Virus record (IMG/VR): IMGVR_UViG_3300023245_000040 | Span: 1-38,540 of that record | Length of the DNA: 38,540 nt | Reading direction: 5' to 3' (one strand) | DNA from: a virus | Shown: positions 1-38,540 of the stretch, piece by piece | Position numbering within the stretch: the stretch's first letter is position 1 | Layout of the letters: every line of letters starts with the position of its first letter | Notes under the pieces: generated by a model | Told to the model about the DNA's origin: nothing | Databases searched by the model: none | The model's input: only the letters and a program-made list of their open reading frames with translations | Made by a program: the position numbers and the translations under genes

Positions 1-1939
1 CTTCACTCCTAGTTTCACTCATCCGCTTCTCCTTCTGAAGTGACTCAAGTGTTATGTTCTTAGATTTTAATTCTTCTCCTTTTATTAATATGTTTTGTTC
101 AATCTCAACAGCTTTTCCTAAATCGCTATAGCTTTTCTTGAATATATTTATTTTTTTCCTAGCATAAGCAACTCTTTGCTTAAAAGGCTCTAATCCATTG
201 TATTTCCAGAATAAAGAGTTCTTTTCTTGCTGACTTAGATTGATATAATCATCCTCTGAATTATGTATGTGTAAAGAGTTAATAGAAAAATCTTCATAAG
301 AACCAATGCTTTCTTCTATTTGTTTCTTTACTTCTTTTTGTTCAGATGTTGCACTGTTAGATTTTACTGAAACCCACCTTTCTCTTAACTCTCCATCGAC
401 TTCTATTTCTTCCCAAACTTCAAATTTCCTTTTGTAAGAATTAGCCCCTTTTGCTTTTTGTTCAATCTTTCTTGAAACTCTATGAAGAACTCCGTTTATT
501 AAGGTTTCAATAGAAACAAAGCCTTTATTTGATTTGGTGTATAGATTTACTATTGTATTTGAATCCTTATTCCCCGGAACGACTTCAAATAGACCCCAAA
601 CTATTGCTCTAATAAGATTTGATTTACCTGAAAAGTTTTTCCCGAAAATACCTATAATCCCTTGGTATCTTTGAAGATCTATTGTTAGAGTACTCTCTGG
701 AAAAGAAAACACATTAGAAATAGTCACTTTTAAAGGCTCTATGTTTACTCTTTTTCTACTGTCCTTAGTTTCATCTATCTCTAACTCATGTTTATCGATA
801 TTTGAAGCCAACTCTATAATTGCTTTTTTCTCATCTTCATCAATATCTCCTTCTGACTGTTCAATCCAATCTTCTAGTAAATCAAGAAACATTAAAGAAT
901 CATCTTCGTTAATATCTTTTCCTTCTAGTACATCAATCTCTTCTTTTTCAACAGATTCAAAAGAGACGTTAATTTCTTTACATCCATACTGATTTCTAAT
1001 CAACTCTTTAATATACCTCTCTCTTTCTAGTGAATAGTTTTCCTGATAATCTTCATAGACAATACTTATTTTCGTCTTCTTCCTGTCGTTTGAGAACTGC
1101 AAGTTTTCAACTCTTTCTTCAATAGACTCTCCACGAGAAATGTTAAGTTTAGCGAAACCCCAATCATTTAAAACATATCTTCTTTGATGTGTAATGTTTT
1201 CTTTGTCTGATAAATCCCACACCAAATATCCCTTATCTAAAGATTCACCAAAGTTTTGTTGCACCAAACTTCCTGAATAGGCAATTGTTTCATTTTTTCT
1301 GAATGTTTGATATTCATGAATATCCCCCATCATAACAGCGTCAAAGTCTTTGAAAGTCTCCATGGTAAAGCCGTCATCTGTTTTTATTTCATAACCATTA
1401 TCCCCAACAGAACCATAAAGAGTCCCATGCCAAAAAGCAACATAAGTTTTTTCTTTTTCTGGGTTTTCTAATTTTATAATTTTATTATCTACACAAGAAA
1501 AAATCCCATAAACTAAATCTTTTCCAACATCGAAAAACCCAGAATCTGGATAGTAATATATTGAATTTTCCCAAAAATCTATATCTCCTTTGTTTTCCTC
1601 ATTAACAGTGACAACTCTGTCCTCAGCACCCATCATTTTTGCTGTTTCTACAATTGGAGACATAACATCTCCTTGGTCTAGGTTCTGTAAATTAAGATCG
1701 TGATTCCCTAAGATAACATCAGTAGGGGCTATTTTTGAAAGTTCGGTTAGAAAACTAACCAAAAGAATAAACGATTGAGGGGATAATTTTATTTTGTGGT
1801 GCATTAAATCACCTCCGACATAAATCCTGTCTGGTTTTTGCTTCCTTAAGTCTTCATAAAATCTTTCAAAAACATCTTTGAATTCATCATGTCTTGCTCC
1901 AAATCTTATTTGAATATCAGCAGTGTGACATATTTTCAT
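1..1939 (-). CDS. Mre11/SbcD nuclease fused to Rad50/SbcC ATPase (partial, runs off window)
   Basis: One uninterrupted frame of 646 codons reads from ATG at 1939 to the window edge with no stop. Residues 1-270 carry Mre11/SbcD phosphoesterase motifs in order: TADIQ (D8), GGD (D44), GNHD (79-81), WHG (H171) and GDIH (205-208). After an acidic linker (about 330-395), a Rad50/SbcC ATPase N-lobe begins near residue 398 with Walker A G433-KNFS-GKS. A charged, coiled-coil-like stretch starts near 590 and is cut by the window edge. In T4 these activities are separate proteins, gp47 and gp46, which resect DNA ends for recombination-dependent replication. Here the two subunits are one chain, so stoichiometry would be fixed at 1:1. 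The RuvC-like gene lies 63 bases upstream. A weak -7-like TATTTTTG sits at 1967-1974, but no -33 TTG was found. The C-terminal ATPase lobe is presumed to lie outside the window. Confidence 0.88.
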   Translation of the reverse strand, partial: MKICHTADIQIRFGARHDEFKDVFERFYEDLRKQKPDRIYVGGDLMHHKIKLSPQSFILLVSFLTELSKIAPTDVILGNHDLNLQNLDQGDVMSPIVETAKMMGAEDRVVTVNEENKGDIDFWENSIYYYPDSGFFDVGKDLVYGIFSCVDNKIIKLENPEKEKTYVAFWHGTLYGSVGDNGYEIKTDDGFTMETFKDFDAVMMGDIHEYQTFRKNETIAYSGSLVQQNFGESLDKGYLVWDLSDKENITHQRRYVLNDWGFAKLNISRGESIEERVENLQFSNDRKKTKISIVYEDYQENYSLERERYIKELIRNQYGCKEINVSFESVEKEEIDVLEGKDINEDDSLMFLDLLEDWIEQSEGDIDEDEKKAIIELASNIDKHELEIDETKDSRKRVNIEPLKVTISNVFSFPESTLTIDLQRYQGIIGIFGKNFSGKSNLIRAIVWGLFEVVPGNKDSNTIVNLYTKSNKGFVSIETLINGVLHRVSRKIEQKAKGANSYKRKFEVWEEIEVDGELRERWVSVKSNSATSEQKEVKKQIEESIGSYEDFSINSLHIHNSEDDYINLSQQEKNSLFWKYNGLEPFKQRVAYARKKINIFKKSYSDLGKAVEIEQNILIKGEELKSKNITLESLQKEKRMSETRSE

Positions 1940-2002
1940 ATCTTTTCTAAATTACAGGTTTCCCTACAAAAATAACTAAAATATATGAAATATAATTAAA
2001 AA

Positions 2003-2530
2003 TTAACCCATTTGTTGCTCAAGTAATACAATCATACACAGTCCGACAGCATAACTGTCAGCCATGTCAAAGTTTTCGTCCACTAGTTTTCTAGATCTTG
2101 GCCCATATTTCCAATTGATATGCGGCTCTAGTTGAGAGACTCTTTCCCAAACTAGCATTTTACCGCTTTTGTCTTGACCTCTCTTGATGAGACCCGGGAA
2201 GGCGGTTGCTCTTATCGTCAATACATTTAAATGAACAGGCTCTATTCTGAATTTAGAATAAACTGCACTGGATATCATTCCGTTGAAGAAATTAAGCTTA
2301 GCAATCGTTTGAGGGTTTGATTTTCTTCCTTCAAACTTCTGTAAAGGCTCTTCTATTGCAATATGCTCAACACCTTCCAAGTGAGATATAGCTTTCATAA
2401 AAGCGTCTAGTCTTTCCCAGTAATTCTTTTTGGTGTTGAATTTTACGTAACTCATTTCCATCATCGTTCCCTCAGAATCGAAAGTTGAATAACCGATGCA
2501 TGTTGTTGATATATCTAGCGCTAATAACAT
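2003..2530 (-). CDS. RuvC-like Holliday junction resolvase (RNase H fold)
   Basis: The 175-residue protein opens with LALDISTTCIGYS, the first beta-strand motif of RuvC/RNase H-fold resolvases with catalytic D6. The second acid is E60 in IAIEEP and the last pair is D155/D158 in FDMADSYAVG, so the expected acidic residues are all present. The length fits a minimal resolvase (RuvC is about 170 residues). It probably resolves branched phage DNA before packaging, working alongside the Mre11-Rad50 fusion just downstream. The gene follows an intrinsic terminator that ends the virion operon upstream, so it probably has its own promoter, but no clear TAnnTTTG element was found. The ATG at 2530 is the natural start because the first catalytic strand begins at residue 2. 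Confidence 0.8.
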   Translation of the reverse strand: MLLALDISTTCIGYSTFDSEGTMMEMSYVKFNTKKNYWERLDAFMKAISHLEGVEHIAIEEPLQKFEGRKSNPQTIAKLNFFNGMISSAVYSKFRIEPVHLNVLTIRATAFPGLIKRGQDKSGKMLVWERVSQLEPHINWKYGPRSRKLVDENFDMADSYAVGLCMIVLLEQQMG

Positions 2531-2566
2531 TGTTTCTTATTTTTAAAGAATATAGTTATTGTTGCG

Positions 2567-2591
2567 AAAAAACTCAAACGATTTTGTTTGA
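2567..2591 (-). terminator. Intrinsic terminator after the 368-aa virion gene
   Basis: On the minus strand a perfect 6-bp stem (TCAAAC/GTTTGA, loop AAAATC) is followed by GTTTTTT. It lies 6 bases past the stop of the gene ending at 2597 and before the resolvase start, separating the structural operon from the recombination genes. The stem is short and AT-rich, so strength is uncertain. Confidence 0.55.
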
Positions 2592-2596
2592 ATTAT

Positions 2597-3703
2597 TTAC
2601 ACGTCCAACTTAAGAGTAAAAGTTAACAGTCCTGTATACCCTTTTGCTTTAGGTCTGTCTAGCTTTGTGATGGCAATCATCTCGTCATTTTTATTGTACA
2701 AACCAATTTCAGTCACATATGTAGTTTCAAAGTCATTTGCTCCTTCTTGAAGTGTATTTAAGTTTTCTCCATAATTCCAAGTAGGATTATTTGTAAAGAA
2801 AAATTCGTTCGGAAGTGCAATGCAAATAACTGAAGTTTGATATGCAATATCTATGCTATAAAACTCCACTCTAGATAGGGTTTCGTCATCGAACCACACG
2901 CTTTCAGCTTCTTCATCCTCGTTAACGGTGACGTTATCACTAGCGTCAATACCTAGTTCCCAAGGTATTTTTTCAATTATGTCAGGATGTGTGATTACCA
3001 TTAATCCTTTATCTAACGCAACAAACCCTACAGGAACATCATAATTAAAACCCTGATTAGTTGTCGTTGGGTAATTCTCAACAATATCTACAGCTAAATT
3101 AACATCTGCCCATGCTCTTTGGTCTGTATTAATGTCAGTAGGACTCAAATCTTGATAAGATACGGCTGATGGTCTGTTTAGGTAGTTTGTAGTGTCCCAA
3201 GTTGAGACTGAAGATTTATCGACAACACCACCATCTGTAAGTCCAGTGTATGGTAGGTTGGTTCTGTCACAGAATAAGAAAGCAATATTGTTCCCTAACA
3301 AAGGGTTTGATTGTTTTTTTGCAAATGTGCCATATGTACTTGAAACAACTGTAGCTGAAGAGAAGGTTACTCCATCTGTATCTTGAGGTATGTCCCAAGT
3401 AATCGATCTTCCGTCTATAATTTCATCATAGTATCCGCTATCTATAGAAACGATTACTAATTCATCAACATTTAGTTGTTGAAGCTCTGGGAAAGCCTGT
3501 GACAAAGTAGACCCTGAAAGCAAAGAGTCTGCTTTGTATGGTAAATTAACAGACTTAAAATAGTGCGCTAGGTTTGTTGATGAAAGTTCATTTCTGTTTA
3601 CTAAACTATAAACCAAATATCTTTCTTTAACTTCTTTGAATGTTCTTATTTCATTTCTTGTAGAAACAACACTTGAAACTTGTTTTAAAAAATCGTTTGC
3701 CAT
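2597..3703 (-). CDS. Putative virion (tail/neck/baseplate) protein with shared C-terminal module
   Basis: The 368-residue soluble protein has no membrane segment. Its last ~45 residues (TTYVTEIGLYNKNDEMIAIT..., ending in FTLKLDV) match the end of the 668-residue protein at 4950-6956 (TTYITEIGILNENDQLVAIG..., ending in YQLELDF). That 'TEIGhYN.ND.hhAI.K' ending is common in phage tail and fibre-type proteins, so a virion role is inferred. The N-terminus (residues 1-60) is polar and helical; the middle is beta-rich with aromatic residues. It is the last gene of a minus-strand structural run and is followed by a terminator at 2567-2591. The leader before ATG is almost pure A, typical of Bacteroidota-type translation starts. 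The exact virion location cannot be assigned from sequence alone. Confidence 0.6.
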   Translation of the reverse strand: MANDFLKQVSSVVSTRNEIRTFKEVKERYLVYSLVNRNELSSTNLAHYFKSVNLPYKADSLLSGSTLSQAFPELQQLNVDELVIVSIDSGYYDEIIDGRSITWDIPQDTDGVTFSSATVVSSTYGTFAKKQSNPLLGNNIAFLFCDRTNLPYTGLTDGGVVDKSSVSTWDTTNYLNRPSAVSYQDLSPTDINTDQRAWADVNLAVDIVENYPTTTNQGFNYDVPVGFVALDKGLMVITHPDIIEKIPWELGIDASDNVTVNEDEEAESVWFDDETLSRVEFYSIDIAYQTSVICIALPNEFFFTNNPTWNYGENLNTLQEGANDFETTYVTEIGLYNKNDEMIAITKLDRPKAKGYTGLLTFTLKLDV

Positions 3704-3734
3704 TTTTTTTTTTTTATTTTTTTATTTTACAGTA

Positions 3735-4337
3735 CTACTTAGAGTTTGTTCTTGATATTGCAATAGAACTTTCTCCTCCGCCTGCTATTTCAAGATTTAC
3801 CCCTGTTCCTACAGGGTCTATTCCTGTGTTTGTTTCTGTCTCCACATCTACAACGCCTACATATGCAAACGCCATTTTAAACATTCTAGAATTCTCTACT
3901 TGATTAGTTTCTCTTCCATATGTAGAAAAAGTTAAATTTCTTACTCTAGATGTACCTTCTGTGTTTGGTGTTCGCCCATTATCAATCCAAAGTTTTATTG
4001 AATTTATATACGCCTCAGGAAGCACTGTTGCATAGTCTTGGTATCCATCTACGTAGTTTAGGTTTTTCCTACAGAAAGTTACATAAACAGTACTATCGTT
4101 GCTACCTATATAATCGGTAGGCATGTGAATTTTTAAAAAATGACCCCCTTGACCTAAAGTTTCAGTTAAAGGAATTACTGTTTTTTTTCCTCCAGACAAA
4201 ACTGTAGTTCTTAAGTTTTGAGCCAGTGGGCCAATCACTCTGTGGGATTCAGATAAGCTTGATCCATCAAAAGAAGTTTTCACTTTTATGTTTCTGTTTA
4301 GAACAAGCGCAGGTTGTTGGTTTGGTATTAATGCCAT
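3735..4337 (-). CDS. Hypothetical virion-associated protein, 200 aa
   Basis: I do not recognise this protein. It is 200 residues, beta-rich, without signal peptide or membrane segment, and ends in a Gly/Ser-rich stretch (IAGGGESSIAI). Residues 40-110 (FLKIHMPTDYIGSNDSTVYV...) look like a beta-sandwich. It sits in a same-strand run between two genes that are probably structural, separated from each by only 24-31 A/T-rich bases, so it is probably co-expressed and part of the tail or capsid decoration. No catalytic motif was found. Confidence 0.5.
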   Translation of the reverse strand: MALIPNQQPALVLNRNIKVKTSFDGSSLSESHRVIGPLAQNLRTTVLSGGKKTVIPLTETLGQGGHFLKIHMPTDYIGSNDSTVYVTFCRKNLNYVDGYQDYATVLPEAYINSIKLWIDNGRTPNTEGTSRVRNLTFSTYGRETNQVENSRMFKMAFAYVGVVDVETETNTGIDPVGTGVNLEIAGGGESSIAISRTNSK

Positions 4338-4361
4338 TTTTTTGTTTATTTTTTAAATTTT

Positions 4362-4913
4362 TTATCTACCTCCGTTTGAAGATTGCTGAGTTCCTTGTGA
4401 GCCTGAGTTTCCTCCGCTTGGAGAAGATGCAAAACCTGAATTAACCTCTTGGAATCCTGAGTTTGGGTTTCCACTCCCTGCGCTCCCTCCGCCAGTGTTT
4501 CCTCCCCCAGTATCCGTTCCTGTAGGTAAAATGCCTCCTCCAAAGTTTACATTGATAGTTAGCGTGTCATCTGCAACATAATCACCTTGAACATTGTATG
4601 TCACAGCGCTAGTTGCTAAACTGTCAAAGTTTGAAAACATTAACATGCTAGTTTGAATGTAATCTACAGCAGACTTTAAACACCCTTCGCTTTCTCCTGA
4701 AATATCAGGGATTTGACCAACATTTAATAAAGGTGAGACTCTGTAATTTTGGTCTGGATCTCCTAGTGCAAATGATTTAATTGCAAACAAGTCATCTCCG
4801 TCTATATCAAACCTAATGTTCTGTTGATTAAATAAATATTGCCTCCCTACTCCAGTAAGGTAGGCTGTACCGCTTATTGTCTTGTCGGCAGTTGTGGTTT
4901 CTACAAAGCTCAT
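4362..4913 (-). CDS. Hypothetical virion-associated protein with Gly/Ser/Asn-rich tail, 183 aa
   Basis: Not recognised. Residues 1-130 are an ordinary globular sequence (ADKTISGTAYLTGVGRQYLF near the start). Residues ~130-183 are low-complexity Gly, Ser, Asn and Thr (GTDTGGGNTGGGSAGSG and similar), probably a disordered tail. It is in the same minus-strand run as the 668-residue structural gene, 36 bases downstream of it. A variant of the phage's candidate late promoter element (ATTATTTAAGA, 4933-4943) lies 19 bases before the ATG. A virion or assembly role is inferred from position only. Confidence 0.5.
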   Translation of the reverse strand: MSFVETTTADKTISGTAYLTGVGRQYLFNQQNIRFDIDGDDLFAIKSFALGDPDQNYRVSPLLNVGQIPDISGESEGCLKSAVDYIQTSMLMFSNFDSLATSAVTYNVQGDYVADDTLTINVNFGGGILPTGTDTGGGNTGGGSAGSGNPNSGFQEVNSGFASSPSGGNSGSQGTQQSSNGGR

Positions 4914-4949
4914 TTTTTTCTTTTGTTTATTTTCTTAAATAATATCAAA

Positions 4950-6956
4950 TTAAAAATCTAGCTCTAATTGATACGTTAAATATCTAGCATTAGATTTTGG
5001 TAGGGGGTAACTAGGTTTCCCAATAGCTACTAGTTGATCGTTTTCGTTTAAAATTCCTATTTCAGTTATATAAGTTGTTTCATCTAATGCTCCATCAAAT
5101 GTTTCGTTGTTTGATGAATTTAATTCATTGTCTTCAGCAATTAAAGTAATAACTGTTTTAAATACAGTTGCTCGAATAGCACACTCTACATTGCCTAAAA
5201 AGAAAGTCTCATCTCCATAGTTTAAATCTTCCATCCCTCCTGTGAAATATTCTCCTAAATTGTAAGTTGAACCAGAGTCGTAATCCTCTTTAGATATTAT
5301 AAACTGATGAGCTTGCAGATATGTAGGGTCAATTGTGTTGTCACTAGTTTCTCCTGTGTATAAACCATTCCCTGTTCCTCCTGAACTGACTAAAACCCAA
5401 CCTTCTGTTGGTATTGAGTTCATATTGTCAATAGAAGTTGTTTCAACTTCCTTCACAAGAATTTGAACTTTATTAGAAGACCAACCTGTTCCTGAATATG
5501 AAACAAACCCAGCTTCATTCCTCATATAAGGAAATGACCCAGCAGGGAAACTTACATTTAAAAACTTAGAAAAACCAACTCCGTCTGTTTGGCCTTGAAT
5601 CCTTGATATATAATTGCAGTGCATTGTATCTTCGTAACCTAAGCTTTCTGTTTCACTAAAATCTTTGTTATTAGATATATAAGAAACAAAGTAAGTGTAA
5701 TCTGACTTACAAAAACCTGATGCAGTTGACGTGGTTAATGGAGCTAAAGGTGAATCTACAAGTCTAACATTAGGTTTTGGAAGAGTCCAATTTCTGTTTG
5801 ACTTGTAGCTTAAAGCAGCTAGAAGCTCAGGGTCTGTGATTACAAATATTTTTAATTTATGATAAACTCTACCAACTGGTGTTGATGTGTTTGAGCTTCC
5901 GTCATATAAAATTCTAAATGAAGTCCCTGCTGATGAGTCAAAATAATCAGCACTTGCAACATCAGACAATCTAAGCCCAGCCAACAATCCAGTTCCGGGT
6001 TCGCTTTCGTTTTGATGCCATAAAACATGAGGTATATCTAACTTTACAGATCCAGCGACTAATTGTTCAGCGTAAGTGTTTCCTGAACTTAAGTTTGTGT
6101 AGTGAATTATTCCAATTGATCTGTAATTATCCTCAAACCCTAAATATTTTTTTGTTCCATTATATTCTAAAGAACCATAAGAAGTGTACCCTAATATTGT
6201 GTTAGTAGTTCCAATCTCTGATGAAGTTCTAACTATGTTCATGTTCCAAACCTTAGTAGTTTCAGTTACAGCTGACCCCCAATAAGACTCTACTTCAGAA
6301 TTCGGATAAACCCAATAAGGAATCTCTTCTGACCCTGAGCCTAGGGATGGCAACTCTCTATCAACAGTCATGGTTGTTCCATCAACTTCTGTTACTTTAT
6401 ACCAAAGAGACACAAAGGGAGAGTTAGAAAGGTTTGGAGCTACATCGTAAGTTCCCATTCCAGAAAACCACCTAATATGGAGTAAGTCTCCTACATTTGC
6501 TGTAGTTTCTATGGAATCTGCATCTAGCTCTTTCGTTGCTCCTGATACGTTGTCGTAGGTAGTAAAGCCTGAAAACAAATAACTAGCATCATCTAATTTA
6601 TAACTAGCATCATTGATAGTTGTTGTTCCAGTACCCTGTGAGAGCCAAGCCCCCAGATTTTGTGTTTGTGCCGTTGCTACACTTCTGCTTGAGAATACCT
6701 GAGCATCTCCTAGTTGATAGAAAGATGAGCCATCAAAATTTGTTGATGGCAAAATAGGGTGGTCATCTTTTGGAGACAAAACTCTATTCTCAGGAATGCA
6801 ATAAGATGTACTTTCTCTTGCGATTCCATAATTTATTTCTCTATCTGAAAATACGGCTTTATTAAAGGTAAGACTCCCTAAGGATAAAAGTCTCCTTCCA
6901 GTATCCGTTAATTTGACATTTATAAATGTCTGCGGCTCTTGCGGCAAATAACTCAT
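4950..6956 (-). CDS. Large virion protein (tail/baseplate-type), 668 aa
   Basis: The 668-residue protein begins PQTFINVKLTDTGRRLLSLG, resembling an N-terminal motif (N-h-K-L-T-D-x-G-R) that I recall from tail-associated proteins of large phages. Its C-terminus (TTYITEIGILNENDQLVAIG) is homologous to that of the 368-residue protein at 2597-3703, so the two share an end module with different central domains. The centre is beta-rich with many Gly, Ser, Thr and aromatic residues and no enzyme motif. It is the first gene of a minus-strand run (6956 to 2597) and is divergent from the 836-residue tail gene at 7072. A possible -7 element TACTTTTG lies at 7015-7022 with no matching -33 box. A virion role is well supported by context, but the exact position is unknown. 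Confidence 0.62.
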   Translation of the reverse strand: MSYLPQEPQTFINVKLTDTGRRLLSLGSLTFNKAVFSDREINYGIARESTSYCIPENRVLSPKDDHPILPSTNFDGSSFYQLGDAQVFSSRSVATAQTQNLGAWLSQGTGTTTINDASYKLDDASYLFSGFTTYDNVSGATKELDADSIETTANVGDLLHIRWFSGMGTYDVAPNLSNSPFVSLWYKVTEVDGTTMTVDRELPSLGSGSEEIPYWVYPNSEVESYWGSAVTETTKVWNMNIVRTSSEIGTTNTILGYTSYGSLEYNGTKKYLGFEDNYRSIGIIHYTNLSSGNTYAEQLVAGSVKLDIPHVLWHQNESEPGTGLLAGLRLSDVASADYFDSSAGTSFRILYDGSSNTSTPVGRVYHKLKIFVITDPELLAALSYKSNRNWTLPKPNVRLVDSPLAPLTTSTASGFCKSDYTYFVSYISNNKDFSETESLGYEDTMHCNYISRIQGQTDGVGFSKFLNVSFPAGSFPYMRNEAGFVSYSGTGWSSNKVQILVKEVETTSIDNMNSIPTEGWVLVSSGGTGNGLYTGETSDNTIDPTYLQAHQFIISKEDYDSGSTYNLGEYFTGGMEDLNYGDETFFLGNVECAIRATVFKTVITLIAEDNELNSSNNETFDGALDETTYITEIGILNENDQLVAIGKPSYPLPKSNARYLTYQLELDF

Positions 6957-7045
6957 TTCTTATCTTCTTTTATTTATTCTAAATAGAACTCAAAAAAAAT
7001 AATACCTTTAATTTCAAAAGTAAAGAGTTTACTTTTATTTTGGGA

Positions 7046-7056
7046 ATTATTTATAA
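7046..7056 (+). promoter_or_regulatory. Candidate late promoter element ATTATTTATAA
   Basis: An exact 11-base ATTATTTATAA ends 15 bases before the ATG at 7072. Identical copies precede the genes starting at 20027 (minus) and 23011 (plus), in the gene's own orientation, at 17 and 11 bases. The function is inferred from recurrence; a transcript start is not visible. Confidence 0.5.
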
Positions 7057-7071
7057 CAAAGACATATTCTA

Positions 7072-9582
7072 ATGCCATTTGATTTACCAAACACAGCGAG
7101 TACATTATCACCATTCTTTTCACCGGGAGAGGATTTAAGGTATTTTGCAACCACGCCTAACTCAATTTCAACTATTGGAGACTACCGTGTGGATAGTAAT
7201 TTAGACCAAGACTCTATTAATAGAACCTTAAGAAATCTTAGTTTCGATCAATATGAGTCTTTAAACTCGATGAAAGCAACGGGTTCTAGTTTTTCTGACA
7301 AAATTAGTGTTTTTGTTCAGCAGCAAGAACTTAATTTAGATTTCAAGAAACCTCATAATCTTACTTATTTTTCAAGCTTTAAGACAGAATCAGTAAAAGG
7401 TATAGCTGAAATAATATCTACGTTTCCTTATGCTATATATGTTACATCAGGAGTCTCTAGTGTTGAGACTTTGTATGATTATTCTAGAGTTCAGGATATA
7501 AATACCAATAAAATTGAATCAACTTTTAAAATACCTACGGACTCCCTAGTTAATCAAGGAAATGTTCTTCTAAATTCTGGATATTCTTATAACAACAATA
7601 GTTTGTTTAATAATTCTAGCGATTATGTGATTCACTTTAAAGATGAGCTTTCAACTGGGTCTACGAATCCAAAGTTTCAGATTTTAAAATATGTATTTTC
7701 AGTAGACTGTTTAGAGGTTACTGTTAAAGGTGATTTATTAACAGGTCAATCTGTTGTTGATTCTTATAGTGATTTTTATATAGCACCTTCTCCTAAAGTT
7801 ATTTATAAATTTAAAAAAGAACTCACTCCACTTAAAAATCAATTAATTTTTAGTGGAAAATATAAAATAGCAAACCCTATATTGGATGACGGGTCTACTA
7901 TAGAAGTGACCTACGAATGGCCTAAATCTGTGGATGGATACAACCCTGATACCTACGGCACTGATTTTGAGACTTGGAAGTTTGATTTTTTAGATTTCTC
8001 TGAAACCCTAGATTGCGACAAAACTAATATCATGGCTCAGACTATGATACCAGATGCATATTTTGATTTCGATAGTGATAGTAATATATACGCAAATATA
8101 ACTCAATCTCACGCACAAGAGTTTGATGTTATCAAACAATACATTGACGGTCTTGTTTATGCTCACACAGCAACCTATGATGGGACAGAATCAGTGCCTG
8201 ATAAATTTATTTTTAAGCTTTCTAAGCTACTAGGGTTTGATTTATCTCCTCAGTTCAATGAAGTGGATTTGTTAAGATACCTATCTGGAGATGAAGATGG
8301 AGAGGGGAATTCGGCTGCATCTTTTAACCTACAGCTTTGGAGAAAAATATTAACAAATATCATTTGGTTATTAAAAAGAAAAGGAACAAGAGAACCTCTT
8401 CTTTGGGTTTTCCAACTTATTGGAGCGCCAGAGTGCATGGTAAGGCTTGATGAGATTGTGTATGACATAACAACGGCTGCTTCTTCTGGTGACACAGGCA
8501 CTCTCCTAGAAGGTGAGTTGTCTTTTAAGTCAAAAATAAATGGATTCCCTGACTATCAAGTAAATCCGTTTATTTTTCAAGAGGGAGGTTTAGGTAGAGG
8601 TAATGGAATGAATTATATTGATTACTGGAGACCTCAATATGACCCAGTATTAAGGTTCGATAATGTTAAAACTCAGTCTGGAGATACTGTTTATTTTGGT
8701 ACTGAAAATATCATTAACTCTAAACAACTATACTGCGCTCTTGATCCTGCCCAAGCAATTGAGTGTAACGTGCATGAGTGGTATCAATTATCAGGAACTG
8801 TTTGGAATTACTCTTATGACGATATCAGTTTAGCTGATTGGGATTATCCGTTCCAATGGGTTCCAGAAGATCAATACGCAGCTAAGCCTACTGGTGCTAC
8901 TGAGCATATATCAGGAATGACTCATCAAGAGTATATGACTTTTTTGTTTACTAACAACGTAGACCCTAGAACTAGGAAAACAAACGACCAAAGCCATACT
9001 ACTTTTTATTATCCAGCTTTAAAAAATATTTACCTGAATTACTCATTCTTGAAACACCCTATTTCAAGTAGAATCACAATGAGTAAACTTGAGAACTTCA
9101 TCAAACTAATCGAAAGAAAGTTCTTCAATTATGGAAAACAATTATTACCAGCCACTTCTATACTTTTAGCTCAAGGTGTGATTTACAGAAACACTGAGTT
9201 CCATAGAGAAAGATTTATTTATAAAGACGGAATTAACAAAGGATCTGAGTTTAAGGTGGATATTTCTCAACCAGAATCTGTGGTGTTTTTAACAGAAGTG
9301 TTAGGCGAAGTAAATGAAGAAATAGATGGCTCAGTTGACATAATTGAAGTTTCAAACGAAATAAGCCAAGAAATAGAAGGGTTGGTCAATTTAATTGATG
9401 TTTCAAACGAAATTACAATCGAAATATCTACCTCTATTAATACCTACAACATTGTTGTTGAAATAAGCGATGACTCTGAGGATACAACAGATGTTTCTGA
9501 GGTTGATTTTCCTCTTTTTTTAGATGACATTTCTAATATCATTGTTGAAGATGACATTTCTAATATCACTGTTGAAGATTAA
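7072..9582 (+). CDS. Large tail/baseplate protein with tail-protein-I/TIGR02242-like region
   Basis: The 836-residue protein has a central segment (about 380-460) that resembles phage tail protein I/TIGR02242 domains: FKLSKLLGFDL is followed by W-x-K-I-L-x-N-I-I-W-L-L-K-R-K-G-T-R and then LIGAPE. Such domains occur in baseplate proteins of contractile tails and injection systems. The N-terminal ~370 residues are beta-rich and unassigned. The C-terminal ~95 residues are unusual: two 17-residue repeats (EIDGSVDIIEVSNEISQ-type), a partial third, then a 9-residue duplication DDISNIxVE at the very end. This tail is acidic and probably a recently expanded spacer or interaction arm. The ATG at 7072 follows a candidate late promoter at 7046-7056. 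A baseplate or tail assignment is fairly safe; the specific T4 equivalent is not known. Confidence 0.6.
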   Translation: MPFDLPNTASTLSPFFSPGEDLRYFATTPNSISTIGDYRVDSNLDQDSINRTLRNLSFDQYESLNSMKATGSSFSDKISVFVQQQELNLDFKKPHNLTYFSSFKTESVKGIAEIISTFPYAIYVTSGVSSVETLYDYSRVQDINTNKIESTFKIPTDSLVNQGNVLLNSGYSYNNNSLFNNSSDYVIHFKDELSTGSTNPKFQILKYVFSVDCLEVTVKGDLLTGQSVVDSYSDFYIAPSPKVIYKFKKELTPLKNQLIFSGKYKIANPILDDGSTIEVTYEWPKSVDGYNPDTYGTDFETWKFDFLDFSETLDCDKTNIMAQTMIPDAYFDFDSDSNIYANITQSHAQEFDVIKQYIDGLVYAHTATYDGTESVPDKFIFKLSKLLGFDLSPQFNEVDLLRYLSGDEDGEGNSAASFNLQLWRKILTNIIWLLKRKGTREPLLWVFQLIGAPECMVRLDEIVYDITTAASSGDTGTLLEGELSFKSKINGFPDYQVNPFIFQEGGLGRGNGMNYIDYWRPQYDPVLRFDNVKTQSGDTVYFGTENIINSKQLYCALDPAQAIECNVHEWYQLSGTVWNYSYDDISLADWDYPFQWVPEDQYAAKPTGATEHISGMTHQEYMTFLFTNNVDPRTRKTNDQSHTTFYYPALKNIYLNYSFLKHPISSRITMSKLENFIKLIERKFFNYGKQLLPATSILLAQGVIYRNTEFHRERFIYKDGINKGSEFKVDISQPESVVFLTEVLGEVNEEIDGSVDIIEVSNEISQEIEGLVNLIDVSNEITIEISTSINTYNIVVEISDDSEDTTDVSEVDFPLFLDDISNIIVEDDISNITVED
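9319..9420 (+). repeat. Two tandem 51-bp coding repeats in the tail gene
   Basis: Units 9319-9369 and 9370-9420 encode EIDGSVDIIEVSNEISQ and EIEGLVNLIDVSNEITI; a degenerate third unit starts at 9421. The DNA copies are diverged, with GTTTCAAACGAA conserved in both. Confidence 0.75.
9523..9576 (+). repeat. Perfect-length 27-bp tandem duplication at the gene's 3' end
   Basis: Two head-to-tail copies (9523-9549, 9550-9576) starting GATGACATTTCTAATATC differ by one base (ATT versus ACT codon). They encode DDISNIIVE and DDISNITVE just before the last codon and stop. The near identity indicates a recent duplication that kept the frame. Confidence 0.9.
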
Positions 9583-9600
9583 TTTTCGTATATTTGTCTT

Positions 9601-9921
9601 ATGTATAGAAAATTAAAAAGAACTTGGTCTCACAACAACCTCAACTACATCCCTAACTTTTTTAAAGTTTTCCCTGAGTTATCAAAACTCGATGACGAGG
9701 AGTTAGTTGACAGGTTCGGTGAGCTTGGCGTAGACTTCTTTTCTGAAGAAAAAACACCCGTAAGATTATGGGTTAGATTGACGCTCCCTTTCGCTTTATT
9801 GACATTTATAATAATGTTTATAGGTATCCCTTTTGTTTTTATTTTTACTGGAAAATGGGGATATAATATTGGAAATAAAAACTATGTACTTAACTGGTTT
9901 AAGTCTTTAGGTCTACAATAA
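9601..9921 (+). CDS. Small single-span membrane protein, 106 aa
   Basis: Not recognised as a family. The protein has a basic N-terminus (MYRKLKRTW), an acidic amphipathic part (residues 25-52, KLDDEELVDRFGELGVDFF) and one strong hydrophobic segment at about 58-83 (LRLTLPFALL... to FVFIF), with a short polar tail. It is probably an inner-membrane protein with its N-terminus in the cytoplasm. It lies 18 bases downstream of the 836-residue tail gene and converges on the minus-strand gene ending at 9923, with 1 base between stops. TATATTTG just upstream (9590-9597) fits a -7 box but sits too close to the ATG for an ordinary leader. A role in lysis or superinfection control is possible, but nothing in the sequence decides this. 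Confidence 0.6.
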   Translation: MYRKLKRTWSHNNLNYIPNFFKVFPELSKLDDEELVDRFGELGVDFFSEEKTPVRLWVRLTLPFALLTFIIMFIGIPFVFIFTGKWGYNIGNKNYVLNWFKSLGLQ

Positions 9922-9922
9922 T

Positions 9923-10795
9923 TTAAGCTCCTAGAATATTATTAAAAGTTTGAGTTAAATCAGGGTTTACAATTCTTTCTTTGTAATCTAATTCACTTGA
10001 TGTAAATTGAGATTTCCTTTTAATTAAATTAAATTCTCTGAACAAAAATCCATTCTCATCAAATACTCTGTACTTTCCGTTTCCATTATCTCTAATTGAA
10101 TTTCCATATAAGGCGTATGAGAGCGTTTTTATTGTTTGATCAACCATTTCTACTATAATTACGTTTGGATCGAAAGAAGTGGCTGTAATGAGTATCTTCT
10201 GACCTGCATTACCTAAGTTTACTTGTTGAGAATTTGAAATCAAACTTCTTTCGTCTGGAGTTAAAGTTAAAAACAAGTTTGTCCCATTTGGGTCAAGCAC
10301 ATAAGTGTTTGAGCTAGAGTTTGAATTATTATTGTTTGTAGACACTGAAACAACTTCTGATGAGGTCACTATTCTGTGGAAGTTTTTTGTCTTAACTCCA
10401 TTTGCATCAAAGTATTCAATCATATATCCGATTAAAGATCCGGGAGATTGAAACTGAAGTTTAGGGATTATTATCCCTTTCTTTGAAATCTGAATCTCTG
10501 TATCTGTGTTGGTGACTACAACAGAACAATCGTGAATTGTTGTCTCAAAAGATTTAGGTTTTAGTAAGACTGTATAGAATCCAAGTTTATTAAAGATAGA
10601 TGCAGGAAGTCTTAATTCGTAAACCCCATCTGCTCCAATGAGTTTTTTAAATTCATTGTCAGATATAGCTCCAAACATAGGTGTCATTTGAGGGTTCGTT
10701 GGAGTTTCTCTTGAAGAAGAATATGAATAGAGTATATCCACATCATTACTATTAACATTTGAAAGAACTTTTGTTCCATATAATCCTACACTCAT
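9923..10795 (-). CDS. Hypothetical virion protein, 290 aa
   Basis: Not recognised as a named family. The 290-residue protein is beta-rich, soluble, with an Asn/Ser-rich linker (STNNNNSNSSSN) near residues 152-163 dividing two halves. The first half (GVYELRLPASIFNKLGFYTV...) resembles an Ig-like or tail-associated beta domain. It is downstream of the Calx-beta-like adhesin gene (10835-13186) on the same strand. A near-match to the candidate late promoter (TTATAAATATT on the plus strand, 10810-10820) lies 14 bases before its ATG, so it may be transcribed separately. A virion role is inferred from context. Confidence 0.5.
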   Translation of the reverse strand: MSVGLYGTKVLSNVNSNDVDILYSYSSSRETPTNPQMTPMFGAISDNEFKKLIGADGVYELRLPASIFNKLGFYTVLLKPKSFETTIHDCSVVVTNTDTEIQISKKGIIIPKLQFQSPGSLIGYMIEYFDANGVKTKNFHRIVTSSEVVSVSTNNNNSNSSSNTYVLDPNGTNLFLTLTPDERSLISNSQQVNLGNAGQKILITATSFDPNVIIVEMVDQTIKTLSYALYGNSIRDNGNGKYRVFDENGFLFREFNLIKRKSQFTSSELDYKERIVNPDLTQTFNNILGA

Positions 10796-10809
10796 TTCTT
10801 TGTTTTTTT

Positions 10810-10820
10810 TTATAAATATT
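10810..10820 (-). promoter_or_regulatory. Candidate late promoter element, one mismatch
   Basis: Read on the minus strand this is AATATTTATAA, one base from the exact ATTATTTATAA found before three other genes, 14 bases before the ATG at 10795 and in the same orientation. Confidence 0.4.
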
Positions 10821-10834
10821 AATTTAAAAAATTA

Positions 10835-13186
10835 TCAATCTGTAAATAATTCATAAGGAACGCTTTCCCAAGACCCTGTTTCCCCGTCAAAACCATTTGT
10901 TGTTGGACAAATAGTATTTAATAAAGTAGATAATTTAAAGTTAAATTCATTATAATTTGTATCGTTGTTATAATCATCCAATAAAGCAATCCCGTTTATT
11001 GTTATTTTATGCTTGTGATTATCTCCTTCAAACCCTTCGGTACAAAGCCCTCCTTCCTCATATGTGACCGACATATTATCGTATGTAGTCTGAAGGTTAT
11101 ATATATTGTTAAAAGGATCTTCAGTTCCTGTTAAAGAAAACTCGCCCAAACCAACTGTTTGCTGTGGCGGTGACCCTTTCATAATAAAATTATGGAATCC
11201 TCTCTGTATTCCGTCTACAGGTATAGTTGGGTGAGTGTATTTTATCCTCATTCCGTAGTCTGCTTTCAAATATACTGGCTTGTAGTAAGAAGCTCCTTCT
11301 ATCTGAACAACTGTGCTTCCTAATTCTGAGTTTGTTGGTAAAAAGAATTGGTAATTATTATCTGAAATCTGAATACTAAAATCTTCTCCACCTAACACTT
11401 CTTGTTCATTAAATATTATGCTTTCGCCATTGTTTGTTATTATTAAATCTATTCTAGATGTTAAGTTATCTTCTGTGTCAAATCCAAAATTAAAATTAGG
11501 GAAACTATTAAAGCTTTGATCAAAACCTTGCGTTGCTTCATTATATTGATTTCCCATTTTAACCAACCATGAATTTGAATTTTCGTTTGTTGCTTCAGAT
11601 GTTAAAACTCTAAGTTGAGTTCCACTCAACTCGCTTGCCATTTTTCCTTTTTGTCTATATATATTGCCAATATTAAACGCTACATTTTTTCTGATAATTG
11701 TTGAATCTTGAATATTAATTAAACCTTTAATTATAGCGTTTCTTCCTAGGTTGACTCCAATAGGGTTTATTAACCTAACGCCAATCGACTCCACAGATTC
11801 AGGGATATTGTCTTTCAAAGTGCTTATTTCTACTATTTTATTTAACTCTCCAACTCCCCATGTTATTGTTTGAGGGCTTAATAGCCTAAAGTCTGTTTCA
11901 TTTATGGGCGCACTTTGGTTTCTTGATATGTAAAAAAAATATACTTCTACACTCTCCCCTCCAATGCTAGCTTGGTCTAGAGATACTTGAAGGTTTACGG
12001 TTTCTCCTTCCTCTGCGTTTAGGTTAAATTCTAACAATCCATCAACGTCTTGCATAGAAGATACAGCTACATTTGAAAAGCTCACGTTGCGCAACACTGT
12101 GTTGTCAATTAAATTCATTGTGTGAGTATATTTTTTTTCCAAATAAACATTGAAAAAAGAAGATATCTTCAATGTTAACATCTCAGTCTCCTCTATGTTT
12201 ATGTCATTGTTTATAGTGATTCTAATATTTTTCACTTGTTCTCCTTCTTCCCACTTAACAACTAGATTGTCTAATATTGTGATGTCAGAACTATCTGCGC
12301 TTAAATACTCTACTTCTATTTCAATCTCTTCAATACCTCTTAATGATGGTTGGGATAAAGAGATAGGTATCCCATAACTCAACCCTTCGGTGTACATTCC
12401 TGTTTGTTCTGTAAAAGAAACACCTAAAGCGTTGCTGCTGAATATAACATTTTCATTTGTTTCCAAATTTGTATCTACAAAGCACTGGAGAACACTAGAA
12501 ACAATATTTGATTCTCCGGGATTGCTTGGTGATACGGATTCTAGTTGTTCAAAAAAATCTGAATTCTGATCAATAATTCCACTTAGATAAGATTCTGCAA
12601 GTTCAGGATCAATTTGAACATCAATAACATCTCCACATACTTTGTATGTTTCAATGGATGTTTTGTCGTAATTTTTATAAATTTTTATAGGTAGATAATA
12701 ACTGTCTTCTGAAGTAAATTCATAAAGAGTATTTCTAGTGGAATTTATTCTACTTCCTCCAATTATACTAGCTGGTGCGCCATCAGGCCTAACAACTTCA
12801 TTCCCATCCCAATTAAAATTATTGTCACTAACAATTATGTTTATTGTGTTTACTAACTGATTGTCTATAAATACTGTTGGGGAAGGAGTTCCGTTAGAAA
12901 TTGTTGTTTGAAAAAATTGATTAAAAATAATTGATAATTTTCTATCATCATAAAAAATTTCTTTTCTTTCTATATCTGAAGAATTTTGATTTAAATATTC
13001 AACAAAACCATCAATAATAATTTGGTTTTGAGAATCATTTAGATAACCTCTTATATTAAACTCACTAGTCACTCCTCCACCTAAACTTTGAGTGTACACA
13101 AAATAATCGTCATTCAATTCTAGTTCACTAACGGTTAATGGTGATCCAGTAAAACTTGTGTTTAAAAGTAATTCGAATTTTTGCAT
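10835..13186 (-). CDS. Adhesin-like virion protein with two Calx-beta-like domains
   Basis: The 783-residue protein contains two Calx-beta-like segments at about 265-365 and 388-495. Each has the typical pattern: a G/EG turn, a strand run, then W-x-x-GE followed by h-h-I-x-I-x-x-D-x-x-x-E-x-x-E (NWEEGE-type WEEGEQ...NNDINIEETE in the first, WGVGEL...KDNIPESVE in the second). A downstream region starting KNVAFNIGNIY is homologous to IFNVGGVYKNR in the 1016-residue neighbour, including LPTNSELGST versus LPINPTLGST. The extreme C-terminus has an HKITINGIAL motif shared with the 1008-residue protein (HTIEINGMAL). Calx-beta domains bind Ca2+ and occur in surface adhesins, so this may be a receptor-binding or fibre component. 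Its ATG base overlaps the stop of the upstream 170-residue gene by one base, implying translational coupling. Confidence 0.6.
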   Translation of the reverse strand: MQKFELLLNTSFTGSPLTVSELELNDDYFVYTQSLGGGVTSEFNIRGYLNDSQNQIIIDGFVEYLNQNSSDIERKEIFYDDRKLSIIFNQFFQTTISNGTPSPTVFIDNQLVNTINIIVSDNNFNWDGNEVVRPDGAPASIIGGSRINSTRNTLYEFTSEDSYYLPIKIYKNYDKTSIETYKVCGDVIDVQIDPELAESYLSGIIDQNSDFFEQLESVSPSNPGESNIVSSVLQCFVDTNLETNENVIFSSNALGVSFTEQTGMYTEGLSYGIPISLSQPSLRGIEEIEIEVEYLSADSSDITILDNLVVKWEEGEQVKNIRITINNDINIEETEMLTLKISSFFNVYLEKKYTHTMNLIDNTVLRNVSFSNVAVSSMQDVDGLLEFNLNAEEGETVNLQVSLDQASIGGESVEVYFFYISRNQSAPINETDFRLLSPQTITWGVGELNKIVEISTLKDNIPESVESIGVRLINPIGVNLGRNAIIKGLINIQDSTIIRKNVAFNIGNIYRQKGKMASELSGTQLRVLTSEATNENSNSWLVKMGNQYNEATQGFDQSFNSFPNFNFGFDTEDNLTSRIDLIITNNGESIIFNEQEVLGGEDFSIQISDNNYQFFLPTNSELGSTVVQIEGASYYKPVYLKADYGMRIKYTHPTIPVDGIQRGFHNFIMKGSPPQQTVGLGEFSLTGTEDPFNNIYNLQTTYDNMSVTYEEGGLCTEGFEGDNHKHKITINGIALLDDYNNDTNYNEFNFKLSTLLNTICPTTNGFDGETGSWESVPYELFTD

Positions 13187-13698
13187 TATTTGTTAATTGT
13201 AATATTTAAAGCTTTTGCTTTGGAAGTTACGTTAGATAAGTTGGTTTGAATTACATCTAAATCATCTATAGTTACCTTATTTCCTTTTTTTAAAGTCCAA
13301 GGAAGGGTGCTTTTTCCTTTTAAATTAAACCATAACCTAACTTCTTGATTGCTCATTATTCTTAATTCAGGTCTTATTAATCTAATGTAATTTATCAAAG
13401 TAGCACTTAAATCACTTCCTTTATTAATGTGAATTTTATCAACATTGTCAAAGAAACCAAATTCAACATAAAAAGGATTTATTTCTTGCCTTTCTATTTT
13501 TTTTATTTTATCATCTACATCAGTGTCTACATAATCGATTATTTTTTCAGTTCTGTTCATAGAAAACTGAACAAAAAAATCATTCTCAGGAATTTCTGAC
13601 ACAGACCTGTTGCTGTGTATTATTCCATATCCTTTTTCAAACTCATCAGTTGGTTGAGTGTTAATAAAAATCTTATATCTTTCTGTGTCTTTTTCCAT
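13186..13698 (-). CDS. Hypothetical protein, 170 aa, between paralogous adhesin genes
   Basis: Not recognised. The 170-residue protein is charged and soluble with no membrane segment. It shares a one-base stop/start overlap with the downstream 783-residue adhesin gene and lies 21 bases after the 1016-residue adhesin gene. Such tight packing suggests that the three are made together; a chaperone or connector role for the fibres is one possibility but no motif supports it. An inverted repeat (13709-13732) lies just before the gene. Confidence 0.5.
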   Translation of the reverse strand: MEKDTERYKIFINTQPTDEFEKGYGIIHSNRSVSEIPENDFFVQFSMNRTEKIIDYVDTDVDDKIKKIERQEINPFYVEFGFFDNVDKIHINKGSDLSATLINYIRLIRPELRIMSNQEVRLWFNLKGKSTLPWTLKKGNKVTIDDLDVIQTNLSNVTSKAKALNITINK

Positions 13699-13708
13699 GT
13701 TATAATAA

Positions 13709-13732
13709 GTATCAAATTATTATATTTGATAC
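13709..13732 (-). other. 9-bp perfect inverted repeat at adhesin gene end
   Basis: Arms GTATCAAAT and ATTTGATAC (13709-13717, 13724-13732) enclose a 6-base loop that contains the stop codon of the 1016-residue gene. No T-run follows in the direction of transcription, so it is not a standard terminator; an mRNA-processing or stability hairpin between two cotranscribed genes is possible. Confidence 0.45.
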
Positions 13733-16700
13733 GAGAATCCTCCTAAACCATTTCTTCCAATATTTTCATCCCCAATTAATAAGTTAGGAACTCTTACTTT
13801 TGTGTTTAAATAAGACCTTAACACCTCTAAGTGAGAATCAGGTAAATATAAACCAATACTGTTTAATTCATCTTCTTCTTTAAAAAGGTTGGAGTCATTA
13901 TTGGTAGAAGCATATCCTACATTATTATGTTGAGAAAAACCAAAAACTCCTGACCCTTGTATTGCTGTTAAAGATGAATTAAAGTTCAAAGTACCCGGAG
14001 TAGATTCAAATTGAGAAATATTATCTATGGAAAATTCTTGAGCAAAAAACTTAGATTTTAATCTTAATTTGTTTGATTCAACTAAAACTCCATCTACTAA
14101 TCCGCCAAAATCTCCATTATTGTCCCCTCCGTCTAATACTTCTCCCATACTTGGGTTTCCTAAAACAGACTCATTATCAGGGGTTGCAACTATAACTCCA
14201 TCTCCATTTTCCCACCAATAATTTGCATTTTTATTTGAGTAAGGAGAAGATGTCCCTCCAATTTTGTAAAAAGTTTCTCCGTTCAGTAAAAAATCAAACC
14301 CTCTCGCCCCCGATACTGCGGAAGGTGATGTAAGAGAAATGTTTATGTCCATTACTTTCTTAGTGGGTGATGACACCACTTCCTCACTAGTACTTGGAAT
14401 TACTTCTACTGGAGAAGAAGCCCAGTGTGGACTTTCAATTAATGACCCGTATTGATTAAATCTCCCATAAGTTGTAAGATTCCGTTTTGATCCAGATAAA
14501 GTGTTTTGAGACAGTAAAGCAATATGGTTGGTGTACACTTTATCGTGAAGAGGCATGGGTGTGCCTCCGTAACCTCTCTCTTCTCCGCCTTCAACAAGTG
14601 TTGTTAAAATATCTTGAGAACTTGGGAGTAAACTTACATTAGTAAGATAATTTCCAACATGATAAATTGACTTATTTAAATAAAAACATTCTTCATTTTC
14701 AGCGTCATATGGAGCTAAAATATTCCCTAACACGTTCACTAAATACTTATTTTCCCCATCCTCTGAAGCACTAAGAAACTGAGGTTTCATAATCATGCTT
14801 CTGTATCCGTTTTTGTAAAAAGTTATTCTGTAGTGACTTTTTTGGTCAACAGTGTTTGTGTGAAGTTCAAATGATTTATTTTTTTGTAAAGAAGGAACGT
14901 ATTCTTGCAATGTTTCAAACGCCCATCCATCTATAGAAGTTTCTAAACTTAGAAAACCACCTCCGTCTTTTGAAGAGAAAATCACGCTTTTTTCTTCGTT
15001 GTTAAATGAAAAAGAAAAATCTTTACCATATCCTTGTTGCTTAAAATAATCATTCTGACCACCATCTAAATTTATTTTAAGTTTCTCATAAGAATTATTC
15101 TGATTCTGTATTGGTATTTTAACCCCATTAATTACAAAGTGGTCGTAATTATTGTCTCCAAGACTAAGTCCTGAAGGTCTTGTGTAAGTTGCTTTTATTT
15201 TATGAGGAATTGAATTTTCATATTCCATATTGAATCTAAACACCTTTTCCTCTCCAGATAAGAAAACTTTTCTATATGTACTTCCAAGAGTGGGGTTTAT
15301 AGGAAGAATTGAATTTAATCCCTCGTTCTTTATTTTGACAAAGATATTATCACAAGGATAAAATTCAGCATTTACACCTTGCCATAAAGCTCCGTTCCTT
15401 AAAATTGATGGGCTTGAAAATTGACGTGTAAAGCTATTAGATACAGATGCAGATCTGCCTTCAAATAAAAGTCTGTTTTTATAAACACCTCCTACATTAA
15501 ATATGGTTTTAAGTCTTTCTGTTCGGTCTAAAACATAAATTTGAGAAACAGTAATTAATCCGTCTATTAATCTGTATTTTTCTGTGAAAGAAAAGGTAAA
15601 ATCTTCTTTCATTTCAATATCTAAATCATCATTTGCAATAATTCTTAAGTTTTTTGAAACTTCTCCCTCTTCCCAACTCATTGGGTAAGGGAATTCTATT
15701 TCTACACCATTTAGTAAAACACTTATGTCTGGAGGAAATCCTATATTATAATTTACAGCTCCACCGTCTTCAATTTGAGCGTCAGGATTAAAAGGTGTAT
15801 CTAGGGTTACTTTTTTGTAGTATATACCTGTGGCTTCGTTGTAAAAATAATACACCCCCACATCAGATATAACATGTTCACCCTCATAATCTCCGCTCGT
15901 AATGGTCAGAATTGAATTAGCTCTTAATAAACCTAGTGCTGCATTGGGGGCGTAGGTATAGAAATATACACTTCCATTTGAGTTTCTAAACAAAGGGTTT
16001 TGGTTAGGGGTGTCTCTCTCTAAAACTTGACGAGAAACTTCGCCATAATAGTAAGGATAATTGCTTGAGGGGGATGATATATTAAATAAGCAAGTCTCAT
16101 TCCCAAAAGGGGAGGGTTCGTTTAAGTATATCTCCATACTAAGAGAGTCTCCCTCTAAAATTTCTCCTCCATTAGATGAAAAAGATATTTCTCTTTGCTT
16201 TTCTTCCTTTACATCTAAATCTAACCTAATCCAATGTTTGTTAAAAAAGAACGAAAAATCATTTTCTATAGAAACTGAATTTTCTCCAAATGTGTCGAAA
16301 TCAAAAATACTTGAACCGTAATTTATAAATTGGTTTTCAGTATTGTAAAAAACTAACCTTTGTTCCCAATCTTGGTCTCTGTAATTGAAGTTATCGGATG
16401 ATAGTCGTATAAAGGCAACATCAAAAGGGAAGTTGTTTAATTCAATTAAATATTTTCCATTTTTTCTTCTGAAAATATTTTCTGTATTAAATGAATAACT
16501 TGAAGTTTGAATGGTTGTGTATAAATCTGAATAGTTTTCATCCGAATAAACTTCTATATTTAAATCATTACAATCTATTATTGTAGAAGATATTTTTCCA
16601 TAAATTCTGAAACTCCTAGACCTATTCCTTTCTAAATTGAATTGTTTTTCTAAGTCAAAATCATTGTCATATTTTTCTTTTTGAATTTCATGAACACTTC

Positions 16701-16770
16701 TTCCCAAATCAATCAACACAAACTGGTCTAGGTTATCGTCATTTATTAAAATTTTTCTTTTTTCTGCCAT
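13720..16770 (-). CDS. Adhesin-like virion protein with Calx-beta-like domain, 1016 aa
   Basis: A segment at about 195-405 has a Calx-beta-like pattern (EGDSLSMEIYL, then SWEEGEVSKNLRIIANDD and DIEMKEDFTF), interrupted by an insertion of roughly 100 residues. It is followed by IFNVGGVYKNR, and by LPINPTLGST and KATYTRP segments that parallel the 783-residue protein, so the two genes are paralogues or share swapped modules. The remaining ~500 residues are beta-rich, Asn/Gly/Ser-rich, with no enzyme motif. The start overlaps the stop of the 72-residue gene upstream (TAATG), so translation is probably coupled. It is probably part of a tail fibre or surface adhesin; a capsid decoration is an alternative. 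Confidence 0.58.
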   Translation of the reverse strand: MAEKRKILINDDNLDQFVLIDLGRSVHEIQKEKYDNDFDLEKQFNLERNRSRSFRIYGKISSTIIDCNDLNIEVYSDENYSDLYTTIQTSSYSFNTENIFRRKNGKYLIELNNFPFDVAFIRLSSDNFNYRDQDWEQRLVFYNTENQFINYGSSIFDFDTFGENSVSIENDFSFFFNKHWIRLDLDVKEEKQREISFSSNGGEILEGDSLSMEIYLNEPSPFGNETCLFNISSPSSNYPYYYGEVSRQVLERDTPNQNPLFRNSNGSVYFYTYAPNAALGLLRANSILTITSGDYEGEHVISDVGVYYFYNEATGIYYKKVTLDTPFNPDAQIEDGGAVNYNIGFPPDISVLLNGVEIEFPYPMSWEEGEVSKNLRIIANDDLDIEMKEDFTFSFTEKYRLIDGLITVSQIYVLDRTERLKTIFNVGGVYKNRLLFEGRSASVSNSFTRQFSSPSILRNGALWQGVNAEFYPCDNIFVKIKNEGLNSILPINPTLGSTYRKVFLSGEEKVFRFNMEYENSIPHKIKATYTRPSGLSLGDNNYDHFVINGVKIPIQNQNNSYEKLKINLDGGQNDYFKQQGYGKDFSFSFNNEEKSVIFSSKDGGGFLSLETSIDGWAFETLQEYVPSLQKNKSFELHTNTVDQKSHYRITFYKNGYRSMIMKPQFLSASEDGENKYLVNVLGNILAPYDAENEECFYLNKSIYHVGNYLTNVSLLPSSQDILTTLVEGGEERGYGGTPMPLHDKVYTNHIALLSQNTLSGSKRNLTTYGRFNQYGSLIESPHWASSPVEVIPSTSEEVVSSPTKKVMDINISLTSPSAVSGARGFDFLLNGETFYKIGGTSSPYSNKNANYWWENGDGVIVATPDNESVLGNPSMGEVLDGGDNNGDFGGLVDGVLVESNKLRLKSKFFAQEFSIDNISQFESTPGTLNFNSSLTAIQGSGVFGFSQHNNVGYASTNNDSNLFKEEDELNSIGLYLPDSHLEVLRSYLNTKVRVPNLLIGDENIGRNGLGGFSYQI

Positions 16771-16988
16771 TATCTAATTACTTTCTCTATTGCTAAATCA
16801 GCAGCAGAACTTTGTTTGAGTAGCTCTGCAAAACTGCTTAAACCATCCTCGGAGTCACCCCAAGAATGCTCGTCTGAAATCTCTCCTTTCCCTACTATTA
16901 TTCCGTTTCTTTTTACTTGATATTGAAAATCATAGTAATCTTCGTCAACATTTATATCTTTTATTTCTACTTCAAAAATTGTTTTCAT
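16770..16988 (-). CDS. Small hypothetical protein, 72 aa
   Basis: Not recognised. The 72-residue acidic protein (FEVEIKDINVDEDYYDFQYQ near the start) is predicted to form beta strands and then a helix (FAELLKQSSAADLAIEKVI). It lies 12 bases after the 1008-residue gene and overlaps the start of the 1016-residue gene (TAATG). The tight coupling on both sides argues that it is real and made with the large structural proteins. Confidence 0.6.
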   Translation of the reverse strand: MKTIFEVEIKDINVDEDYYDFQYQVKRNGIIVGKGEISDEHSWGDSEDGLSSFAELLKQSSAADLAIEKVIR

Positions 16989-17000
16989 AATTGAATTGTT

Positions 17001-20000
17001 TTAAGGAATTACTTTAAAAGGAATCAGCCCACTTGGCCCTCCACTTACGTTACAAGTGTAATCTTCTAGTTTGCTAGAAGTAAAATGAGATTTAAACCAC
17101 ACCCCATTTTCTTGCTCAGGGTTAACTAAAGCCATTCCGTTTATTTCTATTGTATGGGTGTAATCATCTCTTGTTTTAAAGTCATCTGTACATTCATTAT
17201 CATCTCCGCTGTAATTTGTGGCGCAATTTATCAACTCTGTTCTTAAGTAAAAATTAGGAATGTCATTTTCATCTCCTCCTGCTAAGTTTACATCCCTTAT
17301 TTCACGAGAAAAATTTTCAGCTCCTTCTGCGTTTAAGTTAGCTAACCCTGCGTTTATGTTGTTCCCTCCATTATATAATGTAATGTTTTGCCATTCAAAA
17401 TCATATCTAGCTTTTGTATATTTAAATTCTTCAAAATCAAAAATCGAATTCGTAGGAAGCTCTAGTTCTAACCAGTCAAACTTGCCAAATGTGCTAAGTG
17501 AAATGTCGTAGGATTGATTAGGATCTAATGTTGCTATTCCCATGAAATCAACACTAACTACTCCTTTGTTTGTTATTTTTAGTGTCAAATTTATCATGGT
17601 TTTGTAGTTCCCTTCAGTAATGTCATCCCCTGACCAAAACTTCTGACCTCCATCATTTCCAGAATTTTTTATTTCTGGTCTTAACTCTTTTGAGCTTTTT
17701 CCTCTTTGAGAGAAAAGTCTTTGAAAATTTAACTTCACGAACTGAAGTTTAGGGACAGGGTCAGGGTTGACTAGATTGTATGGAGAAGGGTCAAGTATTC
17801 TATAGATATCTAAAGACCCTTCAGGTATTTTAGAGTCTCCACCCATCTCCAACAAAATTTTAGTTCCATCTTCAAAATTTCCCACACTAACTGAATTCTC
17901 ATAGGGAGCAACAGAAACAAACCACCCTCCTGAAGCTTGGCTTTCAGTAACTAGTGAATTAGGGTTTTCTGTGTCTGTATCAAGCATAACTTCAGAACCG
18001 TTGTATACTGGGTCGCTATAAATTCTTGGCATCCCCTCAGGCCTTAACCAATAGCCGTATCCGCATTCTACTCTTTGGTATTTTTCTCCATTTAAAACAG
18101 ATGAAACCCCATCATCTACAGGGAAAGATGTGTTCGGTTTATATCCATTTGAATATTTTTCGTTTTCATTTACCCCTTGCTCATATTTGTAAATAAAATT
18201 CTGAGTTACTGTTTTAGAAAAGTTGTTTTTATAATAACTATTACTATTTGAGTCACGAGCAACCCCGTACCCTCCTGTCCCTCCTAATGGAGAGTCGTTA
18301 TTTGAGTCAGAAAAATCAGAGAATTGTCTACCTACTAAATCTCCATCTAAATATCTAGGTCTTTCAATATACTTTCTTCCCTCATCATCTAAAAACTGAT
18401 AGTTTGGATTAACTTCTGTAGGTTTTCTTGGTATCTTGTACTTCTCTGGGTAAGAAACACTCCAAGGTTTTTCATAAGGAAACTGCCCAATAACTCCCTG
18501 AGCCTCAGAATTAGGAGCGTTGTAAGTGGTGTTGTTTTTGTTTAGATTAAAATGATCTCTAGTCACGTAGGTTGATTCATCTGTGAGAACTTTCTCTAAA
18601 CCTGTGTGCCTAAAGATGGTTTCTTTAGAGATGTAATGTTGAGATATTTGATACCCAGCCAACCACACTCCTTTCTTTCCTGTTGGGTTTCCGTTAGAGT
18701 CAGTTCGCTCTCCTTCGGGATCATACATATTAGCGGGAACTTTAAAAGCATGGTATCCTCTTGTTCTAAATTGCGCACTCTTTTTTCTTTGAGCAAATTC
18801 ATTGTACCAGAAAATTCTTGAATCTTCTTCTCTGTCATACATGCTATGTATTTCAACTATTTCTTTGTTTTTAATTGGATAGCCTTCAAGAGACATGTCT
18901 CTAATTTCAAAAGTAAGGGGAGAGTTATATCCTTTTGCTTGAAGTTCTTCTAACGTTTTTCCTTGATAAGAAATAGGAGTTGTGTAAAAAGTAGTCCATT
19001 TTCTTAAATCTAAATTTACATTTATATTTATTTCAGTATACCCAGTCTGGAATACTCCCCAGTTTTGAATTACATCTAAGGGTATTTGTCTGTAAAACAG
19101 ACTTGGAATAGTATCTAGATTTGGTTCTTCATCAACTGGAAACGGAAAATTATTTAGTGCAATTTCATCTTTTGTTAATCCTTGTTTAAATAAATCAACT
19201 TCAAACAAAAGAACTTGACCTCCTATTGGTACATTATTTAAAATAAACTCTCCATTATCATTTGTGTAAGTGAAATGTTTATAATGATCAGGGATTGTTT
19301 CAAACCTACTTCCACTTCGCAAGTATTCAGTCGTATCTTGATTATAAGATTGTGTGTCGAAATATTCGCCTTGACTCGAACCCTCCTTTAGATTTAATGT
19401 AATTCTGTCTCCTTGTGAATCTAAAGACCCAATGGTAGGAAATTCATCCGATGCTATAAAAACTCCAACAGGTACGTTAGCTAAAGGTATTTTTACTTTA
19501 TTTCCACTTTCGTCTCTAATATTTTGTAGGGCATTTAAAGTTCCCATCAATGTACCTGTCTTTGATTCTTGCTCTGGGAAACTATTCACAAGATTGTTGT
19601 AAACGTTTAAAGTATCTAAGAAATCTCTTGTTCTTACTAGGTTTGTTGTTACAAATAAATCATCTACTTCTGAATCATGAAAGAAAACAAATGATTGAGA
19701 CGCTCCCTCAAATAAGAATTCCATTTCATTAAGAAAATTCTGCCTATAAACATCTCTTTCTTCTTCACTAAAAACAAAATTAAAAGCATCTGAATAACTA
19801 TGCCCAGTATAATATTGGTCGTACTCATTTGGTTGAACAAGGTTGTTTTGAGAATTTCTTATCCACACTTCGTTTCCATCAAATTGATTGATATACTTAG
19901 GTCTTCCTTGCTGGTCAAGTAACACAACAGAGGGAACGCTATCTCTTTCTCCTAGAGATAAATTTGTATCAAAATAAACTACAGTTGTACCTTTTCTTGA

Positions 20001-20027
20001 TTTCTTAAGTAAAATTTCTTCTTGCAT
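17001..20027 (-). CDS. Large virion protein with carboxypeptidase-regulatory-like domain, 1008 aa
   Basis: Residues ~185-290 resemble a CarboxypepD_reg/SpaA-like beta-sandwich: PVGVFIASDEF, then TNDNGEFILNNVPIGGQVLL, with the 'D-x-x-G-x-F-x-h-x-x-h-P-x-G' pattern of that fold. Such domains are common in Bacteroidota surface proteins and phage fibres. The extreme C-terminus carries HTIEINGMALV, matching HKITINGIALL in the 783-residue protein, so an end module is shared. No enzymatic motif is visible. It is the first gene of the 20027-to-9923 minus-strand run, with an exact candidate late promoter 17 bases before its ATG (20045-20055). A tail or fibre role is inferred. Confidence 0.58.
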   Translation of the reverse strand: MQEEILLKKSRKGTTVVYFDTNLSLGERDSVPSVVLLDQQGRPKYINQFDGNEVWIRNSQNNLVQPNEYDQYYTGHSYSDAFNFVFSEEERDVYRQNFLNEMEFLFEGASQSFVFFHDSEVDDLFVTTNLVRTRDFLDTLNVYNNLVNSFPEQESKTGTLMGTLNALQNIRDESGNKVKIPLANVPVGVFIASDEFPTIGSLDSQGDRITLNLKEGSSQGEYFDTQSYNQDTTEYLRSGSRFETIPDHYKHFTYTNDNGEFILNNVPIGGQVLLFEVDLFKQGLTKDEIALNNFPFPVDEEPNLDTIPSLFYRQIPLDVIQNWGVFQTGYTEININVNLDLRKWTTFYTTPISYQGKTLEELQAKGYNSPLTFEIRDMSLEGYPIKNKEIVEIHSMYDREEDSRIFWYNEFAQRKKSAQFRTRGYHAFKVPANMYDPEGERTDSNGNPTGKKGVWLAGYQISQHYISKETIFRHTGLEKVLTDESTYVTRDHFNLNKNNTTYNAPNSEAQGVIGQFPYEKPWSVSYPEKYKIPRKPTEVNPNYQFLDDEGRKYIERPRYLDGDLVGRQFSDFSDSNNDSPLGGTGGYGVARDSNSNSYYKNNFSKTVTQNFIYKYEQGVNENEKYSNGYKPNTSFPVDDGVSSVLNGEKYQRVECGYGYWLRPEGMPRIYSDPVYNGSEVMLDTDTENPNSLVTESQASGGWFVSVAPYENSVSVGNFEDGTKILLEMGGDSKIPEGSLDIYRILDPSPYNLVNPDPVPKLQFVKLNFQRLFSQRGKSSKELRPEIKNSGNDGGQKFWSGDDITEGNYKTMINLTLKITNKGVVSVDFMGIATLDPNQSYDISLSTFGKFDWLELELPTNSIFDFEEFKYTKARYDFEWQNITLYNGGNNINAGLANLNAEGAENFSREIRDVNLAGGDENDIPNFYLRTELINCATNYSGDDNECTDDFKTRDDYTHTIEINGMALVNPEQENGVWFKSHFTSSKLEDYTCNVSGGPSGLIPFKVIP

Positions 20028-20044
20028 TCTACGATTCTTCTTTC

Positions 20045-20055
20045 TTATAAATAAT
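20045..20055 (-). promoter_or_regulatory. Candidate late promoter element ATTATTTATAA
   Basis: Exact 11-base match on the minus strand, 17 bases before the ATG at 20027, in the same orientation as the gene. It is the same element as at 7046-7056 and 22989-22999. Confidence 0.5.
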
Positions 20056-20114
20056 ACATGTTAAATTTCTCAAAGTAAAGAAATTTTAATACCTTCGTTT
20101 ACTTAGCTAAAATA

Positions 20115-20288
20115 ATGAAGTGTAAATTACACACAAAAGGAATGATTGTGCTTCACGCCTTCTCTCAAGGAGAGTGTGTTGAGTGTGACGCTCATATTGA
20201 CACAGGACACATCCCTTGCGACAAAGTATGTCAAAAATGCAGTAATGAAAAAAATCTCTGTGAAGTGTGTGGGGACAAAATAACTTAA
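20115..20288 (+). CDS. Small Cys-rich zinc-ribbon-like protein, 57 aa
   Basis: This ORF reads MKCKLHTKGMIVLHAFSQGE and then has cysteine pairs C-x2-C (ECVEC), C-x3-C-x2-C (CDKVCQKC) and C-x2-C (CEVC), enough for two zinc sites. Small treble-clef or ribbon proteins like this are common in phage early and accessory regions as nucleic-acid or protein binders; the function is unknown. It starts a plus-strand cluster of three tiny genes placed between two minus-strand virion operons. A -7-like box with one mismatch (TACCTTCG, 20090-20097) lies upstream at a suitable distance. The next gene begins 2 bases after its stop, supporting that both are real. Confidence 0.7.
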   Translation: MKCKLHTKGMIVLHAFSQGECVECDAHIDTGHIPCDKVCQKCSNEKNLCEVCGDKIT

Positions 20289-20289
20289 A

Positions 20290-20493
20290 ATGAAAAAATA
20301 TAGATTCTTCTACCACTACTACAAGCGATATAATGAACTTTCAGTTCACTTTAGGGGTAAGTGTTATAGAACAAAAAACGTTACCTGTAAAGCAGAGGTA
20401 GAGACTAAATGGAACAAAATACAACCCAACCTAGTAATGCAAGGGTTCACCACTGGCATAATAGAAACTGAAGATAGAATTACAATTTTATAA
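20290..20493 (+). CDS. Small basic hypothetical protein, 67 aa
   Basis: Not recognised. The protein is basic and aromatic (MKKYRFFYHYYKRYNEL), with two cysteines (C25, C33). It begins 2 bases after the zinc-ribbon gene, so the two form an operon. Its last codons (ITIL and stop) fall in the first copy of a 23-bp direct repeat (20478-20500) whose other copy covers the end of the gp6-like gene, so the C-terminus may derive from a duplication. Confidence 0.6.
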   Translation: MKKYRFFYHYYKRYNELSVHFRGKCYRTKNVTCKAEVETKWNKIQPNLVMQGFTTGIIETEDRITIL

Positions 20494-20500
20494 AGAAGCT
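20478..20500. repeat. 23-bp direct repeat, copy 1
   Basis: AATTACAATTTTATAAAGAA followed by GCT is identical to 20636-20658, 158 bases away. On the minus strand, copy 2 is the native end of the gp6-like gene, so copy 1 is probably a displaced piece of that gene's 3' end. The pair brackets the 40-residue ORF. Confidence 0.9.
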
Positions 20501-20514
20501 TAATACTAATTTAA

Positions 20515-20637
20515 ATGGAAGAAGAAAACTTATATATACCTGATGTTTGTTGTAATTATATTGACATTTTGGGCGATATAGCGTTGATAAAACGAGATGA
20601 AAACCAAAAATGGGCAGAACATATGGGTGTAGATTAA
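20515..20637 (+). CDS. Tiny acidic hypothetical protein, 40 aa
   Basis: ATG at 20515 to TAA at 20635-20637 encodes a 40-residue acidic peptide (MEEENLYIPDVCCNYIDILG at the start, ending WAEHMGVD). It follows the 67-residue gene by 21 bases on the same strand and is bracketed by a 23-bp direct repeat. No family is recognised. Its reality rests on an uninterrupted frame in an otherwise tightly packed cluster, so confidence is moderate. Confidence 0.45.
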   Translation: MEEENLYIPDVCCNYIDILGDIALIKRDENQKWAEHMGVD

Positions 20638-20658
20638 TTACAATTTTATAAAGAAGCT
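20636..20658. repeat. 23-bp direct repeat, copy 2
   Basis: Identical to 20478-20500. It overlaps the last codons of the minus-strand gp6-like gene (Ala-Ser-Leu-stop) and the stop of the 40-residue plus-strand ORF. Confidence 0.9.
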
Positions 20659-22517
20659 ACACGAATTGAGATGTCGTGAGTGGTGTTTTTAATTTCAAAC
20701 ATAACCAAAGGCAATCCCAATATTGAATTATCTAATAATTCAAACTCTGTAATATAACCTCCAGTTCCAGTTATTAATTGTGTATTTAAAGTTGCTTGTG
20801 GGTGAAGTGTTTCTGAATAACCACCACCTTGCATGTTGTAGAAAGTCATTTCAACGATATTGATTACTCCCGGAATTTCTCTTAGCATATCTGTGATTTG
20901 AGAAACATAAATATGTTCATTCATTTGCCATTTTTCAACATCAAAGAAATCAGAAACCTCCTTAACCGCAGCTTGTTTTATTTCTTTTGAATTAAAATTA
21001 TCCCCATCTATCAATAAGTCGATATTCAGTTTAATGTTGACTATTTTACCATCATTTATTTCTACAAAATCGTTTATCATTCTGTATCTTGAAATATACT
21101 TAATCATATTACTTTTAATCCTACTTGTTGAAGGAGATATTAAAGAACCATCTCCAGATCTTGAGATAATGTGCATTATAACTTTGTTTTCGTCTACCTC
21201 AGAAGATATTCTAAAAGGTGCGCCAAATTTTCCGTCAATTTGATACGCACGAGATGTATAATCTTTTAAAGTAACACACCTCTCTTGAGCTGCGTGATTG
21301 GCTGCTATGTTTTTGGTTATCTCTTCTATTGAAGGAAGACCTCTTCCTCCTAGCGCAGGGTAAGGGTTGTTCATTCTTGTTGAAGCTACTATTGAGTCGT
21401 TTATCCCTTGATCTGTTCCGGGGTTAGTTGAACTAATATTGCTAATTTCTTGTAAAACATTCGCACCTACATTTGAAGTTAAACCTCCTCCTGCTCTATA
21501 TTTTACATATACAGTGCAGTTTTTAGGCAGTTTTTTACCCAAAGCTTTGTTGTCAAGAACATCTCCTATGTTTATTGCTGTTTGAGGTTTGAATGGATTT
21601 TCTATCCCGATTAAAGAATCAAGATACTCTTCATAAGCTGTATAAGATTCTACCCCTCCTCCAAATGTTAACCTACATGAACCGTCTGCTAAAAATTCTT
21701 TTTCAAACCTACGTGGAACTTCTTTCCAATATCCTTGGAAGTTACCTTTAGAATCTTGTTCATTTGTTTGTTTTACAAAAATATCATCAGTTGGTAAAAA
21801 GTCAACTTCATACCATTTTAATGAATCGTTGTTAAAGTCAGAAAAAGTAGGGTTAGAAGTTAAGTTTAATTGTTCGTAAACAATTATAGAATCAATATGA
21901 AGTACATTTTTGTCACTTATATTAAATTTATAAAAAGGCTTGTTCCCATCTGTTATCTCTCTTTTTATAATTTTAGTAACTCCCGCTTTGACTTTTTCTC
22001 TCTTTACTATTTGATACCTTAGTAATTGATTATTCTGGTTCAATACTTCATTTATAATTCTATTTGGAAGACCGTCTTCTGAAAAGTCAGAAGAAAAATC
22101 TATATCTTCCATAGTTTCAAAAATCTGACCACCTCCAGAAACTCTTATTCCTGACCTGTATATTGGAAGGTAAGACTCATCAGGCCCATCAGAGGTAGCG
22201 GGGACATCGATTGTTATATCAACGGCTGTGATTGAGGGGCGCACACCCGGAACTCGGTAGCCTTTTGTCTTTGCCAATCTATAAGCCTCTACTCTTTGTT
22301 TAATTCCATCTAAAAAAAGAGAATTAAACTTCTTGTCTGCTAGGTGAGAAAGTAAATCCCCAACATAGGCGTTTAAGTCTAATATCGCCATCCCCGGAGA
22401 TGCGATGTTAAAATCTTGCCATTCATCTGGGTAGAATGCTTTTAGGTAATTTTCTAAATCCGTTCTAATAGATGAAAAATTTCTGCTTATATAATTTACT
22501 TGTACTTGATCTGACAT
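20646..22517 (-). CDS. Baseplate wedge protein, T4 gp6-like (baseplate J family)
   Basis: The 623-residue protein starts VNYISRNFSSIRTDLENYLK and continues with FYPDEWQDFNIASPGMAILD, the characteristic opening of T4 gp6-like wedge proteins. Later features are EAYRLAKTKGYRVPGVRPS (70-95), the long beta-rich middle, YVKYRAGGGLTSNVGANVL (about 345) and EERCVTLKDYTSRAYQI-like residues (about 410), all typical of the J/gp6 fold. It forms the inner iris of the contractile tail baseplate and works with gp25. The gp25-like gene lies immediately upstream, 12 bases away, the conserved order in many myoviruses. Length is close to T4 gp6 (660 residues). Its 3' end overlaps a 23-bp repeat. Confidence 0.92.
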   Translation of the reverse strand: MSDQVQVNYISRNFSSIRTDLENYLKAFYPDEWQDFNIASPGMAILDLNAYVGDLLSHLADKKFNSLFLDGIKQRVEAYRLAKTKGYRVPGVRPSITAVDITIDVPATSDGPDESYLPIYRSGIRVSGGGQIFETMEDIDFSSDFSEDGLPNRIINEVLNQNNQLLRYQIVKREKVKAGVTKIIKREITDGNKPFYKFNISDKNVLHIDSIIVYEQLNLTSNPTFSDFNNDSLKWYEVDFLPTDDIFVKQTNEQDSKGNFQGYWKEVPRRFEKEFLADGSCRLTFGGGVESYTAYEEYLDSLIGIENPFKPQTAINIGDVLDNKALGKKLPKNCTVYVKYRAGGGLTSNVGANVLQEISNISSTNPGTDQGINDSIVASTRMNNPYPALGGRGLPSIEEITKNIAANHAAQERCVTLKDYTSRAYQIDGKFGAPFRISSEVDENKVIMHIISRSGDGSLISPSTSRIKSNMIKYISRYRMINDFVEINDGKIVNIKLNIDLLIDGDNFNSKEIKQAAVKEVSDFFDVEKWQMNEHIYVSQITDMLREIPGVINIVEMTFYNMQGGGYSETLHPQATLNTQLITGTGGYITEFELLDNSILGLPLVMFEIKNTTHDISIRVASL

Positions 22518-22529
22518 TATTGTCTTTTT

Positions 22530-22919
22530 TTAAAATTCTGGATTTTGGAATTGAAACGATAAACTAACTTCGTCTTCTAAAGAGTTAAATACAACAATAC
22601 TGTAAACAAATCTTACTTTTAGAACGTAAGTCTCATCATCAAAATCAAAAAATAATTCTTCTAATTTGATTTCTGGGATGACATCACCTACAACTTTTTT
22701 TACTTCTGTCTCTAAAGTTTCTTCTGTAATTTCGTCCCAAGGGTCGAATAGATAGTTAAAAAAAGGAGAGTAAACATATGAGCGCATAGGTCTCTGACCC
22801 GGCTTCGTGTTCATCAGAGAAATCAAATTAGATTTAATTGCCTCTCTCGTTGTTTTTGTCGTTTGAAGCCTACCTCCTTGAGATGAGTCTCTAAACGGAA
22901 AAGATATTCCTATATTCAT
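22530..22919 (-). CDS. Baseplate wedge protein, gp25-like
   Basis: The 129-residue protein matches the GPW/gp25 family in length (T4 gp25 is 132) and pattern: ISFPFRD near the start, a helix (TREAIKSNLISLMNTKPGQRP), then RSYVYSPFFNYLFDPWDE and a C-terminal beta hairpin (FDFDDETYVLKVRFVY). Gp25 is a universal part of contractile-tail baseplates, binding the gp6 core bundle and seeding sheath assembly. It heads the gp25-gp6 operon. On the minus strand ATTATTTACC lies about 24 bases upstream, a weak version of the candidate late element. Confidence 0.92.
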   Translation of the reverse strand: MNIGISFPFRDSSQGGRLQTTKTTREAIKSNLISLMNTKPGQRPMRSYVYSPFFNYLFDPWDEITEETLETEVKKVVGDVIPEIKLEELFFDFDDETYVLKVRFVYSIVVFNSLEDEVSLSFQFQNPEF

Positions 22920-22988
22920 TTTACACTTGTATATTCATAAGGTAAATAATGCAGCAAAAAAAATAAACTAATTAAATCTTTTTGCTTG

Positions 22989-22999
22989 ATTATTTATAA
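22989..22999 (+). promoter_or_regulatory. Candidate late promoter element ATTATTTATAA
   Basis: Exact 11-base match, 11 bases before the ATG at 23011, in the gene's orientation. Third exact copy in the window. Confidence 0.5.
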
Positions 23000-23010
23000 T
23001 AAAAGCTCAC

Positions 23011-24429
23011 ATGGGAATCTATAGAATTTACTGCGAAAAAAGCAACACTATTGCTAATGGAAGATATACTAACTATAACTCTAGTCAGAATGCTGTCGCT
23101 AATTTATGGTTCGGAGGAGGTATGGGAGCAAACACTGCCTTCAGACAAAATACCTACAGTAGATTTATGATGCAATTTGATTTATCAGTATTGTCTAAAA
23201 ACTTTTCAGACAAAACAATTATGTCTGGAAATGTAGTTTCTTATAAACTTAAAATGACCAACTCAATCACAGGGGGTCGAGAGTTAGAAAGAGAAGGTAG
23301 AATTAACGGTTTAGACGCAGCTATTTCTACGTCATTTGATTTACTTACTTTTCCGATAAACAAACCTTGGGATGAGGGTAGAGGGTATGATGTTTTAGAA
23401 AGTGACTTTGCTTTTACTCAATACGGTGTACCTAGAATAACTGGATACTCAAACTGGAACTCTTCAACTACTCTGACTGATTGGGACGAAGGAGGGGTTT
23501 TTGATGACCCTTCAGCGTCTACTATAAACAATGCTGTTCAACATTTTTCTTTAGGAAATGAAGACATTAACATGGACGTAACATCGATGCTAACTTCTTG
23601 GATGGACAATTCTGTAGACAACAACGGACTAGCAGTGTCTTATATACGCCCATACGAGCTTATAAGCTCAGATACGCAGAGTTTCTCATCTTTCTTCACC
23701 CAACACACCAACACAGCATTTAAACCCTTTATTGAGGTCGAGTTTAATCAATTAATAGAGGACGATAGGCTTTATGTTTCTAATAATAGAAAATCTAAAC
23801 TTTTTTTATATACTTTTAGTGGAGATGCGCCAGCAAATTATGAATCTATAGGCGATGTCAATATAGAAGACAATTCTGGAAATATAATTTACACAGGTCT
23901 TACTGTAAATCAAGTAGAAAGAGGTGTTTATTATGTTGAGGTTTTAATGACAGCTTCTACAAGAGGTCAAAAATATAAAGATGTTTGGAACGATGTTGTT
24001 TTTGTATCAGGTCATGACACCACAAACTTCTCTCAATCATTTTCAATTAAAGACAATTATTATAATAGAACTCCTTCTGTTAATAACTATGCTGTAGATA
24101 TTTATGGAATTGAAAATGGTCAAAATATTAATAGTGGAGATAAGGTTAAAATATTCTGCGACTTAAGATCAAACTATCAATCTTTTGTTGCTCCTACAAA
24201 TCCTTTCAAAATGTTTTATAGGGTTATAATGAATTCACAGTTAGAAGTTGTTCCTTGGAATCAAGTCAATAGAGTTGTAATTGATAACTGTCAGTCACAC
24301 TATATTGACTTAGACACAACGTGGCTTTTGCATAATCAGAATTATAAAGTAGAATTTAAAATGCAAGAATACGGAACAAACAGAACTCTTCCTGAAACTT
24401 TAGAATTTAAGATTTTAAATCCTTTTTAA
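23011..24429 (+). CDS. Fibre/structural protein with DNRLRE-like domain, 472 aa
   Basis: Residues ~1-240 resemble a DNRLRE-type beta-sandwich: AVANLWFGGG, RFMMQFDLS, KPWDEGRGYD and DVTSMLTSW, the same order of 'NLWVG... R-hhhFDhS... W.EG... DVT..h..W' seen in those wall-associated domains. The rest is two or three further beta domains (for example AVDIYGIENGQNINSGDKVK). No catalytic residues stand out. It is on the plus strand with its own candidate late promoter (22989-22999), divergent from gp25, so it is probably a late virion protein such as a fibre or baseplate spike. Its stop overlaps the minus-strand gene ending at 24426 by four bases. Confidence 0.58.
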   Translation: MGIYRIYCEKSNTIANGRYTNYNSSQNAVANLWFGGGMGANTAFRQNTYSRFMMQFDLSVLSKNFSDKTIMSGNVVSYKLKMTNSITGGRELEREGRINGLDAAISTSFDLLTFPINKPWDEGRGYDVLESDFAFTQYGVPRITGYSNWNSSTTLTDWDEGGVFDDPSASTINNAVQHFSLGNEDINMDVTSMLTSWMDNSVDNNGLAVSYIRPYELISSDTQSFSSFFTQHTNTAFKPFIEVEFNQLIEDDRLYVSNNRKSKLFLYTFSGDAPANYESIGDVNIEDNSGNIIYTGLTVNQVERGVYYVEVLMTASTRGQKYKDVWNDVVFVSGHDTTNFSQSFSIKDNYYNRTPSVNNYAVDIYGIENGQNINSGDKVKIFCDLRSNYQSFVAPTNPFKMFYRVIMNSQLEVVPWNQVNRVVIDNCQSHYIDLDTTWLLHNQNYKVEFKMQEYGTNRTLPETLEFKILNPF

Positions 24430-24803
24430 TTTTTCTTAGGATCTAAATCCCCTTGAAGTATTTTTTTAAGAGAATTAACAATATCTCTTTCAACTTGGTT
24501 TGGATAATCGCTTTCTTTCTCGTATGTTCCTTCTACTTCATACTCTCTATAAGAGTTGGCGCATTTTATTTCCCACCAAACTTTCACTTCTTCTAAGTTT
24601 GAGTTCACTTGTACGTTAACGTTGTATCTTATAGGTGATTTTTTACAACTAATTAACTGAAGATCTTCGAAAAAAGGATGTATTTTACTCTCTATTTCTA
24701 GACAGTCAATTAAAGACATAAAAGAAAACCCAACTTTTTTTTCTATGATTAACTTCTTAATGTTATCTTTATTTGAATCCGTTATCTCGTAGCTCTGTTT
24801 CAT
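24426..24803 (-). CDS. Hypothetical protein, 125 aa
   Basis: Not recognised. The protein has helical ends and a beta-rich middle (YNVNVQVNSNLEEVKVWWEI), no signal or membrane segment. It overlaps the upstream 68-residue zinc-ribbon gene by 35 bases and converges with the DNRLRE-like gene. Probably an accessory phage protein. Confidence 0.55.
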   Translation of the reverse strand: MKQSYEITDSNKDNIKKLIIEKKVGFSFMSLIDCLEIESKIHPFFEDLQLISCKKSPIRYNVNVQVNSNLEEVKVWWEIKCANSYREYEVEGTYEKESDYPNQVERDIVNSLKKILQGDLDPKKN

Positions 24804-24975
24804 TTGGGTATCCTATTTTTTTTTGACAAACTTTGCAGAATTTACAAACTCTGCTGTTACCAAATTTAATGATTTTTTCTGAATGACTGCACTCATTCTG
24901 TAAATTTATTAATTCTTTTTCTAAATATACTATTTGCTTTTTAATATCAGAAGCGTCTTTTTCGGTCTTTTTCAC
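24769..24975 (-). CDS. Small zinc-ribbon-like protein, 68 aa (GTG start)
   Basis: The 68-residue protein has a short coiled helix (SDIKKQIVYLEKELINLQNE) followed by a zinc-binding set: CSH (C31, H33), then C-x2-C-x2-C (CKFCKVC) near 44-50. Small helix-plus-ribbon proteins like this recur in phage accessory regions with unknown function. The start is GTG at 24975; an in-frame TAA lies 6 bases further upstream, so no longer N-terminus is possible. The tnpB insertion begins less than 40 bases upstream and may have separated this gene from its original promoter. Confidence 0.6.
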   Translation of the reverse strand: MKKTEKDASDIKKQIVYLEKELINLQNECSHSEKIIKFGNSRVCKFCKVCQKKIGYPNETELRDNGFK

Positions 24976-24983
24976 AAAGTTTT

Positions 24984-25007
24984 ACTTAAAGTTATACTTA
25001 AAGTTAT
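24984..25007. repeat. 12-bp tandem duplication beside tnpB right end
   Basis: ACTTAAAGTTAT occurs twice in a row (24984-24995, 24996-25007), directly outside the presumed right end of the tnpB element. It would form part of the natural guide region of the omega RNA. Confidence 0.8.
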
Positions 25008-25150
25008 ATGTGAACTACCCACGCACGGCAGAGCCGCTACTGTGAGCTTCATGTGTCATAACTCCAACTAGTGTTGGCAGCTCTACATGATTTTTCCTAT
25101 CAGTCCCTGATAAGATGTCTTTTAGGGCGAAAGATTTGATGTTGACAGCT
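25005..25150 (-). ncRNA. Putative omega RNA (reRNA) of TnpB, approximate limits
   Basis: In the IS200/IS605 family the guide RNA of TnpB is made from the 3' end of tnpB and the right end of the element. Here that interval holds a compact stem CGGC-TCT-GCCG (25026-25036) followed by GTGCGTGGGTAGTTCA and the junction with AT-rich phage DNA. The scaffold would end near 25008-25012 and the next ~16-20 bases of phage sequence would be the guide. Limits are inferred from family knowledge, not seen. Confidence 0.4.
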
Positions 25151-26196
25151 GCGTTGACATCTCTGTCGTGCGTCACGCCACAACTCCCACAAGTCCACTC
25201 TCGGTCTGCTAGAGTCATTCCCTTATGGATATGTCCACAGTCCGAGCAAGTCTTCGAGGAGGGCGCAAATCGACCTATTCGAAGGATGTTTTTACCTCGC
25301 CATTCTGCCTTGTATTCCAGCATCAAAACAAAAGTAGACCAACTAACATCGGCAATTGCCTTGGCTAAGCAGTGGTTTTTCATCATATTTTTCACTGCAA
25401 GTGTCTCTAAAGCAATCGTTTGGTTATCGCTGATTAGCTGATTAGAGGTTTTATGCAGGAAATCTTTCCTTTGGTTTACCACCTTTTCATGTAGTATAGC
25501 AAGACGATGTCTTCTCTTCTTGCCTTTATGTTTTGAGTACCTATTTTGCGTATACGCAAGCCGTGACTTCATCTGGCTCAGATACTTTGGGTTTGCAAAG
25601 ACATCTTGGTTTGAAGTCACTACAAAGTCCTTGATCCCTAAATCCACTCCTACTGTCGTGCTGGTGGTGATCGGTGCTTTCTCAGGCGCTTCTGTTTGGG
25701 TGTCCACCAAGATCGACACGAAGTACTTGCCAGTAGATGTTATGCTGATGGTTGCGCTTCTGATAATACCTTTTATCTCTCTGTGAAGGACAATTGGAAT
25801 ACCTTTCTTTTTAAACTTGGGTATAATAAGCTCGGACTTCTCTATGTCCAACATGACGTTCTGAGGGACGTGGAATGACTTTGCTCCTCGATGCTTGGAT
25901 TTAAACTTTGGAAACCCACCCCCTTTCCAGAACTGTTTGAATGCAGCATCCATGTTTTGAATGGATTGCTGTAGTGTTTGTGAGTTAATCTCCTTCAGCC
26001 AAGGATAATCCTTCTTCAGTTCTGGTATTTGTCTGTTTAAATCAAAATGAGACAAATTATGCTTTGTACCCAGATAAGCCAAATTTTTTGTCTCTAAAGC
26101 AAGATTATATATCCACCTAGCGCTGCCAATATGCTTGGCTATCAGCTCCTTTTGAAGCTCGGTTGGTTTGATTCGGTATTTGTATGCTTTATACAT
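25015..26196 (-). CDS. tnpB: TnpB, RNA-guided nuclease of IS200/IS605-type element
   Basis: The 393-residue protein has normal TnpB length and all expected parts: N-terminal YKYRIKPTELQKE (OrfB_IS605 helix-turn-helix), FPKFKSKH near 95-102, and the RuvC acids D185 (GVDLGIKD), E264 (IALETL) and D346 (HDRDVNAA). The zinc ribbon is C317-x2-C320 and C336-x2-C339. Nothing is missing, so the nuclease should be active. TnpB uses an RNA from the element's right end to cut DNA next to a short target-adjacent motif, which helps the element persist at its donor site. No tnpA is present. TAG stop at 25015. A resident phage gene cluster appears to have been interrupted by it. Confidence 0.93.
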   Translation of the reverse strand: MYKAYKYRIKPTELQKELIAKHIGSARWIYNLALETKNLAYLGTKHNLSHFDLNRQIPELKKDYPWLKEINSQTLQQSIQNMDAAFKQFWKGGGFPKFKSKHRGAKSFHVPQNVMLDIEKSELIIPKFKKKGIPIVLHREIKGIIRSATISITSTGKYFVSILVDTQTEAPEKAPITTSTTVGVDLGIKDFVVTSNQDVFANPKYLSQMKSRLAYTQNRYSKHKGKKRRHRLAILHEKVVNQRKDFLHKTSNQLISDNQTIALETLAVKNMMKNHCLAKAIADVSWSTFVLMLEYKAEWRGKNILRIGRFAPSSKTCSDCGHIHKGMTLADREWTCGSCGVTHDRDVNAAVNIKSFALKDILSGTDRKNHVELPTLVGVMTHEAHSSGSAVRG

Positions 26197-26214
26197 CTAC
26201 CTATATATAGTTCT

Positions 26215-26250
26215 TTTTTTTGTTAAACCCAAATGTTTTTAACAAAAAAA
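26215..26250. repeat. 13-bp perfect inverted repeat upstream of tnpB (possible left end)
   Basis: Arms TTTTTTTGTTAAA (26215-26227) and TTTAACAAAAAAA (26238-26250) surround a 10-base loop. T-run comes first and A-run last on both strands, the reverse of an intrinsic terminator, so a subterminal hairpin of the IS605-like left end is the better reading. Confidence 0.55.
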
Positions 26251-26612
26251 CTTCCCAAACAAACTTAACTATCTGATTTAAAGAGTGTTGGTTCGGTTAA
26301 ATACGCAAATTATTTTTCTTTAAAGCTAGTATATATAAAAATTTTTGAAAATCCAAAATGGATTGTCTTGCTATATTAGAACGCAAAGTAAAGCAATTTG
26401 TTACAACTTTACCAAACTTTTTTTTATTTTTTTTCTTGATTCTTTATAAACCACTCAGAACCACACCACTTAAGGTGTTCTAAAGAGTAAACTTTTTTGC
26501 ATCATTAATCAAAGGAAAGCAATGAGTCGCTATAGTGAACCACCTCTCTTTTCAGAAGCTTCTTTGTTTAGATTACGCGGAATGTCGTATTTATCTTCAC
26601 ATTCCGCGTGAA
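26251..26612. other. Non-coding stretch of about 0.36 kb with several hairpins
   Basis: No convincing gene fills the interval between the tnpB left end and the 82-residue gene. It holds a small stem at 26350-26364 (AATCC/GGATT), a stem at 26457-26481 (ACACC/GGTGT extended by AGA/TCT), a T-rich block near 26418-26435, and a strong hairpin at 26573-26611. A 29-codon plus-strand frame (26522-26611) follows AAGGAAAGCA but overlaps the strong hairpin. No tRNA-like T-loop or anticodon arm was found. It may be part of the insertion, an untranslated regulatory region, or a structured RNA. Confidence 0.5.
26573..26611. other. Strong hairpin, 11 perfect pairs plus two more
   Basis: ACGCGGAATGT (26575-26585) pairs perfectly with ACATTCCGCGT (26599-26609), extended by one G-U and one A-U pair, around a 13-base loop. 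The GC-rich stem stands out in AT-rich DNA and lies right after the stop of the 82-residue minus-strand gene. No T-run follows on either strand, so a simple intrinsic terminator is unlikely. Confidence 0.6.
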
Positions 26613-26861
26613 TTAAAGTTTTTCTTCTTTTTCTTTAATCCATTTTTCATCATTCTCTGTCATTTCTGATAAACTCAAACAACGGTGATCAATAAGTCTT
26701 CGACCAGCATATACGCCTTTGTCTACCCATATTTCAGCTTTAAAAGGGTTAGCAGTGTCTCTAACAAATTTAAACTCGTCTATCTCTCTATTTTCTAGTT
26801 GCCGAAGCAATTCTAACACTAGTTCTGATGTCTTCATATTATATAAACGTATTTTATTCAA
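26613..26861 (-). CDS. Hypothetical protein, 82 aa
   Basis: Not recognised. The protein has an N-terminal helix (MKTSELVLELLRQLENREID), a short beta section (FKVRDTANPFKAEIWVDKG-like) and a charged C-terminal helix ending KEKEEKL. It is 11 bases downstream of the macrodomain gene on the same strand, so the two are probably cotranscribed. The strong hairpin at 26573-26611 starts right after its stop. Confidence 0.55.
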   Translation of the reverse strand: MNKIRLYNMKTSELVLELLRQLENREIDEFKFVRDTANPFKAEIWVDKGVYAGRRLIDHRCLSLSEMTENDEKWIKEKEEKL

Positions 26862-26872
26862 AAAATGTTACA

Positions 26873-27346
26873 TTAATCCAAAAGATAATGCCACTCTTTG
26901 TTTCTTGGGAGAATGTAAACAAAAACATCTAAGTCAGGAGTTTGGTCTTCAATTATTTCTGATATTTCTTCCCAATCCCCGCCAGCCAAACCAGCTCCTA
27001 TTAAAGGTATCCCCAAAGACATTCCTCCGTACTCTTCGTTTAACAAAGAAAAAACCTGCTCTATAGCATCTATATCTACATCAACTTCATGTCGGGTATA
27101 TTTATATTGAGTGTATAGGTTTAATATTTTGAAACCATCAAATTGAGCAAAAGTATAGTTTCCTAACTTATTTCTATCTCCGTATGCTGTTTTCAGATCA
27201 GCTAGATGAGCATCTTTAAACCTAAGCCTTACTTCTTTTGCAATACCAGCCCCCATGCTTAAAAAGCAATTACATCCATGACCAATTAAATCAAGATTAC
27301 TTGTTTGATCTAGTAGATTTCCTTTTTTGTAAATGATCTTTGACAT
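26873..27346 (-). CDS. Macrodomain protein (ADP-ribose binding/hydrolysing)
   Basis: The 157-residue protein is a stand-alone macrodomain. Residues 20-36 (LIGHGCNCFLSMGAGIA) form the first ADP-ribose loop with N26 at the conserved catalytic Asn position, and 111-125 (LGIPLIGAGLAGGDW) form the second glycine-rich loop. The form resembles the Poa1p/TARG1-like branch, which removes phosphate from ADP-ribose 1''-phosphate or ADP-ribose from nucleic acid or protein. In a phage it could reverse host ADP-ribosylation defences or hydrolyse ADP-ribose signals, or serve NAD and tRNA-repair metabolism; the sequence does not decide. A TACTTTTG -7-like box is at 27360-27367, but the nearest upstream TTG is at 14 bases, shorter than expected. 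Confidence 0.85.
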   Translation of the reverse strand: MSKIIYKKGNLLDQTSNLDLIGHGCNCFLSMGAGIAKEVRLRFKDAHLADLKTAYGDRNKLGNYTFAQFDGFKILNLYTQYKYTRHEVDVDIDAIEQVFSLLNEEYGGMSLGIPLIGAGLAGGDWEEISEIIEDQTPDLDVFVYILPRNKEWHYLLD

Positions 27347-27393
27347 CTTATTTTTTTTGCAAAAGTAGACATTTTTAATTACAAAGCCTATTT

Positions 27394-27660
27394 ATGATAA
27401 ACAAGTATGTTATGAGAAAAAGAGATTTAACAGAAGGGAAAAGCTGGTTTGAAATAGTAGCAAAATCGAATAATTATTTATGGTTGTTCATTGGAGTTCT
27501 AGTTTGCGTGATTTGGGGCATAGTAAAGCCTGAAGATCTTGGATACCCAGACGGTGGTTATTGGGTGCTTTTGTCCTTAGGGGTATCTATGCTTTTGGTT
27601 TTAGGATATAAAGGATTATACCAAAAATACAACGATTTAAAAAAGGGTAAAATAAGATGA
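27394..27660 (+). CDS. Two-span small membrane protein (holin-like), 88 aa
   Basis: The 88-residue protein has two hydrophobic segments (about 28-44, WLFIGVLVCVIWGIV, and 56-73, YWVLLSLGVSMLLVLGYK) separated by a short acidic/Gly loop (KPEDLGYPDGG), with basic ends. This topology fits a small holin. Its stop overlaps the start of the next membrane gene (ATGA), so the pair are translationally coupled and may act together, like a holin and partner. Other start choices at M7 would shorten it only slightly. A holin role is inferred from topology and pairing; no lysin gene is visible in the window. Confidence 0.6.
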   Translation: MINKYVMRKRDLTEGKSWFEIVAKSNNYLWLFIGVLVCVIWGIVKPEDLGYPDGGYWVLLSLGVSMLLVLGYKGLYQKYNDLKKGKIR

Positions 27661-28148
27661 GTTTTTTTGGAGACATATTAAAAGAACCAACCGAAGGGGG
27701 TCGTAGGTTTTCTCAGGGAAGGATTTATCTTTTTATTTCATTTTCTGCATTTATCACGCTTAACATATTGTTATCTGTCTGTGCATTTATAGGAGTTAAC
27801 TTAGAGTCTAAAGAAACTCTTGAGCTAGTAAGTTCAAACCTAAAATGGGCTTTAGGGTCATTCTCTCTATACGTTTTAGGAGGTAAAGGTATCGGTGCAT
27901 TTAGAGATAGAGACACTGGGATATCAAACAACTACAACCACGAAAGAAAAGGCGGAAACAACCCTTATGGAGGACATGTGGGAAATTCACATTCACATTC
28001 AAACACACATTCAGATTTCGGACCAAGTTCTTACGGAGGAGCTTACCCGCCAAGTGACGTAGACGGTGACGATGAGGAACACAGCCAAAACGAGTCAAAT
28101 AACAACTCTAGCGGAGGCTATGGGGCTGATGAGGAAGAAATTAATTAA
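27657..28148 (+). CDS. Two-span membrane protein with His/Gly/Asn-rich acidic tail, 163 aa
   Basis: Residues 1-85 form a compact membrane domain with segments at about 23-48 and 62-80 (NLKWALGSFSLYVLGGKGIG) preceded by GGRRFSQGR. Residues 86-163 are a polar low-complexity tail, first His/Asn/Gly/Ser-rich (HVGNSHSHSNTHSDF) then acidic (DVDGDDEEHSQNES). The His run could bind metal. It overlaps the upstream 88-residue membrane gene by 4 bases (ATGA). The pair may be a holin system; a structural membrane scaffold is an alternative. Confidence 0.58.
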   Translation: MSFFGDILKEPTEGGRRFSQGRIYLFISFSAFITLNILLSVCAFIGVNLESKETLELVSSNLKWALGSFSLYVLGGKGIGAFRDRDTGISNNYNHERKGGNNPYGGHVGNSHSHSNTHSDFGPSSYGGAYPPSDVDGDDEEHSQNESNNNSSGGYGADEEEIN

Positions 28149-28169
28149 ACATACTATAGTTTAAATAAA

Positions 28170-28640
28170 ATGAGGGAAGATTTAAAAAAAATAGCAAAAA
28201 AAAAGAAAATTGAAATTGAAGAAATTCTAGATAACAAAAATCTTAGAAAAGCATTTTTCAATAACAGGAGTCTTATGTTTGGTTTTATAAAATCAGATTT
28301 CACTATATATAAAACAAGCAAATCAATGTCTGATTGCTTGGGTTACAAAAACAACGAATTAGAAGGGAAGAGTATTTTAGATTTTTCAGAACTCTCACAA
28401 TTAGAAAAAGACCTTCCTATATATAGGTATATGATTGAAAACAATAAAAGCTCTTTTTTTATGCATCCAGCTAAATATATAAATAAAAAAGGAGAGGTTT
28501 TTCAAGTGCAGTGTCTAGAGCCTATTTTTATAAAAGAAAAAAACTTATGGCTTCTCAGTTCTTACTTAATAGAGAATGGAGCAAAAGGGATAACAGTGTT
28601 AACGGATAGATATCAAAAATTCATAAATGATAGAGATTAA
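28170..28640 (+). CDS. Stand-alone PAS-like domain protein 1, 156 aa
   Basis: After a lysine-rich N-terminus (KKIAKKKKIEIEEIL), residues ~35-135 follow the PAS fold order: SLMFGFIKSDFTIYKTSKSM, LGYKNNELEGKSILDF, then INKKGEVFQVQCLEPIF and LWLLSSYLI. There is no kinase, DNA-binding or GGDEF partner. The next gene encodes a homologous PAS-like protein and overlaps it by 14 bases, so they are probably a duplicated pair that may heterodimerise. Ligand or protein partners are unknown. It lies 21 bases after the membrane pair on the same strand and probably shares their transcript. Confidence 0.62.
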   Translation: MREDLKKIAKKKKIEIEEILDNKNLRKAFFNNRSLMFGFIKSDFTIYKTSKSMSDCLGYKNNELEGKSILDFSELSQLEKDLPIYRYMIENNKSSFFMHPAKYINKKGEVFQVQCLEPIFIKEKNLWLLSSYLIENGAKGITVLTDRYQKFINDRD

Positions 28641-29106
28641 AAAGATAGAAGAAATTAAAGATTTTGACAAATTTGTAGATGACATCTTTGAAAGACAAGA
28701 CATCAGAAACCAGATGTTTGAAAACAAACAAATGCTTTATGCAGCACTAGATAATTTAGGAAACTTTAAATACTTAAGTGAATCTTGGAATAAATGTTTA
28801 GATTTTACCCAAGAAGAATTCCAAATAGTTCCTTTTACTGTTTTTTTACACCCAGATGATTTAGAAGAATCTTTAGATGCTTTTGAGTTTTTTAAAAAAT
28901 TCAAAAGACCTGCTATTAAAATGTTTGCAAATAGATACCGAAAAAGAGACGGAGAGTACGCCTTAATTCAATGGTTCGAGCCAATATACTCAAAAGAAAC
29001 GAAGCTTTGGCTGTTTACCGCTTTTGAAATACCAGAAGGTCACAAAGGAATGTGCTTGTACAATGAAGGGTATGTTCCTTTTAAATGGAAAGGGAAGAAA
29101 CTATAA
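28627..29106 (+). CDS. Stand-alone PAS-like domain protein 2, 159 aa
   Basis: Residues ~40-140 give a clearer PAS pattern: LDNLGNFKYLSESWNKCLDF, then F-LHPDDLEESL (the typical 'HPDD' helix), NRYRKRDGEYALIQWFEPIY and LWLFTAFEIPEGHKG. The ending parallels the upstream paralogue (ENGAKGITVL versus EGHKGMCLY). It starts inside the previous gene (14-base overlap), so translation is coupled. No output domain is fused. Its stop overlaps the convergent GIY-YIG gene by 6 bases. A host-signalling mimic is one idea, but no direct evidence is present. Confidence 0.7.
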   Translation: MIEIKKIEEIKDFDKFVDDIFERQDIRNQMFENKQMLYAALDNLGNFKYLSESWNKCLDFTQEEFQIVPFTVFLHPDDLEESLDAFEFFKKFKRPAIKMFANRYRKRDGEYALIQWFEPIYSKETKLWLFTAFEIPEGHKGMCLYNEGYVPFKWKGKKL

Positions 29107-29421
29107 GTCTTTTACAATCTTGTAATTTGATTCATTAAATAAACATTTTTCTTGAAATCCATAAACCTCTTCAAGACCTAAATAAAACCATTCCCCACGA
29201 AGAGGTACGCCATTTGCATCTTCTTTGTTTGAAGACAGACTTCTGTGAATAATGCCTTCTACCTCATAAGCATAAGGAGTAGAAAAAGAATCAATAATTT
29301 CTATTTTGTATGGACATCCAACTTGAATGTTAAGAAGCCTTATTTGAATGCCTTTATTATCAGTTACGCCTATTTTATACAAAGAAGTCTCTTTAGAGCC
29401 AATTAAGTAAATACAATTCAT
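29101..29421 (-). CDS. T5orf172/MUG113-type GIY-YIG domain protein, 106 aa
   Basis: The protein opens IYLIGSKETSLYKIGVTDN, the GIY-YIG equivalent of the T5orf172/MUG113 group (Y5 and Y15), followed by RLLNIQVGCPYKIEII, E54 in YEVEGIIH and the EWFYLGLEEV ending that marks this family. Such proteins are small predicted nucleases found in phages and in mobile or restriction-like genes; many are free-standing. It could be a homing-type or host-DNA-degrading nuclease. It is alone on the minus strand, convergent with the PAS-like pair, and divergent from the gene at 29492. Confidence 0.75.
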   Translation of the reverse strand: MNCIYLIGSKETSLYKIGVTDNKGIQIRLLNIQVGCPYKIEIIDSFSTPYAYEVEGIIHRSLSSNKEDANGVPLRGEWFYLGLEEVYGFQEKCLFNESNYKIVKDL

Positions 29422-29468
29422 TTGATAATATAGAAACTAAAAACTATATTTTCAATAAGGAATAACAC

Positions 29469-29479
29469 ACTATTTATAA
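29469..29479 (+). promoter_or_regulatory. Candidate late promoter element, one mismatch
   Basis: ACTATTTATAA differs by one base from the ATTATTTATAA element and ends 12 bases before the ATG at 29492, in the same orientation as the other copies. Confidence 0.42.
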
Positions 29480-29491
29480 AAAAAGAAAATT

Positions 29492-29743
29492 ATGTCTGAA
29501 AATCAACAACCAAACGTTAATAGTCAAGAAGGAAATCAAAACACACAATCTCGTGGATACATTTCAAATGATATAGCTGACTTCTCTTATTTAATCGGAT
29601 TAGTAATGGATTACTACTATGCAAAAGAACCTTCTGAAGACGGAGAAGCTTGGAAAGGAAACACTAGAGAAGAAATGGTAGACGAAGAGATTGACAAAAG
29701 TGTTAAACTAGCTTTCTTAGCCAAACTAAAGAAACATCAGTGA
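29492..29743 (+). CDS. Acidic hypothetical protein, 83 aa
   Basis: Not recognised. A Gln/Asn-rich disordered N-terminus (SENQQPNVNSQEGNQNTQS) is followed by an acidic helical domain (FSYLIGLVMDYYYAKEPSED, then EEMVDEEIDKSVKLAFLAKL). A near-match to the candidate late promoter lies 12 bases upstream (29469-29479), so it may be a late gene. Its stop overlaps the convergent 171-residue gene by 7 bases. Confidence 0.6.
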   Translation: MSENQQPNVNSQEGNQNTQSRGYISNDIADFSYLIGLVMDYYYAKEPSEDGEAWKGNTREEMVDEEIDKSVKLAFLAKLKKHQ

Positions 29744-30252
29744 TTCCCTAAGCTAACTGTCACATAATCTTTAAAGTCTTCAAAAACAGCCCCTAGAAGG
29801 TCTAACAGAGTAATAGGGGACGATATCTTTTTATCTTTATTTGTGAAACCAAACTCGTCATGCACTAAAACTTTATTGCTGATACTAACAATTACATCTT
29901 GGTAACCTTCTGTAGCGAAGTCTTTTTTAACGGTTCTTATCTTAGGTATAAAAATTAAATCTCCTTCTGAAGAGATTATCAATTCCTTATAAATAACTAT
30001 TTCTGAAATAGGCTCTACAACTAATCCTGATGAAACAAGCGTGTTTAGAGCATCATACTCTTCTAAGAAATAATCTTTAACAAACCCTTTTAAATGAAAT
30101 AACACGTTCATTAGTTCACTAAGAGTTAACTTATCTTCCAAGAATATTTGCTCAGAAACAGAGGCAAGTAAAAAATCCCCTACTTGATTGTAGGGGATTT
30201 TTAATTCTTGATTCTCAAAACTAATCTTTCCCTTTTTTTGTATTTGTACCAC
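29737..30252 (-). CDS. Hypothetical protein, 171 aa, overlapping the clp gene end
   Basis: Not recognised. The 171-residue acidic protein has alternating strands and helices (LTLSELMNVLFHLKGFVKDY in the middle) and no membrane segment. Its start at 30252 lies 32 bases inside the 3' end of the ClpC-like gene, so the two are coupled. Unusually, a strong terminator-type hairpin lies inside its early codons (30171-30202), so its transcription may be attenuated. The first in-frame internal Met is near residue 48, so the true start may be a non-ATG codon after the hairpin. Confidence 0.5.
   Translation of the reverse strand: MVQIQKKGKISFENQELKIPYNQVGDFLLASVSEQIFLEDKLTLSELMNVLFHLKGFVKDYFLEEYDALNTLVSSGLVVEPISEIVIYKELIISSEGDLIFIPKIRTVKKDFATEGYQDVIVSISNKVLVHDEFGFTNKDKKISSPITLLDLLGAVFEDFKDYVTVSLGNH
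30171..30202 (-). terminator. Strong intrinsic terminator inside a coding region
   Basis: AAAAATCCCCTAC and GTAGGGGATTTTT form a 13-bp perfect stem with loop 30184-30189. On the minus strand the GC core is preceded by an A-run and followed by TTTTTT (30170-30175). It lies 19 bases past the ClpC-like stop but inside the first codons of the 171-residue ORF. The symmetry allows action in both directions. Confidence 0.75.
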
Positions 30253-32407
30253 TTATTTTTATTTTTTTACTTCTCTTATCATAAGAGACTTTTATTTTAT
30301 CTTCACGAGATACATCTCCATTAATTAATGCATTTGATATTTCATTCTCTACATACTGAGTAATAGCTCTCTTTAGAGGTCTAGCTCCGTATTTTTCATC
30401 AAAACCTTTTTCTGCAACAAGAGTTCTAACAGACTTATCAATAACTACATCCATCTTCTGATCTTTTTTGAGTCTTTTAATCATATCTTCGATTTCTATC
30501 CCCACAATCTCTAGCGCATTCTCCTTAGATAAAACATTAAAGACTATCTTCTCATCTATTCTGTTAATAAACTCAGGAGCAAACTGCTTCTCTAATTCAG
30601 CAAACACTAACTCTTGAACCTTTTCACCCTTAAAAGTTTCATCTTGAGAAGAAAAACCTAATGAATTAGACCCGCCTGAAACAATTTTATTAGTTCCAAT
30701 GTTTGAGGTCATTATAATTATGCAATTCTTAAAATTCACCTTACTTCCTGTGGCATCAGTTAAGTGGCCATCATCAAGAATTGATAAAAATAAATTGAAA
30801 ACATCTCTATGAGCTTTTTCTATTTCATCAAAAAGAAGAATTGAATAAGGTTGGTTTTTTACTTTTTCAGTTAACTCTCCTTTTTCTTCATGACCCACAA
30901 ATCCGGGAGGCGCTCCGATTAGCCTAGTAGTAGAGAACTTCTCCATATACTCAGACATGTCAAATCTAACATAAGCATCATCTCTATCAAACAAATACTT
31001 AGATAACTTCTTTGCTAAATGAGTTTTACCTACACCAGTTGGTCCTAAAAACAAAAAGGAAGCTGGCTTGTTAGGGTTTTGAATCCCCAATCTAGAACGC
31101 TGCAAAGCAAGAGCAACCTTAGCCACTGCATCTGACTGACCTACAACTTGACTCGATAGGATATCTTTAATTTTAGACATTCTTTCAGTCTCAGAGTCCG
31201 TAAGCTTATCTAGAGGTATATTTGTATGAGAAGAAATAACCCTAGCCACATCTGCCATAGTTACAGGTTTTCTTTTTTTGTTAAATTGTTCCTCCCATTT
31301 TTCTGTAGACAATTTAAGAGCAACTTCGATTTCTTTTTGACTATCTCTAAAAACAACAGCCTCTTCATATCTTTGGGAATCAGAAGCTTTTTTCTTTTTT
31401 GCTGCCATTTCTTGTATCTTCTCTTTCATATCAACGATATGAGCAGGAAGTTCAATTGCAAGTTTTGCCACAGAACCAGCTTCATCCATAATATCAATTC
31501 CTTTGTCTGGGAAGTTTCTGTAGTTTATATATCTACCTGAAAGATTTACAATTTCTTGAATCACTTCATCAGAATAAGAAACTCTGTGATGATCCTCATA
31601 TTTGTATTTTATTTGATTAAGAATCTGATAAGTCTCTTCCTCACTCGGAGCAAGTAAAAGAACTTTTTGAAACCTTCTAGCTAAAGCCGTATCGTTCTCA
31701 ATTGTTTTCTTGTAGTCATTCAAGGTAGTTGCTCCAATACAAGTTATCTCTCCTCTTGCCAAGATAGGCTTAAGAATATTCGCTGCATCCATTGAACCCG
31801 AAGCTGAACCTGCACCCAAGACCATATGTATCTCATCAATAAAAACAATTATATCTGGATTTTTTTTCAATTCCTCTATAATAGCTTTCATTCTCTCTTC
31901 AAACTGACCTCTATATTTTGTTCCTGAAACAATATCTGTGATATTCAGTTCTACGATTCTTTTATCATGCAACCAAGGGTCTGTATCTTTCTTTTCAATA
32001 CGAATAGCTAAAGCTTCAGCAAGAGCTGTGTTGTGAGAAAGAATCCCGTTCGTATAATATCTGTGATTTGTGTCGTCTGATAATTCAAAATCAAACATAG
32101 TCTCTTTAAAACCTAAACTACACATCGAAAAAACTTCTTCAACACCATCTATTGTAATAACTTTATCTCCCTCTGACAAATCCTTAACATAAACCTCCTC
32201 TAAAGAAGAGTTAAAAACTAAATGGTTATCTGCACACCTAATTTCTTTTCCACTCTTTAAAAGAAGATGATAAACCTCATAAGGAATAGTCTCATGCAGC
32301 TTATCTGCCTTCTCAAATCCATTGTCAGTTAATATACTGTAATTTTCTAAATTTATAGTATTAATAAATTTCTTCAACCCTAAATCTTCTACTTCTACTG
32401 CTTCCAT
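30221..32407 (-). CDS. Split-intein C-fragment fused to C-terminal part of ClpC-like AAA+ unfoldase
   Basis: Residues 1-126 are an intein C-fragment: block B GKEIRCADNH (H62), LSEGDKVI, block F MFDFELSDD, and the terminal GILSHN (H125, N126), followed by the +1 residue T127. From T127 the sequence is a Clp/Hsp100 ATPase: TALAEALAIRI completes Walker A of the first AAA+ ring, Walker B is D191-E192, and the arginine fingers are R244-R245. The middle domain is short, with a ClpC-like QRYEEAVVFRD motif (345-355). The second ring has Walker A GPTGVGKT (455-462), DE 527-528, R616 and GAR sensor 2 (676). NSLGFSSQDE (581-590) fits a ClpP-docking LGF loop. The matching N-part is at 33964-34386. Without trans-splicing, the first-ring P-loop is incomplete. 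Confidence 0.93.
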   Translation of the reverse strand: MEAVEVEDLGLKKFINTINLENYSILTDNGFEKADKLHETIPYEVYHLLLKSGKEIRCADNHLVFNSSLEEVYVKDLSEGDKVITIDGVEEVFSMCSLGFKETMFDFELSDDTNHRYYTNGILSHNTALAEALAIRIEKKDTDPWLHDKRIVELNITDIVSGTKYRGQFEERMKAIIEELKKNPDIIVFIDEIHMVLGAGSASGSMDAANILKPILARGEITCIGATTLNDYKKTIENDTALARRFQKVLLLAPSEEETYQILNQIKYKYEDHHRVSYSDEVIQEIVNLSGRYINYRNFPDKGIDIMDEAGSVAKLAIELPAHIVDMKEKIQEMAAKKKKASDSQRYEEAVVFRDSQKEIEVALKLSTEKWEEQFNKKRKPVTMADVARVISSHTNIPLDKLTDSETERMSKIKDILSSQVVGQSDAVAKVALALQRSRLGIQNPNKPASFLFLGPTGVGKTHLAKKLSKYLFDRDDAYVRFDMSEYMEKFSTTRLIGAPPGFVGHEEKGELTEKVKNQPYSILLFDEIEKAHRDVFNLFLSILDDGHLTDATGSKVNFKNCIIIMTSNIGTNKIVSGGSNSLGFSSQDETFKGEKVQELVFAELEKQFAPEFINRIDEKIVFNVLSKENALEIVGIEIEDMIKRLKKDQKMDVVIDKSVRTLVAEKGFDEKYGARPLKRAITQYVENEISNALINGDVSREDKIKVSYDKRSKKIKISGTNTKKGKD

Positions 32408-32447
32408 TTTTGTTTGTTTTTATATCGTTTACGAATATACATTTTTT

Positions 32448-33908
32448 TTAATTCTGAATGAAATTTAAACACCTTTTTATGACTTCTTGTTTTGAGTTTT
32501 TGTAATCATTCTCACAAATATGTAAAACTTCGTAACCAGAACCTATTATATCACTATCTCTTTGTTTTTCTCTTTTTTTATTTTCTGAAGTTCCTCTGTG
32601 AAAATAAACACCATCGAACTCTATTATCTTACGTTTGTTTTCAATGAAAAAGTCTGGTAAAATAAATGTTTTTTTCAAAGGTAATCTAAACTCATGATTC
32701 TTTCCGCTTTTATCAATAGACTTACTGTTTTGGTCAAGTTCAGCAAAATAAATTATGTTTTCATTTATAAACTCTTGACTTAAATTACCAAAGACCTCCC
32801 AAAACATTCTTTGTGACACTTGACTAAAATTACTTTTCTTGTAAGATAAAGCCCATTTTTTTTGTCTGTTTAACCAAATCTCTCGACCCTTTTCCTCTCC
32901 GTGCTTTGCAATACATTTTTCCAACGAAAATGTTGACTGCCTCTCCTTATACTTCTCCTCCGCTTCCTCTAAAGTATCACACTTGTTAACCCAATATTGT
33001 TTTTGGGTTTCTGTGAAAGCAGAAAAAAACCAAGGTTCAGTCTCTCTTCTACTGTGTAGTTTGTTGGAATTTATTTTTTGTATAGAGGCTATCTTATTTT
33101 GAATCTCCTCACCACTTAATTCCGCGTCCTTTAACAACCAGTACTCTTTCGAATACATCGTGTTTTGACTAACTTTAATCTTTGCCTCTTTTTCATCTAA
33201 ACCAAAAAGTTCCATGTAATACTGAGTGGAATTTAAAGCCAATTTTGACAACTTAATTTTAACTTTGTCAACTTCCTCTATAGATTTCTCATACGACAAT
33301 CCCTCTAACAACCAAAAACCTTTTTGATTCCTCGCTTTTAAGTTAATTCTATCATTTTTAGATAAGAAAATACTCTCTGACAAAAACGCCAACTGCCTTA
33401 TAGAGACTATCTCCTTATTATGAGAAGCGCACTTGTCATTTGAACACTCCTGAATTACGTAAGATTCAATTAAAATATCAAACTTTAACTTGCTTTTACA
33501 TAAATTACACGTAGGCTCTCCTTTTTGCTTATAACTAAACGACCCATACGAAAAATCATTCTCATTTTCATCGCTTATTTTTTTTGCCCCCTTCGTATCT
33601 CTTCGTTTTGAAACCCATAAACTATGCTCATCAACCCCATAACCTCTCTCTAACCAAAAATCTAACTTAAATGCAGACCTGTGCTTAAAACCAAATTGCT
33701 TTACAACCCTCCACCCTAATGTTGTGAGTTTTGTTTTTTCATCTAACTTAGATAATTCACTATACACAGTGTTAAACTTCTCCTCCAAAGACTCAGTGTT
33801 TATGAAATCGCTTTCTTTTTTCACAAAACCCCTTAACGAATTCACGTCAATAAAGTATTCGTTAAACTGGTAATAGTGTATTCCTTTGTTTTTCTCTACA
33901 ATAATCAT
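32448..33908 (-). CDS. Free-standing Vsr-like (EDxHD) homing endonuclease
   Basis: The 486-residue protein has a C-terminal Vsr-like nuclease: E406, D419 (LPDFF), IIEFDGVYFHRG (E430, D432, H437) and QRDSDI (D451/D453), ending in GYEVLHICENDY. This is the motif set of the EDxHD family typified by I-Bth0305I. A zinc finger (C134-x2-C137, C155-x4-C160) and repeated helical motifs such as SLEKCIAKHGEEKG (328-341) probably bind DNA. It lies between the two halves of the split-intein ClpC-like gene, 54 bases after the N-half and 40 before the C-half, the fractured-gene arrangement. It would recognise the uninterrupted Walker A coding site in rival phages and spread the whole cassette. A 32-bp palindrome abuts its ATG. 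Confidence 0.88.
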   Translation of the reverse strand: MIIVEKNKGIHYYQFNEYFIDVNSLRGFVKKESDFINTESLEEKFNTVYSELSKLDEKTKLTTLGWRVVKQFGFKHRSAFKLDFWLERGYGVDEHSLWVSKRRDTKGAKKISDENENDFSYGSFSYKQKGEPTCNLCKSKLKFDILIESYVIQECSNDKCASHNKEIVSIRQLAFLSESIFLSKNDRINLKARNQKGFWLLEGLSYEKSIEEVDKVKIKLSKLALNSTQYYMELFGLDEKEAKIKVSQNTMYSKEYWLLKDAELSGEEIQNKIASIQKINSNKLHSRRETEPWFFSAFTETQKQYWVNKCDTLEEAEEKYKERQSTFSLEKCIAKHGEEKGREIWLNRQKKWALSYKKSNFSQVSQRMFWEVFGNLSQEFINENIIYFAELDQNSKSIDKSGKNHEFRLPLKKTFILPDFFIENKRKIIEFDGVYFHRGTSENKKREKQRDSDIIGSGYEVLHICENDYKNSKQEVIKRCLNFIQN

Positions 33909-33939
33909 TTTCTTCTATTTATTAATAAATAGAAGAAAA
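33908..33939. repeat. 32-bp perfect palindrome at the homing endonuclease start
   Basis: The left arm TTTTCTTCTATTTATT meets its exact complement with no loop base, giving 16 perfect pairs centred between 33923 and 33924. Its edge touches the A of the endonuclease start codon, so in mRNA it would bury the ribosome-binding region; in DNA it could be a dimeric binding site. Confidence 0.85.
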
Positions 33940-33963
33940 AACAATTAATACGTTAAATGTAAA

Positions 33964-34386
33964 CTAGGAGATGGGAAGAGTTTTAACAAAGTCCTCCACA
34001 GAGATTTCTGTTATTTTTCCAGTAATATCGTTCCTTAAAGTTACTAGAGATTCTTTACAAAAACATTTACCGATGCCCGGTTCTCCGATAATGATTGGGT
34101 TGTTTTTTTTTCTTTTATTTAGAATCTGAATAACCATATCCAACTCTACGTCTCTTCCAATAACAGGGTCAAGTTTACCTTGTTTTGCAAGATCAGTTAA
34201 ATCTCGACTAAAGCTATCTAGAGCTTGAGTTTTAGATTTTTTAGAACTCCTTCCACTTCCACTACTCTTTCTTCCTCCTAAACCTTCGCCTTCTTCTGGA
34301 AACTCTCCATCTTCTTCAAAAGCGTTTTTTGGCGAATTAAAGATTAAATCTTTATCGTCTTTGTTTTCTTCGTTCATTTCGTTCAT
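33964..34386 (-). CDS. N-terminal part of ClpC-like unfoldase fused to split-intein N-fragment
   Basis: From ATG 34386 the protein is 140 residues. It has an acidic, Gly/Ser-rich region, then [20 protein letters not shown] and [20 protein letters not shown], the start of a ClpC/ClpB first AAA+ ring, ending GEPGIGK. The next 33 residues are an intein N-fragment: C1[12 protein letters not shown] then [14 protein letters not shown], with a stop. The extein junction is K|C, inside Walker A; the matching fragment continues with T. A longer TTG start at 34413 is rejected because that TTG is part of the promoter -7 box (34411-34418). The Clp N-domain repeats of bacterial ClpC are absent. This is not a frameshifted pseudogene: both intein halves have their motifs. 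Confidence 0.9.
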
Positions 34387-34410
34387 TTGTATTATGATTT
34401 TTTCACCCTT

Positions 34411-34441
34411 CAAATGTAGTAAAAAAACCTAAACAAACCAA
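34411..34441 (-). promoter_or_regulatory. Bacteroidota-type promoter for the fractured clp locus
   Basis: On the minus strand TTG (34439-34441) and TACATTTG (34411-34418) are 20 bases apart, matching the TTG-N19/20-TAnnTTTG form. Transcription would start near 34404 and give a short leader before ATG 34386. Confidence 0.7.
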
Positions 34442-34455
34442 AATAAAGGTTTTTT
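34422..34455 (-). terminator. Intrinsic terminator after the 67-aa gene
   Basis: AAAAAACCT and AGGTTTTTT (34422-34430, 34447-34455) form a 9-bp stem, followed by a T-run on the minus strand. It overlaps the stop of the 67-residue gene and the clp promoter, so it insulates the clp locus from genes upstream. Confidence 0.55.
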
Positions 34456-34657
34456 AATCAGAAATAGAAATTGGTATAAGCTCAATATAAATAAGCTCTT
34501 TTTGATTTGGTTTTGCGCCTATACTAAACACACTGTACTTATCTTTAGGAAACTGTTTTACAACATCTTCCCACAGGTCATCAAAACCAACTTCTAGAAT
34601 TTCTTTTCTTGTTGTTTCGAGAACAACCTTAGTGACTGTTTTCGTTATGATATGCAT
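34454..34657 (-). CDS. Small hypothetical protein, 67 aa
   Basis: Not recognised. The protein has a helix-rich middle (RKEILEVGFDDLWEDVVKQF) and a hydrophobic C-terminal strand (LIYIELIPISI). It follows the 112-residue gene by 5 bases, so they are cotranscribed, and ends in the terminator at 34422-34455. Confidence 0.55.
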   Translation of the reverse strand: MHIITKTVTKVVLETTRKEILEVGFDDLWEDVVKQFPKDKYSVFSIGAKPNQKELIYIELIPISISD

Positions 34658-34662
34658 TACAG

Positions 34663-35001
34663 TTATTTTAGTTGACTATAGAACTGGATATTACCCCTTA
34701 ATTGAGATATGACTTTTTCAGCAACTGATAAAATTGGATCTTTAGGGCTTTTGTCTTTTTCAATTTTCAACCCTAAAAAGAATTCATCTTGAGGGAAATC
34801 AAAAGTTTCTTTATTTGAAGAAAAAGCATTAAAGTCTTGTACATAATTCTTTTTAGGCTCTAGGTCTTCAGGTACTGCGACAAAATTACCATTGACCTCA
34901 TAAGGGAACTTTCCTCCTGAAGAAGGGTACACTGCCGCTCCGTTACCTAAAGCGTAATTATCTTCAATTATGTTTTTTATTAATTCTCTTAAGTGTTTCA
35001 T
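34663..35001 (-). CDS. Hypothetical protein, 112 aa
   Basis: Not recognised. The start MKHLRELIKNIIEDNY is a short amphipathic helix, like tail-end helices of phage core or tail proteins, followed by a Gly/Pro-rich segment (YPSSGGKFPYEVNG) and a charged helix near the end. It is soluble and 27 bases from the 563-residue gene upstream. Confidence 0.55.
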   Translation of the reverse strand: MKHLRELIKNIIEDNYALGNGAAVYPSSGGKFPYEVNGNFVAVPEDLEPKKNYVQDFNAFSSNKETFDFPQDEFFLGLKIEKDKSPKDPILSVAEKVISQLRGNIQFYSQLK

Positions 35002-35028
35002 AGTATTAATAAGTAATAAGAAATTCTC

Positions 35029-36720
35029 TTATAGAGCCGACAAAATACTAACTGCCTTGTCATAATCCTTGAGTAATTTTCTACTTATTTTGTCTCCATT
35101 AGTAGATTGAGCTTGAATTATTCTTAATAAAGCACAAACAATTAAGAAATCATCATACTCTTGATCTTCAAACTCTAAACCAGCACTTACCATGCTGTTT
35201 TTAAGAGATTCATAAGACGCAAAACCACTACCTTTTACAGCAATTCCCTTGTAATACAAAACATCAAGCATTTTCAGATAAAGGCTTCTATTTTTATCTA
35301 AATTTGAAAATATTTGCTTTTCTTCATTCTCTTTTCTTTCTATCTCACTTTTTTTGAAGTTCTCTTTTTCAAGAGCAATATCCGAAGCTTCTTTTTCTGC
35401 CTTTCTTTTTAATTCTTCAATTTCCTCTTTTTGCATTTGAACTAAAGCCTCTTCCTTTTTTCTTAGAACTGTTTCTAAAAGCGCTTTCTGACGCTCCTCT
35501 TCCTCAATCTCTTGAAGCCTCTCCTCCTCTTCTAACTGCTTTTTTAACTCAGCTTCTAACCTCTCTCTCTCTTCTTGATCTAATTGGTTTTGTTTATTCT
35601 TCATCTCTCTTATAACTCTTTCTCTCTCTTCTGGAGAAAGAAAATCTAAAGGATTAAAGTTTCCGTTTTCATTTGCGTGATAAATTTCAACTTCTTCTTT
35701 TGCAGGATCTTTCATGTCTTCTTTTTTATTGTTTTCTTTTTCTAAAGGAAGTAATTTTTTTACCTCCTCATGCTTTTTAACAGTGTCTTCTAAATAATTT
35801 TCAACCGTATACTCAGTATTTACTAACGTGTTGTCAACACCTACCCTAACAATTTCCACTTCTTTCTCTAACATTTCTTCTTGAAACTCATCAAACTCTC
35901 TTCTTTCTTTTAACAAAAAATTAAAAGAAACCAAAAGAAGAACTGATAATGGGTCAAATATAAAAACAAGCATTATTATCAAACCGTTTATAACAGTACC
36001 TATCGGCACTCCAGTTAATTTTGAAATATAAACAAAAGTGAGAACATCTCCTTCTGACTGCTCCGACTCTCTCACAATCTTGCCGACTTCTAAATCATTT
36101 ATTTCTACTTGAGTACTAGACACTAAAAAACTTAAAGAATCTACAGCAGATGTTAAAATGGAAATATCATCATTTGCATCCTTAATTAACCCTTCAGTTC
36201 TTCTTGCAGAGTTATAAGCTCTTCTGCTGTAAAGAGAATCTAACCTCGTCTCTTGCTGATTTCTTTGCTCAGACAGAATGTCAATCCTTTTAACTTTAGA
36301 TTCAACTAAACCTCGATAACTAACTATTTTTTCTTCTAAATTTTCTTTCTTTAGATCATCTAAATCATTCTCTTTTTGAGCAACCTCTATTTGAGTGGCA
36401 GTCTTAGAATAAGCAGATGATAAAAAACTATACAAACCAGCTGACGTAATTGCTATTAAAAAAATAACAGCAATTGTTAAATACACCTTTAATGCCCTGT
36501 TTAGTTTACTCCAGTGATTATGAAGCATTGATGCCGTGACTAGTTTAGAAGCCTCTAAAGCACCAAATAAAAATACTGAAGCCGATACTGCAAATATCTT
36601 ACTAAGCCCTGAAACGGACACGTAAGCAGCTATTGAAGCTAAAGAGAGTGCTGATATTCCTACTAGAATAGGCATAAGCAAACTCGGTTTTTTGCTGTTT
36701 GGTTTTTTTGTTTTTGACAT
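35029..36720 (-). CDS. Membrane protein with long coiled coils, 563 aa
   Basis: Three hydrophobic segments lie at about 14-38, 41-62 and 78-100, then a coiled coil (about 108-215), a fourth hydrophobic hairpin-like segment (about 236-266), and a very acidic/Glu-Lys-Arg coiled coil at about 365-460 (ELKKQLEEEERLQEIEEEER). The C-terminal ~90 residues look globular. The topology suggests an inner-membrane anchor with two long cytoplasmic or periplasmic coiled arms. Large phages carry 'coil-containing membrane' proteins of unknown function, and no family can be named. A 13-bp inverted repeat ends one base from its ATG (36722-36790), so translation may be structure-controlled. Confidence 0.6.
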   Translation of the reverse strand: MSKTKKPNSKKPSLLMPILVGISALSLASIAAYVSVSGLSKIFAVSASVFLFGALEASKLVTASMLHNHWSKLNRALKVYLTIAVIFLIAITSAGLYSFLSSAYSKTATQIEVAQKENDLDDLKKENLEEKIVSYRGLVESKVKRIDILSEQRNQQETRLDSLYSRRAYNSARRTEGLIKDANDDISILTSAVDSLSFLVSSTQVEINDLEVGKIVRESEQSEGDVLTFVYISKLTGVPIGTVINGLIIMLVFIFDPLSVLLLVSFNFLLKERREFDEFQEEMLEKEVEIVRVGVDNTLVNTEYTVENYLEDTVKKHEEVKKLLPLEKENNKKEDMKDPAKEEVEIYHANENGNFNPLDFLSPEERERVIREMKNKQNQLDQEERERLEAELKKQLEEEERLQEIEEEERQKALLETVLRKKEEALVQMQKEEIEELKRKAEKEASDIALEKENFKKSEIERKENEEKQIFSNLDKNRSLYLKMLDVLYYKGIAVKGSGFASYESLKNSMVSAGLEFEDQEYDDFLIVCALLRIIQAQSTNGDKISRKLLKDYDKAVSILSAL

Positions 36721-36721
36721 C

Positions 36722-36790
36722 CTGATATTTTTCTTGTTAAATATAGTGAAATATTTAGGTAAAATAAAATAAGATATAGAAAAATATCAG
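36722..36790 (-). repeat. 13-bp perfect inverted repeat spanning the intergenic gap
   Basis: CTGATATTTTTCT (36722-36734) and AGAAAAATATCAG (36778-36790) are exact complements around a 43-base AT-rich loop. In the minus-strand transcript one arm starts one base after the stop of the 148-residue gene and the other ends one base before the next ATG, so the pair would cover the start of the 563-residue gene. Confidence 0.6.
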
Positions 36791-36791
36791 A

Positions 36792-37238
36792 TTACTTCTC
36801 CCCCGGCTCTAAGTCAGTGTGAACATTATCTCCAATGTTCATTTTCTGCTTAAAATTAGATATTTTATTTATCATTAAACTTTTAGGAATTCCTTGAACA
36901 TCATTGTTTGGCCTTAAGTCTCTCAAGTGTTTTCTAGTCCAAATGTTAGGCTTCCCCTTATTGGTAATATAATCATCAGTATTATAGTACCACTTATCTT
37001 CACTTGCAACCCACATATAAAGAGGATGCTGCTCACCATAAGAATAAGCAACATACATTTGACCTCTTTCACCTAAATCCTCCCCGTAAGTGTGTGAACC
37101 CACAAAGTTGTCTTTTTTGTTAATGTACTCTGATGCGTCTTTATTCGTAATTCTTTCCTCTCTAACTAAAGCGCCCTCACTAAGAAGGTTTAAGCCAGAT
37201 AGTTTACGGTTTCTATTTTTTTCTATTTCTAAAGACAT
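36792..37238 (-). CDS. Hypothetical protein, 148 aa
   Basis: Not recognised. The protein is polar, with a conserved-looking core rich in Tyr and Trp (YVAYSYGEQHPLYMWVASED, then KWYYNTDDYI and WTRKHLRDLRP). The N-terminus (MSLEIEKNRNRKLSGLNLLS) is a basic helix. No membrane segment. It follows the SSB gene and terminator, and is probably the first gene of the 37238-to-34454 run. Confidence 0.55.
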   Translation of the reverse strand: MSLEIEKNRNRKLSGLNLLSEGALVREERITNKDASEYINKKDNFVGSHTYGEDLGERGQMYVAYSYGEQHPLYMWVASEDKWYYNTDDYITNKGKPNIWTRKHLRDLRPNNDVQGIPKSLMINKISNFKQKMNIGDNVHTDLEPGEK

Positions 37239-37305
37239 TATTAAAAAATTTTATGTTTCACAGTTACTCTATATATAGTTAAAAATAAGAGTTGTTGGAA
37301 GCAAA

Positions 37306-37339
37306 AAAAAGAGGAAGCACAAATGCACTTCCTCTTTTT
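37306..37339 (-). terminator. Intrinsic terminator downstream of ssb
   Basis: AAAAAGAGGAAG and CTTCCTCTTTTT give a 12-bp perfect stem with a 10-base loop (37318-37327), followed on the minus strand by a long T-run (37303-37310). It lies 23 bases past the ssb stop, and its A-run/T-run symmetry would also allow plus-strand termination. Confidence 0.85.
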
Positions 37340-37362
37340 AATAGTCTTAGTTAAGTTCTGAC

Positions 37363-37869
37363 TTAGAACGGCAAGTCATCATCATTCCCTTTAAACGCAT
37401 CTTGATCAACAGTCGCTGTCTTTTCAGAAGCGTTGTTACTAGAGTTGTTTGTAGCTGTAGCTGTAGCTGTAGCTGTAGAATTCTCATTCTTTAGGTTACT
37501 AACTTGCTCTTTCGCATCACTAGCAGATGGGTTTCCTCCTGACTTAGGTAAAAAAGTAATCATTTTAGCTAAAGTAGAAGTGAAATAACGAGTATTCCCG
37601 TCTTTTTCGCTTTTATTAGTTCTAACTTCACCTTGAACGTGAACATTGTCCCCTTTCTTTAAATGATTTTTAGCAAACTCTGCTAACTTATTCCAACATT
37701 CAATCTTGTGCCACTGAGTTTCAGTCTGCTTCTCACCGTTCTTATTCTTATAAGTCCTGTTAGTAGCTACTGAGAAACTAGCGACTACTCCGTCACTGTT
37801 ATCAAAAGTTCTGAACTCAACGTCTGTTCCCAAAGTTGCGTTCAACATGTGTAAATTTAATCCTTCCAT
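37363..37869 (-). CDS. ssb: Single-stranded DNA-binding protein, bacterial SSB type
   Basis: The 168-residue protein has an OB-fold SSB core (residues ~8-110): MLNATLGTDVEFRTF, VASFSVATNRTYKNKNGEKQ, TQWHKIECWNKLAEFAKNHL and KGDNVHVQGEVRTNKS. The linker is low-complexity (a Thr-Ala repeat from a hexamer DNA repeat), and the end is the acidic DDDLPF tip typical of bacterial SSB, which binds partner proteins. Phage T4 uses the unrelated gp32, so the phage has a host-type SSB. It protects ssDNA in replication and recombination. An internal Met8 is an alternative start. A strong Bacteroidota-type promoter (37904-37933) and a terminator (37306-37339) make it a monocistronic unit. Confidence 0.93.
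   Translation of the reverse strand: MEGLNLHMLNATLGTDVEFRTFDNSDGVVASFSVATNRTYKNKNGEKQTETQWHKIECWNKLAEFAKNHLKKGDNVHVQGEVRTNKSEKDGNTRYFTSTLAKMITFLPKSGGNPSASDAKEQVSNLKNENSTATATATATNNSSNNASEKTATVDQDAFKGNDDDLPF
37451..37478 (-). repeat. Hexamer microsatellite in the ssb linker
   Basis: GTAGCT repeats 4.7 times in a row, coding for alternating Thr-Ala in the disordered linker. In-frame slippage would change linker length without harming the OB fold or tail. Confidence 0.85.
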
Positions 37870-37903
37870 TTTTAAAATGTATTTATTTATTATTTCCTGA
37901 GTA

Positions 37904-37933
37904 CAAATGTAATTCTTTTTTTATATAAATCAA
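37904..37933 (-). promoter_or_regulatory. Bacteroidota-type promoter for ssb
   Basis: On the minus strand TTG (37931-37933) lies 19 bases before TACATTTG (37904-37911), an excellent match to the TTG/TAnnTTTG promoter form. Transcription would start near 37897, leaving a ~28-base A-rich leader before ATG 37869. Confidence 0.75.
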
Positions 37934-38003
37934 AACAAAAATAGAAAATAAAATATTTTTTTACGACCTATTTAGATTTAAGGCATACGCAAAAAATATC
38001 CAA

Positions 38004-38540
38004 ATGAAAAAAAAATTATTAAAAGAAGATGTGCAAACATTCTTAGGAAGAATACCTACCGTATTAAAGTTAAAAGGAGATGAAATTATAAAAAACATTT
38101 TAACTAACGGGTCAGCGGGTGCTATAACTTACAGTTTTATAGATGATGTAAAAATAGCATCAAAAGGTTCTTTAGAAAAAAGCTTAGACCTTATAGCGAA
38201 GAATTTACCAGAAAACCCTACAGCAGAAGAGCTTGAAGATTCTGAAAAACAAATTGCAATTGTAAAAAACAGGGTAGCAGAAGGGCAGGACACTCCTAAA
38301 ACTAACACTTTTGACTACATCACAGAAAAACTAGCAGAAATACACGGACTCCCTGAAGGAGGGTTAATTTCTGGAATGGGTGAAGAATTTGCTGTAACCC
38401 CAGACATGAAATCAAACATCGTTCAGGGCCTTACAACTATGTATGATGTACAAGACCCTGCTGGAGTTTTTAAAGCTTTTTTAATCGGTGGTAAAAAATC
38501 ATCTAGAAAAGGTACTTTTAGACCTAAGCTTCCAAGATTT
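38004..38540 (+). CDS. Unrecognised protein, partial (179 codons to window edge)
   Basis: ATG at 38004 opens a frame with no stop to the window end. The protein starts MKKKLLKEDVQTFLGRIPTV and contains a polar helical section (ENPTAEELEDSEKQIAIVKN, then DYITEKLAEIHGLPEGGLIS) with Gly-rich segments. Its charge and helices fit a soluble phage structural or scaffold-type protein, but no family is recognised. It is divergent from ssb. No TAnnTTTG box was found before it. The ORF is real by length and codon content. Confidence 0.55.
   Translation, partial: MKKKLLKEDVQTFLGRIPTVLKLKGDEIIKNILTNGSAGAITYSFIDDVKIASKGSLEKSLDLIAKNLPENPTAEELEDSEKQIAIVKNRVAEGQDTPKTNTFDYITEKLAEIHGLPEGGLISGMGEEFAVTPDMKSNIVQGLTTMYDVQDPAGVFKAFLIGGKKSSRKGTFRPKLPRF

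What the first reader, a model, noticed from the sequence alone, without database searches (positions are those of the whole stretch)
28170..29106. Duplicated stand-alone PAS-like proteins encoded by a phage
Two overlapping genes encode homologous single PAS-like domains with no output domain, downstream of a membrane-protein pair. PAS domains are usually sensory modules of host kinases. In a phage they could interfere with a host sensor by heterodimerising or bind a small ligand to time lysis with the holin-like pair beside them. Both ideas are inference.
Basis: partly seen in the sequence, partly recalled or inferred. Interest (0 to 1): 0.52.

Follow-up and report, generated by a model that had tools for sequence, protein, structure and literature searches.

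The report
Phage stand-alone PAS sensor gene pair
A bacterial virus carries two overlapping genes for small, isolated sensor (PAS) domains; similar isolated PAS genes in other viruses sit directly beside a gene for a small membrane-anchored protein, which suggests a virus-made sensing device at the cell membrane, not yet tested.

Summary
PAS1 (28170-28640) and PAS2 (28627-29106) overlap by 14 nt, are paralogous (23% identity), pass the Pfam and TIGR00229 PAS cut-offs, fold as PAS and match solved PAS domains. Neither has an output domain or a membrane segment.

A relative with a shared tail module (gp6 85% identical) has its own overlapping PAS pair about 50 kb from that module. The mem1/mem2 genes upstream of the window pair were found nowhere else, and the syntenic place in another phage lacks PAS. 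So 'conserved beside the membrane pair' fails.

A pattern scan showed something broader. All 7 contigs it found encode stand-alone PAS proteins. In all 6 whose contig continues, the next gene is a small coiled-coil protein with a C-terminal membrane anchor. Both genes are homologous between G001 and L152, two unlike phages.

Best reading (inferred): a late phage sensor or adaptor that works with a co-expressed inner-membrane protein, possibly in lysis control. A host-kinase decoy is not excluded. Stand-alone phage PAS proteins are already in databases; I found no account of this module in print.

The parts
28170..28640 (+). PAS1: stand-alone PAS-domain protein, 156 aa, diverged upstream copy
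   Evidence: Pfam PAS_9 6.6e-7 above cut-off; TIGR00229; model and PDB match 3bwl
28627..29106 (+). PAS2: stand-alone PAS-domain protein, 159 aa, canonical copy with PF..FLHPDD motif at 28831-28860
   Evidence: Pfam PAS_3 7.6e-7 above cut-off; model and PDB match 8px4; motif
28627..28640 (+). 14-nt overlap of the PAS1 end and PAS2 start; probable translational coupling (inference)
   Evidence: coordinates; the G001 pair also overlaps, by 11 nt
27394..27660 (+). mem1: 88-aa protein with two hydrophobic segments, no known family
   Evidence: no relatives
27657..28148 (+). mem2: 163-aa protein with a clear hydrophobic segment at residues 29-47 and a polar G/S/N/H-rich tail, no known family
   Evidence: no significant relatives
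27394..29106 (+). putative operon mem1-mem2-PAS1-PAS2 (overlap 4 nt, gap 21 nt, overlap 14 nt)
   Evidence: gene geometry; no convincing promoter found (7 sites against 12.3 expected)

Best explanation
The pair are phage-encoded PAS-fold proteins without an output domain that act as cytoplasmic sensors or adaptors and pass their state on by protein contact to a small inner-membrane protein made from the same late transcript. In most phages found, that partner is a coiled-coil protein with a C-terminal membrane anchor encoded by the very next gene. In the window phage its place may be taken by mem1/mem2 just upstream, and the second PAS copy may allow a PAS1-PAS2 heterodimer. The most likely use is control of a late membrane event, lysis or its delay being the first candidate. 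Shown: PAS fold, duplication, no output domain, adjacency to a C-anchored protein in other phages. Inferred: physical contact, ligand or redox sensing, the role of mem1/mem2, late expression, and lysis as the output.
For: PAS fold by sequence and model. Stand-alone PAS genes in 7 of 7 contigs found by the motif scan. A coiled-coil/C-anchored gene follows directly in 6 of 6 evaluable contigs; L151 ends at the PAS stop. Such genes are rare otherwise: 7 of 239 gene-like ORFs in 12 loci, 5 of those 7 directly after a PAS gene (a sixth, in L153, was hidden by an overlapping antisense ORF). The G001 and L152 anchored proteins are homologous (28% over 106 aa, E 2e-8 for the single comparison; 0 of 2000 shuffles) and so are their PAS proteins, though the phages differ in other genes. 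The L152 cluster goes on with a protein with two hydrophobic segments and a lipoprotein-like protein with a second hydrophobic segment, which resembles a lysis cassette. The L153/L155 clusters lie among tail genes. Precedent: VqmA of phage VP882 senses a host autoinducer through a PAS domain and triggers lysis (PMC8284805, passages).
Against: The window itself lacks the anchored protein, and its mem1/mem2 have no relatives, so their link to PAS rests on one genome. I recognised no endolysin beside any copy. No family match identifies the anchored protein as a holin; weak matches to PHROG 'hemolysin' and 'holin' models are at 0.001 or worse. The two phage PAS groups do not form one clade in the best tree, though one clade is not rejected (p-AU 0.208). 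Four of the six evaluable contigs (L153-L156), plus L151, belong to one lineage, so independent contexts number three.
Confidence: 0.4

Rival explanations
1. Decoy: the PAS proteins heterodimerise with PAS domains of host sensor kinases and block or redirect their signal.
For: The nearest cellular relatives are PAS domains of long proteins in many phyla, including a Flavobacterium family of 357-367 aa. The phage models keep a helix before the PAS core, where PAS domains often dimerise (recalled), but no output domain.
Against: No single host family is nearest: best matches span Nitrospirota, Latescibacterota, archaea and Bacteroidota. The four PAS of the window and G001 group together (93/99). 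In other phages the gene is tied to a phage membrane protein and to late clusters, which a decoy does not need.
Confidence: 0.2
2. Virion or assembly part: PAS is a small structural or chaperone component of the tail.
For: In L153-L156 and L163 the gene lies in the tail cluster, after a T4_baseplate-family protein and a second, presumably virion, protein.
Against: In G001 the PAS pair lies about 50 kb from the conserved tail module, and in the window just outside it. Tail-module proteins are 39-91% identical, PAS 37% at best, and G002/G003 show no PAS in what is held. The anchored neighbour is not expected of a tail part.
Confidence: 0.15
3. Accessory cargo: a pair of host-derived PAS genes with a moderate effect (stress or redox sensing, phage-phage competition), and the neighbours are incidental.
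For: The neighbourhood is patchy: TnpB, macro-domain and T5orf172 genes flank it, and L136 lacks PAS at that place. Fast divergence, and PAS1 is a long branch.
Against: 6 of 6 evaluable contigs elsewhere have the anchored neighbour, and two unlike phages share both genes.
Confidence: 0.25

Closest known systems
PAS domains PF08447 / PF13426 / TIGR00229 of bacterial sensor kinases and diguanylate cyclases (e.g. Leptospira LIC_11128, PDB 8px4)
   Same: sequence family and fold
   Different: those are parts of larger proteins with an output domain; these are whole proteins of 156 and 159 aa
Small phage proteins annotated 'PAS domain' in BFVD (e.g. A0A6J5NY05, A0A6J5QVN9, A0A6J5KZZ3 of uncultured Caudovirales phages)
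   Same: stand-alone PAS fold encoded by a phage, 169-205 aa
   Different: 8-10% identity; their gene context was not examined here; no tandem pair or membrane neighbour is known to me for them
VqmA of vibriophage VP882
   Same: phage-borne PAS sensor with effect on lysis (PMC8284805, passages)
   Different: has a C-terminal HTH DNA-binding domain; the present proteins have none
XhlA-type haemolysin/holin accessory proteins (PHROG 937, 1193; the XhlA name is recalled)
   Same: small coiled-coil protein with C-terminal membrane segment, like the anchored neighbour in other phages
   Different: only weak matches (best 0.001 for phrog_1193 and 0.0034 for phrog_937); absent from the window

Membership tests
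PAS domain family | score above the curated PAS cut-offs | tested here: met
   PAS_9 30.0 against 27 (PAS1), PAS_3 29.8 against 25.6 (PAS2); TIGR00229 30.0 and 27.9 against 22.9
PAS domain family | PAS fold: antiparallel sheet with flanking helices | tested here: met
   models with mean pLDDT 77-78; PDB matches to PAS
PAS sensor kinase / diguanylate cyclase | linked output domain | tested here: not met
   no other domain in Pfam, NCBIfam, PHROGs or PADLOC; ORF lengths 156 and 159 aa
VqmA-type phage quorum receptor | C-terminal HTH DNA-binding domain | tested here: not met
   no such domain
VqmA-type phage quorum receptor | binding of a small host signal | not testable with these tools
   needs ligand-binding assays
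Holin pair (mem1/mem2) | match to a holin family | tested here: not met
   no holin match in Pfam, PHROGs or NCBIfam
Holin pair (mem1/mem2) | membrane segments in small proteins of one operon | tested here: met
   mem1 28-46 and 54-72; mem2 29-47; overlap of 4 nt
PAS plus C-anchored protein module seen in other phages | anchored coiled-coil gene directly after PAS | tested here: not met
   window has no match to the anchored-protein model at E 0.01

The most novel reading that the evidence does not exclude
Unrelated phages carry a mobile two-part signalling device, a stand-alone PAS sensor plus a small membrane-anchored coiled-coil effector, with which a phage reads the metabolic or redox state of its host late in infection and sets lysis accordingly; the window phage has rebuilt it with a duplicated PAS pair and a different membrane pair.
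Probability: 0.2. Interest if true: 0.8.

Novelty: new variant of a known kind. Interest (0 to 1): 0.45.

Why it matters
Classical lysis timing is seen as a clock set by holin accumulation (recalled, not from a call). A phage PAS protein that acts on a membrane partner would be a direct sensory input into that clock, or into another late membrane event. The recurring PAS plus anchored-protein neighbourhood gives a small, cloneable system to test this. If the decoy idea is right instead, the pair would be a new way for a phage to disturb host two-component signalling.

Tried and rejected
Direct searches with PAS1, PAS2, P0001, L156-PAS and L152-PAS in 50,697 phage records gave no match; the anchored protein of L156 and the virion protein beside the L155 PAS gave none either. 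Viral scans with the single proteins or small alignments gave only G001 or nothing; the hand-made motif pattern worked. Dropped: mem1/mem2 as a conserved partner of PAS; an apparent mem2 likeness to the 133-aa L136 protein (BLASTP E 0.14; 173 of 1000 shuffles as good); a mem2 match in Lactococcus phages at E 0.3. Dropped: the claim that all anchored proteins are one family. G001 and L152 are homologous, but the profile comparison of that pair with L153-L156 gave probability 1.4%.

Whether the PAS duplication is ancestral or happened twice is unresolved: pairing PAS2 with P0001, or PAS1 with P0002, is not rejected (p-AU 0.48 and 0.361). The phage PAS as a single clade is not in the best tree (p-AU 0.208). 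In the first tree I left out cellular rows whose PAS hit was 86 residues or shorter (49 of 60 kept), and in the second also rows of 24 bits or less (37 kept).

A search for the anchored protein in 395 genomes of the phylum of L054 (a Sphingobacterium) found none, but with no positive control there. 40 of 68 ClpC-relative records were screened for PAS: 4 had weak partial matches, in open frames of 548-716 aa, not followed up. Paper searches gave no account of a stand-alone phage PAS or of a PAS plus membrane-protein module; I saw listings only, plus passages of PMC8284805.

Full report
What is there. The window is a 38,540-base virus record. Its baseplate wedge gene (20646-22517) resembles those of Flavobacterium phages vB_FspM_immuto at 27%. 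At 28170-28640 and 28627-29106 lie two ORFs on the + strand that overlap by 14 nt. They are homologous (BLASTP 23% over 132 aa, E 7e-16 for the single comparison), and each passes a curated PAS cut-off. AlphaFold2 models built on four natural sequences have mean pLDDT 77.0 and 77.9, and solved PAS domains are the best PDB matches. Neither protein has an output domain or a hydrophobic segment.

The neighbours. Upstream on the same strand are mem1 (27394-27660) and mem2 (27657-28148), with a 4-nt overlap and a 21-nt gap to PAS1, so one operon is plausible. mem1 has two hydrophobic segments and mem2 one clear one. Neither matches a holin or any other family above a cut-off. No relative of either was found in 90 viral loci apart from the window itself, nor among 7,382 viral ORFs, nor credibly in the phage records.

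Relatives of the phage. Three viral contigs share the tail module (gp6 about 85% identical). One of them, G001 (105.9 kb), has its own overlapping PAS pair about 50 kb from the tail module (P0002 142 aa, P0001 135 aa; overlap 11 nt). These are clearer PAS proteins (PAS_3 6.2e-9 and 9.6e-10). Proteins of the shared module are about 39-91% identical across these phages, while PAS2 and P0001 share 37%, so the PAS pair evolves quickly or was gained separately. The four PAS group apart from 49 cellular PAS domains (93/99); whether the duplication is old or happened twice is open. L136, a different phage, keeps the order ClpC-q-p-T5orf172-(gap)-TnpB but has no PAS in the gap or elsewhere in its record (an empty answer without a positive control in that call).

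A wider pattern. A degenerate DNA pattern for PF..[FY][IL]HPDD hit 7 stretches in viral contigs: G001 and six others. All seven encode stand-alone PAS proteins (129-189 aa for the six). In the six contigs that continue beyond the PAS gene, the next gene on the same strand, overlapping by 4-38 nt (G001: a 10-nt gap), encodes a 102-144 aa coiled-coil protein with one hydrophobic segment at its C-terminus. A crude count gives 7 such proteins among 239 gene-like ORFs in 12 loci, 5 of them directly after a PAS gene. L151 and L153-L156 share flanking genes and count as one lineage, so the independent contexts are three: that lineage, L152 and G001. The anchored proteins of G001 and L152 are homologous (28%, E 2e-8). 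Membership of the L153-L156 proteins in the same family was not shown by profile comparison (probability 1.4%). In L152 the cluster goes on with a protein with two hydrophobic segments and a lipoprotein-like protein with a second segment, among genes that look like portal and head genes by eye; in L153 and L155 it lies within the tail gene cluster. The model of the anchored protein finds nothing in the window, nor in 395 cellular genomes (no positive control).

Interpretation. The data fit a phage PAS sensor or adaptor that works through a small membrane protein made with it. Lysis control is the first candidate output because of the membrane partner, the late-gene context, the L152 cluster and the VqmA precedent, where a phage PAS protein with an HTH domain starts lysis on sensing a host autoinducer (PMC8284805, passages). 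Every step beyond fold and gene order is inference. Against it: the window has lost or never had the anchored protein, its mem1/mem2 are orphans, and I recognised no endolysin nearby. The decoy idea has mainly the nature of the nearest cellular PAS proteins in its favour (57 of the 60 hit frames exceed 300 aa, some cut by contig ends).

Novelty. Small phage proteins named 'PAS domain' are already in BFVD, so stand-alone phage PAS proteins are a known kind. The overlapping pair and the neighbourhood with an anchored protein are a variant that I did not find described (paper searches; open-licence library only).

Noticed in passing
30221-34413 (-): A ClpB/ClpC-type ATPase gene appears split at its Walker A motif: the upstream ORF (33964-34413) ends in an intein-like start, the downstream ORF (30221-32407) begins with an intein-like end, and a free-standing endonuclease-like gene (32448-33908) lies between. 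L136 has a similar arrangement. This looks like a split intein in a fractured gene (reading by eye; the kind is recalled).
   Followed up: partly
26873-27346 (-): Macro-domain protein (phrog_335 E 4.3e-51; PADLOC DarG E 5.6e-10); could counter ADP-ribosylation-based host defence.
   Followed up: no
25015-26196 (-): TnpB-like protein of 393 aa; L136 carries a 50% identical one at the corresponding place.
   Followed up: no
29101-29421 (-): T5orf172-domain protein (Pfam 2.1e-9) convergent with PAS2, with a relative in L136 (37%).
   Followed up: no
L164:10852-11627: Downstream of the L152/G008 PAS and anchored-protein genes: a 109-aa protein with two hydrophobic segments and a 149-aa lipoprotein-like protein with a C-terminal segment, a possible lysis cassette without a recognised endolysin.
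   Followed up: partly

Follow-up and report, generated by a model that had tools for sequence, protein, structure and literature searches.

A start-codon hairpin as probable translation timer for the endonuclease of a fractured ClpA-like gene in a virus

The longest palindrome in a 38,540-nt stretch of viral DNA (IMG/VR record IMGVR_UViG_3300023245_000040, referred to below as the window) ends at the start codon of an endonuclease gene that lies between the two parts of a ClpA-like gene. We consider it probable that this palindrome serves as a translation timer for the endonuclease, the timing being read from computed folds and promoter-like elements. The original prediction had proposed an expression logic of the T4 type, with a hairpin that silences the gene on early transcripts and a late promoter placed inside it, and this logic is broadly supported by RNA folding, by related loci and by calculated opening energies. 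The palindrome is real, and the first interpretation of it was mostly right except for the promoter.

The palindrome belongs to a minus-strand operon in which an ORF for the N-terminal part of a ClpA-like ATPase (assigned through phrog_4871) is followed by the endonuclease and then by an ORF for the C-terminal part:
33964-34413, minus strand: N-extein and 33-aa N-intein of the ClpA-like gene, with the likelier start at ATG 34386
32448-33908, minus strand: free-standing endonuclease ORF of 486 aa with a C-terminal Vsr-like / I-Bth0305I-like nuclease domain
30221-32407, minus strand: 126-aa C-intein (32030-32407) and C-extein of the ClpA-like gene

The first Walker A motif, GEPGIGK, closes the extein of the N-part, and the next 33 amino acids start with Cys, while the opening 126 amino acids of the C-part end in HN and are followed by TALAEAL. 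The C-intein part can be aligned with seven others, and it is 52 and 56% identical to two of these in locus L083. Separate ORFs encode the two intein parts at a single extein site, and a free ORF lies between these two. The locus is thus a fractured gene whose intein is split close to its beginning (33 + 126 aa), and such a split intein would predict putative trans-splicing of the Clp halves at the protein level. Among the Clp relatives found in viral contigs (80 kept of 232), the same junction is uninterrupted in 78 of 80; the L053 gene is interrupted three residues earlier, and the L080 sequence does not reach the junction. Uninterrupted alleles, putative targets for cleavage by the endonuclease, are therefore present among the relatives. 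Fractured genes with intein halves at the break and a free endonuclease between them were reportedly described by Dassa et al. in 2009. Those with endonucleases of the I-Bth0305I type share the two-part gene, the intein halves and the free endonuclease with our locus, which differs from them in the split near the intein start, the start-codon hairpin and the putative phage late element.

Two split inteins interrupt the Clp gene of locus L083 (463-6158), at both of its Walker A motifs. This locus also has remnants of an endonuclease, a leftover start hairpin (at about 2930-2968) and a gene that we take to be DNA methylase-like; a full-length endonuclease ORF is absent. In L178 (1666-7071), a single Clp gene has two split inteins together with two endonucleases that differ from each other, and a helix covers the start codon of each. 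In related loci, split inteins lie right after the GK of Walker A motifs, both in Clp and in many other ATPases, which by their motifs we presume to be TerL-like, helicase-like and others. At the C-side junction, read without a demand for GK, almost all rows have T or S first behind HN or SQ (L174:208, with CGKTAIVEGL, is an exception, as is L053). One intein-endonuclease lineage may thus be specialised on P-loops, a reading to be taken with the fact that the N-side search demanded GK and was hence biased to it. Elsewhere in the window, positions 25015-26196 encode what is presumably a TnpB/OrfB-like protein, and positions 29101-29421 a T5orf172 GIY-YIG protein.

The C-terminal end of the endonuclease gave weak matches to DUF559 and MTES_1575. 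Its predicted fold (pLDDT 84, pTM 0.45) was informative in the fold search for residues 358-486 only. I-Bth0305I, a Vsr-like homing endonuclease of the EDxHD type, was the best match in the fold comparison (Z 11.0 over 93 residues, 2.5 A), tied with the putative endonuclease-like protein 3hrl (Z 10.4) and followed by Vsr (Z 9.0). Foldseek ranked 3r3p first with E 0.02 and returned zero matches at E <= 0.001. On the structural model, the endonuclease is thus predicted to have a Vsr-like catalytic fold. A single-sequence search for endonuclease relatives in viral contigs confirmed none.

The palindrome and its computed RNA fold are located as follows:
33908-33939, minus strand: perfect 32-bp palindrome, equal to its own reverse complement, with an arm of 16
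33939-33926 (5' arm), 33925-33922 (loop) and 33921-33908 (3' arm), minus strand: RNA stem of 14 bp with a UUAA loop

With its last base, the palindrome reaches into the start codon of the endonuclease, at the A of ATG (33908-33906, minus strand), and a gap of 24 nt separates it from the N-part stop codon. Sixteen loopless pairs had been described at this ATG; they hold for the DNA, and in the RNA they become 14 pairs closed by a loop of four nucleotides. The runner-up among loopless palindromes in the window has an arm of 8, and 60 windows simulated with a first-order Markov model gave maximal loopless arms of 7 to 11. The 32-bp sequence occurs once in the viral record, and a search of viral contigs for the exact palindrome gave no match and found no close relative of it. 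The folding energy of the hairpin alone is -12.9 kcal/mol. A 71-nt context reaches -14.0 kcal/mol (z -3.0, with none of 200 shuffles equally stable), and its centroid structure also pairs the AUG. When the start is folded over -50 to +25, the frame common to all genes, z is -2.8 and one of 100 shuffles is as low. The proposal that a hairpin over the endonuclease start would hide the translation start is thus borne out by computed folding. Because an inverted repeat 3' of a stop codon may also be a transcription terminator, here between two cistrons, we weighed this reading and consider it extremely improbable: the palindrome lacks a G+C core, no T run follows it on the minus strand, termination at this point would also remove the Clp C-half, and the repeat behind the C-part, by eye a likely terminator, looks different:
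30171-30202, minus strand: inverted repeat with G+C, T-ended on both strands, directly after the C-part stop

As part of the analysis of related loci, profile scans yielded 158 new loci from the best 80 of 172 endonuclease matches and the best 80 of 164 C-intein matches, overlapping or near-identical loci included. Among all loci collected, which comprise the window and a partial copy of it, 168 have either domain and 138 have both. Filtering of 147 ORFs with an endonuclease domain, by which duplicates, ORFs of <80 codons, overlapped ORFs and starts <=80 nt from a contig end were dropped, left 82 distinct starts; each frame was taken to begin with its first ATG, a doubtful choice for some loci (L090, L141). 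The region from -50 to +25 was folded, with 100 dinucleotide shuffles each, for these starts, for 108 C-intein ORFs and for 605 other genes. A start hairpin with z < -2 was found for 22 of the 82 family endonucleases, compared with 5/108 C-intein ORFs and 54/605 other genes. Divided by the gene interrupted, such hairpins precede 17 of 21 Clp-type endonucleases vs 5 of 61 others, in a grouping made after the hairpin counts had been seen (a 22nd Clp-type row, L205, lies outside the 82). Collapsing a near-identical clade of ten to one leaves 8/12 Clp-type endonucleases vs 16/175 genes of the same loci (p 8e-6); this and other p-values are nominal, since the Clp-type class and the motif were picked after looking at the data. 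The Clp-type exceptions without a strong hairpin are L207 (a shortened gene), L210 and L213, and L178:2542 is borderline (z -1.9), although a helix of 12 bp extends over its AUG.

Related fractured loci had been named as the place where the palindrome should be sought. The hairpin does recur there in Clp-type loci, whereas 56 of the 61 family endonucleases in other fractured genes lack a strong one, so that the start hairpin is not general to the family endonucleases and is confined mostly to Clp-type loci. Its absence from those 56 and the AT-rich flanks would suit a chance or drifting palindrome without a role, but an arm of 16, set against at most 11 in the simulated windows, and the hairpins found at the equivalent site of Clp-type relatives make that account exceedingly unlikely. 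A helix of at least 10 pairs reaches the start region in 16/21 Clp-type relatives vs 42/605 ordinary genes. This preference for the start region, and a stem that holds the candidate late element described below, which processing would not need, argue against a repeat acting mainly in RNA processing or stability, for example as an RNase III site. We regard such a role as quite improbable, even though the 14-bp stem lies where the cistron of the Clp N-part gives way to that of the endonuclease. Pairing of the AUG in the best fold was discarded as a criterion, being uninformative (true of 348/605 ordinary genes).

The location of the hairpins is constant and their arms differ: compared without gaps over 43 positions, eight hairpins agree at 13 to 27. 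Of the 144 pair cells in the clade that can be aligned, 138 hold standard pairs and 6 are unpaired; one pair is changed on both sides, and 10 one-sided changes all give G-U, the only way to stay paired. Covariation in this clade does not exceed that of shuffles (280/500 reach it), and we therefore rejected it as proof of the stem. These data bear on the reading that the repeat is a DNA operator: a dimer, either the endonuclease or another one, would bind it and repress its own promoter, in the manner of I-TevI. A perfect DNA palindrome overlapping a candidate promoter would fit an operator; I-TevI is reported to be both hairpin-controlled and an autorepressor (PMC2988022), and I-Bth0305I is described as dimerising on DNA (PMC3943268). 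In the relatives, however, the hairpin is kept and the sequence is not, the ten one-sided changes preserve the RNA pair while breaking DNA symmetry, and some hairpins have long loops or internal mismatches. We consider the operator unlikely as the main explanation, and a second role of this kind alongside the hairpin role is possible.

Two sets of endonucleases (L183, L097 and L194 vs L190, L179 and L174) have a near-identical hairpin and approximately the first 260 residues in common, whereas their catalytic domains are unlike, a pattern that points to domain swapping. Between both sets, DNA identity starts ~60 nt before the ATG, near where the N-inteins, whose tails are unlike, reach their stop codons. 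The hairpin thus seems to move together with the endonuclease gene as a module. Independent origins of the hairpin had been considered from the nuclease tree and were dropped: two of its deep branches have almost the same hairpin because their genes share the N-terminal part and differ in the catalytic domain. In addition, an element TATTTAT lies inside an ATG-reaching hairpin of two genes that are not endonuclease-like (L194:5151-5789, minus strand, and L213:5589-6008).

Two promoter-like elements are found within the palindrome:
33924-33931, minus strand: TATTTATT, candidate late promoter element at -23 to -16 of the endonuclease ATG, in the 5' half of the repeat
33916-33923, minus strand: AATAAATA, the promoter of the original prediction, at -15 to -8, in the loop and 3' arm

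AATAAATA is indeed present on the coding strand, but it was rejected as a promoter, since T4-like spacing would put the RNA start at about the AUG. TATTTATT at -23 appears to be the likelier late element, its position suiting a promoter whose RNA, with a modelled start, would lack the 5' arm; by the symmetry of the palindrome, TATTTATT is also present on the other strand. Of 32 listed gene starts in the window, none has an exact TATAAATA in the 45 nt upstream, and five have an exact TATTTATA at -20 to -26, to be compared with TATTTATT at -23 of the endonuclease. The five sense matches are:
7048-7055: -24 of gene start 7072
22991-22998: -20 of gene start 23011
29471-29478: -21 of gene start 29492
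10811-10818: -23 of gene start 10795
20046-20053: -26 of gene start 20027

Searches gave no identity for these five genes; their neighbours include baseplate genes. With one mismatch allowed, the contrast vanishes (TATTTATA in 10/32 vs TATAAATA in 13/32 window genes), so the case within the window rests on exact matches and position. TATTTATA is outside the 25 top-ranked upstream 8-mers of the window, and ACTATTTA is among them.

Before 901 other genes of Clp-type loci, an exact sense element starting at -30 to -15 is TATTTATA in 77 cases and TATAAATA in 22, and the corresponding numbers for 316 genes of non-Clp loci are 1 and 7. An element with <=1 mismatch to TATTTATA starts at -27 to -18 of 18/21 Clp-type endonucleases vs 25/175 other genes (nominal p 4e-11), or 9/12 with one per clade (p 1e-5); it is missing from L207 and the two L178 genes. 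Exact TATTTATA by itself shows no enrichment (3/21 vs 13/175), and exact TATTTATT does (13/21 Clp-type endonucleases vs 6/175 other genes). TATAAATA / TATAAAATA initially seemed enriched before endonucleases (22/82) and was set aside as the late element, given that TATTTATA suits the ordinary genes of Clp-type phages better by the above counts. For some other phages (L212, L219), TATAAAATA may be the element in use. Three non-Clp endonucleases (L219:758, L219:4888 and L212:2905) have TATAAAATA or AATAAATA within a start hairpin and may follow the same plan with a different late element.

In Flavobacterium phage immuto, exact TATTTATA lies within 70 nt of 6/17 structural-labelled genes (terL, portal, a tail spike, a tail fiber, sheath and tube) and of 0/13 replication or nucleotide-metabolism genes, both counts being from a hand-picked list. 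The major capsid gene of this phage has no TATTTATA, and the element also precedes some further genes, hypothetical ones among them. We also searched nine records for Sigma70_r2 and found it in four, which are the only Clp-type viral contigs of >90 kb among them (L249, L250, L251 and L252); it was not found in immuto (a 160-kb record) or in four shorter contigs. One example is:
L251:1354-2244: sigma-70-type factor, ORF of 296 aa

By its distribution, TATTTATA is a candidate late promoter of the phage that is also present in immuto.

We calculated the cost of opening positions -12 to +12 on a long RNA and on a late RNA, the latter beginning at a modelled site:
33918 (-10), minus strand: late transcript start placed at T4-like spacing after TATTTATT

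For the endonuclease in the window, the cost falls from 13.3 kcal/mol on the long RNA to 1.9 kcal/mol on the RNA from -10. The 21 Clp-type loci average 12.3 on the long and 2.0 on the late-start RNA, with the start set at -10 for the three loci without a late element, compared with 5.0 and 2.3 for 26 other genes that have one; the difference on the long RNA has p 8e-7, or 2e-4 with one per clade. By the same method, T4 I-TevI goes from 13.8 to 1.8 when AATAAATA at -31 (in the 5' arm) is taken as the late promoter, the same calculated switch as here. T4 I-TevII has 14.4 on the long RNA and 9.5 or 3.9 on the late RNA, depending on the element. Seven other T4 starts range from 3.8 to 17.0, the highest being denA (endonuclease II, which is not a homing enzyme), and three homing genes stay well below it (mobE 5.7, mobC 8.3 and the defective I-TevIII 6.2). 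In Flavobacterium johnsoniae, initiation is reported to depend on start-region structure and on A at -3 and -6, in mRNAs without Shine-Dalgarno sequences (PMC6847099). The endonuclease start has A at both positions.

The Clp gene itself looks early. The Bacteroidetes host promoter is given as TTTG/TANNTTTG, refined to TAHHTTTG (PMC6847099), and the window contains eight distinct two-element matches of this type, two of them close upstream of genes. Both are TACATTTG matches, starting 32 and 42 nt upstream of the Clp N-part and a single-strand binding protein gene, respectively. The former is:
34411-34442, minus strand: Bacteroidetes host-type promoter match, TTTG ... TACATTTG, before the Clp N-part, candidate early promoter

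TAHHTTTG occurs within 80 nt of 34/67 distinct Clp starts vs 59/619 control ORFs (Fisher p 4e-15), the controls being mechanical ORFs of >=110 codons. TATTTATA shows the opposite preference, with 1/67 Clp starts vs 90/619 control ORFs within 40 nt (Fisher p 1e-3). Since TATTTATA is also found at -107 of the Clp start in the window, and 33/67 Clp starts have no host-type element, Clp might also be made late.

Taken as a translation timer, the palindrome would work in the following way. The fractured Clp operon would be transcribed early from the host-type promoter at 34442-34411, a site seen in the DNA whose activity is presumed, and the gap between the N-part stop and the palindrome is so short that the RNA should continue into the endonuclease. 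On this long RNA the repeat is computed to fold, burying leader and start codon, and ribosomes would be barred from starting. Late in infection, the phage element TATTTATT would start an RNA at about -10; without the 5' arm, this RNA would form no hairpin, and its A-rich leader (ATAGAAGAAA-AUG) would be open. Both Clp halves could thus be made early and the cutting enzyme late, with hairpin and promoter travelling with the endonuclease gene as a single module. Such a delay may limit toxicity, the purpose put forward in the original prediction.

Hairpin control has been reported or predicted for T4 intron endonucleases, SegB and Aeh1 MobE, where a hairpin is described as hiding the translation start on RNAs from early promoters and the RNA of a late promoter as lacking the 5' arm (PMC2988022, PMC3014915). 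The early long RNA of the T4 lysozyme gene e is likewise described as folded and poorly translated and the late RNA as open (PMC3014915), although gene e is not an endonuclease gene. By analogy, our case would work like the timers of T4 I-TevI, I-TevII, I-TevIII and SegB and of Aeh1 mobE, with the timing here deduced from sequence. It differs from these timers in nuclease family, host signals and promoter: the T4 and Aeh1 enzymes are encoded in group I introns or free-standing and are of GIY-YIG or HNH type, whereas the present enzyme is Vsr-like and lies between split-intein halves, among Bacteroidetes-type signals, with an element like TATTTATA and not TATAAATA, in hosts thought to be independent of Shine-Dalgarno pairing. 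A literature search by title and abstract gave no report of a start hairpin with a late promoter on a split-intein endonuclease.

We tentatively suggest, at somewhat less than even confidence, that the hairpin and a late promoter specific to the phage (TATTTATA, which a phage sigma factor may read) form a recurrent, exchangeable timer of the endonuclease genes that lie in split-intein loci of phages with Bacteroidetes-type signals, and that such timers were shaped more than once toward the solution seen in T4 introns, each with a local late promoter. Should split-intein loci share this control, late timing would be a general need of selfish endonucleases and not a peculiarity of T4, as the nuclease family and the promoter would both be different and the hosts independent of Shine-Dalgarno pairing. 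In T4, the protection of intron splicing is one reason given for the late production of the endonuclease. Since inteins leave no RNA in need of protection, split-intein loci can tell this reason apart from the plain harm of early cutting. The analysis also yields a candidate late promoter for T4-like phages of Bacteroidetes.
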